From Capsaspora owczarzaki ATCC 30864 (taxonomy: Eukaryota > Opisthokonta > Filasterea), in the NCBI RefSeq assembly GCF_000151315.2, contig NW_011887303.1, positions 134,001 through 198,000 on the forward strand: a stretch of DNA of 64,000 nucleotides, written 5' to 3'. The position numbers were made by a program, and so were the translations under genes. The notes under the pieces are model-generated. The model was not told the DNA's origin and did not search any database. It saw only the letters and a program-made list of their open reading frames with translations. Shown here piece after piece: positions 1 to 64,000 of the stretch (positions are counted from its first letter, which is position 1; every line of letters begins with the position of its first letter).

Positions 1-3000
1 TTTTCGCAAATGACGCGTGTCCTCGACATTCTCGAAGACTACTTGTCGCACTTGCAGATGCCATTCTGCCGGTTGGACGGCTCGACGCTCAACACGGATC
101 GCCAGCACTTGATTGACAAGTTCAACGCGCCCAACTCGCCCATTTTCTGCTTTTTGCTCTCCACACGCGCGGGAGGTCTCGGCATCAACCTGCACACCGC
201 CGACACCATCATCATGTTCGACTCGGACTTTAACCCCCACTCGGACATGCAGGCTCTGAGTCGCGCCCACCGCATTGGCCAGAAGAAGCCCGTCACCGTC
301 TACCGCCTCGTGACATCGGACACCATCGAGGAGGGCATCTTGCAGCGAGCCCGCAAAAAGCTCTTGCTTGGTCACGTTGTCGTCGAGAAGCTCGAGGACG
401 GTATCGATGCGCAGGGCATGAGCAATCTGCTCAAGTACGGCGTCCAGTCCTTGTTCGAGTCGGACGATGCCAAGCAAGAGCTGAACTTGATGGCGAGCGG
501 CTCCACCGTTTCCCTCACGACCCACGCTGCGGCGATTGCGAGCTCCACCACCAAAGCCATGTACGAGGACTCGCTGATCGAGCAGCTGCTCGACAATCCG
601 GCCGCCTTCCTGCTGAGCAGCAGCGGCGGCGGTGAGGATGCAGCCAAGCAGCCTGCCAGCAAGTCGGGCGATCAACAAGAAGGGTCGGACTCGGACGCCA
701 TTCCCGGTGCCAGTGGGAGCGCGCCCATCGGCGCAGTCTCGGCCTCTGCTGTTGACGCACTCAAGAGCTTTGCCCTGGCCAAGGTCTGGCAAGAGGAAAA
801 GACCGAGGCGGAGCCCACACCCGCTGCGGACGAGCCAGAGCAGGCTGTTGACCCTGACGCCCAGCCGGCAGACCAGGCGGAGGATTACTGGGAGAAGCTC
901 CTGCGCGAGCGCCACGAGGCGCTCAACCAGAAGCAAGAAGAGCAAGAAACCGGCCGGCGTGCGCGCAAAAAGATCAGCTACCTGGACGCCGACCTCCTTG
1001 CCAAGCGGCAACGCAAGCTTCTCCGTCAGAAAGACAGGGAGCGCCGCTTGGCCATCGCTGCTCGGCGCGCCAATGGCGAAATCGTCACCGATGAAGAGGA
1101 CGAAGACGATGACGATGACGACGACGAGGACGATGACGACTCTTCGAGCGAGGACGAGTACCTCAATCCCGACAAGGTCAACTCTGATGAAACGGACGAA
1201 GACGACGATGAAGATGGCGACGGAGGCGGTGAGGATGGCGCAGCCGCCGATGCTGCCGACCTGGGTGACGCCAAGCCGAAAATGTCGCACGGCAACTCGA
1301 TTCTCCGTGGATCGCGTCCAAGACGTGACAGCTCCAACTCGAACGAGCCGCGCAGGCGTGGCCGACCGCGCATCTACCCGGATGGCTACAAGGCGGCGCG
1401 CAAGCAAATGCGGCAACGCGGACCAGCAACCGCCTCGACCGGCATTGCGCCCGTGGCCCAGCATCTGCCGTCGCTCCACCGTCTCGCAATGTCCCAAGGT
1501 GGTATGCAGCACGAGCGACCTGGCGGTAGCTTCCCGGTCAGCCCCATTGTGGCGTCTTACACGCTTGTGCCGGCCCCGCGTGTGCCCGGAGAGTCTGGCG
1601 TCCTGCTGCTGGGCAAGGACAAGCTCCTGTACGAGCTGCACCTTGATGACATTGATCCGTACACTGATCAGTTGACGGAGGCTGGCCAGCGCAAGCTCGA
1701 CGCGCTCATTGCGGAGAATGCGAACAAACCACCACCGCCAGAAGTGCCAGCAGCGTCCGAGTCTGAATCGGCTACAGTCACAGCCAATGGACAGAGCGAA
1801 GAGCGACCCGTGCAAGAGGCAGTCCCCGCACCACCAGAATCAGAGCCAGAGCCCGAGCCAGAACCAGCACCAGCACCAGTACCAGTCGTATCAACCGCAC
1901 CGCCAGCAATCATTATCAGTTTGGACGACGATTCCAATGACAGCTTTGACTCTGCCGAGCCAACACCAACCAAGCCAATGCAAACTGATCCCCTTGCTGC
2001 TGCGGTAACGGCTCGCAATGCACCCAAGAGCGACACAAAGGCTCCTGGCAACCTCGCCTCAGCAGCGGTACCGGCCGAGATTGCCAAGTCAAGTGAAACA
2101 GTGGCGGCTGCTGCTGCTTCAACGGCAAACCCACCTCCACAGCAGCAGCAGCAACAGCAGCAACAGCAGCAACAGCAGCAGGGCCCCTCCGAAACACCCG
2201 CTTCGGAAACCAAAGAATACACATTCTGGGAGCTGTTCGTTACACCAGATGAACAATTCATGCTTCGTGAGCTCTTTACCCCGGAAGGGACGGCCGCCAA
2301 GGAGCAGCCGCTCGAACCAACCGCCAAGCGCGCTGGTGATGCAAAGTGGGAGGTCCGCCCTCCCAAGCGGCAACGGATGGATGGCGTTTTCGAGATTCGC
2401 CCAGCTCTTCCGCCGCGCGGCATCGCTTTCACTCCAGCTGGAATACCCATTGCTGTTAAGCGCGCTCGAGCGTACAAGTCTGGACGCTTCAATCGGTCTG
2501 ACACCAAGCCGGTGGGCATGGAGAGCAAGTTCCACCAGTACAATCCGGCCGGAGCAGACACGAACAACGCTGCTGCTGCCAGCGCGTCTGCTGCGGGAGA
2601 CTCGGCCTCAGCAGGTGCCATCATGGGCGCTGAAGGCGGCGGCTCATCGGTGGTGCTGACGGCCAAGAAGACGACGGTCGATCCCGCGCTGTCCCACCAA
2701 AGCTCTCGAACGCCTTCGGCTTCCGACTCGCCAACGCCCTCGAGCTCTCGTCCGCAGCCAAGTCTCCCGCAACACCCCTTGCATCGGCTGCAGCAGCAGC
2801 ATGCTCAAAACCTCCAGTACCGCCACCCGTACCAACAGCAGCCGTCCTACGCCTACCACCAACCTCCAGCGATGGATTTGAACTTTCCCCCGCCGCCTCC
2901 GCCGCCGCCAATGTTCCACGACCCCAACTATGCGCACTTTATGCAGCAGCATCAGCAGCAGGTCATGTACTTTCAGCAACAGCAGCAACAGCTCCAGCAG

Positions 3001-3389
3001 CAATGGCAGCAGTGGCACTACCAGCAACAACACTGGCCGCAAGCACCGCAGCAGTGGCAGCAAGGGAATGGCGAGTACCAATATCCGCAGCAGCACTCTG
3101 GTGGCGATCCGCAACACGAGCAATCGCATCCGCAGCAGCAGCAGCAGCAACAGCTGCAGCAGCAGCAGCAGCAGCAGCATTATCAACAGGCGCCGCCGTC
3201 GTCGCAGCAGCAGCACCCACAACAAGCTGATCACCAGCAGCACCATCACCAGCACGATTCTCAGCAGCAGCAACAGTATCAACAACACCAGCACGATCAT
3301 CATCAGCAGCAGCAGCAACAACAGCAACAGCATTATCAACAGCACCACCAACACGAGCCGCAGCAGCACCATCACCAACACGATCCGCA

Positions 3390-3420
<31 letters not shown>

Positions 3421-3600
3421 TACCCGCAGCAGTATGCAACTGGATATTCGGATGCAGCTGGCAATGCGTACGTTCCTGTCGTGTTTGTCGATGCATCCTC
3501 GATGCAGCAAATGTATACTGGCGGCTATGTCCAACCTCAGCAGCAGCAACAACCACAGCAGCAGCAGCAGCAGCAACAGCAACAACAGCTGCAACAGTAG
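1..3600 (+). CDS. CHD4: Mi-2/CHD-type chromatin remodelling ATPase, C-terminal part (5' end outside window)
   Basis: The reading frame is open from base 1 (FSQM...) to the stop at 3598-3600, so only the last 1199 residues are here. The first ~125 residues are the second helicase lobe of a SNF2 ATPase, with RLDGST, LLSTRAGGLGINL and SRAHRIGQ. Next come LLKYGVQSLF and then EDYWEKLLRERHE (near base 880), the linker typical of CHD3/4/5 (Mi-2) proteins rather than CHD1. Then follow a basic stretch, a run of Asp/Glu (about 1093-1215), an AT-hook (RRRGRPRIY, about 1350) and long Gln-rich segments (2140-2180 and about 2930-3597). By family it should slide nucleosomes in the nucleus. PHD fingers and chromodomains would lie upstream and cannot be checked. 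The Gln/His-rich tail of several hundred residues is longer than in animal Mi-2 proteins. CHD1 is the main alternative. The symbol is given at family level only. Confidence 0.88.
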
Positions 3601-3901
3601 GAATTGATTTTGTCGTCCCGTGCCTTCATGTACAACAATACTTTGAATCCTTTTCTAATACCATCTGATCTCTGCACTGAATCTTTGCTCTTGTTACCCG
3701 TATTTTCCAGTGACGCTGTCGCATTTTTTGCCGTGATGTATGGATTTTGCATTGCGCAGTCTTTTCTCTTCCTCCTCCTTTAGCCACAGTCTGTTCATCT
3801 TCCTCTTTTCGTTGAGTGTCTCGCTTGCCACACTCGCTCCGCTCACCATCTGCTGCACACCTCTGCACCCCTTTTGTTTTCATCTCCAGGATCCAACCAC
3901 C
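3601..3901. other. spacer between CHD and AASS
   Basis: No gene is seen. It should hold the 3' UTR of the CHD gene and the promoter of AASS. The frame of AASS stays open upstream to an ATG at 3740, but a good acceptor (CTCCAG at about 3884-3889) suggests a leader intron. The start at 3902, preceded by CCACC, is preferred. Confidence 0.5.
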
Positions 3902-8677
<4,776 letters not shown>

Positions 8678-8911
8678 TCATTCGTCATAAAGTGGTTGTT
8701 TTGATGTCAACGTTCATACATTCGAATTGGGATTGTGAAATAATGGGCTGGCGGCGGGAGGGAGCGTCCTGCTGAATGACAGCAAGTGACCAACGGGGCC
8801 AAAGCACAACAAGATGTGGATGATGGGACTTTTGTAGGGAACGGAGGTACATGATACAACAAGAAAACAACGAGCTCAAAACCAATAACAAAATTTGCGT
8901 GACCCATGGAA

Positions 8912-11475
8912 TCACTTGCGACCACGCGTGGATTTTCCTCGAGTCGCCGCCTTGCCTCGGCCACCGCGAGCGGCGGACTTTCGAGGAGCCTCTTCCTCCT
9001 CATCCTCGTCCTCGTCGTCATCGGCTTCATCTTCTTCTTCGTCGTCGTCGTCGTCTTCTTCTTCTTCTTCCTCTTCATCTTCTTCGTCTTCCGCCTCGTC
9101 CTCATCGTCTTGGTCGCCAGACATGTCGGCGGTCATCAACTGCTGGACTTCGAGTGCTGTCTGCTTGGGAACAGTGCCTGGGACCAAGGAGTTGGCGTTG
9201 CTCAAATGCTCCAACGCCCGCGCTCGCCAAGCGTCAAATTCCTCGTCTGGGCACACGTCTGCCATGTGCACCGACGTGTTCATCAACTGCAGCAACATCA
9301 TCACCCGAGAGAACAGGGGTTGAGTCCATTTTCCGGAAAAAAAAAACCAATGCCTATTTTCCATTTTCAGTTTTGCTTACATGTCGCTCAAGCCGCGCCT
9401 TCTCGGCGTTGGTCGAGCAAAGAGCAAGACCTCGAGTGAAGCACTTGACGGCTGAAAATAAAGAGCGAGCGGCACATCATGACATAGGGTGAGCGCTCGA
9501 CCAGAAGAGCAAACGAAACAAAACACATCATTTACATACCCTCCGTAAGGTGACCTGCTGCAGAGTCTGCATCTTCAGCCTCGACGTGCGCGAGGCCAGC
9601 ATCCGTCAGCGCTTGTCCCATGATGGTCAGCAATGAAAGCCGGTTGCCGTCCACTGCATCAAATCTCCGTTAGAACACAGTTTTCAACAGTTTTCAAAAC
9701 CAATAGACGTTGCAGCTTTTCTTACGGTCAAGAGCAACGCTTGCAATATCACGAGACTTCAGTGCAATTTCTTCACGCTCCTCGACGGGCAGGTAGGTCG
9801 AGTAGTGGTGCAAGGCGCTGGCAAACTCTTCGAGGAAACTGACATCATTCACAGTTGCAGTCTTGCGAGTCATTGCAGTCGCATGATCCGGCACCGAGGT
9901 GGCTGGGGTTTTGCCAGGTCGCGCATACAGCCCGTCGACAATGTCAAACGCACGGCGCACGAGAACCATGTCTCGTTGTTCTTTGCTGTGCGACGGAGCC
10001 TGGAGAAGCGATTCCTCGTCCGCAATTGCCTGAATGATGTCAGAGTGCCAACACAGAGTTCCATTTGGTTGGTGTGTCGCACCAACGCACATGTACACCA
10101 ACACAAAAAATCAATGACAAACAATTTTCCAAACCTTATGCACGAGCGTTTGGCTCAAGCCTTGCATGGACGCTTGATCTTCCGGATTCAGTTGCAACGC
10201 GTGCTCAAAGTGGGAAATGGCATCGTCAAAGTACCGTTGCTCGCCCAGCAATCCGGCGAGCTGGGACCAACACAAGCCCAGATAAAAGTAGTGCTGGAGG
10301 ATGAAATGCAAGGCGTCAGTTGTCATTCCATTGCATGTTTGCAGAGTTCGTGGCGGCTGCGTGATATGCATACCTTATAGGTGATGGGTGTAGCATCAGG
10401 AACACCAGCTTCACTCTCTTGAATCTCGCCATGAAGCTCGTGCGTGGCGCCCTGCAAGAGTTTCATCGCCACATCGGTCGCGCCGGCCGCTACCAAAGGT
10501 TCGGCAAAAAGCAAGTGAGTATTCATTCTATGACTTGAGTTGCTTTACCACAAGTCCCACTTTGCTCAAAACTCACCGAGCTCTGCCATGGCTGTCTTGA
10601 ACAATGCAATGCCATCGGAATCGCCATCAGCAACGTTCACTGCCACGTCCTGTCCGACCAAAAACAGTAAAAATTCACAACAGATCAAAAGTCAGAGGGT
10701 AGACCAACCATGCAAGCACGTGTGTGTGTGTGTGTGTGTGTTCACCACAGCGACCGCGTCATGACAAAAAAAATGAGGATGTTTCCGAGCTGCTAAGAAA
10801 CCACGCCTTCTTTTGTGTTTGTTTTGTTCTTGATTTGTTCCCATTTGCGTTCTCAACCCCACCGCACCCCAATATACATGCCATGCGATGTCTGCTCCTC
10901 AATCTATGCGAGGTCAATCTGCCAATGCTTGCTCGCTCGCTCGGTGTGACGCGGGGGATTTTGTTTCCTACTTTTGTTTCAAATCCCGCTGAAGAAGTGT
11001 CGTTTCGGCGTTTCCCACATCACATCACCTCCCTTCGTCCCCTTTGTCCGAGCCGCTTCACTCAGGATACCATTCACTTGGTCGGCAGTTTTTTGTTCCG
11101 CGCCCCCCCCCCTCCGAGTCGTGTGAAGCGAAAGGGGAGAACGAGGTCCCTTACAGCGTGGTTTGCGTCGCTCGCTGCCTCGTCGTGGTCTGCGCTGTGA
11201 CCGTTCGTTGCGCGGCTGGCTGCTGCGTGGGACGACGTTGCATGGCTCACTGCGACCACTGCGGCTGCGGCTGCTGCGGCGTCGGCGTCCGAGCTGGTGC
11301 GCGCGACCTTGCTCACTGCGCCATTGCCACTACTGCCACCGCTCGTCGTCGTCGTCGTCGTCGTCGTCAAAGCCGTCGCCGCGCGTTCATCCAGCAGCTC
11401 GGCAGCCGCAACGTCCGAATGTGTGCGCTTGCTGCGGAGTCCCGTCGGTCGACTCGAGCTCTTTGTGCTGCTCAT
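8912..11475 (-). CDS. TPR-repeat protein with acidic, basic-ended tail
   Basis: Eight-exon model: 11475-11155, 10649-10577, 10489-10374, 10293-10135, 10029-9726, 9653-9540, 9451-9381, 9286-8912, giving about 510 residues. Exon 1 is low-complexity (Ala, Ser, Thr run). The middle exons form helical repeats: FYLGLCWSQLAGLLGE followed by AISHFEHALQLNPED is a textbook tetratricopeptide unit, and AVKCFTRGLAL resembles another. The last exon ends in a long Glu/Asp stretch and then a basic end, RGGRGKAATRGKSTRGRK, suggesting a nuclear or chaperone-like protein. The exon 2/3 junction is uncertain: a larger exon 3 beginning near 10527 would add residues containing LLFAEPLVAAG. Architecture loosely recalls yeast ETT1/Nro1, but I cannot assign it. 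Intron 1 is 505 bp and contains a GT repeat (about 10721-10741). Convergent with AASS (234-bp spacer). Confidence 0.7.
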
Positions 11476-11869
11476 TCGCGCGGAAATAAAAAAAAAATGT
11501 GAGAAAGTGAAAATGTAAGACTGTCTCAGAAAAACAAAAAGGCCAACGACGACGAGGGTTTCTCAGAAAGCCCAAGAGACTCATCATCATCATCATCATG
11601 GTTTAAACAAGTTCATTCATCACACGCTGTGGTGCTACGAAAGGAGGGGTAGGGGAGGGCAGAGGAGGGAAGCGAAGGGAAGAGATTCTGAGCAAATCAG
11701 ACGAGAGATCCGTTGCTTTGCTTTGTCTGCCATGTTCGATTATCCCCCCCTCCTCCCACCACAACCTCCCCAAATGCCCTTCCATTCTCCATTCTCGTTC
11801 TCAGTTTCCCAAGTCTTATTCCCCATTTCTACGAGCCACTCCTTCTTACCCATCGAACCCATACGTCGA
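11476..11869. other. divergent promoter region, TPR gene / cytochrome b561
   Basis: About 394 bp between two start codons pointing outward. It holds an (ATC)n stretch at about 11583-11598 and pyrimidine-rich sequence just upstream of the b561 start. The b561 frame is open upstream to an ATG at 11723, so a longer N-terminus is possible. No core promoter motif is convincing. Confidence 0.45.
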
Positions 11870-12817
11870 ATGCCGCCATCGCCGACCGCAACCTCAGCCT
11901 CGGCCGCTGCTGCTGGTTCTTTATCATCCACCTCATCGGCAACTGCTGCCTCTGCCTCAGCCTCGTCCGCGACCCTGCCGGACAAGCCATCCGCGAGTAG
12001 TGCATCGGGCTGGGCGGCGACCGGCGAGGTCCTTGCGCGGTCCATTGCGCGCATCCCGCATCCGCCGCTCTGGCTGCCAGTCAGCGCAAGTCTCTTTGCA
12101 GGAGGCGTCGTCGTGTACCACGTCCTCTTCACATACGGCCTGTCGACAGCCATCTTTGCCTACCACCCGTTGCTCATGGCCATCGGGGTACGCCCAGCAC
12201 ATGTTGACATTCTGAGAATTAGCAAACTCACTTGACATGTCTCAGATTATTTTTGAAGGTCGCTCATTTCATTTCATTTCATTATGTGTGTATGTGTATG
12301 TGTATGTGTGTTTGTCGCTGTTTGGTAGTACTTTATGTTGCTCTTGCCAGCTTCACACTTTCTGGGCAGATACTCGCCGCTGCCGCAAGGCCAAGCAAGC
12401 TTCCCAAGAGCGCGCAAGGTGAACTGGCATTGGATTGCAATGGCCGTGGCGATGGTTGCCATTGTCGGTGGGTTTTACGCCATCTACGAATCGCGCACCA
12501 GAAACAACAAAATCCACTTCAAGTCGTGGCACGCCAAGATTGGCGTCGCTGCGATCGTCTTTGCCATCGTGCAGGGCTTCTCGGCGCTGCCAATGCGATT
12601 CCCAAATCTCCGACCTGCTGGCTTTGATATGGGCCAGAACGTGCGCCTTCACCGCATCTGGTCGGTTGTCGTCCTTGCCGCAACGGCCGTCTGTCTGATT
12701 CTGAGCTTTTTCACCGGCTGGTTTCTCCGGAACTCGTCGCTATCCATGGCACTCGTTATGGTCTTGTGCGTTGTTGTGACTGTCGGCTCTGCGTGCCGCT
12801 CGGCATTGAGGTTGTAG
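11870..12817 (+). CDS. Cytochrome b561-domain membrane protein (CYB561D type)
   Basis: Two exons, 11870-12187 and 12329-12817, give 268 residues. A Ser/Ala-rich head of about 65 residues precedes the membrane part. FAYHPLLMAIG followed by the exon-2 start YFMLL matches the first haem-histidine helix of cytochrome b561 proteins (consensus near SWHPLLM). KIHFKSWHAKIG and LHRIWSVVV match the later conserved histidines. Five to six hydrophobic helices follow. Family members pass electrons across membranes, using ascorbate or similar donors, through two b haems. The short form without DOMON domains fits the CYB561D1/D2 branch. Alternative start at 11723 would add 49 residues of no clear meaning. 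The intron (141 bp) contains a TGTATG-type repeat. Confidence 0.87.
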
Positions 12818-13065
12818 ATCCGATTCATCTGGAAATCAAACGTTGAATGTCAACTGACCAAGACGTGCCATCAACATCCTCACCTGCCATTGCTTTTGCC
12901 AGTCTGTGCGCGATTGATTCATTGATTGATTGGCGCGCCAGCGAGTGCGCAATGTGGCAGTGTTTTTTTGTACAACATCATGCTTATTCAGTTATTCATC
13001 GGATGGCAAAGCAGTGTTCACACTTCCGGCAGCAGGGACATGCTATAGTATTCAAGCCACTGGAA

Positions 13066-16000
13066 TCATCTCTTGTCGTAAATCTTAAACCGCATCACAA
13101 GGTAGGCCAGGATCCGCCAGAAAATCCAAAACACGGACAGGGCCAAAAAATTAATCCACAAGTTGTCGTTGAGAGACTCTGGACCAAAGCCCCAAGCAGA
13201 GAGAATGTCGTCTGGCGGGAATGGATAGGATACAGTCGTGGACGAGACGCAGCAGACGGTAGTGCCATTCAGATTCACCACAATCTGCGGAAAAGCAGGA
13301 TGTTGCACCAAATCACAGTTAGAGATGCGCTGTAGGCTATACTTTCAAAGATCAGCGTCATACATCTTGGCAGGGAGTGGTCGGAACGAAACACGCGTAG
13401 CAATCGGACGTTTGGGTGTAGTCGTTTTGGCCTTGAAAGTTGTTAATGGCCAAGCCATTGAGCGCATAGTTCAGGAAGGACTGTGTGTGTGTGGGGGGGG
13501 GGAGGGTGTGTATTCAGATGGTTAGCGCACAGCACGACGCGCAGGTAGTAGCATCAACGTACGATAACATAGGCCCAGATAAAGTAATCCGGAATCAGCG
13601 GCTTTTGAACGTAAAATCCTACAACGCATGACGGGTCAGCACGCACGCTCCACCGTGCATTTATGTGCCATCGGTAACTCACCCGAGAACAAGAACGACA
13701 GCAAAATGATGGGGAAGATGGCGATATTGGCGCTCTCAAAGTCAGCCGACCCCGCCGCGATAGCCTTGATGAAAGCCAGCGGTTTACAAAAAGTCAGCAA
13801 CGCCATTCCCAGCGCCTCACGCACAAACTTCCGCAACCATCACTACCTGACTCATCGCCAGAGCTGCATCCGTCAAGACCAGCAAGAACAGCACAAACGT
13901 AAAGAAGGCGCCTGCTGTCGATTTGAGTCCCGTCGACCAGTATAGCACGACCGACCACAGCAGTACTTGCAACAGGTTGAATGGCATGTCGGAGATGACA
14001 TTGGCCCAATACCAAGACGAAACTGTGAAGCGAAGCGTTGGGAATCAAGTCGAAATAAGGGCATCTTCAGCACAAACTGCGACCATCTAACCAACCTTGG
14101 TACGTGGCGGCGTGTCTCTCGCGCAAGAAGAACGGACGACTCATCAGTGCTGCATACGATTTCAATCAGCAAGACGACACGACACATCGCATCTTGAAAC
14201 CTGGTGCATCACCAAGAAACTCACAGAATCCAATAAACGCCAAAGCACCGAATGCAAACACTTGAACTGAAAACTGGAGGATGGACACCATGTTGTACAC
14301 ACCCGCTGACGTATGCGGCTGGTTGGAAAACAACGTGCCAAGCACAATGTTGAGAAACACGATGCGTAGAAATCGCGCCGAAAGATAGTACTTGTCGCGA
14401 CACTTTTCCCACCAGAACCGCTCGAGAAGCACGACAAAGTTGTGCCACGCCGAGTTGACAAAGCGAACAGGCTCGTGTTCTTTCTGGCTTGCGTCCACTG
14501 CAGATGCTGCAGCAGTCTGCCGAGCAGAAATGAGGCGTTGCTCGGCCAAGTTGGAACGGCGGTATTCGTCGGCGAAAAAGCCGGCGCTCACTTCGGGACC
14601 TTCCACAGTTCTAGCGTGCTGTCCTGTTCCAGGCCCCGTGACAGCAACTGTGAACAAAAAGGGAAGCGAGAGAGGCAGAGGGGGGACGGGGTACGTGTGA
14701 GCATCATCTCCATCAAACTCAACGTCTGCATGCATGCAACAGCCCAAAAAGCGTTACTGATGTAGTCTGCTGGGTTGGATCCCGGAACAAACTTGAATCC
14801 GAGCTTTTCAAAGTAGGGCACAGTGTTTGGAATCGAGCCCAGATACACCACCTCGCCCTTAACGAGCAGCAGCAGGCGATCAAAGAGGTTGAAAACATCC
14901 TCGCTGGGTTGGTGGATGGTGCAGATGATGCTGCGTCCACGATCGGCAATTTTGCGCACTGCACTCATCACCTCGTACGAAGTCGCCGAGTCGAGACCAG
15001 TGGTGGGTTCATCGAGAAACAGCACGCGACAGTCCGTGATGAGCTCAATGCCAATGTTGACTCGCTTTGCTTGGCCACCAGAGATGCCGCGAATGGTAGC
15101 GCTACCAATGACAGAGTCTGCACACCTCTGCAGCCCAAGAACGTTGATGACATAGTCGACCTGCGTGCAGTTCAGAGCAACAGGTTCAGCAACAAAAGTT
15201 GGCAGAGACATGTTCGACAAGTTGACGACAAGCAAGACCAGTGCCTTACGCGATCGGTGCGTTGCTCGTGAGTTGTGCTGGACGGCAGGCGAAGCCGAGC
15301 CGTGTACATGAGGAGCTCGCGCACAGTCAGAGCTCCAAGGAGGGTGTCTGTTTGCTCGACATAGCCGATAATTCGATGCAGCTCCTTGGTCATCGGCTTG
15401 TTGTTGTACAGCAGGTCGCCTTGGATCACACCGGATGTCTTGCGGCCTGCCAGGACATCCAACAATGTCGACTTGCCGGCGCCAGATGGGCCCATGAGTG
15501 CCGTCAATGTTCCTGGGCGAATGACGCCAGAGACGTTTTTCAGCAGCACCTTGTCCTGCATCTCGGGCTTTGGGAGTCCGCGGCAGGTGATTCCCTTGAT
15601 TTTCTCCTTGAACGTGAGCTTGCGGACGGGAACCTGGACGGTGTAGCTGACATCGACAAATCTGGGATGGAGGAGGACGGAGTATGAGAGGAACAGTTGC
15701 ATCAACCAGAACATAAAAAAAAAAACAATTCAGCGGACTTGGCCCCCGTCGAGCTTGAAATCGTCAGCAAAGACATGCCAGTACGATACACGGGAGATGC
15801 TCTAATTGGCGGGAAAAAATGCGCCGCATTTCACTCGACGCCAGCGATAACTGTGAACGAGCACCGTTCGCGAGAGTTTGTTTTCTTATGGACCCCTCAA
15901 TTCGCATGATGGAGCGGAAAATCGTTCCTTTTTTGATAGACATTGCAATGAAATGACTCTACGCTTACGCAATGGTGATGGGCGCATCGTCGTCGGAGGC

Positions 16001-16330
16001 GAGGTGCACTGCTACAGATGCATCGGGATTGACGGCGTTCTCGTTGTTCCTGTCAGGGTCGCTGCCACTGGGCGGAGTCGAGTCAGCCATCTCGCCCTGT
16101 TGGCTGAGTTCCTCCGGGTTGGTATCATCAATGGCACTGACAGGTGCCGGCGGCGGGGCTTTGGTGAACGTGGCGGGGGCGGAGGGGATGTCCGGGGCTG
16201 TCGGCGTTGATTGTCCGAGTTGGTCGTGGTGGTGCGTGCTGCTGCCCTCGCCTTTGTCTCTGAGGGAGCTCGAGCGCACCGGCGCCTGCATCTCCAGGTC
16301 CGATCGAGTCTCGGACAGCGCAGGCGGCAT
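13066..16330 (-). CDS. ABCG-family half-transporter, copy 1
   Basis: Ten exons: 16330-15969, 15661-15250, 15160-14758, 14647-14225, 14149-14096, 14022-13847, 13764-13683, 13618-13563, 13480-13364, 13284-13066, giving 767 residues. Order is nucleotide-binding domain then membrane domain, as in the White/ABCG group. Visible motifs: Walker A GPSGAGKST, signature ISGGQAKRVNIG, Walker B VLFLDEPTTGLDS and switch TIHQPSE. The membrane half has LMSRPFFLRERHAATYQ before a TM helix, the usual ABCG linker, then an extracellular loop with five Cys (NDYTQTSDCYACFVPTTPCQ, then TTVCC). The substrate is unknown; ABCG proteins often export sterols, lipids or drugs, as dimers. Start: the frame is open a little upstream, but the first in-frame ATG is at 16330. 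The ~120-residue head is low-complexity. A paralogue lies at 38196-41817. Confidence 0.92.
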
Positions 16331-16525
16331 CAGGCTGGAGAGGTTGTTGTTGGGGTGTTTAGGGTTTTGTTGTTGTTTGTTCCGAGAAGTGGAGCTGGAT
16401 TGTGGAGGTCTGCTGCTCCAACCAAACAATAAAATCGGACGGAGTGTATTCGCTTTCCAACTAGATCTAGACTGTATGGTTGATCTGTCTGACTTTTATA
16501 AAAATTCACTCCGCGTGAAAGCAGT

Positions 16526-16939
16526 TCAAGTGCTTCGTGACATGGGAAACCGTTTCGACAACAACGGCAGCAGCGGCTTTGATTTGATTACAGTCTCCGA
16601 GATGAGCAAGGCGCTGGTCAATACGAATGCTCGGAGAAATTGACTTCTGTCAATTCGAGCCTCGAGCTTGTGATAATCCTGCCAGCGAGTCATCCTGTCG
16701 TCCGACAAATGCGCGCGGGTTGGCAGGTTCAAGTTCGACCCAGCAAGTTTCACTACAATGTGGTGTTTGAATCGCTTTATGTTGGCTATGTCTAACGCCA
16801 CGCTTTCAAGCTTTGGGGGAACTGCATGCCCTCCCGCTCCTTGACTAGTGAGCTCCGTCCCATCGAGCGCAGCCAACACGCTCGCCAATTTCCTGAGTTG
16901 TTCCTTTTCGTAGATCTGCAGCTCGAGCTTTGATTTCAT
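16526..16939 (-). CDS. hypothetical protein, 137 aa, doubtful
   Basis: A single uninterrupted frame starting with ATG at 16939. The predicted product starts MKSKLELQIYEKEQLRKLA and is mixed helical, without low complexity, membrane segments or a motif I know. It begins only 85 bp from the start of the CFA synthase gene on the opposite strand, so they would share a promoter. It ends about 195 bp upstream of the ABCG start. It could be a small gene, a leader exon of the ABCG gene, or chance. I see no family evidence. Confidence 0.3.
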   Translation of the reverse strand: MKSKLELQIYEKEQLRKLASVLAALDGTELTSQGAGGHAVPPKLESVALDIANIKRFKHHIVVKLAGSNLNLPTRAHLSDDRMTRWQDYHKLEARIDRSQFLRAFVLTSALLISETVIKSKPLLPLLSKRFPMSRST

Positions 16940-17023
16940 TGGTTGCTGCTTCTTTTGTGCTTTCTTAATAAATTTACGACTACATGAGTTAGTTCACTCC
17001 AGTTTTCACACACATACACACCA

Positions 17024-17921
17024 ATGTCGGCTGGCAAGCTTCCCCAACTCATCGGCTACGGCATTGACGCAGTTGCGCGCGTCCTCCCCTGCGAGGCGTT
17101 CGTCAACTCGTATCTGCAGACTCTCACTGTCGGCAAGCTCACCGTCATCTCCCCTTCTGGCGCGACCACGGTAAGAAGAATAGCAACAACAAGCATCACA
17201 GTAGAAAAATAAAAAAAACAAAATCACACAAAATGATCACAAAATCTAATCTTAAAAGATTCAAAAAAAAAAAAAAAAAAAAAAAAAAGAAGGAAAAAAA
17301 AAATCGTCACAATCGAGATGTTTTCTCTGTGATTCCGTTGGTTTTTCCCCACAAAGCGACACGACGAGTTCCAATCGTTTGACAATGACAGAGTAATGCG
17401 CCGAGTCCAATCCAATCCAATTGCAGCATGGTTGAGCCACCGTATTGGCGTCCCCTTGACCAGCGAGAGAGGAGAGAGGGTTGAAGGTTGCGCAAAAAAA
17501 TTCGTCTTTTTTTTTTTTTTTTTTTTTTTTATCGAACTGTGAAGCTGTGCGAATTTTGCGATTTTGACGATGATTGGATCGCTGTTCCTGACCTTCGCAC
17601 GCGAGTCAGCCAGCGATGGATTGACGCGTTGAACGAACGAATGAACGAACGAATGAATGAACGAATGAACGAATGAACTGACGTCAAATCACCAAAAGAA
17701 AGGAAATGGGAAAAAAAAAGAAAAAAAAAGAAGGAATTTTGCCGTGTTTTGTATTTTTATTGCTTTTTCCACATCCTTTTCGTTGTGATTTCAGAGTTCC
17801 GACGTAGTTCTTGAGCAAAAACAAAGTGCGTTTCGCTTCCGTGTTCGGCTGCAGCTGCTCATCACTGTGCTGGTCGTTCCGAACGAACGATGAAAAAAAA
17901 AATCCCAATTCCACAACACGA

Positions 17922-17966
<45 letters not shown>

Positions 17967-20200
17967 GTCGTTGTCGATTTTCACACTGTGCATCATCATC
18001 ATCGTCATACGTGTTGTGCGTTTATAACTCACAACTGATCATCAAAACGAACGAACGAACAAACAAACGAACATAAAAAAAGCACAGAGTTTGTAAAATG
18101 GGGGAAAAAAAAAAGAAGGAAATTAAGTGGAAGGCGAACGTGTCACTGACAGCAGTTGCGAGTGATCATTGGACGACGAAGCCCGCCCGCACGCGCCTCA
18201 GACAAAAATCAAGAGAGAGAGAGAGAGAGAGTTGGAACGAACAAGGGAGGCGGGGGAGGGTGATTGAGGTATTCATGACGATCATGATGAATCAGAGAGA
18301 GAGAGAGAGAGAGAGAAGAGAGAGCGAGAGAGAAGAGAGAGAGAGAGACACTGTGGGAGAAAAAACTGTGAGACTGGGATGAACTCGTGCACGTTGCTCC
18401 CATTACGATGGAACGTGATGACCATGAGAGATCGACAAGAGAGAGAGAGAGAGAGAAAGCGAGAGAGATCATCCAACAAGAGACAGAGAACGCAAGAGGA
18501 CCGGATCACTTAACCCAATCGAAATCATGAACGCAGCCACACTTTGTATCACACTTTGGAAATGACTCACTCACTTGGAACAAAAACAGGTCTATGGCGA
18601 TGCCAACGAGAAGGTCTTCAAGGCAACCCTCACCATCAAGAACGCCAACTTTTACAAGCGCTCGGCACTCAAGGTGAAAAAAACAGGACAACTCTTTGTG
18701 CATCTTTATTGACATGCACTCAACTTGTTGCTCCTGCAGGAATCGATCGGCCTCGGCGAGTCGTTCATGGACGGCGACTGGGAGTGCGACGACCTCGTCT
18801 CGTTCTTTTGCATTGTCGTCGAGAACATCAAGGCCGGCAAAAAGTACAACAACAGCCTGGTTGGCCGCGGTATCAACACTGCCGTTGCCTCTGCCACCGG
18901 CTGGCTGGTAAGTGTTGTCGTCGTCGTTGTGATTTTTGTCTTTTTCCTTTCCCTCCATCTTTCCCCGATCGACTCAAAATTCCGTCAAAAAAACGTACAA
19001 TGACAGCGATGGCTGATGACCAACAGCCCTTCGCTCTCCCTTGCGAACGTCCAAGCACACTACGACCTCGGCAACGACTTTTACCAACTGTGGCTTGACA
19101 AGTGAGTTTGCCTTGCTGCTGCTGCTGCTGCTACTTCTGCTTCAACTTCTGCTCTCAAACATCACACGCGCCATTTCTCACGATTCGACTTTTTTTGTCT
19201 CAGGGACTTTATGGCTTACACTTGCGCCCTCTACCTCACCCCCAAGGACACCCTGGAGAAGGCACAGGCAAACAAAATCCACCTCATTATCAAAAAGCTC
19301 CAGCTCAAGCAGACCGACCGCTTGCTCGACCTCGGTTGCGGCTGGGGCGGCCTCGCCCTGGAGGCTGCTCGCAAGGTCGGCTGCCGCGTCCTGGCTGTCA
19401 ACCTCTCCAAGGAGCAGATTGAGTTTGCTCGCAAGCAGGCTGCCAAGGAGGGCTTGTCCCACCTCTGCGAGTTCCGTCACGCCGACTACCGCACCATCAA
19501 CCCGGAGGCGGACGGTTTGTTTGACAAGATCAGCTCGGTCGGCATGCTCGAGCACGTCGGTCACTACGACTTGCCCACCTTCTTTGCCACCTGCAACCGC
19601 GCGCTCAAGCCGAACGGCATCCTCGTGACCCACTGCATCACCTACATTGACTCGCGCTACGAGCAGTACCTCAAGGAGACTGACTTTACCAAGATTTACA
19701 TCTTCCCTGGCTCGGACATTCCCTCGCTCACCGCTCTCATCAACGCCGCCACTGCCTCTGCCTGGACTGCCGAGCACGTCGAAAACCTTGGCTTCAACTA
19801 CGGCTTGACCTGCCGCGAGTGGCGTCGCCGCTACAATGCCAAGATCCAGGAGGTCGAGGCCATGGGCTACCCCAAGTCCTTCCAGCGCATGTTTGACTTT
19901 TACCTTGCATGGTATGTTGAATTTGTCCCGGGGAAGCGGAGGCGGGAAAGAGTAGTTGGTCTGGGGCTGGAAATTGTTAGTCAGAATTTTGGGAGGTTTT
20001 TTTTTTCAAGCTCACATTGCTTGCTTCTCCCCTGCACCTTTGATTCCCGTTTTGAACACTTTCACAGGGCCGAGGCTGCGTTTGTCAGCAAAAATTTGCA
20101 CTTGCACCAGGTGATCTGGAAGCGCCCGGCGTCGGATTCTGGCTACCCTGTTGCCACAAACTTTGTGCCCCTTCACGGCCACCGTGAGTCCATCGAATAA
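17024..20200 (+). CDS. Cyclopropane-fatty-acyl-phospholipid synthase-like methyltransferase
   Basis: Six exons: 17024-17170, 18590-18673, 18740-18907, 19007-19101, 19204-19911, 20068-20200, giving 444 residues. Family members use S-adenosylmethionine to add a methylene bridge, or methyl group, to unsaturated acyl chains of membrane lipids. QAHYDLGNDFYQLWLD is the lipid-side signature of the family. LLDLGCGWGGLALEAA is the AdoMet loop. The middle also carries GMLEHVGHYDLPTFF and THCITYIDSRY, both typical. Length matches bacterial CFA synthase plus some N-terminal residues, and no signal peptide is seen. Intron 1 is unusually long (1419 bp) and holds A and T tracts (42 T at 17924-17965), an AATG/AACG tetranucleotide run (about 17630-17676) and several GA runs (18213-18467). 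The family is mostly bacterial, fungal and plant, so its place in an animal relative is notable. Confidence 0.92.
17924..17965. repeat. poly(T) tract, 42 bp, CFA synthase intron 1
   Basis: Uninterrupted T run inside a 1.4-kb intron, followed downstream by GA-rich runs at about 18213-18230, 18293-18352 and 18440-18463. Frames of Phe or Arg-Glu read across these are artefacts. Confidence 0.95.
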
Positions 20201-20560
20201 GGCAAATGCGGTCATTGGTTCTCTAGCACTGTCATAGACATTGATTCTGATTGCCTGTCGACTGGCGACACGATTTGTTTGTGCGAGTATTTTGCTATGA
20301 ATGGTTTTGTTTTGCATAGTCTCTTTTTCTTTGTTTGAATTTGTTTCGCTTTTTCAGCATCAGAATATACGGTAGTAGTTTTTAACATGGGGCTTTTCTT
20401 TGCGTCGTGAGCTTGGATAACACAACGAAACCATTCAGAGACGGAAACGGTGCATTCTATTCACAACGATGAACACGTTTTCGCACACAATCAAGACAAG
20501 TTTCGAAATACTGGGCCATCGACCCAACACAAAAAACTTGGAACAAATGTGTGTGCGCTT
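20201..20560. other. convergent 3' spacer, CFA synthase / p22phox
   Basis: 360 bp between two stop codons facing each other. It is AT-rich, with no reading frame of interest. It should hold both 3' UTRs. No classical AATAAA signal stands out. Confidence 0.5.
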
Positions 20561-21461
20561 TTAGGCATTGACGTCGCGCGGTGGCTTGTTGGGCATCGGT
20601 GGGGGCTTGTTGGGCTTCGGGGGCAACCGGTTTGGGGCGGCCGGGATTTCTGTCATGGGCAGGCTCTCCTTTGGACGCTGCACAGCCTCTTTTTCCTTCT
20701 TGTCCTTTGGCTTGACGGTGCTGCGAGGGTCGACCCACTGCTCGCCGGCGAGACCTGCCCGCAGATACACCAGCGCAGTGATGTCGAGGTACGCGCCGCA
20801 CAACACGGTGGGCATCTGGAAGAAACACGGGATGGACAAGCTGAAGCGGGGGATGTGTGAGTGATTTGCAGAGCACACAGAAAAAAGGGCGAGTCGAAAG
20901 GCAAGGATTGCTTCGTCGGAAACGTACCCAACGTAAAGAGCAAAGCGAACGTAGTAATTGCGACCGACAAACCGCATGGCAGTGATTGCTTTGGCAAGAT
21001 ATTGTTGGTAACTGGAATGAAGTGGAATGAAGGGACAGGAAACATGAGTGAAGTTATTCAACATTGCAAATCGTCGCTTGAATTTTCGCAAGCAGCAGCC
21101 TTACGGGCGCTCGGGGGTGGTGCCTCGTTGACGCTTGCCACGAGGGTACTCGAGCAGCGTGATTGCGACCGATGCAGCGCTGAATCCACGACCAAACGAT
21201 TCCATGAGCTCAAAATGACCTGACAAAGGGCTGAAATGGAGGCGATTCGAGAAGACTGTTCTTACATGGCATAGTATCCATACTCCTTCTTGGGGTAGTA
21301 CGTAGAAATGACTCCGCAAATGAACATGACTGCGGGCGAGGTTGAGTGAGCGCAATGCATGGAGCACGCGATGGCACGATAGTTTCAACAGCAATCGCCT
21401 TACTCGTTGCTGAGGCCAGCGCCTGCTGGTTGGCCCACATACACCACTCGATTTTACCCAT
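20561..21461 (-). CDS. CYBA: p22phox, cytochrome b-245 light chain
   Basis: Five exons: 21461-21404, 21329-21266, 21230-21105, 21011-20928, 20840-20561, giving 203 residues (human 195). p22phox is the membrane partner that stabilises NOX superoxide-producing oxidases and docks their cytosolic organisers. The start MGKIEWCMWANQQALAS is nearly the human start. LLEYPRGKR is the strictly conserved family motif, and GRNYYVRFALYVG matches the RNYYVRA helix. Hydrophobic segments flank these. GEQWVDP then leads to a charged and proline-rich tail (NRLPPKPNKPPPMPNKPP), placed like the tail that binds the p47phox SH3 domains. Intron 4 is 87 bp and stop-free, so retained-intron forms would stay in frame. 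No NOX gene is in this window. Exon 5 acceptor was chosen by phase (CTTCAG). Confidence 0.93.
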
Positions 21462-22431
21462 GGTGAACTCGGTGCTGCTTCTTTTTGTGAAAAAGGCAAG
21501 GGGAGCCGAGGTCGCAACGAGAAATAGCAATGGGCGAGAGCTTGGAGCGTCGAGCTGGACGAAAAAAAAAAAAAAAACTGTAGGAAATCAAATCCGAGTG
21601 ACATTCAATTGAAAGTGAGTTTTTTTGGGGGATTCAGCATAGTGACATTGGCAATGAGATTGGGAGCGGGATTGGGAGCGAGCGGTTGAATGGCTGTGGT
21701 TTGAGCGGTCTTTGCATTTTGTACCAGCAGCTTCTTTGTGGCCTCCAATTCCGAAACGCAGCCGTCACACCAGCAACGAGGAGAGCAGGAGCATGGCAAA
21801 TGGGTCACCGCACTCAATCCGCCGCTCCGATGGCAAGTGAGGGACAAAAGGACCAGGCGGTTGAAAAGTAGAAAAAGGGCAAAAAAAAAAAGAAAAAAAA
21901 AGCGGGTTCGATACAAAGAGCTGGAAAGGCGAGCGAACAGAGTTCGAGCCAAGCACGGAGAGTGCATGAATGAATGAATGAATGATGCGAAAGTGCAACA
22001 AGCGGAGGACGAGCGAGTTGGCGAAGCGACAGAACGAAAGGAAGAAGGAAGAATAAAGCTATAAAAACACAACAAAACCAAAAAAAAAAAAAAAAAAAAA
22101 GTATAAAAATAAAGTTAACATTGATTTTTGCAATGTTGGAGGTTTTGAGCTTTTTCTCACACAAGAGTTTACGAGTGAGCGACACTAATTCAAGATCAAG
22201 ATTTGGAGACAGTTGAGTAAACGGTAAAATTTGAGAGAGAAAGTTTGACTGGAATTGAGAGAGAGAGAGAGCGACTTCATCGCGGTTTTTGACCCTGCTC
22301 AATAAAATCCATCGTCCTTTCCTCATCCTCCGCATCATCGTCCTGCATGAACCATGCGATTGTCATCTGATTGTCATCACCATTTTTTTCCCAAAAACAA
22401 CGATTCACTCTTCTCTGTCTCTCCAACAATC
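21462..22431. other. divergent spacer, p22phox / ML-domain gene
   Basis: 970 bp between outward-facing starts. It contains short A tracts (about 21562-21576, 22080-22100), an AATG run (about 21966-21983) and a GA run (about 22257-22272). No convincing exon or conserved motif was seen; a leader exon for either gene cannot be excluded. Confidence 0.45.
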
Positions 22432-23783
22432 ATGAAGGCTGCCTTTGTTGCCATTGCTTTCCTCGGCCTCGTCGCCCTCGCCGCTGCCCGCCCCGTCGCC
22501 AACACCAACGGCGACTTCTCCAACTGGGCCCTCGACCCTTCGTTCGAGCTCCTCGGCGACGTCTGGTCCAACTGCAGTACGTGTTCTCATCCATTTTGCC
22601 TCCTGTTGTGATTGTGATTGCAACAATGGGAAGGACGGGAAAACTGGGATCAAAGTGGAACATTTTTTTATTTGTATTTTTATTATTGTTTGAACTTTGT
22701 TTTGTTTTTCTCTGTCATCTGCGCGTCGCTGCGTCATTTGGCAACTGAGCATCAGTCGCATTGCCGTGTTGGGTTTGCATTGTCGGGGGAGGGGAGGGGA
22801 TGTTGCGCTTTCCTGATGTGTGGCAGCTGGCTTGCGCGCTGTATCATTTTCGTCTTTTATTTTTTTTTTGTTTTTTTTTCAATTTTTTTGCCTTTTCTTC
22901 TTCTTCTTCTTCTTCTTTGCTTGTTTCCCCGCTGCCATCGCCACGCCGTTGCACATTCCTTGTTTCGCTCATGCTCAGTCTGACGATTGCGCTGCCCTCG
23001 GATGACCGAAGCGAACAGCGAGCGAAACAGCATCCTTTATTATTGTTATTATTGTTTTTTTTTATTTTGTTTTTTTTATTTTTTATATTTTTTCGTGTCA
23101 TGCGCTTCGCGCCGTTTTTGCACTTTTTTTTTTTTTTTTTTTTTTTTGCGATCAAGAACAAAGCAGCTGATGGAACAACGAAGAAAGACAGCGAACATTG
23201 AGTGATGGTTGAATCGAATGACACTTCGCACAATCGCACAGAACGAAGCAAAAGACACGCGCGGGATTTGCATTGTTGGGGAACAAACAAGCAATCGCGT
23301 CCATCTCTCTTCTTTTTTTTTTTTTCGACCAGTCACAGTAGCGACACGAGGCAGGCACACTCCTGTGATGAAAATCGATGAAATGATGTCATATGAATAC
23401 TCACTCACTTTTCTTGTGTTTGCTTTTGCTCAGGCGCCGCTTCGGACCACCTCCACATTATCAACGTCCAGATCACCCCCGACCCGCCGGTCAAGGGCAA
23501 GTCCGTCACCATTGCTGCTGCCGGCAACCTCGACAAGAACATCACCTCGGGCTCGATCAACCTCTCGATCAAGTTTGGCATCATCCCCGTCCTCTCCAAG
23601 TCGGTCGATCTCTGCACTGTTGACCCCACCCACCCCTGCCCCCTCCCCGCTGGCCCCATCGTCATCTCCCAGACCGAGGACATCCCCTCCAGCGTCCCCT
23701 CTGGCCACTACACTGGCACCGTCAAGGTCACCGATCAGGACAACCAGGAGGTTGCCTGCATTGACCTCGACCTGCACCTCTAA
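22432..23783 (+). CDS. Secreted ML-domain (MD-2/NPC2-like) lipid-binding protein
   Basis: Two exons, 22432-22576 and 23434-23783, give 164 residues. The first ~20 residues (MKAAFVAIAFLGLVALAAA) are a clean signal peptide. The rest resembles the ML fold: WALDPSFELLGDVWSNCS, HLHIINVQITPDPPVKGK, a paired-Cys segment DLCTV...HPCPL and a last strand with EVACIDLDLHL. ML proteins are small beta-sandwiches that hold sterols, phospholipids or glycolipids in secretory or lysosomal spaces. The closest type seems to be the NPC2/phosphatidylglycerol-phosphatidylinositol transfer protein group. The 857-bp intron is T-rich on this strand, with many homopolymers. The ligand cannot be told from sequence. Confidence 0.88.
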
Positions 23784-25752
23784 AAAACAAGACCAGCATG
23801 GACGTGCCGTACTGGCGCGTAAAACGCTCATGGTGATGGGCCCCCCTTGATCATGAAAATGTTTTGCTCCTTTGCGTTTTTTTGCTGCTCGTTCTCACGC
23901 ATGTCGCTGGCTGACAAGTTTGTTCCCAATGAAAATGAGATTTACTTGCAACGTCGTTCTCTATCGATGATGCAGCACGAGAAGCGGGGTTGCTGTCAAG
24001 TTGCAGCATCCACGCACACACACTGGATGAAACACATGATTGCCAAACTCGAGGCAAGCTCGAAACACGGGTCGAATAATTGGGTTTTGTTTTGGCTTTT
24101 GCGTTTTGAGTTCGGTCGGCTTTTGGAAGCGTTCAGTTCTCTGTTTTGAAAAGGTCCAGCATCACATACACACACAAGCTCAAAGAGCGGCGATTGACAA
24201 AGCAACCGGATTCTGCGACCTTGTTCTTCGGCGAGTCAAAATCCAAATTGGTAAGTGGTTGCCGAAACAATGAACGTGTAGTAGCAGGCACGCCGCATCG
24301 CCATACATGTTGCGCCGCATCGAGAATAGAAACAAAAAAAACAAGTGCGAGCGGGAACGCTGGTGGGATTGGATTCTGCGTTTTGAGCGAGTTCTCCCGA
24401 GCGAGAGTGATTCGATATAGCAAAGGTTTCTGAATTTCCTGTCAGTGTCAAGTCGAGCCCGCGTACTTGAATCCCAGTGTGTGCCAACCTCGACACTGTC
24501 TATTTGAGCGAGGGATCAAGGAATCCCACCCAGGGCTATGAGTGCAAAGTTGGTTTGAGGTTTTGTTTTCCGATCGCAAAACACGCTTCTTCGCGTTGGT
24601 TTGTGCTGTCGTTTCTGACCAGCTTCAAACCGCATGGGGTTTTTCTGCGTTTGAGCATTGTGCATTCCATTGTGATTGTTTCGATTCTTTAGCGGACTGT
24701 GGCTCTGTACGAGGCTTGGCGCGAGGGGAAATGCAGCCGAACCCAATAACGATGGCCAGACAACGAAGCAGCACACATCCCTGTCTTTGGGGACATCTTC
24801 CCCTTCCACTCTGATGCTCGTCAACCAGAGAATCAATCAGAACAAAACGTCGGCGATACACGAGGTGCAGAACGAAAACAACAAAACAAAGCGGTCTTGC
24901 GGTGACTTTTCGAGCTGTTCGAGTTGCCCATCTTTTCTCTTCTTATCCTCCACGTTCAATTGCACGCATCCCCGCGTGCGTTCTGATTTGACATACGCCA
25001 TGATCCATCTCCATCTCGAGCACCGTACACTCTCACGCGACATGTCCAACAAAATCAAAACAAGTCAAACCGTTGAACGAGTTCTTTTTTTTTTTTTCTC
25101 GTTTGGTTGCTTTTGGCAAGTGTCAATCATCTTTCGTTGTGTTTTTGGTTTTTTTTTTTCCTCTGAATCGTTTGGGTAACAAGGCTTTTTTGCTCTCTCC
25201 AAACAACCTCGCTGAACACTTGCGTTGATGTCCTTGTGAACGTGATTTGTCATCAGCGTGTGCACGAGAACAGCGCGGCTCGAGCCTCCCTTGTTTTGCT
25301 CGCGTCCACAACAACAATGAAGCTTTGAGAACAGAAAACAGAAAAAAAAAAAACCATGGCAAACAATTGAGAGAACACGAGGGCGGATGTGCATGAGAGT
25401 GAAGCTTTGGCCCGGCATTGCGGCGCGTTCAAAGGCTCGTTCTCGCACTGCGAACGCACGCTTATGCAGTGTGTAAACGGCTCAACCTTCGTTTACTCGC
25501 GACATGCCGACAGCGACGAGGGGAAGAGTAACGCTTTTTTTTTTTCTTTTTTTTTTTTGCGTTTTGGAACAGCTGTTGTGGGAACGACAAACGCCGGCTT
25601 TTTCATCCCATGCGCGTTGAAGCTCGTCTGCCCTCTGCTCTCCGCGCTTGCCATGTAGCAGGTACACGAGTGAACCAGAGGCGCGTGACAAAGACACGCC
25701 AGGATGCGCGAGTCGGAAGGAAACAGCGATCGGAGTTTGCTGGCGGTTTCGA

Positions 25753-25796
<44 letters not shown>

Positions 25797-26572
25797 ATTT
25801 GAGGTTCGACAGATTTTCGTTCATTTTGATGGAACCTCGGCGCGGTTTGGTGTTTGGTTGAGCCTGTTCTGCGTCCACATCCAAAAGCGTCTCTCTCGTC
25901 GACCTCATCTTGCCTGCAGTTTGAAAGGGTGGCTGGAGGTGGACTGTCAATGCGCTCGTCGTCGAGGGCGTCGGTAGCTCGCGTCACCACTCCCGCTGCC
26001 TTTATTTTTTATTTTTATTTTTATTTTATTTTTTGATGGGTTTCGGTCCATGTGTGCTTCGGCTTGAAACCGCAACGCGAGACATCGATTTCCGGTGTTC
26101 GCCGCAGTGTTCGCCCGAGGACGGTTGGAAGGACTCGGTCGAGTGTATCCTGCTACGGCAAGTGCCGCCGTCCAGCAGTCCTGGAGATGGTGCGGGGTGC
26201 GATGGAGGCGTCAAAACAATGACCGCTAGTAACAGTTCGAATCACCCGAGCCCCCCCTTCCTCTCCATCGCTCGCTTGCAGTCTTTCGCGTCGGGTGAAT
26301 CAGTAGCAATCCTTCAATCCTGACCCAGTGCTACAATGTGCCGGTTCGGTCAACGCGGTTTTGCGGAATAACAGTTGCTAACTCGTTCGTTGTTTTTTTG
26401 TTTTTGGTGTGGACAGAATCTGCGAGACAACAACACCTTTTTCTTTGGATTTGTCTGCTTTTCAGAGCGGTTCGGTTTGCTGACTGGGAAGCATCATCAT
26501 CATCATCATCAGCATCATCAACAGCAACACAACCTGTACTTGTACCGTCCTCCACCTCAAACACAACCGCCG
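23784..26572. other. gene-poor stretch upstream of the large 26573 gene
   Basis: About 2.8 kb with no reading frame that looks like protein. It holds T tracts (41 T at 25755-25795; others near 25085 and 25530). A plausible donor, GTAAGTGG at 24251, and acceptors at about 26417 (GTGGACAG) and 26464 (CTTTTCAG) suggest a non-coding or short first exon of the downstream gene. I see no tRNA, promoter box or transposon in it. Confidence 0.4.
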
Positions 26573-27871
26573 ATGCAGCACCATCCTGCACAACAATCCA
26601 TGCCTGTCCTTGCTCAGTATTCTTATGCTCAGACACCTCAGCATCACGCGCAATTTCACCACCACCCATATCAACAACAGCCATTGTGGACCGCGAGCGT
26701 CCAGCCTGTCGCAATGTACCACCCCGGGGCGATTGCCCCGTTCAGCTTGACGGCGTCGGCATCGTCGCCGGTCGTCCTGCCATCTGTGTCGCCCAACGCT
26801 GTCCAGGTTGGTCGCATTCTGGGCTCGTGCAATGCCACCGTTCACGACTATGTTGAGGCCTGCATGCATTCGCACCTCCTGTCCGATCGAAGCGCTTACG
26901 CGGCAGCACGAGCAGTCTGGGCGGCTCCGGCACTCGCAGATGCTTCTCCTGCGCAGCTGGAAGAGTGGATTCGCGCCTCGCCGGGCCTCACCAACATGTT
27001 TTCCGAGTATGCGCTTGGTGCCATCAGTGCCAACGCCTTGCAAGGACGCGACTTGTGCTTCATGCTCGCACAGCTGTCCGCGGTCGACGAGACAGACGAG
27101 CTTCTCGATCACCTGGGCCTCGTGTGCAAGGCCCTGCCCGCATCGCCCGGAGGCACCGTTCCGCCATCGCAGTTCTGGCTGCTGCACGCCAAGTTCCTCA
27201 ACCAGGCCATGTCACAGCTGTTTGGGCCCGTGGAAACAGGCGCCGTCCCCGCAGTGTCCATGACGGTCGGCTGCACCTCCACACCGTTCGCCCCGTTGGA
27301 TGCGTCGGCCCTGTACATTACACCCGTCAAGGTCCGCCAGATTGCCCAGTTCTGCGCTCAAATGATTGGCGTTCCGCAAGTGCTGGTTGTCTCTGTCCAA
27401 GTTCAGAGCACCTCCCCGCAGCTCAACCATCACCACCACCAAGTCACGGTGACAGTCACCATTCCATCCTGGCCCGTCGCCGGTGCACACAACCCGCATG
27501 CCATGCTTGCAGATGGCCTGAATTCCATGGCTGCCTCGTCTGCCAGACTCGCCGCCTTGTGCTTTGCCTCGGACTCTGGCCTGGTGTCGCAGGTGGCCTC
27601 GGGTGCGCACATGATGGGCAATGCCGCGATGGGATCGCTGAATATTGATGCCTGGACCTTTGCCAACTACCATGCGCTTCTCGAGCTTGGCGGGATTCCT
27701 ACTGCCGTCTGTCAAGCGTTCGTGGCGGCAGCCTCCAGCTCACACCTTTCCCCTGCGCTCGTGCTCCATCTCGGAAAAAGCGAGATTGCTTCGTGCACGC
27801 GTGCCGACCCCAACGTGTGTGCGACGGTTGCAATGCTGCTGTCGGCTCTGCGTCGCTCGTGCGCTCGCAAC

Positions 27872-27914
<43 letters not shown>

Positions 27915-29575
27915 CTGTTGGCCCCGCCCGTGCCATTTCCAGGCTTTCGGCCCTTCCTGCCGGCAGCGAAATTGCAGGCTCGCCTTCGGACAAGACCATG
28001 TCCATCCTGCGCCAGCTGGCTGCGGTTGGTGTCCCTCATGCCGTTCGGTCTTGCAGTGCCCTGGGCGTTGGCCAGCCGTGCTCGCCGGTGTCTGAGGATG
28101 GCCATTCACCCTTCTCGCGCAGCAAGCGCCACAGGGACGAGACAGATCACTCCGCGCCCGAGGACACAAAGCGCATCTTGTTGAGCGAGGGTCCCGCTCA
28201 GCAGCAGCAGCAGCGAAAGCGACCGCCCCCAGCACCGCCGGTTGCCATGCCTCTTGAGCTTGTGCGCAGCAGCAGCAAGTCGTCCACGGGCTCATCGCCC
28301 ACACCACCATCCCGGCGCTCCTCTGCAAACGCTCCGCGCACCTCCAGCGCTCGTCCTCCAACCGGCGCCGCGGCTTCAAGCGCGAGCGGAGATACAGATC
28401 GCATCGACGCGCGGTATGAGCGCATGCTCGGCCCTTCGCCTAGCCAAGCCATCCACTATCACTACGATCTGATTACCGACGAGCACAATTTTACCCATGC
28501 ACAACTGGAAGACCTCGTCCAACCCAGCAACCCGCTCTTGATCAGCGTACACGCCAACCGCACTCATCTGGAGCTGTCGCGCCACTCGCCAGGCTACAGC
28601 ATCAACATGCCATCCCTCCGAAGGCTGTCTCGCGTCATTTGCCGCAGCTTCAAGGTTTCCGGCCACGCTGGGTCATTCTACCGTACCCGCGCTGGAGCTG
28701 TCAATGCCAATCTCCAGTTTACACAGTATCTGGCCCACTCCAAGCGTGCCTTGCAACGGATGGAAGTGACGCACTGTCCCGTCATGCTCGAGGCCGGCGA
28801 TAGCGAAACAACCTTTGCTGTCGTGATTGGACTGGTTGCCTACACTCCTCGCGGAGAGGTGACCATTTTGGTGGACGAGCCGGACGAGCAGCTAGCGCTT
28901 GATGCCAGCGTCAGCAGCTATGCCGACGACGACGACCGTGACTCGACCGGATTTGGTCGCTCGCGGGCCTCCAAAGTCGGGTCAAAGTACGCTCGTGACG
29001 CGGCCGCTGACGCCAAGGCGAGCAGCTCCAGTCCCAAGAAGAAAGGCTCCTCTTCTCGAGCGGGTGACCACCGCCAGCATGGCTACACGTCTCCGCCGCA
29101 TTTGGAGTACTCTTCCAGCTACTCTTACGACAATGACGCGAACAGCTTGCAGCCCGGGCGATATGGCAGCGGTGCACAAGTGCTCTCCTCACCAACAACG
29201 TCTAGTGCTGCCTTGGCGCTGCACGTTCTTGCCGCGGCGTCCAGCCACTCGCCACCCGGTGGACTGTCGGAGTCATACGAGCGCGACGTGGCATACGCCT
29301 TGTCGCGGGCCGTGCAGCGACACCGAAGCTCATTGTCGGCCAGTTCCAGCAGTAGCTCGTCGCCATCCTCCCTGTCTGCTGCTCCGTTGTCGGATAGTGG
29401 TCGAGTGACATCTGTCACAGCAGACATGCATGCCTCAGTCAGCAGCGATTCGGATGTTTCCGCGACTTCGCCAATCATGCAGATGCAGGCCTCTCCTCCA
29501 AAGAGCAGCGATCCGCACCCCATGCATGAATTTGTGACCAGTCTATTGCCCGCCACCGAGACCGCCCAAGGTTGA
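26573..29575 (+). CDS. large protein of unknown function, His/Gln-rich head, disordered tail
   Basis: One exon, 1000 residues from the first in-frame ATG. The frame is open further upstream to 26375 and includes a His/Gln run coded by CAT/CAG (about 26494-26534), so translation may enter from an upstream exon through an acceptor near 26417 or 26464. I do not recognise the protein. Residues about 70-400 are helical and not low-complexity (for example HDYVEACMHSHLLSDRSAY and ISANALQGRDLCFMLAQL). A poly-Ala run follows (about 27870-27912). A second compact block at about 28410-28890 contains QAIHYHYDLITDEHNFTHA and VICRSFKVSGHAGSFYRT. The rest is Ser-rich and disordered. No membrane segment, zinc site or enzyme motif is visible. 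It looks like a lineage-specific regulatory or scaffold protein. Confidence 0.75.
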
Positions 29576-30801
29576 TGGGCTCTTCTTGGTGATGGCCAAA
29601 CCCGTTGTTTGTTGTTTGACGAGATGGCGTTTAGCATTCAAAAAGTACAGGCTGCTTTTTGTTTGATTTCAAACGTCCTGTGTTGTATTCTATGTATCAG
29701 TACTTGTTTTGTTTTGTTTTTTCTATTGCTCGTTTCCCATCGCTTCATTGTACACATAGACTGTTTTCTTTCGATTTTACTGTGCCCTCATTGAATACAT
29801 TGATATTGCTTGATGAATAAATTCTCGTTGATTCGGCCATTGGCTAATGGTGCTGAAACAGTTCAATTTACTTGGTCTTTCTTGTTGAACTATGGTCGAA
29901 ATTCAACGCAATGCTCAACATCACATTTAGTCACCGGTCTTCACTCCTGTTTCGTTCGTTTCTTCTTTCCTCTTTCGTTTTTGTTTGTTTTGGTTGGCGT
30001 TTCCCCTCCCTCTTCCTCCAAAGTAAGCCACCGCGCATCATCTCCAGCAACAATGCGCTATTCTCTCTCGATTGTCTTCCGCGCCTTTTGACGCGACTCT
30101 CTACCGCATTGGTTGCGAGGTCGGCAATGACGAGCGGAGCATTTGGGGCTAGCAGAAAAGGAACCAATAAACAACAACAACCAAACTCCAAAACGAACGG
30201 CCGCCGCTGGCTAGACCGATGATGCGATTCGAAATCAACAGCTCTACTCAGACTCGAGCACCATTGCAGACGAATGCAGGTGCCGCATAAACATAGTGCG
30301 CAGAGGGCAAACGGAACATCATGACAACCGCAACAACAACAACAACAACAACAATAAACCGCGACGAAACAGCCAGCTGTCTCGAGTGCACTCTTTCTCC
30401 TTCCGCCACTCTGACTCTCGCATGCGTCCTGTGGCATCAAGCTGATCAAATCAAGCGGAAGACATGACGTGGGTGGAAGGGAGCAGCGGGGGCCCAGCGA
30501 CCGGACTGCCGCGGTTGCACGACAAAACCCACAAAAAAACAAACAAAAACAAAAAAAAAAAAAAACAAAAAAAAAGTCAAAAAACAAAACAAGAAGAAGA
30601 AGAAAAAACAAACAAAACAAACAAAACAAACTAAAACAAACCAAATCAAAACGCTCCGCACACAACCTGCTGAGAACCAATGGGACAAAGTCTCCGCCAA
30701 GTTTCAGAAACCGGTTTTTGGCACCATTCCTGTTGCGAGCGATGGGTTCTGAAATGCTCCGTGCTCACTTTGTAAATTGTCTCTGCTTCACATCCTCAAA
30801 G
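29576..30801. other. spacer upstream of the LRR receptor, containing repeat block A
   Basis: About 1.2 kb. It has a possible polyadenylation signal (AATAAA near 29816) for the gene on the left, and a segment (about 30010-30150) homologous to one at about 37305-37445. An A/AAC-rich run occupies about 30530-30650. No exon is recognised. The LRR frame is open upstream to an ATG at 30742, but the signal peptide starts at 30802. Confidence 0.5.
30010..30150 (+). repeat. repeat block A (diverged copy of 37305-37445)
   Basis: Shares CTCCAAAGTAAGCCACCG / CTCCAAGTAAGCCAACG, then GCTATT..CTC, a GCCTTTTGA-like stretch, GCGAGGT and GCGGAGCATTT, in the same order and on the same strand as the block at 37305-37445. 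The two flank the LRR receptor gene. Identity is partial, so the duplication is not recent. Confidence 0.65.
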
Positions 30802-33800
30802 ATGACGCCAAAAGGGCTTGCTTTTGGTGTGCTGCTGTCGCTGTTCTGCGTGATTTCTCACGTCCAGGTGGCGCAAGCAGTCAATGCCTGTGACCCCGGC
30901 GTGTGCGACTGCTCGGGAACGTTTGTCGACTGCTACGGCGAAACCCTCACAACCATTCCAACGGGAATCCCAGTCGACACAACGATGCTGTAGGTGTTTC
31001 CGGTCGCGCTGAACTTGAATCGAAGCATCGTCCTCATGATTCGCATACCGTCGACAGGAGATTGAGCAGCAACCAAATCACTGGCATTGCACCCTCGGCA
31101 TTTACAGGCCTGACTGCACTGACTGTCTTGTAAGCAAGCATAAGCAAGCAGAAGAGAAAAAAAAAACCAAAAAACAACATGTTCAATCCATGCACAACCG
31201 GCTCATCTGATTTTTTTATATAGGAGTCTGTCGTACAACCAGATCACCAGCATTCCCGTCTCTGCATTCGCAGGCCTTGACGCGCTGACACGATTGTACG
31301 CAAGCAAGGCATTAGAAATCAAGCACAAACAGCTCACTCGTTTGCAAACTTTTCTGCATGTAGGGATCTGAGCAGCAACTTGATCACCAGCATTTCCGCA
31401 TCTGCATTCCCATCCCTGACTGCGCTGACTGAACTGTAAGCAAGAAAAGCATGGGATATCACAGATTGCATGCCGGCTCATTCGCTCGAGACTGCATTCA
31501 AAGGAATTTGCAGGGCAACCTGATCACCAGCATACCCGCGTCGCTATTCACCGGCCTGACTGCGCTGCGTTGGCTGTAAGGAAGCAACAACGTGACGAGT
31601 CCATCACAAACAAAACGGCTCACTCGTTTGCACCTCATCTGTAGTCCTCTATCTAACAACCAGATCACCAGCATTGCGGCAAATGCATTCAATGGCTTGA
31701 GTGCGGTGACTCTCATGTAAGCAAGCAAAAACAGAAAGAAGCACTGACACGCACACACGACGGCTAATGTGGAGACAACTCCATATTTTGACATGCTTGT
31801 AGATATCTGCAGACCAACCAGATCACCGACCTTTCCCCAGCCACGTTTACAGGCCTGGCGGCGCTGACTGAGTTGTAAGCAAGGTACTATGGCAGGACGA
31901 ATCAAGCGCAATTGGCTCACTCGTATTGCTCATCTGTCTGTAGATATCTGATGGGCAACCAGATCACCAGCATTCACGCTTCTACATTCGCAGGTTTGAC
32001 TTCGCTCGAGAATCTGTAAGCAAGCAAGGACGCGAAGAATCGCACACAAAACCGCCGATTCATTGACGGCCGTTTGTAGGGATTTGCAAGACAACAAGAT
32101 CACCGAGGTTCCCGCCTCAGCATTTACGGATCTGTCCGCACTGACTGGACTGTAAGCAGGCAACGTCACCAAGAGTCATACACACAGACGGCTCACTCTT
32201 TGGCGACTCCATTGGTAGAACTTTGCAAGACAACCAAATCACCGAGATTCCCGCCTCCGCATTCGCAGGCCTGACTGTGCTGGAAATTTTGTAAGTGACG
32301 AAAGCGAAGAAGCACACACTGACATCTCACTCGTTCGCGGCTCTTTCCGTAGGAATCTGCAAGGCAACCAGATCACCAACATTCCTGAAACTGTATTTGC
32401 AGACCTTACGGCGCTGGAAACCTTGTAAGCAGTCAAAGCGATGAAGATAATCTCACACAGACGACTCAATTTTTGACGGCTGTCTGTAGGAATTTGCAAG
32501 ACAACCAGATCACCAGCATTCCCGCCTCCGCATTCGCAGACCTTACTGCGCTGCGTTCCTTGTAAGCAAGCAAAGACACGAAGAATTCATACATAAGCTT
32601 AATCATCGACGGGTGTCTGTAGGGATTTGCAGGACAACAACATCACGAGCATTCCCGCCTCGGTATTCACAGGCTTGTCTGCACTGAACGAACTGTAAGC
32701 AAGCAACAAAGGCACAAAGAATCACACATCAGCGACACTCACTCGTTTGCGACTGTATGTGCAGGAAGTTGCACACTAACAAGATCACTGACCTTTCCGC
32801 CTCTGTTTTCGCAAGCCTGACTGCGCTGGCTGTCTTGTAAGCGAGCAAAGACACGATGAATCACACGCAAACAGCTCACTGGTTGGCGACTGTCTGTAGG
32901 GAGTTGCAAAGCAACCAAATCACCGAGATTTCCGCAAACGCATTCACAGGGCTAACTGCGCTGACAAAATTGTATGCAAACGAACAGATATGAGAATCGC
33001 ATGTCGGGTATTGTTGGCTGACTTCGTTGGCGACTCTGGCTCCAGGGATCTATCCAGCTGCCAGATCACCAGCTTTTCCGTAGACGCATTCACAAGCCTG
33101 ACTGCGCTGCGAGATCTGTAAGCAAGAGACACACGTTGGAGCGTCAAACACACCGCTCATTGGGTTGCGACTCTATCTGTAGGTATTTGCACTTCAACCA
33201 GATCACCAGCATTCCCGCCTCTGCATTCACAGGATTGACTGCACTCTATGTCTTGTAAGCAAGCAAGAACGCGGAGGTGTCACGCGCGAATGGTGCACTT
33301 GTTGACGATTTGATCTGCAGAATCTTGGCCTACAACCAGATCACCAGCCTTCCCACAAACACATTCACAGGCCTGACTGCACTGAATACATTGTAAGCAA
33401 GCAATGACACGAGGAATCCCACACGAGCGCTTGCAACTTGTTGACGACTTTGTCTTTAGAACCCTGTCCTTCAACCCGATCACCAGCATTTCGGCAAACA
33501 CATTCACGGACTTGACTTCGCTGTTTTTCTTGTAAGCAAGCAGGGACAAGAAGAATCACGCGCTAAACAGCTAATGTCGGTTGCGACTCCTTTCGTAGAA
33601 TTCTGAACAACAACCAGATCACCAGCATTTCCGCAAACGCATTCGCTGGCCTTCCTGGGCTGAAGTACCTGTAAGCAAGCACTCCAAATGCACGTACTGA
33701 ACTTATTTCTCACTTTCAAGTTACTCGTAGTGTTTTGAGTGACAATCCCTTCACCACTTTGCCTCCTGGTCTGTTCCAGGGCTTGCCAAATGGACTTTCT

Positions 33801-34808
33801 TTATCGCTTTCGGGCCAGTATCTGAGACCTAACAACTTTACCTTGGGTGGGAACACGGTCGCTCCGCCCAGCACATACGGCAGTGCAGACGAACCGTACC
33901 GTAAGTTTGAGAGGCGACTGCAAATTCCCCCGGACATTGATTCATGTCACTGACAAATGTGTATATGTGCAGAATGTGACACAACCTGTGCCACCTGCTA
34001 CGACGCTGGGTCCGTTTCGTGTTGTGCAACCAACTGTCTGACCTGCACTTCATCCGATCCCTGCACTCAGTGCTATGACGGTTATGTGATGCTGGGTGGA
34101 TCATGCGTCTCGCTCGCTTCCATCGCTTCTGCTGCCTCGACCGTCTCCGCCTCGGTTGCCTCGATTGCCTCTGATATTTCCGTTGCCTCGGCGTCCGCTG
34201 CCACTGCGTCTTCAGCGTCAATTGCATCTCAGATGTCCGCGTCAGCCGCCAGCGCTTCTTCTGTATGGCAGACCTCGGCTGCATCGGCTGCATCCAATGC
34301 TCCGAACGAGTCGAGCGATGCATCTACTGGGCATATTATTGGCGGAATGATTGGTGGCGTGCTTGGTCTTCTCCTGTTGGTTGTGCTGGTTATGGCCCTT
34401 CGGCGCCGTCGCTCGTCGAGCGCATTGGCAACCACCACTATGGCTTCCAAATTGCGCGCATCAGCCTCTGGCTCGGAGCCTGCTTACCAGTCGGTTGATC
34501 ATAACAACATGGTTGCAAACGTTGCCAATCCAACCTATGAATCTTTGTCTGCTCCTAGCGACCATGCCTTGTACGAAGACGTTGGCGCAAAGCCCCGTCC
34601 TCCCGCGAGTTCGTCGGAGCATGTGTATGACGACGCAGCCGTGTCTGCCCCAAGTGCAATGCGCGCGCCAGGCAGCGGTGTCGAGTACGCCGATCCCTCG
34701 CTGCCCAATGCCTCGTCTGTTCGCGTGCCGCCCGTGTCTTCACCGACGACATACGCGACGATCGGTGTCGCACCATCCACGCCCAGCGGAAACGTCGAAT
34801 ACGCCTAA
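30802..34808 (+). CDS. LRR transmembrane receptor with tyrosine-motif cytoplasmic tail
   Basis: Twenty-two exons, 853 residues. Exon 1 (30802-30989) codes a signal peptide and a Cys-rich LRR cap (CDPGVCDCSGTFVDC). Exons 2-20 are each exactly 72 bp, each coding one 24-residue leucine-rich repeat (pattern LxLxxNQITSIPxxAFxGLTAL). Exon 21 (33731-33900) codes the last repeat and a linker. Exon 22 (33973-34808) codes a Cys-rich juxtamembrane domain (CDTTCATCYDAG...CTQCYDGY), a Ser/Ala stalk, one TM helix (GGVLGLLLLVVLVMAL, then RRRR, near residue 700) and a tail of about 135 residues. The tail has seven tyrosines: AYQSV, NPTYESL, LYEDV, VYDDA, EYADP, TYATI, EYA. NPTY is a PTB-binding form and YESL/YEDV/YATI fit SH2 or sorting motifs. 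No kinase domain is present. The ligand is unknown. Confidence 0.92.
31058..33670 (+). repeat. tandem array of 19 exon-intron units, one LRR each
   Basis: Exons at 31058, 31224, 31364, 31504, 31645, 31803, 31944, 32080, 32219, 32353, 32490, 32623, 32765, 32900, 33046, 33183, 33321, 33460 and 33599, each 72 bp long and phase 2. Introns are 60-94 bp. Most begin GTAAGCAAGCAA and many end CTGTAG, with shared inner words such as CACACA and GGCTCACTCGTTTGC. Unit length averages about 137 bp. Exon and intron were therefore probably duplicated together. Confidence 0.95.
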
Positions 34809-35162
34809 ATCGCATGCGTGTCCGTCCGTTCATGCCTCTTGCAAGACTTTCTGTGTGTTTTTTTTTTTTGTTTTTTCTGTGCTCCTTCACTGTGATGCCT
34901 GTTTTAATTCGACGAGGCTTGTTTTTTGTTTTTTTTTTTTTTCGAGCAAAAGCACCAACTGTTCCACCAAAAGGTCGACGACGGGCACAAAGTCTTTCAG
35001 TGTGAGACTGAACAAGAGAGTGAGGCAAATTGCGACCACAGCACACCCACAACTCCCGAATAGTTGCAACTGCACAAGTGCTCGTCCATCAACATTGTGT
35101 ATAGGTCGAGCTGGTGGCGCCACGACGACTTTGAGTTTTTGGTGATTTCGTTTGTCTCCGCT
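34809..35162. other. 3' flank of the LRR gene
   Basis: 354 bp with two T-rich tracts (34859-34876, 34920-34942). No gene seen. It ends at the left target-site copy (CCGCT, 35158-35162) of the inserted element. Confidence 0.5.
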
Positions 35163-35293
35163 TCTAGCCCGACTTGTACTGTTCGACTGCAAGACTGCAC
35201 GCAAACTTCAAACAAATTCCATAATCTTTTTTATGGGGAGGGTTTGCCAAAATCAGTGCAAAATCAGTGGGAAGACCATCCGGACACACACAA
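35163..35293 (+). repeat. left copy of 131-bp direct repeat
   Basis: Matches 36922-37052 with one mismatch (CCATAATC versus CCACAATC). Just beyond it, AACAGCCGTCCCC equals the reverse complement of bases found just inside the right end, so the following loop segment appears inverted here. Confidence 0.9.
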
Positions 35294-35516
35294 CAGCCGT
35301 CCCCGGGAACTTTGCCAGTCTTTGTGTACGCTATGACATTAGTCAAATCCTGCTTCGTGAACAGGCGCTTGGAAATTGGGTTGATGTTCATCCTCAGTGC
35401 TATATGATAGCGGAGAGAAAGAACTCGCTGCGGAGTCCCATGGTCCAAGCCTCGATCCTCAAAAATACACGTGTTTATGATACAATGAGCACCGAACAAG
35501 TCAAACATTTGCAAAA

Positions 35517-36505
35517 CTAGCGTCGGCCGATGAGATCGGCCATCTCGATGATGCTGTTAAGATCCTTTTGCGCACGCAGAGCGTATGCTTCCGGCAGCTT
35601 GGTCATATAAGCCTTGAGCTCATCGGGAGTCTTGTGAGCGCTAGCATGCGTGACGGAGTGGCGCTCAGTGCGAAGCCAGTACGCGACCATGAAGCTGCGG
35701 AATTCCCACATGGTGTCTGTGAAGTGTTGCTTCAGTTGCTTGATTTCCTCGTCATCATCGTCCCTGATTGTGTTCGAAACTTCAGCCAGGCGGTCGTTCG
35801 ACAATAAAGCGGGAGAGTAGCGCCCACGCCTGTGAAGGTCTTGTCACACGCACGGTAGGCCTTGAAGTTGGCATCATCCTCGGGAAACGCTTCGTCCAGA
35901 ACGTGGTTCACAAGCGTGCACATGGAATCTCCAAGATTGAGGAGAGCTTCCTTCTTGTCCGCCTGAGCCTTGAACTGATCAAAAGCGGTCTTGAGAGCAG
36001 CAATCTCTGCAACCACCTGAGTCTTGAACCGATCAAAAGAGCCAGCTTGCTCAACGATCCTGGCCCTCAAATTGACGATCTCTGACGCTTGAACAGCAAG
36101 CTGGGCTTCCAACGCCTCCACTTTCTGGAGAAGAGTGTCTCTCTCGGACGACGAGAGTTGTCGATTTTGAGTGACAAGCTCGCGATTTTGAGTGGCAAGG
36201 TTGCGATTGCTCGCAGAATCTGTTTCGATCTCGGCGTTGGACTGAAGCTGTTTGAGAAGCTTTCTTTGACTGAGAATAACACTCTCAAGCTCTTTAACGC
36301 GGAATACATGCTGATCTGTCGTTGTGACGAGATTAGCTTGCAGGGCTGCTTTCTCCGCCTCAAGAGCTTTGCGAGAACGCTCGCAGCTCTCGTGGCATTC
36401 TTCCAGTTGCTGACGAAGGGAATCAATTGAATCAGCAGCGTCGCCGAGAGGTGATGATGTGTGTGTCGAACCGCTTGGTGAGACCATTTGATATGGGGAG
36501 CTCAT
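35517..36505 (-). CDS. coiled-coil protein carried by the inserted element
   Basis: Two exons, 36505-35854 and 35779-35517, joined by a 74-bp intron (GTGCGT...GAAG) that restores one frame of 304 residues. Residues about 25-190 are a long heptad-like coiled coil (SLRQQLEECHESCERSRK, KVEALEAQLAVQASEI). A helical C-terminal part follows with TMWEFRSFMVAYWLRTERH and ends ADLIGRR. No DNA-binding or catalytic motif was recognised. Both ends lie inside the element bounded by inverted ends, so the gene probably moves with it. It could be an accessory protein of the element, a captured host gene, or a structural protein of an unknown element class. The intron acceptor GAAG is weak, which is the main doubt about the model. 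Confidence 0.6.
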
Positions 36506-36921
36506 CTGTCAATCACGAAGTCGGAGAATCTGTCGCATAGAACATGTTAGTATTCATCGGATTCAACAGAAAGCAGTGGGTGGTGCAATGCGAGATGTGC
36601 TGGAGGAGGCAAGGTGAAACGGAAGGTAGGGATGGATTTTTTTTTGTTTGTTTTTTGCGTTTGTTTCCGTTTGTTTGCGTGGGTCGTCTGCTGGCTCAAA
36701 GCCAGCTCAAACACAGAAAAGAAACAAGTCACTAGGGTGTCATCAATATGAACCAACCTACTCAAGGCGAAATGAACGAGGCACCGTACAACAGGAGTGT
36801 AGAAAGACTGCGTTTGGTGAATCTGCACTTTTTCAAATCAAAAATTGGAAATTGCGCCACCGTTGCTTTTATTGACAATCAGCTGAACTTGCAACTCATT
36901 TGACTGAGCAACAAGCCCGAC

Positions 36922-37110
36922 TCTAGCCCGACTTGTACTGTTCGACTGCAAGACTGCACGCAAACTTCAAACAAATTCCACAATCTTTTTTATGGGGAGG
37001 GTTTGCCAAAATCAGTGCAAAATCAGTGGGAAGACCATCCGGACACACACAATCTGCTGGACCCTCGAAGAGGGGACGGCTGTTTTGTGTGCAGTCTAAG
37101 TCGGGCTAGA
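36922..37110 (+). repeat. right copy of direct repeat plus right inverted end
   Basis: Starts TCTAGCCCGACTTG and ends AAGTCGGGCTAGA, so it looks like a 189-bp MITE on its own. However, its left neighbour (AGCCCGAC) does not match the CCGCT on its right, while CCGCT does match the left flank of 35163. It is thus better read as the right part of the larger element. Confidence 0.8.
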
Positions 37111-37115
37111 CCGCT

Positions 37116-38195
37116 CCATTGGGTTGCATCAGCAAGCTGCAAAACTCACACCAAACATTGCAATTGACATTTAAAAACAAGCAAAAACAAATAATGTTGA
37201 GTCATTCTTGTTTTTCAGTGTTTTTCAGTGTGGTTCCTTTTTTTTTGTTTTTTTTTTTTTTCCCTTCTATTTGGTGCTTCTTTCTTGCTTTCTCTTTCGC
37301 TTTCTCCAAGTAAGCCAACGCACATCACCACACCCAACCACTCGCTATTTTATTCTCTTTTGATTTCTCCGGGCCTTTGAAGTGGTCTCTGTCGCACTGC
37401 GAGGTTGGGAAACGAACAAGCGCAACAATAAGCGGAGCATTTTTCCATGAGTGTCGCGACAAAAAACAAAACAAAAACACAAAACAAAACAAAAAGCTTA
37501 CTTCAAACAAAAACGTGCTGATTGTTCTCCTTTTCCTGCCCCGCAGCGCTGATCCTCGAATGCCTCGTGTTGCAGCCAAGCCCATCACGCAGTACAGGGC
37601 GACGAACGGGGCGGAGGGGAGGAGGAGGAGGAGCAGGGCCAGTTGCAAAGTACGTTGACGATCGGGCCTTCATCGACGCGATTGTGTCCAACTCGCCAGT
37701 CTGGTCAGCAGCATTTAGAAGGTGAAATTGTCGCTTTCCAACATTTACTGCTTGTCTCGGATGGGCTTGTCATCTGGCAATTGATGGTGTATCTACGAAT
37801 AAAAGTGCGCCAGTTTAAGAACTGTGTTGTTTTAAAGCGGCGCTCTGTCGTATGGAGAGTGCCACAAACAACCACGGGGTCGCCTTTGTACTGCACAAAA
37901 GACACACCAGACAGTTCGTGCATGTGACTAAGTGCTTCAGCAGCAGCAAGCGCTTTTCCCCGTCCTGTTATTGCTGGTCCACTTCGAGTTCGACTTTGTG
38001 CTGCAATAAACGTGTGCACAAACGGCTTTAATCATGCGGTCTCAGAGCCAACAAAAGCAAACAGGAACAAACGAAATGTCGAACAGGGACACAGTCGAAG
38101 AAACCTCGAGCAACCACGCGAATCCAATACCAAAACCTTAAACAGCTTGCAAATAAACAAGACCCAGCCGGCTCAACTCTAATGCAACAGTGGCA
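37116..38195. other. spacer with repeat block B and weak coding-like scraps
   Basis: About 1.1 kb. It holds T-rich sequence, repeat block B (37305-37445) and a piece after a good acceptor (CCCCGCAG near 37546). That piece can be read ADPRMPRVAAKPITQYRA and has a GTACGT donor about 100 bp on, which looks like a possible single exon or gene remnant. A minus frame at 37705-38019 (SFVQYKGDPVVVCGTLH) is also unassigned. I cannot build a gene from these. Confidence 0.35.
37305..37445 (+). repeat. repeat block B (diverged copy of 30010-30150)
   Basis: Collinear short matches with block A (see that entry), same strand. Since block A precedes the LRR receptor and block B follows it, a former tandem duplication of the LRR gene with its upstream region is one explanation. 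A dispersed repeat is another. Confidence 0.65.
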
Positions 38196-41100
38196 TCAGC
38201 GCTTGCCATGGCGAATGAAGCGCAGGGCCAGGTAGCCAAGGAATCGGAGCGCAATCCAGATCAGAATGACCATCATAAGATTGGCAAAGCGGTCGTGGAA
38301 GAAGCCATCTTGAACACCGACAGACTTGAGAATTTGATCCGACGAGAGCGGGAAGCTGGAAGTTGTTTCGCATCCGGCCAGAGCAATTGGGCACTGCTGC
38401 GCCGCACTGTACGTCGTGTTGAACAGACAATACCCACCAGAGCCGACGTATTGATCGGCGTTATGAAACTCGTTGATCAACAGGGCAGCCAGAGCGTAGT
38501 TCTATCAGTTGTCAAAGATCGAGTCAATGAGTGAAGGTTCACAAACGCGATAGACATCAGCTCGAGTCTGCAAGATACGTACACAATACGAAATGTAATA
38601 CACCGTGTAGTGCCAAAAGTCCGGCATGTTCTACAATGCAGGGATTGAGGGGCGGTGGGACAGACAGATCAGTGTCAAAAGGTGAGGATCAGAGTCTATC
38701 ATTCAAATTCACTCAAACGCAACCGAAAAAAAAAAAAAAACGAAAACGAAAACGAAAACACCCATACCTGCGGGAAGATGAAGAAACCACTACACAAAAC
38801 AAACAGCAAAGGGAATGTTGTCATGGCGGCCGCCGCTTGTTCGAGCGTTGGCAAGGCAGCGGCAAAGAGCTAATTCGCCAATCACGAGAACCCATACATA
38901 CAAACAAACAAACAAAACCAGTCAATAACCACCGCATCGATAAAGCGACAACGTCAACAAACGTGATTCCCTACCTGAGCAAGGCCGCATCCAAAATCAG
39001 CCAACAGGATGGCCACAAACGTGAAAAAGAAGAACTGGTCTGCCGTCCGTGCAAAGTTGCATCCCCAGTAGATGATGATCGACCAGAAGAGGCCCTTGAG
39101 GATCATGTACGGGAGTTCAATAAACATGTTCGCCAAAAAGTACGAAGAGACCTGATAGGTCGCCGCTGCACGCTCGCGCGTAAAGAACTTGCGATCCTCA
39201 ATCACTGCTCCACCGTCCCCAAACCCAAAACAAAAAAGAAAACAAAAAAATGAGTGACATGTTGACCATCACAGCAAGGCACACCAAAACGTCAATCAGA
39301 TGGAATGCTCACGTCCGCCAAGGAGCTGGTTGGCGCCGATCGAAAACATGGTGACGGTCAAGGAGATCAGCGCCTGCCTGTTGCGGATGCCGGACTGGTT
39401 GTGGGGAGAGTCGCGATAGACGAGCAGGAAGAGAATGGCAATGATGGAGGGCATGATAACACGCGAGCGGAAGAAGGCGGGATCGCCAGATGCCTTCTTA
39501 AAGTTGCGTTGCAGCAGAACGCGGAAGTTGAACAGAGCGTTGTTGACAAACAAGTCTTGCTCTTCGCGCAGCTGATGCTCGCCTTCGGAGCCGTGACGAG
39601 CGGCTTGTCGCGTGGAAACCTTGCGCATCTCCGCCAGCGCCGACCTGCGATACTGCTGCGCAAAGAAGGACTGCTCCACAATCGGGCCCTCGATCGCACC
39701 GGCTTTTCCGTGGTGATCGCTTGTCACAGACACTGGTCGAAACGACACAATGGAAGAACAATGAAAAAACACAGCGTCGATCAACAATTTGGAGAAAAAA
39801 AGGGAAGGAGGGGGGGGGGGCAACGGCGGCGGCGGGGGAGAGTGGGACTGGAAATTCGTCATGACATACCGATAAACTCGGCAGGATTCACGGAAGGAGA
39901 GTGCTTGTAACCCAGCTGTACAAAGTAGTCCACGGCGTTCGCAGCAGGGCCCAGGTACACGACCTCGCCAGCAACAAGGAGCATGAGACTGGACGCAACA
40001 ATTGAAAAAAATGAGCAAATGAAACAAAGCAAACAATCAGTGATTGGTCATCTCCGCTCAACAGCTGCAGAATGCACCAATGGATGCATACCGATCAAAC
40101 AGACGGTAGATGTCTGTGCTTGGCTGATGGATGGTGCAAACAACAGTGGTACCTCTGTCGCGAATCTTGCGAACAAAGCGCATAATGTCGAACGCAGTCG
40201 TGGCTGTTGTGAACAATGCAACAACGCAAGTGAGCCCTGGTTTATGACATTTTTGTTCAACGATATCTTACAGTCGAGACCACTGGTTGGTTCGTCCAGG
40301 AACAATATGCCTGCAATCAACCAGCAAACAAAGCAACAGGACATGAATAAATCGACACAGTCATCAGACTCCATCACACGAATCACCACAAAAAAAAAAA
40401 AAAAAAAAAAAAAGATGGTACGCACTAGGACACGTCAGGAGCTCAATGCCAATGTTCACGCGCTTGGCTTGACCACCCGAAATACCGCGATGGCGCTCGT
40501 CGCCGATCAGCACGTCGGCGCAACTGGTGAGACCCAATTCGGCGATAACCTCCTCAACGCGCTTCATGCACACTGCGTCGCCGGTCGAGGCAGGCAGACG
40601 CAACTTTGCAGTAAAGTAGAGCAGCTCGCGCACTGTCAACGTGCCGAGAAGAATGTCAGACTGTTCGACATAGCCGCACAAACGCTTAAAGTCGTGGCTC
40701 CGTGGCTGGCCATTGAACAGCATGGTGCCGTCAATGTAGCCAGAGCTCTTGCGGCCTGCGATGACATCCAACAAGGTTGATTTTCCTGATAGAGATGCGC
40801 CAACCAACAGAAATGAGTCAACGAAAAAACAACAAAAACTAGAGTGGGTTAACAGAGGGGCATCAGCAGCAGTCTAACCTGCACCGCTTGGGCCCATCAG
40901 TGCAGTCATTGTACCGGTATGGAGTGCGCCCGTGACCTCTGTTTCACCATCGAGTGGCATGGTGTAAGTACACGGCAACAAGTTAGAACTGACGCTCGCA
41001 GACAATCACAACATCAATTTTCCCACCCCTTTTTTGTTTTCGCCGACATTTGGTTTAGTCTCATACCTTTGAGCAGCATTTTGCGGGTGACTTCCTTCTT

Positions 41101-41817
41101 GCGGCCTGCAAGACGATCACGCAGCTTGTCATTCTTGACAATTTCAATCGAATAGGACAAGTCTTCCATGGTGATTGTAAATGGCTCGATGGTCTTCTGG
41201 AGCGCAGCCGAGGACGCTCGAAGCGATGCGAGCCGCTCTGCCTCGATCTTGGACTCGGTATCAACAGCTCCCGCAATGTGGAGGCCGCTCGACTTGGCGT
41301 CAGAGTACGCCGAAAGCAGCGTTCGGGTCGACGGCGGGTCGAACGAAGCCGGCGAGATGGGACTGCTGTCGCCCAGTCCGACCTGGTGCAGATTGTCCAC
41401 GCTGCCCTTGATGGGCTCGTGCGTCAGCGCAGGGAGTCTGCGGCTCTGCGCATCGGTCGACGCCGACTCGCGTCGCTTGTTCTCGTCGGCTCGGCCGTCG
41501 TCGTCGGCGTCGTCGTCGTCGTCGTCGTGCTCGTCCGGGTGCTCAGAGACCACTGTGGCCAGCGCTGCAAACTTGACCTGTCGCGATCCGGGCGACGTGG
41601 CCTGGTTGCTGCTCGCAACGGAGCTGCGCGTCGAATCCGGCGGCGAAGCGGGTTCGATCACCAGCGCTGGGACGGCCGGTCGTTCGTGCGCCTGAGCCTC
41701 CGACGACGCAGCGTCCGTGGGAGGAAGGTCGATGGACACGGCAACAGAGTCCGGCTGCCCGCTCGGCGGCTCCGACGACAACGAGGGCGGCGATGAGGAT
41801 GACGAGGTGTGGCTCAT
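38196..41817 (-). CDS. ABCG-family half-transporter, copy 2
   Basis: Eleven exons: 41817-41067, 40938-40879, 40785-40426, 40310-40272, 40203-40092, 39988-39870, 39732-39313, 39204-38975, 38869-38768, 38630-38583, 38501-38196, giving 848 residues. ATPase motifs: Walker A GPSGAGKST (split by an intron after GPSGA), signature ISGGQAKRVNIG, Walker B ILFLDEPTSGLDS and switch TIHQPSTD. The membrane half has FFTRERAAATYQVSSYF and then several TM helices, an extracellular loop with CLF...QQCPIALAGC, and a basic end RFIRHGKR. The N-terminal ~240 residues are a Ser/Pro/Asp-rich extension with an acidic run (about 41480-41530), much longer than in copy 1. The 420-bp exon 7 matches the 423-bp exon 4 of copy 1, but most other introns differ. 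The exon 8 acceptor (GAGCAG) was chosen by phase. Substrate unknown. Confidence 0.92.
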
Positions 41818-42912
41818 CCTGCCTTTGGGAAAATTGGAAAAAAAGAAAAAAAAAAAAAAAGGACTGAGAAGGGATTTTCAAATTCGATCGTTGTATATGA
41901 AGCTCCTTTGCCTGCTGTTGAAGAGATTGTTGGAGTGCTGGTTTCTGCTTGAAGGTTGATAATGATGCCAAGGGGAAACAGGTGGGGTAAATGGGGGTAA
42001 ATGGGGGGTCAAAGGAGAACGGGCGAGGAGGCATGCGCTGGAGGATATTTATGGTGGAGGATTCGCAGGGAAAGCGAAGCGCGCCATTTCCCCCCGCCCC
42101 CAGCAGTGTCGGAACTGGATTTTGAGCACCAAACACCAACGACGTAGAAAGAGAGAGCGAGCAGTCAAAAATAATGCAACAAAAGAAAACCGGGCCGCGT
42201 GTCGGGAACAAGAAGAAGAAGAAGAAGAAGCAGAAGAAGAAAGAAAGAAAAGAAGTGCTATGGGAAAAAATCGCAGGGGGGAAGAAAACTGGATCTGAAG
42301 GTGGAGCCGAAGCGGCGGCTCGGGATGGCTGCTTTGGGGGGGGAAACGGGGAAGAAAGAGGCATAAAGAACACAACAAGGTCTGCGGCAAAAAAAGATAG
42401 AAGCGCACTGCGGCACGAGAATGAGAGCTGGTTTGGAGGGAGCGGCAATGTATGTGGATCAGAGTTTGACAAGGCGAAAACAAATCAAAGGACAAAAAAG
42501 GAGAGCAGCTGGCGGTTAAACTGAGATGATGACCACTAGCTCGGTCGAATATCGTTAGAATTTGTGGCGATATACAGCAAAAAACCATGCGTCGTTTCAC
42601 TTGTGGGGTTCGGTCGGGACGAAAGCCGCTTGAATGTTTCGTGATCCACTATGCTGAACATTGACAACGGAAGGTGCAACTCCTCCAGACACACTGTCGT
42701 CTCGACCTGTCAGGAATAGATCTAAGACCCGCCGTCGTATCGAGCGTTACTACATGCAACACGACGGACTCTTTGAGCGCTCTTGGGCTGCGATCAACAT
42801 TTTTTTTTTTGTTTTTTAACTGTCCACTTCACAAAGCGTCATCCAATCCAACAACCAACATTCACAACTTCACCCTCTGACAAACAAAAACAAACCACAC
42901 CGAAAATCCCGC
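41818..42912. other. spacer between ABCG copy 2 and FITM
   Basis: About 1.1 kb between two minus-strand genes: promoter of the ABCG gene and 3' UTR of FITM. It contains a 17-bp A tract (about 41844), an AAG run (about 42210-42245) and G-rich stretches (about 42070-42110, 42330-42350). No exon recognised. Confidence 0.45.
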
Positions 42913-43797
42913 TTAAATATGCGGTGGCGGACCGGGGTAGCGGTGGGTCTGCAGGAAGGTGGGATACTGCAAAAACCAGATTGCTTGGGCCAAAAGCAAG
43001 CCAACGAGCTTCTCCACCCAGGTGTGAAAGTACAGTGCCGTCGTGCACAGCATGAACGCCCAAAGAACAAAGAGTGCTACAAGGACCCACAAGGCAGGTG
43101 TTGATAGCCGGCCCGTCCCGGTCTCTGCTGACGTGGATGCTCCGTTCGGGTTCAGGTTCAGGTTCAGGTTGGGCGAGGATGACTCGGACGGCGACGACGA
43201 GGAGGCTTCCGTGGCGAGAGCAGCCGCCGTTGCGCGCTCAAACGGCAGCTCAAAGTGCGGGCGCAACTCCTCCCAGATAACGAGCATGGAGAACGCGAGC
43301 AGGAACGTATGTCCCGACAGATCGAGCGAGTCCCAGCGGTGGCCATTGTGGACGCACAATCTGCGCGTCTCGTGGAGCGGATCCGAGCAGACGCCCGTCC
43401 AGTGACGCACCGTATCGAGTCCCGTCGTCACGCACCACCAGCCGGCGGTGGCGATGGCGAGGCGCGCGCACACGTTGCTGAAATGGCGCCACGATTGGCG
43501 ACCGTCGAGCACGACCGCCAGCTTGAACACGACGAGCAGCCCGACCGTCCAGGCCCACCCGCGCTTGACAAACATGATGTTGAGAATGTTGGTCTTGTCG
43601 GCAAAGTAGTGCTCGGCGTCGAGGTTGGCCAGCACCGAGCCAAACACAACAACGATCGCCTGGAGCACCACCACCCACGGCAAGTGAATCCCATCCGCAA
43701 CGTGCGACGCGGCCCACAATTGAGGTCTTCTGGTCGTATGGCGATGATGCTTGCCGTGTGCCGCAGCAGCGTGGTGCGGTTGGTGTCCCTTTGCCAT
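42913..43797 (-). CDS. FITM2: Fat storage-inducing transmembrane (FIT) protein
   Basis: Single exon, 294 residues. FIT proteins sit in the endoplasmic reticulum and help lipid droplets bud; they resemble lipid phosphatases and have acyl-CoA diphosphatase activity. The family signature DLSGHTFLLAFSMLVIWEEL is present at about residue 160, and the second conserved histidine follows in ALYFHTWVEKLVGLLLA. These match the two active-site histidines of FIT2. Several TM helices are evident. A His-rich head (first 20 residues) and a Ser/Asn-rich cytoplasmic insert (EASSSSPSESSSPNLNLNLN) are local features. Absence of introns stands out in this window. FITM1 and FITM2 cannot be told apart here; the symbol is at family level. 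Confidence 0.9.
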   Translation of the reverse strand: MAKGHQPHHAAAAHGKHHRHTTRRPQLWAASHVADGIHLPWVVVLQAIVVVFGSVLANLDAEHYFADKTNILNIMFVKRGWAWTVGLLVVFKLAVVLDGRQSWRHFSNVCARLAIATAGWWCVTTGLDTVRHWTGVCSDPLHETRRLCVHNGHRWDSLDLSGHTFLLAFSMLVIWEELRPHFELPFERATAAALATEASSSSPSESSSPNLNLNLNPNGASTSAETGTGRLSTPALWVLVALFVLWAFMLCTTALYFHTWVEKLVGLLLAQAIWFLQYPTFLQTHRYPGPPPHI

Positions 43798-44023
43798 TTT
43801 CCTTCGGTGGATTTTGTGAGCTCAAACGGTGAGGAGCAGAACTGAGGCTGCTACGACTTCGACTACAACAGGCGCTCTCACTCAATCAGATTCACTACAT
43901 ATGCACTGTACTTCTAAAATGTTTCGGTCATTCAATCAATGTGCCAGTCAGCTTTTTTTTTTTTTCCATTGACTTTCCATTGAGCTTTTTTTTTTTTTTC
44001 TACTGTATTGACTTTCCATTGCA
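43798..44023. promoter_or_regulatory. short divergent promoter, FITM / HSF
   Basis: 226 bp separate the two start codons, so both genes must share it. It holds two T tracts and a repeated TGACTTTCCATTG (about 43970-43983 and 44009-44022). I searched by eye for nGAAn inverted triplets (heat-shock elements) and saw no clear array. Confidence 0.5.
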
Positions 44024-44514
44024 ATGAAGCGAGCAAGCCAACGCGCTGCCAAGACGACCGAGGCTCAGTCTGCGGCCTCCGACACTGAATCACCATCGAC
44101 TACTACTACTGCTGCTGGTGGTGGTGGTGGTGGTGCTGGGCATGGGAGCGAGCTGCGCGTGGTGCTGGCGACGGCGGCGGACGAGGCTCAGCAGCAGCCT
44201 CAGCAACGGCCAGCGGCGCGGACGGGCGAGCCGGCGGCCATCCCCGCCTTCATTGGCAAGCTGCTTGCAATGCTGTCCGATCCCAACGCAAGCGGCATCA
44301 TTGAGTGGTCGCCCGCTGGCACCTCGCTGCGAGTGATGAACGCGCCCACGTTCGCCAAAGAGGTCAGACGCTCGATGCTTCCCCCCCCCCTCTTGCCTTT
44401 TTGTTTTCGCTTTGGCTTTTATGCTGTGGTGGTATCAGAACAAAGGGTGTTGGATTGTGGAAGCTGTGAGGGACGGGACGGGGACGGAAACAAGGTCCCA
44501 ACACGGCGGGATTA

Positions 44515-44549
<35 letters not shown>

Positions 44550-46852
44550 GAGAACTCAAAACTTCGCCATTGAAATCAGGTTGAAGTGAAGAAAAAACAA
44601 ATACTCATCATAATCATAAAGAGACGATGAAGATGACGAGCTATGCATCAGCTGGTCGAGTCGAGGAGAATTGGAACATGAGAGACTGAAGCTGGTTGAA
44701 ACGCAACAACCAGCTCTGAGAAATCTGAGAAAGCTGAGAAAATCTGAGACATCAAACCCTCACTCGTCCCGTTCTATTTGCACCTCACTTTCCTTTCCAA
44801 ATCAAAACACACAAATAGATGCTCCCGCGCTACTTCAAGCATAGCAACTTTACGAGCTTTGTGCGGCAGCTGAACATGTATGGCTTCCACAAGATTGTCG
44901 GCGTCATCCAAAACACGCTGCAGAGCGGTGACGAGTCGTGGGAGTTTTCAAATCCGTACGTCAAGCGCGATCAGCCCGAGCTGCTCAAGTTTGTGCGACG
45001 CAACGCGCCGCCGTCTTCGGCATCGCATCCGGCTGCTGGCAGCACTGCTCCTTTGCCGCTGCCGACACAGACACAAGAGGCTACTGCCATCCTGGCCATG
45101 TCTCCCGGCTCGGCGGCGGCTGCATCACAGCTCGCCAATGCGAACGAAATGAAGCGCCTTGTGACTGAGCTCCAGCACATCAAGTCGCAACAGCGTGGCA
45201 TTAAGGCGCGGCTGGATCACATGGAGCAAGACAACATTGCACTGCAAAAGACGGTCGCCGCCGCTCGCGATCGCCACGATGAGCAAGACAAGGTGTTGAA
45301 AAAGATTCTCACCTTCCTCGCGGCCATCTACGCGCCTGGGCGCACCACTCTCTCCGGTGTCGGCACCGAAACGGGCAACTCGAGCCGCCTTGCCATCGGA
45401 GCTCCGTTCGTTGTGTCGCCTGCTGGCACCATCAGCACCAATGCCGGCGGCGCCATTCCGATGCCGCCCGCAACCGACGTGCTCACGCCCGGCATCTGGT
45501 CAAGTCCCGCCGCCCCCGCCGTTCTCGACCTGTTTGATGGCGCAGGTAATTTCATGGGTTTGTGCATTGTGGTGTGACGATCGACGAGTGCAAGAGAGAA
45601 GCATTTGCAATTTTTTTTTGTTTTTTTGCGCTTGTCGGAAAAAAAAAGGCCGGCGATGAATTTATTTACAATTTGCTGTGTTGTTTGCCACTCATCATCT
45701 CACTCTGACTTGTTGCAACAACAAAACAATGCATTTGATGCAATTCATCATCATCATCATGCCTCCTCGTTCGTCGACTGCCCAAAACACAGCCGTGCCA
45801 GGTAAGCCGACCAAATCCACCTCAACCTCCGCCACCGCCTCTCTCCCACTCCATCTTCGCGTGGCCGACCAATTACATCACGATCATCTCCGCACTGAGC
45901 GCCCGGATGTTCCTCTGATCGAAACGGAAAGCGGCTACCCGCCAGTGATTCCGATGGATGTGGCTAGTTTGCCAGAGGTCGCATTGTCGCCAGCCGATTT
46001 GGAGGCCGTGCGCTTGGACGCTCTTGCTCGCATGAAAGGCCACCACTACTATTATGAGAATTTGGAAAGTGGTCCCTCCACAGTCATCGACCCGCCCTCA
46101 CCCTCCGCAAATATTGCTTCTCCTCTTCCTACAACAACAACTACAACAACATCATCATCAGCAGCACTCTCGCAGACTGACAAGGCCTCAACGATTGCTC
46201 GCGCCGCCAACGACCTGTTCTCAAGCTCCCTTGCCAGCGAAGTGGACGACGTTCAGCGGAACATTGATTCCGTCACCTCGGGCCTCTTTGCAGGGCAGTA
46301 TGGCTTTGACCAGGATACGCTGAATGCGCTCATGACGGAGGCACGACCAGGATCATCTCCCAGCGACTACCTCGGCCATCCAGCGCTTCCCAATGGCAAC
46401 ATTGATGCCGAAACACACATCGATGGCCTGCTGCAGCACCTCAACCAGCTTGCCGACAACAACACCTTGCCAGCCACCGTGACACACGCCATGTATCCCA
46501 ACGCGCGCGTGACGGATCTCGACTCGGACGAGATTATGAATGAGACACGCCTCGTTGATATGGCGGCCTATGCGAACGCTCACGGCAACAAGGACGTCGC
46601 GGACGGCAAGGCTCGCAAAGCCCCTCGCTTTGATCCGGCTGTTTCCGGCATTGTGGACCTTGACGAGGAGGATTGGCCACTTGATTCGACGACAAACAAC
46701 GTGAGTGCTAAAACGGTGCTGGTAATGCTACGTTGTTATTGTGACCTTTTTGGCACTGACAAATTTTCTGTTGGGCTCTGCAGGCGCCCGAGACAGCCGC
46801 CCCGACCATCGAGGACTTGCCAGTCGGTCGTGGCTTGAAACGCAAGCATTGA
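44024..46852 (+). CDS. HSF: Heat shock transcription factor
   Basis: Four exons, 44024-44362, 44819-45545, 45793-46700, 46784-46852, giving 680 residues. The DNA-binding domain starts in exon 1 (PAFIGKLLAMLSDPNAS, IEWSPAGTSLRVMNAPTFAKE) and continues in exon 2 (MLPRYFKHSNFTSFVRQL, NMYGFHKI), with the recognition helix intact. A hydrophobic-repeat trimerisation region follows (KRLVTELQHIKSQQRGIK, LDHMEQDNIALQKTV). The long exon 3 is disordered and acidic, as expected of an activation region, and the protein ends GRGLKRKH, a possible nuclear signal. It should bind heat-shock elements as a trimer. The first ~75 residues are low-complexity (Gly run, Gln run). Intron 1 (456 bp) has a 31-bp A tract and splits the DNA-binding domain. 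Confidence 0.93.
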
Positions 46853-46985
46853 TGAGTGTTATTGATCCTAAGATTTTTTTTCTTGTTGCTGTTGATCCCT
46901 CTGTTAATGTGTAACTGTTGATTTTCGTTCAGTGTTGCCAATCAATGAATTTCCATTTATTGTCGACCTAGTCGTGCACATCATG

Positions 46986-48562
46986 TCACTCTGTCGGAGG
47001 AACAGGATGATGCGGTGCACTTAATAGGCCCTCGACGAGATGCTTTTTGCTGAAATGGCCTCGAGACAGATAGTACAGCGCCTCTTCTTTGCCAAACAGT
47101 TTGCTGGCGATTGCTCGGTGTGATAGTCCCTGGTGGTTGAGTTCTGTGGCTTTTGCTCGCATCTCCAGGAAGTGGTCCAATCGTTGTTGCAAGAGCTGTA
47201 GTTGCAAGGACAAAAATTGTCGTCAGATTCTACTGGGTTTTGCTCCTGCTTGAAGCAGCAGTCGAAAAGAAGAATCGTCCAGAGAACAGTGACAAAAACA
47301 CTCACCTTTTTACCATCAGAAACAAACCCGCGGTGGGCACAGAATAAAGTGTTCCAATCGAGCGAAAGAACGCGTCTGAGACTGGCGATTTCATCGTTGA
47401 CGTCCTCGTCGTTGCGCATCATCTGCCAGGGAGAAAGACACACAAGCAGGAATGTGATTCAGCACAGTACGTGTCAAATTTCAAAAACCTAGTAGACTTA
47501 CCAGTGGCTTGGAAGTCACAAACAAGTCGCCCGAAAACAAATGCCCTCGCGCTGGATCAAACATGACAGTCATATCCGAGCAATGGCCTGGCGCGGCAAC
47601 AGGTACTATTGACAAATCATGACCGATGGTCGGTCTGATTGCTGGAGGCGGCACGGACGCCGATGATGCACTGTCAGCCAGAATCGCATCAAACGAGCCA
47701 TGCACATCGACCGTTGGCGGTTTTCCCCAAACAAGTCGGCGATACATTTGGACCTCGAAACCTTCTGTGAGCAGTTTCAGCGATGTTTTGGGTGCTCGGA
47801 TGGAGATGCTCGGAAAGTCGCGCTTGATGCGAGCGGCATTCCCAGAGTGGTCTGCCAAAATCACACACAAAAAACCAAAAACACGAGTGTGGTGAGCATC
47901 ATCTGTGCAAGAGTCGTCAGATGGGAAGAATCGGGATTTTGGCGCCCACTATCCAGCAATTCCTAATCCGATGACGCGGATCATCTCAGAGCGGCAAAAG
48001 AAGTTGATGACAGCGCCGCACGTGAACGCGAGGACAGGAACAGCTGCTGCTGCACGTGAAAACGCGGCAACGCGCAATCTGCTCGTCCTCCATCTGACTC
48101 TGATGCACGAGCAGAGAGTGGCTGTGCTGGTGTGATTCAAACCCAGTCCGCATCGAATCGAGACGAGGGAGAGAGAGCAAGCGGACGGAGCGGTTTTGCG
48201 GTCAGACCTTCGTGATGATGCGTGATGAGCAGCTCTTTGACGGGCTGCACAGCGCTGCCGCCTGGAGCAAGGCCCTGGGCGCTGGTCTGGACGCTCGTGA
48301 GGTATGCTTTGACCGGGCTCCATTGGTTTGGGGGCCCGCAGTCGATTAGCGTTGAGCCGGTTCGGAACATGCACTTTGTGCCGAGTTTGACAACCAGAAC
48401 CAGACCCAGAACCCCAATTGCATTGGTCAGTGTTCCAACGTCAACGGACAGGACCATTTTTGTTGTGCAATTGGGCATACGTACGACGGTGGTGTTGATC
48501 CGGCCGGGGAAGAGCCCGACGCGAATGACCTCGACGCCCTGGTGAATGGCGCGCTCGAGCAT
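46986..48562 (-). CDS. Metallo-beta-lactamase-fold hydrolase (LACTB2-like)
   Basis: Five exons, 48562-48485, 48373-48208, 47851-47502, 47422-47306, 47195-46986, giving 306 residues (human LACTB2 288). The zinc motif is THHHEDHSGN, formed across the exon 2/3 junction. Further ligands are likely in APGHCSDMTVMF and FSGDLF, and near the C-terminus CAHRGFV. The N-terminal GRINTTV...GSTLIDCG is the usual first strand pair. The C-terminal helical part (RAIASKLFGKEEALYYLSRG, HLVEGLL) matches the winged-helix end of LACTB2. LACTB2 is a mitochondrial endoribonuclease, but no clear presequence is seen here. Intron 1 is 111 bp and stop-free. Convergent with HSF (133-bp spacer). Confidence 0.9.
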
Positions 48563-49132
48563 TGTTTGTTGATTCTGTACACAAAAGACTGAGCACCCCG
48601 CCCCCCCCCCCTTTTCAGCATGAGTAAGTAGAATGAACAATGAATCGTGGACAGATTCTCAGAGTAGGCTCAACCTTCAAGCAAGAACGACAACCCAAAA
48701 AAAAAAAAAAAAAAAAAAAAAAGGAATAAGGTTTGTGATTGCGCCACGGGAAATTGTGCGGGGATCGAACCTGCGAGTTTTTGTTAGAAGCAAAAGTGAT
48801 TACCATTATCGAAGTATCCCGACGGCTTTGCACAAACTGGGCGACGAAGGGCAACAGAGGATAGATGGAGAAATCAGCAGTGAACTCGCACAAGCCAGAA
48901 CAAAACGATTGTAGACGGTAAGTTTTTGTCAATTGAGTAAAGTATAGATGGATGTCAGCAACAAAAAAGCCCAAAAGCCAAATCCTCCAGCCAATCTTGA
49001 AGCAGTACAAAGACATTTTTCAGCTCCGATCATTGATTCTCCATCAAACTCAAACTCTCATGTAATTTTTGGCCTTCTTTATTTCTCAGATCACTCTTCC
49101 ATTATTGTTATTTCATTATTATTCTCTGAGCA
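48563..49132. other. divergent spacer, MBL hydrolase / PDCD5
   Basis: 570 bp. It has a C-rich run (48598-48611), a 26-bp A tract (about 48697-48722) and a tRNA-like segment on the minus strand (48748-48820). The rest is AT-rich without coding signal. Confidence 0.5.
48748..48820 (-). pseudogene. tRNA-like sequence, Arg(UCU) type, probably degenerate
   Basis: Read on the minus strand, the 73 nt fold partly as a tRNA. The anticodon arm is perfect (TTTTG / CAAAA around the loop CTTCTAA, anticodon TCT). The T loop is GGTTCGATCCC, an ideal B box, with four of five stem pairs. The D loop holds GG with a three-pair stem. The acceptor arms do not pair properly: only GGGA/TCCC-like ends match, and about three extra bases follow the T stem. 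A T run suitable for pol III termination follows after about 25 bp. Confidence 0.35.
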
Positions 49133-50113
49133 ATGGCCGACGGCGACGACGAACTCGCGGCCATCCGCGCCCGCCGCATGGCTGAGCTGCAGCAGAAGAG
49201 CGGCCAGGGGCAGTCGCTCCCCGGCGGCGTGCCTGGCATGGGCGGCGCAGGCGGCAACAATGCTGCCAAGGTACGACGAGGAGACAGCGTTTGGAACTCT
49301 GGGGGGGGGGGCGACCATCGAGTCGAGACAAAGTCAACAATGATGTGCTGCCGAGCGCTCATCCGTTGGTTGTCTGCGTTGCTTTGGCTTTGATTTGATT
49401 TTTCTATTTGAATGCAAATCCACAATGTCGGTCCGATGCAGCAAGAAGAAGCTGCACGACGGTAAGAACGACGAGTACTCTGCGAGATTTTTGACAATGG
49501 CTTGAGATACTGACCCATCCCTTGTTCGATCTCTTGTTCGATCGCTGATGATCAGTGAAACAGAAGTCCGCCAGTCGCTGCTGATGCAAATCCTCGAACA
49601 AGAAGCCCGTGCACGATGTAACAGCCCTCATTGGCATGGCAAAAATGCTTCCACCAATGGAACTTTTGTTCCTTACTTTGAAAACAATCACTTTGGATTC
49701 GCTCTTGTCAGTGGGTCGTATTGCAAGCGTCAAGCCCGAGAAGGCGCGCGCGGTCGAGGACTTGCTCATTCGCATGGCCAAGAGCGGCCAACTGCCTGGC
49801 ATGGTACCAAAAAAAAAAAACCTTGTATTCTGGAAGATGCGTTTCGGTAGCTCCAAGGTATCTGACGTGCGTATTGACTCTGTTCCATGCTTAGGTGGAC
49901 GAGCCGCAGCTTATCAAACTGCTCTCGCAAGTCAGCGAGGTTGAGAACTCAAAGAAGGCATCCAAGCTCACGGTGAGTTCTGTTTTCCTGAAGCTTGTAT
50001 TTTTTGTGTTTTTGTCTTTTCTTTTTTTTGTTGGAATTGACGGATCCCGCTGACTCGCTGCTCCGCAATAGTACACGCGCAAGACCCTGGACGATGACGA
50101 TGATGACGAGTAA
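49133..50113 (+). CDS. PDCD5: PDCD5 (TFAR19-type DNA-binding helical protein)
   Basis: Six exons: 49133-49270, 49442-49461, 49556-49617, 49712-49803, 49895-49972, 50072-50113, giving 143 residues (human 125). The start MADGDDELAAIRARRMAELQ matches the human N-terminal helix. The core reads VRQSLLMQILEQEARARLGRIA and VKPEKARAVEDLLIRMAKSG, the diagnostic PDCD5 helices, and the protein ends in an Asp run. PDCD5 is a small conserved protein of cytosol and nucleus linked to apoptosis and to folding by the chaperonin CCT. Exon 2 is a 20-bp microexon (residues QEEAAR). A Gly/Gln insertion (GQGQSLPGGVPGMGGAGG) replaces the short human linker after helix 1. Confidence 0.94.
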
Positions 50114-50384
50114 CGCGCGGTGTCCCAAAAACAAAATTTGTGAATGGTTGTCAGTTTCAGCCCCGCTTCCTCTGTCACCACGAAAATACAAAAATACAGT
50201 CCATGGAAAACCCATGACTGCAGCAGTTTATGATTTTACTTTTGAGATCGCAGCGAAAGAACCAAAAAAAAAAAGTAATTAGAAAATCAAAAACCAAAAT
50301 GGTCGTACACTACAGTATGATACTTTCCTCGACACGAGGAACCGCATGAAAGCGACAGCCACCCCATCATTGCAGAAACCGCAT

Positions 50385-51452
50385 TCAAGCAGACTCGGCC
50401 TTGGGGATGACAACCACCTCGACAAACTTGGTCACAAGGGTTTGCATGTCAATTGTTCGGCGACGCCCAGTCTCCAGGACTTCGGTGTGGCTGGCAATCG
50501 CACCAGAGCGGCTGTCGGTGACGACCATGTTGGTGACGAGCGAGAGACCGACGACATTCAGCCCGCAGTGGCGAGCCACAATGACCTCGGGCACGGTGCT
50601 CATGCCGACAACGTCGCCGCCAATCGTGCGCAGGAAACGAGCCTCCGCCGCCGTCTCAAAGGACGGGCCCGCCACATGAGTGTAGACACCCTCGCGGAGG
50701 AACTCGCCAAAGCCAAGCGACTTGCCGACCGAGAGCAGCTGCTCGCGAAGCGCCACATTGTACGCGTCCGACATGGGAGGGAAGCGCGGGCCAAAGCGAT
50801 CGTCGTTCTGGCCAAACAGCGGGTTGTTGCCAGCCATGCCGGGAATGTTAATGTGGTCCTCAATGACCATAATGTCGCCAATGTTGAAACCGGCATTCAG
50901 GCCGCCAGCAGCATTCGTGACAATCAGCACAGAGACGCCAAGCATTCGCATGACGCGCACAGGCAGCGTCACCTTGCTCATCTGGTAGCCCTCGTAAAAG
51001 TGGAAGCGGCCCTGCATGCAAATAGTTGGCTTGCCCGACAGGTATCCAAAGACGAATCGGCCGGCGTGTCCCGGAACTATGCAAAGTGAAGCAAAATGAG
51101 GCAAGTGAAGCAAGGAAAGCAAAAAAGTAAGCATCAGAAACAAAAGACACTCGTTTTTGTTTTGCAACAAACACACAAAGCATAAATCACGCAACAACTG
51201 CAAATACTGACCAGTGCTGTGGGGAAAGTGCGGAATATCGGCGTACGCGACCGAAATGGGCTCCTGGAGCTGGTCTGCCAGACCGCCGAGGCCAGAGCCG
51301 CAGATGATACCAACGCTTGGCTTAAAGTTCTTTGAGGCGGTGCGGATGAACTCGCACGCCTCGAATGCAGCGTCGTACTGTGCCTGCATTGCCGAGCCGT
51401 TCTCGACCACTGTGTGTGCAGCCGCTGCCGCCGAAGCCAATTGGTGTGACAT
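50385..51452 (-). CDS. PNP: Purine nucleoside phosphorylase
   Basis: Two exons, 51452-51212 and 51076-50385, give 310 residues (human 289). The enzyme splits inosine and guanosine with phosphate in purine salvage. Visible motifs: phosphate site ICGSGLGGLAD, the VPGHAGRFVFGYLSGK loop, MQGRFHFYEGYQMSKVTLP, TNAAGGLN, EDHINIPGMAGNNPL, VYTHVAGPSFETAAEARFL, EVIVARHCGL and SLVTNM. Glu and Asn of the base-binding pocket are present (GPSFET, TNM), as in trimeric animal-type PNP. No targeting signal, so cytosolic. Convergent with PDCD5 (271-bp spacer). Confidence 0.96.
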   Translation of the reverse strand: MSHQLASAAAAAHTVVENGSAMQAQYDAAFEACEFIRTASKNFKPSVGIICGSGLGGLADQLQEPISVAYADIPHFPHSTGQYLQLLRDLCFVCLLQNKNECLLFLMLTFLLSLLHLPHFASLCIVPGHAGRFVFGYLSGKPTICMQGRFHFYEGYQMSKVTLPVRVMRMLGVSVLIVTNAAGGLNAGFNIGDIMVIEDHINIPGMAGNNPLFGQNDDRFGPRFPPMSDAYNVALREQLLSVGKSLGFGEFLREGVYTHVAGPSFETAAEARFLRTIGGDVVGMSTVPEVIVARHCGLNVVGLSLVTNMVVTDSRSGAIASHTEVLETGRRRTIDMQTLVTKFVEVVVIPKAESA

Positions 51453-51689
51453 GCTGGAAACTTGTTTTCAGTGCTTGGACTTGTTGAGCGAATTTGCTCT
51501 TGCTTGTTTGAAGCTTGTGACTTGGTGTGAAATCTGTGTCAAACCGCCAAATCCAATCGCGAAACCACAGGATGATGAGCTTCATCATCTTCATTGTTCA
51601 ATGTGACTACGAATGGGTTTTTTTTAACAATGTTCAACTCGGGTACAGCTGAGAGCAAGGTCGGTCGAAATGACGCCGAGCATTAGAGT

Positions 51690-51746
<57 letters not shown>

Positions 51747-52370
51747 GTTTTGTATGGGATTTGCATTGGATTCGCTCGATTGAACGGCTCGGCGTCTGTC
51801 TTGCATTCTCTGGCCATTCGCCCATAAAAGTCGTGAATAGCACGATGTTGTTGTCCGAGTGGTTCAGCTCGGGTGTGTGGTCCACCAGCCCAAGCAGAGT
51901 GGGATTGAGAAAACATCGCATGATGTTGCGACCGAACAACAAAAAAACCCAACTTTGAAAAAAAAAAAAAAGGCTTCATTTTTGTGTTGATCTCTCGCTT
52001 GCTGCGTGGCGTGTGCGACGTGCGATTGCGCAGGCAGCGGAAACAGACTCGTCATGGCCGATAGTGTGCAGGGGACGTTTGGGCGGAAGGGCAGCAACAA
52101 GGCGGGGAAGAAAAAAAAAGGAGAAGAAGACGGAAAAAAAAAAAAAAAAAAAGTCAACAAAATCCACAAAAAAAAAAAAAAATTAAAACAATCCGCACAA
52201 ACACAGAAAGACTGAGATTAAAAACTATTTGAAACAGCGGGAAAAATGCACACTTTGCGATTAGAACATGCCCCATGCACACATACAAAACACACACAGA
52301 CCAAACAACAGCCTCCAAAAACACAAACACACACGCTCACAAAAAAAAGCAAACTCGAAAAAACCAAAAC
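51453..52370. other. spacer, PNP promoter / ACC 3' side
   Basis: About 920 bp. It contains a 52-bp T run (51694-51745) and many shorter A tracts (51958-51971, 52136-52152, 52169-52181). No gene seen. The poly-Lys or poly-Phe frames here are artefacts. Confidence 0.5.
51694..51745. repeat. poly(T) tract, 52 bp
   Basis: Longest uninterrupted homopolymer in the window, about 240 bp upstream of the PNP start codon on the minus strand (A run in that direction). Confidence 0.95.
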
Positions 52371-55300
52371 TCATACGTCGCCGGGGGAAACAGCGCTGCT
52401 GGAATCGGACGCCGAGCCGGTCGAGGCGCCGGCGTTGGCGTTGAGCAGCATCTTGACAACATCCTCGCGTTGGGCGGGCGAGAGAACATGGATGAGGTGG
52501 AAGATTGAGGTCAGCGCAACATCCTGGCCTTCGTCGCTGAGCTTGCGGACCTTCTCGACCACGTACGCCTGGCGCATCATCTGAATGTTGTGGGAGACCT
52601 CCTGCTGCGACGTTTCAAACCACTCGGCCATCGCGCGGTTGTCGTCCCAGTAGGTGAGACCGACCGCGCCCTTGGCTTCGACCAGCCAGCGGCGCATGAC
52701 CGACACGGCTTGGCCCACAGTCAGCTCGCCGTTCGCCTGCATAATCTTCTTGCGGAGCGTCTCCTCGGCGATACGACGGCGCAGACGCCAGTAGAGGAAC
52801 TTGCGGGCCGAGCGCCATTGCAGCACCTCACTGATGGTGCCCTTGGCCTTCATGCGACCAGGCGTGTCGTGCAAGTCGGCAAACGTGATGGCCACTTGGT
52901 GGTACACGGGCAGCAGCTCGGCCTCGCGCGTTGCCATGCGCTGGGCAAGCGTGGCACGCTCGGCTTCGAGCTGGAGGTGCTCCTCCGACTTTGTGGGCTG
53001 CTCGAGCGACTGGGACGTGGCGAGCGCCTGCGGCATCATGCCTTGGTGCGTCAGTGGCTGCTGGGACGCGTGCAGCTGCTGGAGACGCTGGAGCTGCTTT
53101 TGGAGCTTGCCCGTCTCGACGGCAAGCTTGCCGTCGACTGCCTTCAGCTGAGCGGACAGGTCTGCGTACAACGAGTCGAGACGCTCCATGGTCAGGATGA
53201 GGTCGCGACGGCGGTACTTGATCTCCACCGTGCCCTCCGGTTCGAGGACGCCGCCGCGGCTCGTCTCGTCGGCGTACATTTCCATCATGTCGAGATTGAT
53301 GGTCGGATCCACGACGACCCACGCGCCTCCGCGCAGCTCGCCGTTCGGAGGAATGTACACGAGCACTGGCTGCTTGTACTCGCGCAGAGCGTCGACAATG
53401 TAAGCGCCAAACTTGAGCACTTGGTCCATCATGTCGCGGGCGCCGCCGGAAAAGCCGCGCCAGTTGGCAAACACAAAGAGCGGGAGCTCTTCGCGATCGC
53501 AGTCCTTGATGGCTTGTGCCGTCTTGTAGGCAGAGTTGGGGAACCACACCTGGCCGGCCTGCTGGATGACCTGCGACTCAGAGTCCGGGTTGGCAGGATC
53601 GGCCGGGATGAGCAACTCCACCGTTCGCGTTTCGACAGCAATGACACCCACGGGGATGCCGCCGAGGCGAGCGCGGCCGGTGACGACCGTTTGCGCCCAG
53701 CCACCCATCGTCTCGATGAACGAGTCGTGATCAAAGAAGCCAGACTGCCACTTGCCCAAGTTGAGCGGCGGCGCAGAGAAGGGCGTCGAGAGGGACATTG
53801 CGGGCGAGTGCGACTGGGACGAGTGGCCACTGGCGGCATTGCTGGTGCTCGATTGCGACGACTGCAAGTGTGCCGGAGTGAGGGGGGTGAACGGCATCGG
53901 TGACGCTTGTGGGGAGCTCGAGTTGGACGGGTTGATCGAGCTCGAGCTGCCGAGCGAATTGTTGCGACGATGCCCACCCTGCACAACGTTCGATGCGGCG
54001 GGGGTCGACGGGTCGGTCGGCTCGTGACGACCAGCAAGCATCCAGCGGGGATCGTATGGGGCTTTTGGCGGGACGTAGTCAATCATGCGGTCGACGGGGT
54101 CGATGGCGCGCATGACGGGGAGCGGAGCACCCTTGCGCCGAGGAACATACGACAGCAGCGAGAGGCCAGAGTGGACGGCGGCAAAATCGTCGGCGACAGC
54201 AACGTGCGACACGCCGTTGCAGTACATGATTTGCGTGCCGCCGAGCTGCTGGTTGCTCGTGTACACTTCGCGACCAAGAACCTTGTTCAGGGCGTTCGCG
54301 CCAGTCAGAATAATGTGCGAAGACTCGACTTGAATGGTGCGCTGGCCCAGACGGACGAGGTAGGCACCAATACCGACCGAGCGGCACGACACAATGGTCA
54401 GCGTGTACGTCTCGTCAAAGGCCAGCGACGTCTCGCCGGCAATCATGCCAGAGCCACGCAAGTTCTCCACGCCGAGGCCATCCTGGGCGCCAATAATGTC
54501 GAGCAGACGGTACCGCGACTCGCCATTCTCCTCGATGAGCTCGGCGTTGACAGACTGGGTCGTGGACAGCTGCTTGTAGTCGTCGGGCGTCACATACAGG
54601 TACCTAAAGCCCTTGGCGGGATGCGCGTCGCTAATCCACGCCGCGCGGAAGCACTTCTTGACCTCTTCGGCGAGACCAATGCGCGCGCCAGAGTTGGCCG
54701 ACACGTAAATGCGTGGCAAGCCGAGCGAGCGGGCCAGCTCTGAGGCGCGCTTGAACAGCGTGTCTTCGCGGAGGCCGAACGAGCCAATTTGGTGGGTAAT
54801 GTCGTTGGAAATCAGAATAATTTCGCGACCATCCGGGCACTCGGGAGTAAACACCTCCAGACGCCAGGCCACCATGCCAATCTTGTTCGAGCCTGGCGGA
54901 CGGTTGACGGCAATCAAGTTGTCGTTTTCGTCGAGAATGAGCTCGGTCATGTTGAGCAGCGGATCGGGAATGTCCACGCGCTGCGACACGGTGGCCATCT
55001 TTTGCGAGTGCTGCTGCCAAATTTGCCAGAGGGCCTCTCGGAAAAGCTCGGGCAAGTCGTACACGTAGGTCGAGCCGCTGGACTGGGCAGCATAGCGCTT
55101 GAGCTGCAGGTGGTCCTTGGTCAGGTAAGGGGCCGAGACTTCGTGTCCGTGCAGCGGGCCAGCACGCGCGCCAACCGTCTCAAAGATCATCTTGCCAGTG
55201 CGGGGATCCTCGACTTCGCGGTAGGCGTGGATGGTCAGGCAGAAGCCAGTGTGGTTGTGCACAAAGTAGCGCACAGGGCTGACAGGGGAGCCAGAGTGGC

Positions 55301-58300
55301 GACGAACATTCATCTTGATTTCAGCCTGCATGACGCGAAGCTTCCACAGACGCTTGCCGTGACGGATGACGAGGTCACGCAGCGGCTCGACGAGCGCCAG
55401 AGGGTCGAGCAGCACAACAGGCGCAAAGTTCATGAAAATGTGGTTGCAATCGGTCAAGCCGAACGCCGGGTTGCTCATGTTGAGCTCAATCTCGTCCAAT
55501 GCCTCAATCATCTGGCGTTCGCCCTCGGAGAAGAAGTAGTCGAGCGACGTGTTGCTCGAGATCAAATCCGCATGACGAATGATGACGCGCACAAAGAAGC
55601 GACGATCGGCCACGGGCTGGCCAGCCTGCACCTTGCCCTCAGAGTAGTAAAAGTGCAGGCGGTTGTTCGAGGCCGGGCACAGCTTGATGCGATAGTTGGA
55701 CAGCTTGAACAGCTCGAGCTGGAAGGCCAGCGCGGGCTCAATGTGGCGGTAGATGGAGTCTTCCTTAAAGTTGGAGCTTGCGCGGAAGGTGAAGAAGCGC
55801 GGGTAGCCGTCCTTGCGCAGCACGAGGAAGGTGACGCGGCGAATGTCGCACTCGTGCAACTGCTCGACGCGCGACTGCAGCGCTTCTTGGAAGCTCTCGA
55901 TGAGGAGCGGGTCTTGCTCGGCATCGTCCATGCCGTTCGGAGGCTTGATGGCAATGTTGAGAATGTTGGCAGGCTCGTCTTTGAGTGCTTCGGCAAGCGC
56001 TGGGGCGGCCGAAGCCGACGCCGCATTCACTGAAGTGGCACCGGCCAAGGCGGAAGAAGTCGGGGTGGACGTACCGCTGGCGTGGCCAGTGTTGTCCATC
56101 GACATGACGGCGCCGCTGGGGCTCATAAAGAACGGCGACGGCGGCGCTGAGCCGGCAGCAGCCACGTAGGCAGCATTCATTGTGTCGAGCGACTGCAGTG
56201 AGGGAGACGGGGTCAAGCCAGACTCGATGACTTGGGTGGGCGGGTGCTGCGACGACAGCTGCGGGAGCGACGTGAATGAGGCGCGCTGGTAGCCGCTCGT
56301 GGTCAGCGGGTTTGTGCGGCGGGGGAAGCGCTGCAGAATTTCGTCAATGTGCTGCTCAAAGTCCGCCACAGTGTCAAAGGCGCCCATAATGCCCGTGCGG
56401 GCGATCGAAATCTCGCTCGACGTGTCATCGGCACGAAGTCCAATGCCCTCGCCAGTGCTGATGGTCTTGCGGAGCTGTGGGCGGGAAGGGTTGGAGTTGC
56501 TGCGCTGGCGCTGGACCACCGACTGGAGCGAGGGATGCGACGACGGCAGAATAAACCGCCACATCACCAAGTGCCGGCGGCCACTGTCGATCGGCTCGTG
56601 ACGAATGCTTTGAATGAGGTAGGCAGTGTACGAGCGTCGGACGTAGACCTCCAGCGCGGCGAGCTGGATGGCAAGGTTGTTGTGGTAAAAGAAGGTGACG
56701 AGCACGTCGAAAATGGACGAGCCAGTGTCGACCAGCTCCTGCAGCTTTTGCGCGCACTGCTCGCCGATGGATTCGACGGCAGACTGGAAAAAGACCTCGA
56801 CGTCGAGACGGCGGCGGTTGAACGAGGGCAGCTGCGACTGGATGAGGATTTGGCGCGCAAACAGCGCAACCTTGGAGTTTTCCTTCTTGTTCAGGGTCGC
56901 GAGGGCTGAGAGCAAGCTGCGGTCGTCCGCAGTGAAGGAGCCCTCTCGGTGCGACAGGTTCTTCAAGATGGACAGGATGAGCGTGTTCTTGGACTCGACG
57001 TGGTGGTGCGACATGACCATGCGCACAACGGCGTTGACATCCGTGCGGTGCTGCTCCTTGAGCAAGTAGACAATGTCTTCGTAGGGCTTGTCAATGTTGA
57101 AGACTGTTTCGACCTCGAGGTAGGCGCGGAGCAGGCTGGCGACGGCCGCCTTGGAGTGGCCGCGGATGCCGTTGCGGTAGTGCTGAATGTGCTGGATGAT
57201 GGGCTCGACCACGGTGAAGAAGGTCGTGCGGTCGGCGTCCGAGGACAGCGACGCAGCGTGCATGTCAATCACGCTCGCAATCTGCTGCGTGGGGAAGGCG
57301 CAAAACATTGAGTTCAAGCTGTTTGTGTACTGAATCAGCAGGCCGTTGATGAGCTCTTCAATGCGCGCGGGGATGCGTCCCGAGAGAGCAGCCAGCACTT
57401 CTTGCAGCTCAAACAGGGGGAGTCGCGGGTCTTGCAACGCGTTGAAGTACTCGCGGATGTGCAGGTTGAGACGGGCAGAGAAGATCGAGTCTGGGTAGTT
57501 GAAGCCAGCCAGGTTGTTCTCGAGCGCCGTCTTGACGCGGCGGAAGGTGTGGTGGATTTTCTCGCTGCGGATTTGGAGGTCTTGCGACGCCGGAAGCGTG
57601 CCTTCGAACGGCCTGGCGCGCTGGACGCGGGAAGGATCGTCCAGGGTGAGCGTTGCCACAACATCGCCAGCCTCGAGCACGGTGCCGGGAAGCTTGAGGT
57701 GGTGCAGCAGACCGGCTTCGTTCGAAATGAGGGGCAAGATCATCTTCATGACCTCAATCTCGGCGAATGGCTGGCCGGGATTGACATGCTCGCCCTCGGG
57801 GATGAGGTGGCGAATCATCTTGCCAGGCGAGCTCGTGCGCAAAAAGGACGGGTCGTTCTCCTTTTCAAAGACGCACGTCTTCGAGTCGACCGTGACGCGA
57901 TAGCGGCTCTTTTCCTCCTTCATGTAGGTGACGTGTGAGTGGCCGCCAAACAAGACCAGCGTGCCGCCGTCCGAGAGTCGGTGCATGTCAACCTCGGCGT
58001 ACGAGCCGTTGGTGCCGAGCACGTAGGCGTTGGGTCCCGAGCGAACGGCCTCGATCTGGTACTTGACATTGTCGTAAATAATGTCGACAATGGTCGAGTT
58101 TTTCAAAAAGTCGCGACTGAGAATCTGGCCACGCTCCAGCGATCGTCGGTAGGAATCAATGCGCTCTTGGAAGAAGGCATCGGCAATGTGCACGGTGCCG
58201 CAAATGACGGCGAGCAGTGTGTCTGGGCGCTCGGCAGTGACCTTGCTCTTGATGAGCGAGTCGAGCCAGCTAGTGTCGAACGAGTTGCCACGGAAGTTGT

Positions 58301-59821
58301 CCGTCTCGATCAGCTTGAGCAAAAACTCGACCGTGGTGCGGAAATCGCCGCGAATGGAAATGTCCTTGAGCGCACCAACCATGTGCCGGCGTGCCTCCTC
58401 GCGGTTTTCGCCCCAGGCAAAGAGATGGCCAAACTGCGAATCGGCAAACTCGTGCAGACCGCCAGACGCCGACACTGAAAAGTAGCCCCAGACGTTCTTG
58501 CTCGAGCGAAAGTTGAGCTCCTTGATCAGACCAGAGGACGGCTTGAAGCCCTCGTCGGGATTTTCGGCCGTGATGCGGCAGGCAATAACGTGACCGTTCG
58601 GCGGGTGCGGCGAGACGTTGGCAAAGTCGATGGGGGCCTGCGATGCCGGGTCTTGCTGGTACAGCAGACGAATGTCCTTAATGTTGTGTAGGGGGATGCC
58701 CATCGCAATCTGCAGCTGAGCAGCGGGCAGGTTGACGTCGGCAATCATTTCTGTGCACGGATGCTCGACCTGAAGACGCGGGTTGAGCTCGAGGAAGGTG
58801 TACGACTCGTCCTCGGGCGTGTAGAGGTACTCGACCGTGCCTGTAGAGACGTAGCCCACCAGGCGGGCGAGGCGCACAGCTGCGCGCTCCATCTCTGTAA
58901 ACACGTCAGGCTTGGCAATCGTGGCCGGGCCCTCTTCGATAATCTTTTGATGGCGGCGCTGGACGGAGCAGTCGCGGCCAAAGAGCGAAACGCACTGGCC
59001 ATACTTGTCTCCGAGAAGCTGCACCTCGAGGTGGCGGGCCTTGGTGGCGAGCTTCATCAAAAAGATGGGCGAGCCGGGCACCTCGGACTGCACTTGGCGG
59101 AAGAGTTGCGCAAAGTCGTCGGCGTGCTCGACGCGACGGATGCCCTTGCCACCACCTCCCTCGGCGGCCTTGATCATGATCGGGTAGCCAATGCGCTTGG
59201 CCGAGATCTGACCATCGCTCACGTCTTGGACGCAGCCCTTGAGGTAAATGTCGTGCGGCACCGTGAGGTGGTGGCCCGCGCGCATCTGCTCCTCGGTGAG
59301 GCAGGGGATGGTCAGCCCCGAGCCGCTCCAGGGCAGGGTCGAGACGTCTGCAGACTGTGCCACAATGGACGACGAAATCTTGTCGCCGAGCGCACGCATG
59401 GCGCTGCCGGGCGGGCCAATGAAGGCAATGCCCAGGCGGTCGAGCGCGTCGGGCAGCTTTGGGTTTTCCGACGCGTGGCCCCAGCCGGCCCACACTGCGT
59501 GCACACCGTGTCGCTCTGCAATTTCGACAATCAGCTCGACGTTGGCGTAGTTGTTGTTGTTGGTGCCGCCTGGCACGGGGATGTACTGGTCTGCCATCTT
59601 GATGTACTCTGCGTTGGCCTTGATGTCCTCGGGCGTCGCCATGACCAGGAACTTGATCACATGGTCGTTTCCGAACGTCTCGTACAGCCATCGGCGCATC
59701 GAGCGGATGCACTTGACCGCTGCAATGCCGTTGTTCGCAATGAGGATTTTGTCAATGGTGCGTGCGAGCGGACCGCCAAACTTTTTCACAAACTCGGCCG
59801 GCGTGGCGACCTGGCCGCCAT
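52371..59821 (-). CDS. ACACA: Acetyl-CoA carboxylase, eukaryotic single-chain type
   Basis: One 7.45-kb exon codes 2483 residues up to the stop at 52371; a short first exon with the start codon lies upstream and is not resolved. Entry is at an acceptor (TTCAG) in phase 1, and the first in-frame Met inside the exon would cut into the ATP-binding domain. Order: biotin carboxylase (KILIANNGIAAVKCIRSMRR, EGGGGKGIR, ELNPRLQVEHP), biotin carrier with EVMKMI (Lys near residue 690), long central region, then carboxyltransferase (SANSGARIGLAEEV, FANWRGFSGGARDMMDQV, PPNGELRGGAW). It makes malonyl-CoA for fatty-acid synthesis. Two unusual inserts sit in the carboxyltransferase: a Ser/Pro-rich one (~80 residues, about 53770-54025) and a Gln-rich coiled segment (about 52990-53150). 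Both make it longer than human ACC1 (2346). Family-level symbol. Confidence 0.96.
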
Positions 59822-59936
59822 CTGAACATTGCGAGCAAACCAAGCAAGCGACAAGAGCACAAAAGGCAAAAAAGGGGGAGGAAGTGAGTGAGTGAGTGAG
59901 AGAGTGAGTGATGACTTGACAACTGAGGGAGAATGA

Positions 59937-59970
<34 letters not shown>

Positions 59971-59996
59971 GATGGGAAGCTTTTTTTTTTTTTTTT

Positions 59997-60030
<34 letters not shown>

Positions 60031-60735
60031 TTGGGGCAATGAGACCAACATTTGCCGCTCGCTGGCTTCAGCGTCCGTTCGCCCGCGCGTCGTGTTGGAA
60101 AGCATGAGCCGTGGGGGGGCTTGTTTGTGGAGATGGTTGAGTTGAACTGTGTGCAAGTCGCCACGCGTCGCCACCTCGCTGTCAGTGCCACGGACAAAAT
60201 CCACAATCGTGACCTCCGCGTTATTGGAGTTGGTCTTTCATGGTATCGTCGTTCTTCGCCTTCTGTGAGGTGTGTGTGTGTGCCTCTGACCCATGGCTCG
60301 CGTGTGCAGATGGGCAAATGCGAGGTGGTCGTGCGATTCTAACCGTATGGCTCTTGCATTTGCGAACAAGGATACAGAAAGCAAATAAAAAAAAAAAAAA
60401 AAAAAGAGACTGAACAAGTCACTGTGGCTCAACAGAAGGGTTCTGATCTGCTGCATCGCATTCAATCTCACTGCAATTTTGCGTTGTGGAGTGGAATAAA
60501 CAACGAGAAATGTCGAAAATGAATGGCCAAGCAGGTGCGGCGAGCAGTGTGCATGAGCTCGATTCGAGAGGAGTGGAACATTGTGCAGCTCAACAAATTG
60601 ACAGTTGTCCCGCTCTTGCATCGGCAACGAGTCGAGCAGCTGCTCAAGCTTTTCATACTCTAAACTCTAACTGCAGAAAAAGGGGATAAAAATGCTGTGC
60701 GTGGTTGACCGAACGCATCTCAACAATCAACGCTG

Positions 60736-60770
<35 letters not shown>

Positions 60771-61188
60771 GACGGGTTTTTGCGATGGAGCGTCATCGGC
60801 GTTTGGGTCAAAGTCAGGTGAAGCGACAGTGCAATGGGGTTTGTTTTGCGCAGAATGCAGACGTAGTGAGCTGCACAACACCATGGTGCAGTCTGCGCAG
60901 TGCCAGGACGCGCACAAGAGCGGCCATCGACTGCCACGTCGCCGCCATGCGTGCTTGAACAACGCCAACAATTTTGATTCGCATTTTTTTTATTACTGTT
61001 TTTTGCATTGAGCTGGTCCAAAAGTCGGGATTGGGTTGGGCAAAGGGGGCCTCAAGCACGGTGTGTGCGAAGTATTGCGTGTTTGTGAATGGGAACGATG
61101 CTCGTGGAGAGAGAAAACCGAGGACGAGGGGTTTGGAACAGAGGGCGGTGTCGGCGAGTCAGGTGCGATGAGCAGCCAATCAATCCTC

Positions 61189-61224
<36 letters not shown>

Positions 61225-61690
61225 AATGGAAAATCCAATGGAAAAAATGAAAATCCCAACAAAAGAGAATAAAAAAAAAATTAACAAAAAGTCACGACGG
61301 TCGTGACCAAAGAACGCAATGGAAATGCAAAGCGAAAAAAAAAAATGGGACGGAAAAACAACACAAGACACAAGCGGAAGGAAGGAACCGGAATCGGGAG
61401 CGGTTTGGGGTGGGGGGGGGCGGTTTGACAGGGGCGCAGTTCGTAGTGCATGCAGTGAATGTGGTGCAGAGTGGAATGGCGGGTGCTCAATTGCTGAGCG
61501 GAAGGGGGACAAAAGCAACAAAGTCCAAATGCGAATAGAGAGTAGAAATTACGGTCGGAAACGGGCATCGGTGAAAATCCAAAGACAAAGACAAAGACAG
61601 AAAAGAAGAGTGATTGTCAATCACTTCAATAACACAAAATCGCTCTATTCAAAAAGTACCAAGATCACCCACGAATAGACCCTTCAGCAA
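59822..61690. other. upstream region of ACC, with unresolved first exon
   Basis: About 1.9 kb between ACC and RPA43, both on the minus strand. It must contain the ACC start codon and first intron. I could not find an ATG-led exon with a phase-1 donor that convinces me; a frame at 60204-60040 (minus) with a GTTGGT donor has the wrong phase. Homopolymers: A 59942-59969, T 59981-60029, A about 60387-60405, 60739-60767 and 61193-61220. The rest shows no coding signal. Confidence 0.4.
59942..60029. repeat. A tract facing T tract (A28 - 11 bp - T49)
   Basis: About 28 A, then ACGATGGGAAGC-like 11 bp, then about 49 T with one G. On either strand it can fold into a long A/U hairpin. It probably lies in ACC intron 1 or the leader. 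Confidence 0.85.
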
Positions 61691-63133
61691 TTATACAAAC
61701 ACACCCTTGGCATGCTTGCTGGGAGTCTCGTGCTTGTCCTTCTTCTTCTTGTCCTTCTTGCTGCTGCTGCTCGGCGTGTCGCTGCCGTTCGACTCGACTT
61801 GCTCAAGCCTTGCCTTCTTGGCCTTGTGTGACGGCGTCGACGATTCGTTTCCGTTGTTGCTGTGTCCGTTTCCATTGTCTGCAGTGACTGCCCATTCGTT
61901 GGATTCCTCGACCTCGACCGTGGCTGCCGTGCGAGATGGCTTTTCGCGCCGCCGTGGCTCCGTCGAGTCTGTCGTGATGGGTTGTTGCGAGTATTCTGCC
62001 TCCTGGGTAGCGAGCGAGCCCTCAATTGAGAGAATGTCTTGCGATGTTTGCAATCTGTTGGCGAGGCGCGAGGGGTGCGGTGAGTTGTGACGAAAACAAA
62101 AAAGAGAACATCCTCGGTGCCTGCCTTCCAGGATTGCACCACAAGCGACAGAAGACTCCCAAGAAACTCGAAAGCACCAATACACACAAACTCACAACGA
62201 AAACAAGCAAAAAGCCGGAACACCAACACCTTACCGTGTCACAGTAAACTGCAAAACAGACCCGACGCGGATTTGGTAGTCGGGCTGGTTGATGTCGTAC
62301 CAGTACTCTTGTTGGCCGTCGCACTCGAGGTTGGTGCCAATCGAATCGCGCGGAATGGAAGCGTTCAGCGTGCCATAGATGAGCAGACCGATGTGATCCA
62401 CGCCAATCTTGTCGACCTGGCCGACTGCGACGCCGACAAAAAGACAAGCGCACGAGACAACCATTGAGATTTCCATGTTGTTGTTTTTTTCAAATCAACA
62501 GCGACTCTGGTCAGAGTGATTCAGACTCGACAAAAGCTGGCAAAGCTGGCAAAGCCTCTTACCAAGCTTGTTGCCGATTATTGGGCACAGCACCAGCAGC
62601 GTTGCAGAAACGTAAAAGTGAATGTGTGGGTTATCGGCCAGAATGACTCCGTTTTCCTGCTGCAGACGGACGTTCGAGTAGGCAATGACGACGCCCTCGA
62701 GATCCTCGTGGTACCTGCAGCGAAGAGAAGCCCGTCATAGAAAAGTGAGTGTTTGCACGATCGTTTGATGCATTGGGTTCTGGATGCGCAAATGCAGCAC
62801 CATCGCCGACTCGGATCGCCATCGTTGTAGTAATGCCCAATAATCGAGTGAGTGGCTACTACACTCGGGTCGTCAAAGTGCAAGTCGGAGGCGGGGAGGA
62901 GAACAGGCGAGACTTTGAGGGAAACTGAATCCATGTGGACGCTTCATCCCCTCCCAACCCTCATGCGTCTGCCCGCCTCTCCTCAAACAACATCCCGGCG
63001 AGTGACAAGACGCTTACTTCATGAGCAGCTTGTTCATGTGGTCGTGGACGGCGGCGTTGAAGCGGCCGGCGTGGTGTGGAAGCAGGTGAATGTACAGCCG
63101 CACATTGATTTCGCGGAATGGCGAGGCAATCAT
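61691..63133 (-). CDS. POLR1F: RNA polymerase I subunit RPA43
   Basis: Four exons, 63133-63018, 62714-62563, 62424-62235, 62054-61691, give 273 residues. RPA43 forms, with RPA14-type partners, the stalk of RNA polymerase I that contacts Rrn3 for rRNA transcription in the nucleolus. The N-terminal part (FNAAVHDHMNKLLMKYHEDLEGVVIAYSNVRL, shown here only as separate motifs LLMKYHEDLEG and VVIAYSNVRL) matches the tip domain. NPHIHFYVSATLLVLCP and GQVDKIGVDHIGLL followed by NASIPRDSI match the OB domain (human HIGCLVHGCFNASIPK). The C-terminal exon is disordered and ends Lys-rich (SKKDKKKKDKHETPSKH), as in animal RPA43. The start ATG at 63133 gives a shorter head than in human (338). RPC25/RPB7 homologues are less likely because of NASIP. 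Confidence 0.88.
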
Positions 63134-63373
63134 GGCTTTGACGAGGAAGAGTGAGGATACGAGTCGGGTGTGTGATGGGATGCATGGAAACAGAATCAAA
63201 TGCAAAAAGCAATTGGACGTTGACGGGTAATTTTTTGGATTTATTAAAAACACAAACTCTGCACAACACAAACGTCAACGAAGGGAGGAGAACGGGGAAG
63301 CTGTAATGACACGGGAGAACATGGAGTGTCATAGGGGGACTTGCTTTTTTTCTGTTTTGTCTTTGCTCGTCTT

Positions 63374-64000
63374 TTAGCCCTCCCAGAACTTGGGGATTTG
63401 GTCGCCAACAAAGGTTTTGCGCTCGACGCCGCTCTCGGTAATCGTTGCAATACGGACGACGCCGCCAGATGAGCCGTCGCGTGCCATGGCGAGCGCAAGT
63501 GCGCCCTTGACAAAGTCCTCGCACTCGGCCTGGGTCATGCCAAGCTTGAAAGTCGCGTCGACGTGACCGAAAATGTATGTGCTACCACTGCCGCCAATGC
63601 TGAATGGCTGGCGAAGGCACATGCCACCGAGCGGGATTGTGTAGACTTGACCGCCGAGTTTTCTGCAATGTGTTGAAGAGGAGAGTGAGCGAGACAGAAA
63701 TGACAGAAAAACGCAAACTCTGAAGAAACCGAAACTCACCGGTCCCAGCCAGCAACGATAATGCCTGCCATCAAGTTCTCGCGGTTGCCGTAGCACAGTT
63801 GTTGGAAGACACTTGCTGCCGAGTGCACGCTTGGCCTCTCGCCGAGCTCGATGCTGCAGGAACGGTGCAACGAGCGAAACAAGTCAGCCAAAACCATAGT
63901 TTGATTGCTGCGTATTCAATGCAGCCCCGGCGCTCGTGGACACCCTACCTGTGTAGATCCAGGTAGTACTTGACATAGTCTGCAATGGCCTGCGTGTCTG
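63374..64000 (-). CDS. PSMB6: 20S proteasome subunit beta-1, C-terminal part (5' end outside window)
   Basis: Three exons visible: 64000-63950 (cut by the window end), 63853-63740 and 63662-63374. They read in frame as [91 protein letters not shown] and [17 protein letters not shown]. This is nearly the human PSMB6 sequence. Beta-1 is the caspase-like catalytic subunit; its N-terminal Thr would lie beyond base 64000. The gene is followed by RPA43 on the same strand with a 240-bp spacer. Confidence 0.96.

What the first reader, a model, noticed from the sequence alone, without database searches (positions are those of the whole stretch)
35158..37115. A 1.95-kb insertion with 13-bp inverted ends and a perfect 5-bp target duplication carries a coiled-coil gene but no known transposase
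Seen: TCTAGCCCGACTT at 35163, its exact reverse complement ending at 37110, and CCGCT on both outer sides. Seen: a 304-residue two-exon coiled-coil gene is the only gene inside. Known: 5-bp duplications are made by Transib (TIRs start CACAATG) and by many LTR-type integrases (ends TG..CA); neither terminal sequence fits. Inference: a mobile element of undescribed type or a non-autonomous carrier, inserted fairly recently.
Basis: partly seen in the sequence, partly recalled or inferred. Interest (0 to 1): 0.75.

Follow-up and report, generated by a model that had tools for sequence, protein, structure and literature searches.

The report
Gene-carrying member of an unclassified transposon family
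The segment is a real piece of jumping DNA that carries a damaged coiled-coil gene between the ends of a small mobile element found in dozens of places in this genome; no known jumping enzyme has been found for the family, and three longer members carry an unusual ATPase/nuclease-like gene instead.

Summary
In detail: 13-bp inverted ends at 35163 and 37110, CCGCT on both sides. The element is not alone. Its exact end occurs at 23 places in the 27.46-Mb genome (reversed control 0); family matches fall at 46 places on 16 of 29 contigs. Of 23 end-to-end spans examined, 20 are 133-207 bp (MITE-sized); 9 have an exact 5-bp target duplication, none 6 or more (swapped-flank control 1 of 504). So this is a DNA-transposon family and the window segment a non-autonomous, gene-carrying composite: its right end is itself a complete 189-bp MITE, and its left end repeats 131 bp of it in direct orientation (130/131). 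The coiled-coil gene is not two-exon but frame-shifted; a C11 paralogue has one open frame. Three longer members with perfect duplications (C1 AGTGC, C3 GGTTT, C4 GGTTT) carry a P-loop NTPase gene with Crinkler/RHS-like motifs; no transposase was recognised. In all four composites the duplication fits the outer ends. The part of the published transposon survey that I read for the likely host (Capsaspora, inferred) gives no DNA transposon with 5-bp duplications. Boldest open reading: the NTPase/nuclease-like protein mobilises the family.

The parts
35158..35162 (.). left copy of the 5-bp target-site duplication, CCGCT
   Evidence: read directly; exact 5-bp match of outer flanks
35163..35175 (+). 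left terminal inverted repeat TCTAGCCCGACTT
   Evidence: 23 exact copies genome-wide
35163..35293 (+). left arm: direct repeat of bases 1-131 of the right-hand MITE (130/131 identical)
35326..35394 (-). short conserved coding-like box (MNINPISKRLFTKQDL...), ATG at about 35391; recurs beside other family members and NTPase genes
35732..36505 (-). 5' part of the coiled-coil gene (257 codons from ATG)
   Evidence: coiled coil in the predicted model of the C11 paralogue
35517..35804 (-). 3' part of the coiled-coil gene in another frame (C-terminal domain)
36887..36916 (+). decayed copy of the left arm, just inside the right-hand MITE
   Evidence: local alignment score 20, 0 of 500 shuffles reach it
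36922..37110 (+). complete 189-bp MITE forming the right end; has its own left TIR at 36922-36934
37098..37110 (-). right terminal inverted repeat
37111..37115 (.). right copy of the 5-bp target-site duplication, CCGCT

Best explanation
The 1948-bp segment is a non-autonomous, gene-carrying composite member of a DNA-transposon family with ends TCTA(G/C)CCCGACTT and 5-bp target duplications. Shown: the ends, the duplication, the multi-copy family, the layout [left arm][short coding box][coiled-coil gene, frame-shifted][decayed arm][complete MITE], and three further composites whose duplications also fit the outer ends. Inferred: the outer two ends were recognised by a transposase supplied in trans, which inserted the whole unit at CCGCT. 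The gene belongs to old family members (it keeps the same neighbours in a C1 copy and partly in a C11 copy); young MITE ends were added later by insertion, gene conversion or gap repair.
For: 23 exact ends versus 0 for the reversed pattern; 31 DNA matches to the 189-bp MITE; 46 places on 16 contigs merged from four searches. Exact 5-bp duplications at 9 of 23 spans, 0 of 23 for 6 bp or more, 1 of 504 swapped-flank pairs. Pairing every end with every facing end within the fetched stretches (up to 3 mismatches, 100-9000 bp): 9 exact of 135 pairs, 0 with flanks shifted outward by 7 bases. For the window, the outer flanks match 5/5 and those of the inner MITE alone 3/5. C3 (3864 bp, GGTTT), C4 (8215 bp, GGTTT) and C1 (3856 bp, AGTGC) match at their outer ends, while single MITE units inside C3 and C1 do not (0/5 and 1/5 in C3, 1/5 in C1). 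The coiled-coil copy on C1 shares left arm, box and gene in the same order at 80% over 798 bp.
Against: No transposase identified. 14 of the 23 spans lack an exact duplication, 3 of them matching 4 of 5 bases. The 130/131 identity of the two arms can also be explained by in-place repair. The C1 NTPase element was seen by eye after a stricter test had missed it and was then measured; its right end is decayed. C3 and C4 share the same 5-mer, so they may not be independent insertions. No strain or empty-site data. Neither other coiled-coil locus has a duplication that I could establish; the C11 copy has no detectable TIR and the C1 copy no detectable right end.
Confidence: 0.76

Rival explanations
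1. A 189-bp MITE inserted first at CCGCT; a break inside it was then repaired by copying the gene segment from another family member, ending back in the MITE by microhomology and so duplicating its left arm. The 1948-bp unit never moved as such.
For: Left arm and inner MITE arm are 130/131 identical while the gene region is 68-82% identical to its relatives. The inner junction reads CAAGCCCGAC/TCTAGCCCGACTT, repeating part of the end, next to a decayed older arm. The outer duplication would be kept.
Against: Three other composites also have their duplications at the outer ends, which is more simply explained by transposing composites, although the same repair history could apply to each.
Confidence: 0.22
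2. The P-loop NTPase/nuclease-like (Crinkler/RHS-like) protein encoded in the C1, C3 and C4 members is the family's own mobilising enzyme.
For: It is the gene shared by three members with perfect duplications; C3 and C4 share it at 90% over 2.3 kb up to the same terminal repeat. Walker A GNPGxGKT and an E, a D and QMT are invariant in 8 of 8 aligned paralogues. The survey part that I read gives no DNA transposon with 5-bp duplications in the likely host.
Against: No recognisable DDE or other transposase domain; dN/dS 0.43-0.76 in five of six pairs and 1.09 in the pair that includes C1, whose match holds a stop. One search gives 17 matches, about 15 gene copies; only C1, C3 and C4 were found inside bounded members, and the fetched stretches at C6, C9, C15 and C17 gave no bounded pair. 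The nuclease fold could not be verified.
Confidence: 0.16
3. The coiled-coil gene is a captured host gene, as in Pack-type elements, mobilised between two MITE ends.
For: The C11 copy has an open 345-codon frame and no detectable TIR.
Against: The C11 copy also has the short box and a decayed arm of the same family, so it looks like an old member; protein searches found the gene or a piece of it at 4 loci.
Confidence: 0.2
4. Remnant of an LTR retrotransposon, or chance repeats.
For: Direct terminal repeat of 131 bp; LTR elements of the likely host also make 5-bp duplications.
Against: Ends are inverted and lack TG..CA; the short form occurs many times with the same inverted ends; chance excluded by controls.
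Confidence: 0.02

Closest known systems
MITEs (miniature inverted-repeat elements) and Pack-type gene-carrying elements (recalled)
   Same: short multi-copy form with TIRs and fixed-length target duplication; longer copies carry genes
   Different: no known autonomous partner; the window copy has a complete MITE as its right end and a direct repeat at its left; the carried gene looks element-borne rather than host-derived
The 14 DNA transposon families described for Capsaspora owczarzaki (Carr and Suga 2014, PMC4007536; outline with abstract, one find query and part 1 of 3 of Results seen)
   Same: same genome if the host is Capsaspora (inferred)
   Different: their target duplications are TA (pogo, Tc1, Cobalt), 3 bp (CACTA) or 9 bp (Com, MULE); only its chromoviruses make 5 bp
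Crinkler/RHS-type (CR) NTPase + REase proteins (Zhang et al. 2016, known through passages of PMC5289972; the paper itself was not held)
   Same: P-loop NTPase followed by a C-terminal region with invariant E, D and QxT; short N-terminal header exon; many diverged copies
   Different: profile support is below threshold (nSTAND3 best E 0.00062, Trypano_RHS best E 0.021); here three copies lie inside TIR elements with 5-bp duplications
Bacterial composite transposons such as Tn10 (recalled)
   Same: genes flanked by copies of a short element, outer ends used
   Different: flanking units are MITEs without transposase; one unit may lack its inner end

Membership tests
TIR DNA transposon | inverted terminal repeats shared by many copies | tested here: met
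   23 exact copies, control 0; 14-row alignment
TIR DNA transposon | target-site duplication of fixed length | tested here: met
   9 of 23 exact at 5 bp, 0 of 23 at 6 bp or more, control 1 of 504; 9 of 135 facing pairs, shifted control 0
TIR DNA transposon | a transposase gene in some member | tested here: inconclusive
   none recognised in the members examined; three bounded members carry an NTPase gene; not every copy's surroundings were fetched or annotated
MITE | short, multi-copy, non-coding, with TIRs | tested here: met
   met by the 189-bp right-end unit; not by the 1948-bp segment, which carries gene frames
MULE (host's Com families) | 9-bp duplication | tested here: not met
   0 of 23 at 9 bp; a MULE inserted into the C4 element has its own 9-bp duplication
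Transib | TIR beginning CACWATG (recalled) and 5-bp duplication | tested here: not met
   duplication length fits, end sequence does not
LTR retrotransposon | direct repeats with TG..CA ends | tested here: not met
   ends TCTAG..CTAGA, inverted; of 19 rve matches listed, none lies within 5 kb of a listed family place, compared by eye
hAT | hAT dimerisation domain in a partner transposase | tested here: inconclusive
   no match, but none of the 14 control genomes rang either
Crinkler/RHS-type protein (NTPase gene of C1, C3, C4) | STAND-like P-loop NTPase | tested here: inconclusive
   invariant Walker A; nSTAND3 matched in 8 of 8 members at E up to 1, below its cut-off in the table shown
Crinkler/RHS-type protein (NTPase gene of C1, C3, C4) | C-terminal REase-fold nuclease | tested here: inconclusive
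   invariant E, D, QxT; predicted model too poor there (mean pLDDT 49.7, residues 280-535 under 50)

The most novel reading that the evidence does not exclude
A eukaryotic transposon family with 5-bp target duplications is mobilised by a Crinkler/RHS-like NTPase-nuclease protein: a transposon form of a protein class so far known as effectors and hot-spot proteins and proposed to descend from Tn7/Mu-like transposons (that proposal recalled). The window segment would be a passenger that uses its ends.
Probability: 0.14. Interest if true: 0.88.

Novelty: new variant of a known kind. Interest (0 to 1): 0.55.

Why it matters
It adds what looks like an undescribed DNA-transposon family with 5-bp duplications to a genome whose published survey, as far as I read it, lists none, and it places a Crinkler/RHS-like NTPase gene inside three bounded mobile elements in what is probably a close unicellular relative of animals. 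If the protein proves to act on these ends, the proposed transposon origin of that effector class becomes directly testable. If not, the family still lacks an enzyme, which is a well-defined open question.

Tried and rejected
Two-exon gene model: rejected, because the paralogues are single open frames and the window copy differs by a net base. Chance ends: rejected by controls. MULE as the family's enzyme: the MULE inside the C4 element has its own 9-bp duplication and 3 further loci match the part of its protein used as query at 100%, so it is a later insertion. Other lone ends as long autonomous elements: L010, L011, L015, L020, L021, L023, L024 and L034-L040 were looked at in part; I recognised no transposase in what I read, but these stretches were not scanned for protein families and some are truncated copies. 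NTPase loci: a strict test (exact 10-mer ends) found no bounded pair around C6, C9 and C1; that test was too strict for C1, whose ends by profile carry AGTGC on both sides. The looser test found none in the fetched stretches of C6, C9, C15 and C17; the C6/C17 and C1/C15 duplicate pairs share about the gene region only. Relatives elsewhere: none confirmed for the NTPase in viral contigs (26 pattern stretches) or prokaryote genomes (84), nor for the coiled-coil protein in viral contigs (21). PADLOC gave only weak matches (mad8 in 7 of 8 members, best E 0.0036). PDB sequence searches gave only weak matches, mostly P-loop or coiled coil. Predicted models were too poor for fold searches, so none was run. 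hAT search uninformative. Paper searches: 'Crinkler' with 'terminal inverted repeats' gave 3 papers, seen as listing only; the listings showed no title that describes this family; Zhang et al. 2016 was not held.

Full report
Observation. A third exact copy of the end lies at 36922-36934. In the whole genome (27,456,641 bases, 29 contigs, no name given) the end occurs 23 times exactly and the reversed pattern not at all.

Anatomy. The stretch 36922-37110 is a complete 189-bp element of its own kind: 31 matches in the genome, itself included. The left end, 35163-35293, repeats its first 131 bases in the same direction with 130 identical. Between them lie a short conserved coding-like box on the minus strand (about 35394-35326), the coiled-coil gene on the minus strand (36505-35517) and a decayed copy of the left arm at 36887-36916 (0 of 500 shuffles reach its score). 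The gene is not two-exon. Its C11 paralogue is one frame of 345 codons, its C1 paralogue one frame of 201; the window copy is split over two frames, and reading the C1 and window sequences side by side shows a net one-base difference. I describe this as broken; a sequencing or assembly error cannot be excluded.

Family. Four searches (23 exact ends, 31 DNA matches, 27 left-arm and 21 right-arm patterns at up to 3 mismatches) merge to 46 places on 16 contigs; several are parts of one longer element, and such counts are lower bounds. For 23 candidate spans with both ends at hand (two share the window's right end) I compared the flanks: 20 are 133-207 bp long, the others 274, 1948 and 8215. Nine have an exact 5-bp duplication (CCGCT, AGACA, CCTTT, AGATT, GGTTT, CCAAA, ATGTG, CAGAC, AAAAA), 0 have 6 or more, 3 more match 4 of 5, and 11 match 3 or fewer. 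Swapping flanks between spans gives 1 of 504. The AAAAA case is A-rich and weak on its own.

Composites. I then paired every end (up to 3 mismatches) with every facing end 100-9000 bp away in the fetched stretches: 9 of 135 pairs are exact at 5 bp, against 0 with the flanks shifted outward by 7 bases. Eight of the nine are among those above; the new one is C3, 3864 bp, GGTTT on both sides. A further element on C1, 3856 bp, has AGTGC on both sides; its right end is too decayed for that test, but its ends were set by the family profile and its flanks measured. So four long composites have duplications at their outer ends: window (CCGCT), C1, C3 and C4. The MITE units that were measured inside them do not match on their own: window 3 of 5, C1 1 of 5, C3 0 and 1 of 5. 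C3 and C4 share the 5-mer GGTTT, so they may not be independent.

Relatives of the carried gene. DNA matches to the inner region: a C1 copy at 82% over about 650 bp, which continues into the left arm and box in the same order, a C11 copy at 68% over 1.5 kb, and short pieces at C3, C7, C2 and C4. The C11 copy keeps the box and a decayed arm at its other side but no detectable TIR. Nei-Gojobori dN/dS is 0.62-0.78 for three of four coiled-coil comparisons and 1.99 for the fourth, which rests on about 8 synonymous changes: weak or no constraint. The predicted model of the C11 protein is a long coiled coil with a low-confidence helical C-terminus.

The NTPase-bearing members. At C4:1763636-1771850 two family ends 8215 bp apart are flanked by GGTTT. 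Inside sits a MULE-type insertion of 5144 bp with a 9-bp duplication AAGGTGAAA; its protein matches the MULE transposase domain at 7.5e-12, and 3 further loci match the query part of it at 100%. The rest is about 3.06 kb: left arm, the short box, a decayed inner arm, an apparently two-exon gene (two open frames) and a complete MITE as the right end, the same plan as the window. The C3 locus shares 2324 bp of this at 90%, ending at the same terminal repeat, with other flanks. The C1 element has a complete MITE at its left, the NTPase gene, and a right arm. The protein has an invariant Walker A and invariant E, D and QMT positions across 8 paralogues, resembling Crinkler/RHS proteins by motif (recalled). 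Profile evidence is below threshold: nSTAND3 in 8 of 8 members, best E 0.00062; Trypano_RHS in 3 of 8, best E 0.021, aligned around the P-loop in the rows shown. The predicted model was poor, so the nuclease assignment is not verified. The genome has 17 matches, about 15 gene copies, 5 of the 17 matches with a stop inside; bounded members were found for C1, C3 and C4 only. Six pairs give dN/dS of 0.43 to 0.76 (five) and 1.09 (C1 with C15).

Host and literature. The host is probably Capsaspora owczarzaki; this is an inference from genome size, 53% G+C in the window and a MULE with a 9-bp duplication, and no call names it. The survey of that species (PMC4007536: outline with abstract, one find query, part 1 of 3 of Results) gives TA, 3-bp and 9-bp duplications for its DNA transposons and 5 bp for chromoviruses. 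I therefore think the family is undescribed there, but I did not read the rest of the paper or its supplements. A search for MITEs with Capsaspora gave 2 papers, seen as listing only.

Mechanism. Most likely (0.76 for the account as a whole) the segment is a non-autonomous composite whose outer ends were used by an enzyme supplied in trans. Whether the 1948-bp unit moved as such, or a MITE acquired the gene in place by repair, stays open (0.22 for the latter). Which enzyme moves the family is not known; the NTPase protein is the boldest candidate (0.16).

Scores. The window segment itself is a new variant of a known kind. Interest rests on the family without a known enzyme and its association with the NTPase gene.

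Noticed in passing
L010:5016-5095 and L013:4938-5017: A second short repeat family (ends TGTTACACCC, about 80 bp) nested inside copies of the first.
   Followed up: no
L029:520-643 and L031:1236-1374: A third short repeat beginning near TGTTATGATC and ending near ATAACA, 82% alike at two loci.
   Followed up: no
L029/L027, C4:1763951-1769112: A 5144-bp MULE with a 9-bp duplication inserted into the C4 element; three other loci encode a 100% match to the queried part of its protein.
   Followed up: partly
L021:291-4953 (C11): A receptor-kinase-like gene (by my reading) lies between two copies of the MITE, but the outer flanks do not form a duplication.
   Followed up: partly
C17:122800-136400: A cluster of four matches to the NTPase gene, one region 92% identical to the C6 copy over 1.9 kb.
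   Followed up: partly
L031:1648 and 4164 (plus); L041 near 2400 (minus): The short box INPxSKRxFTKQ recurs beside NTPase genes without detected family ends, on both sides of the C6 gene; its function is unexplained.
   Followed up: partly
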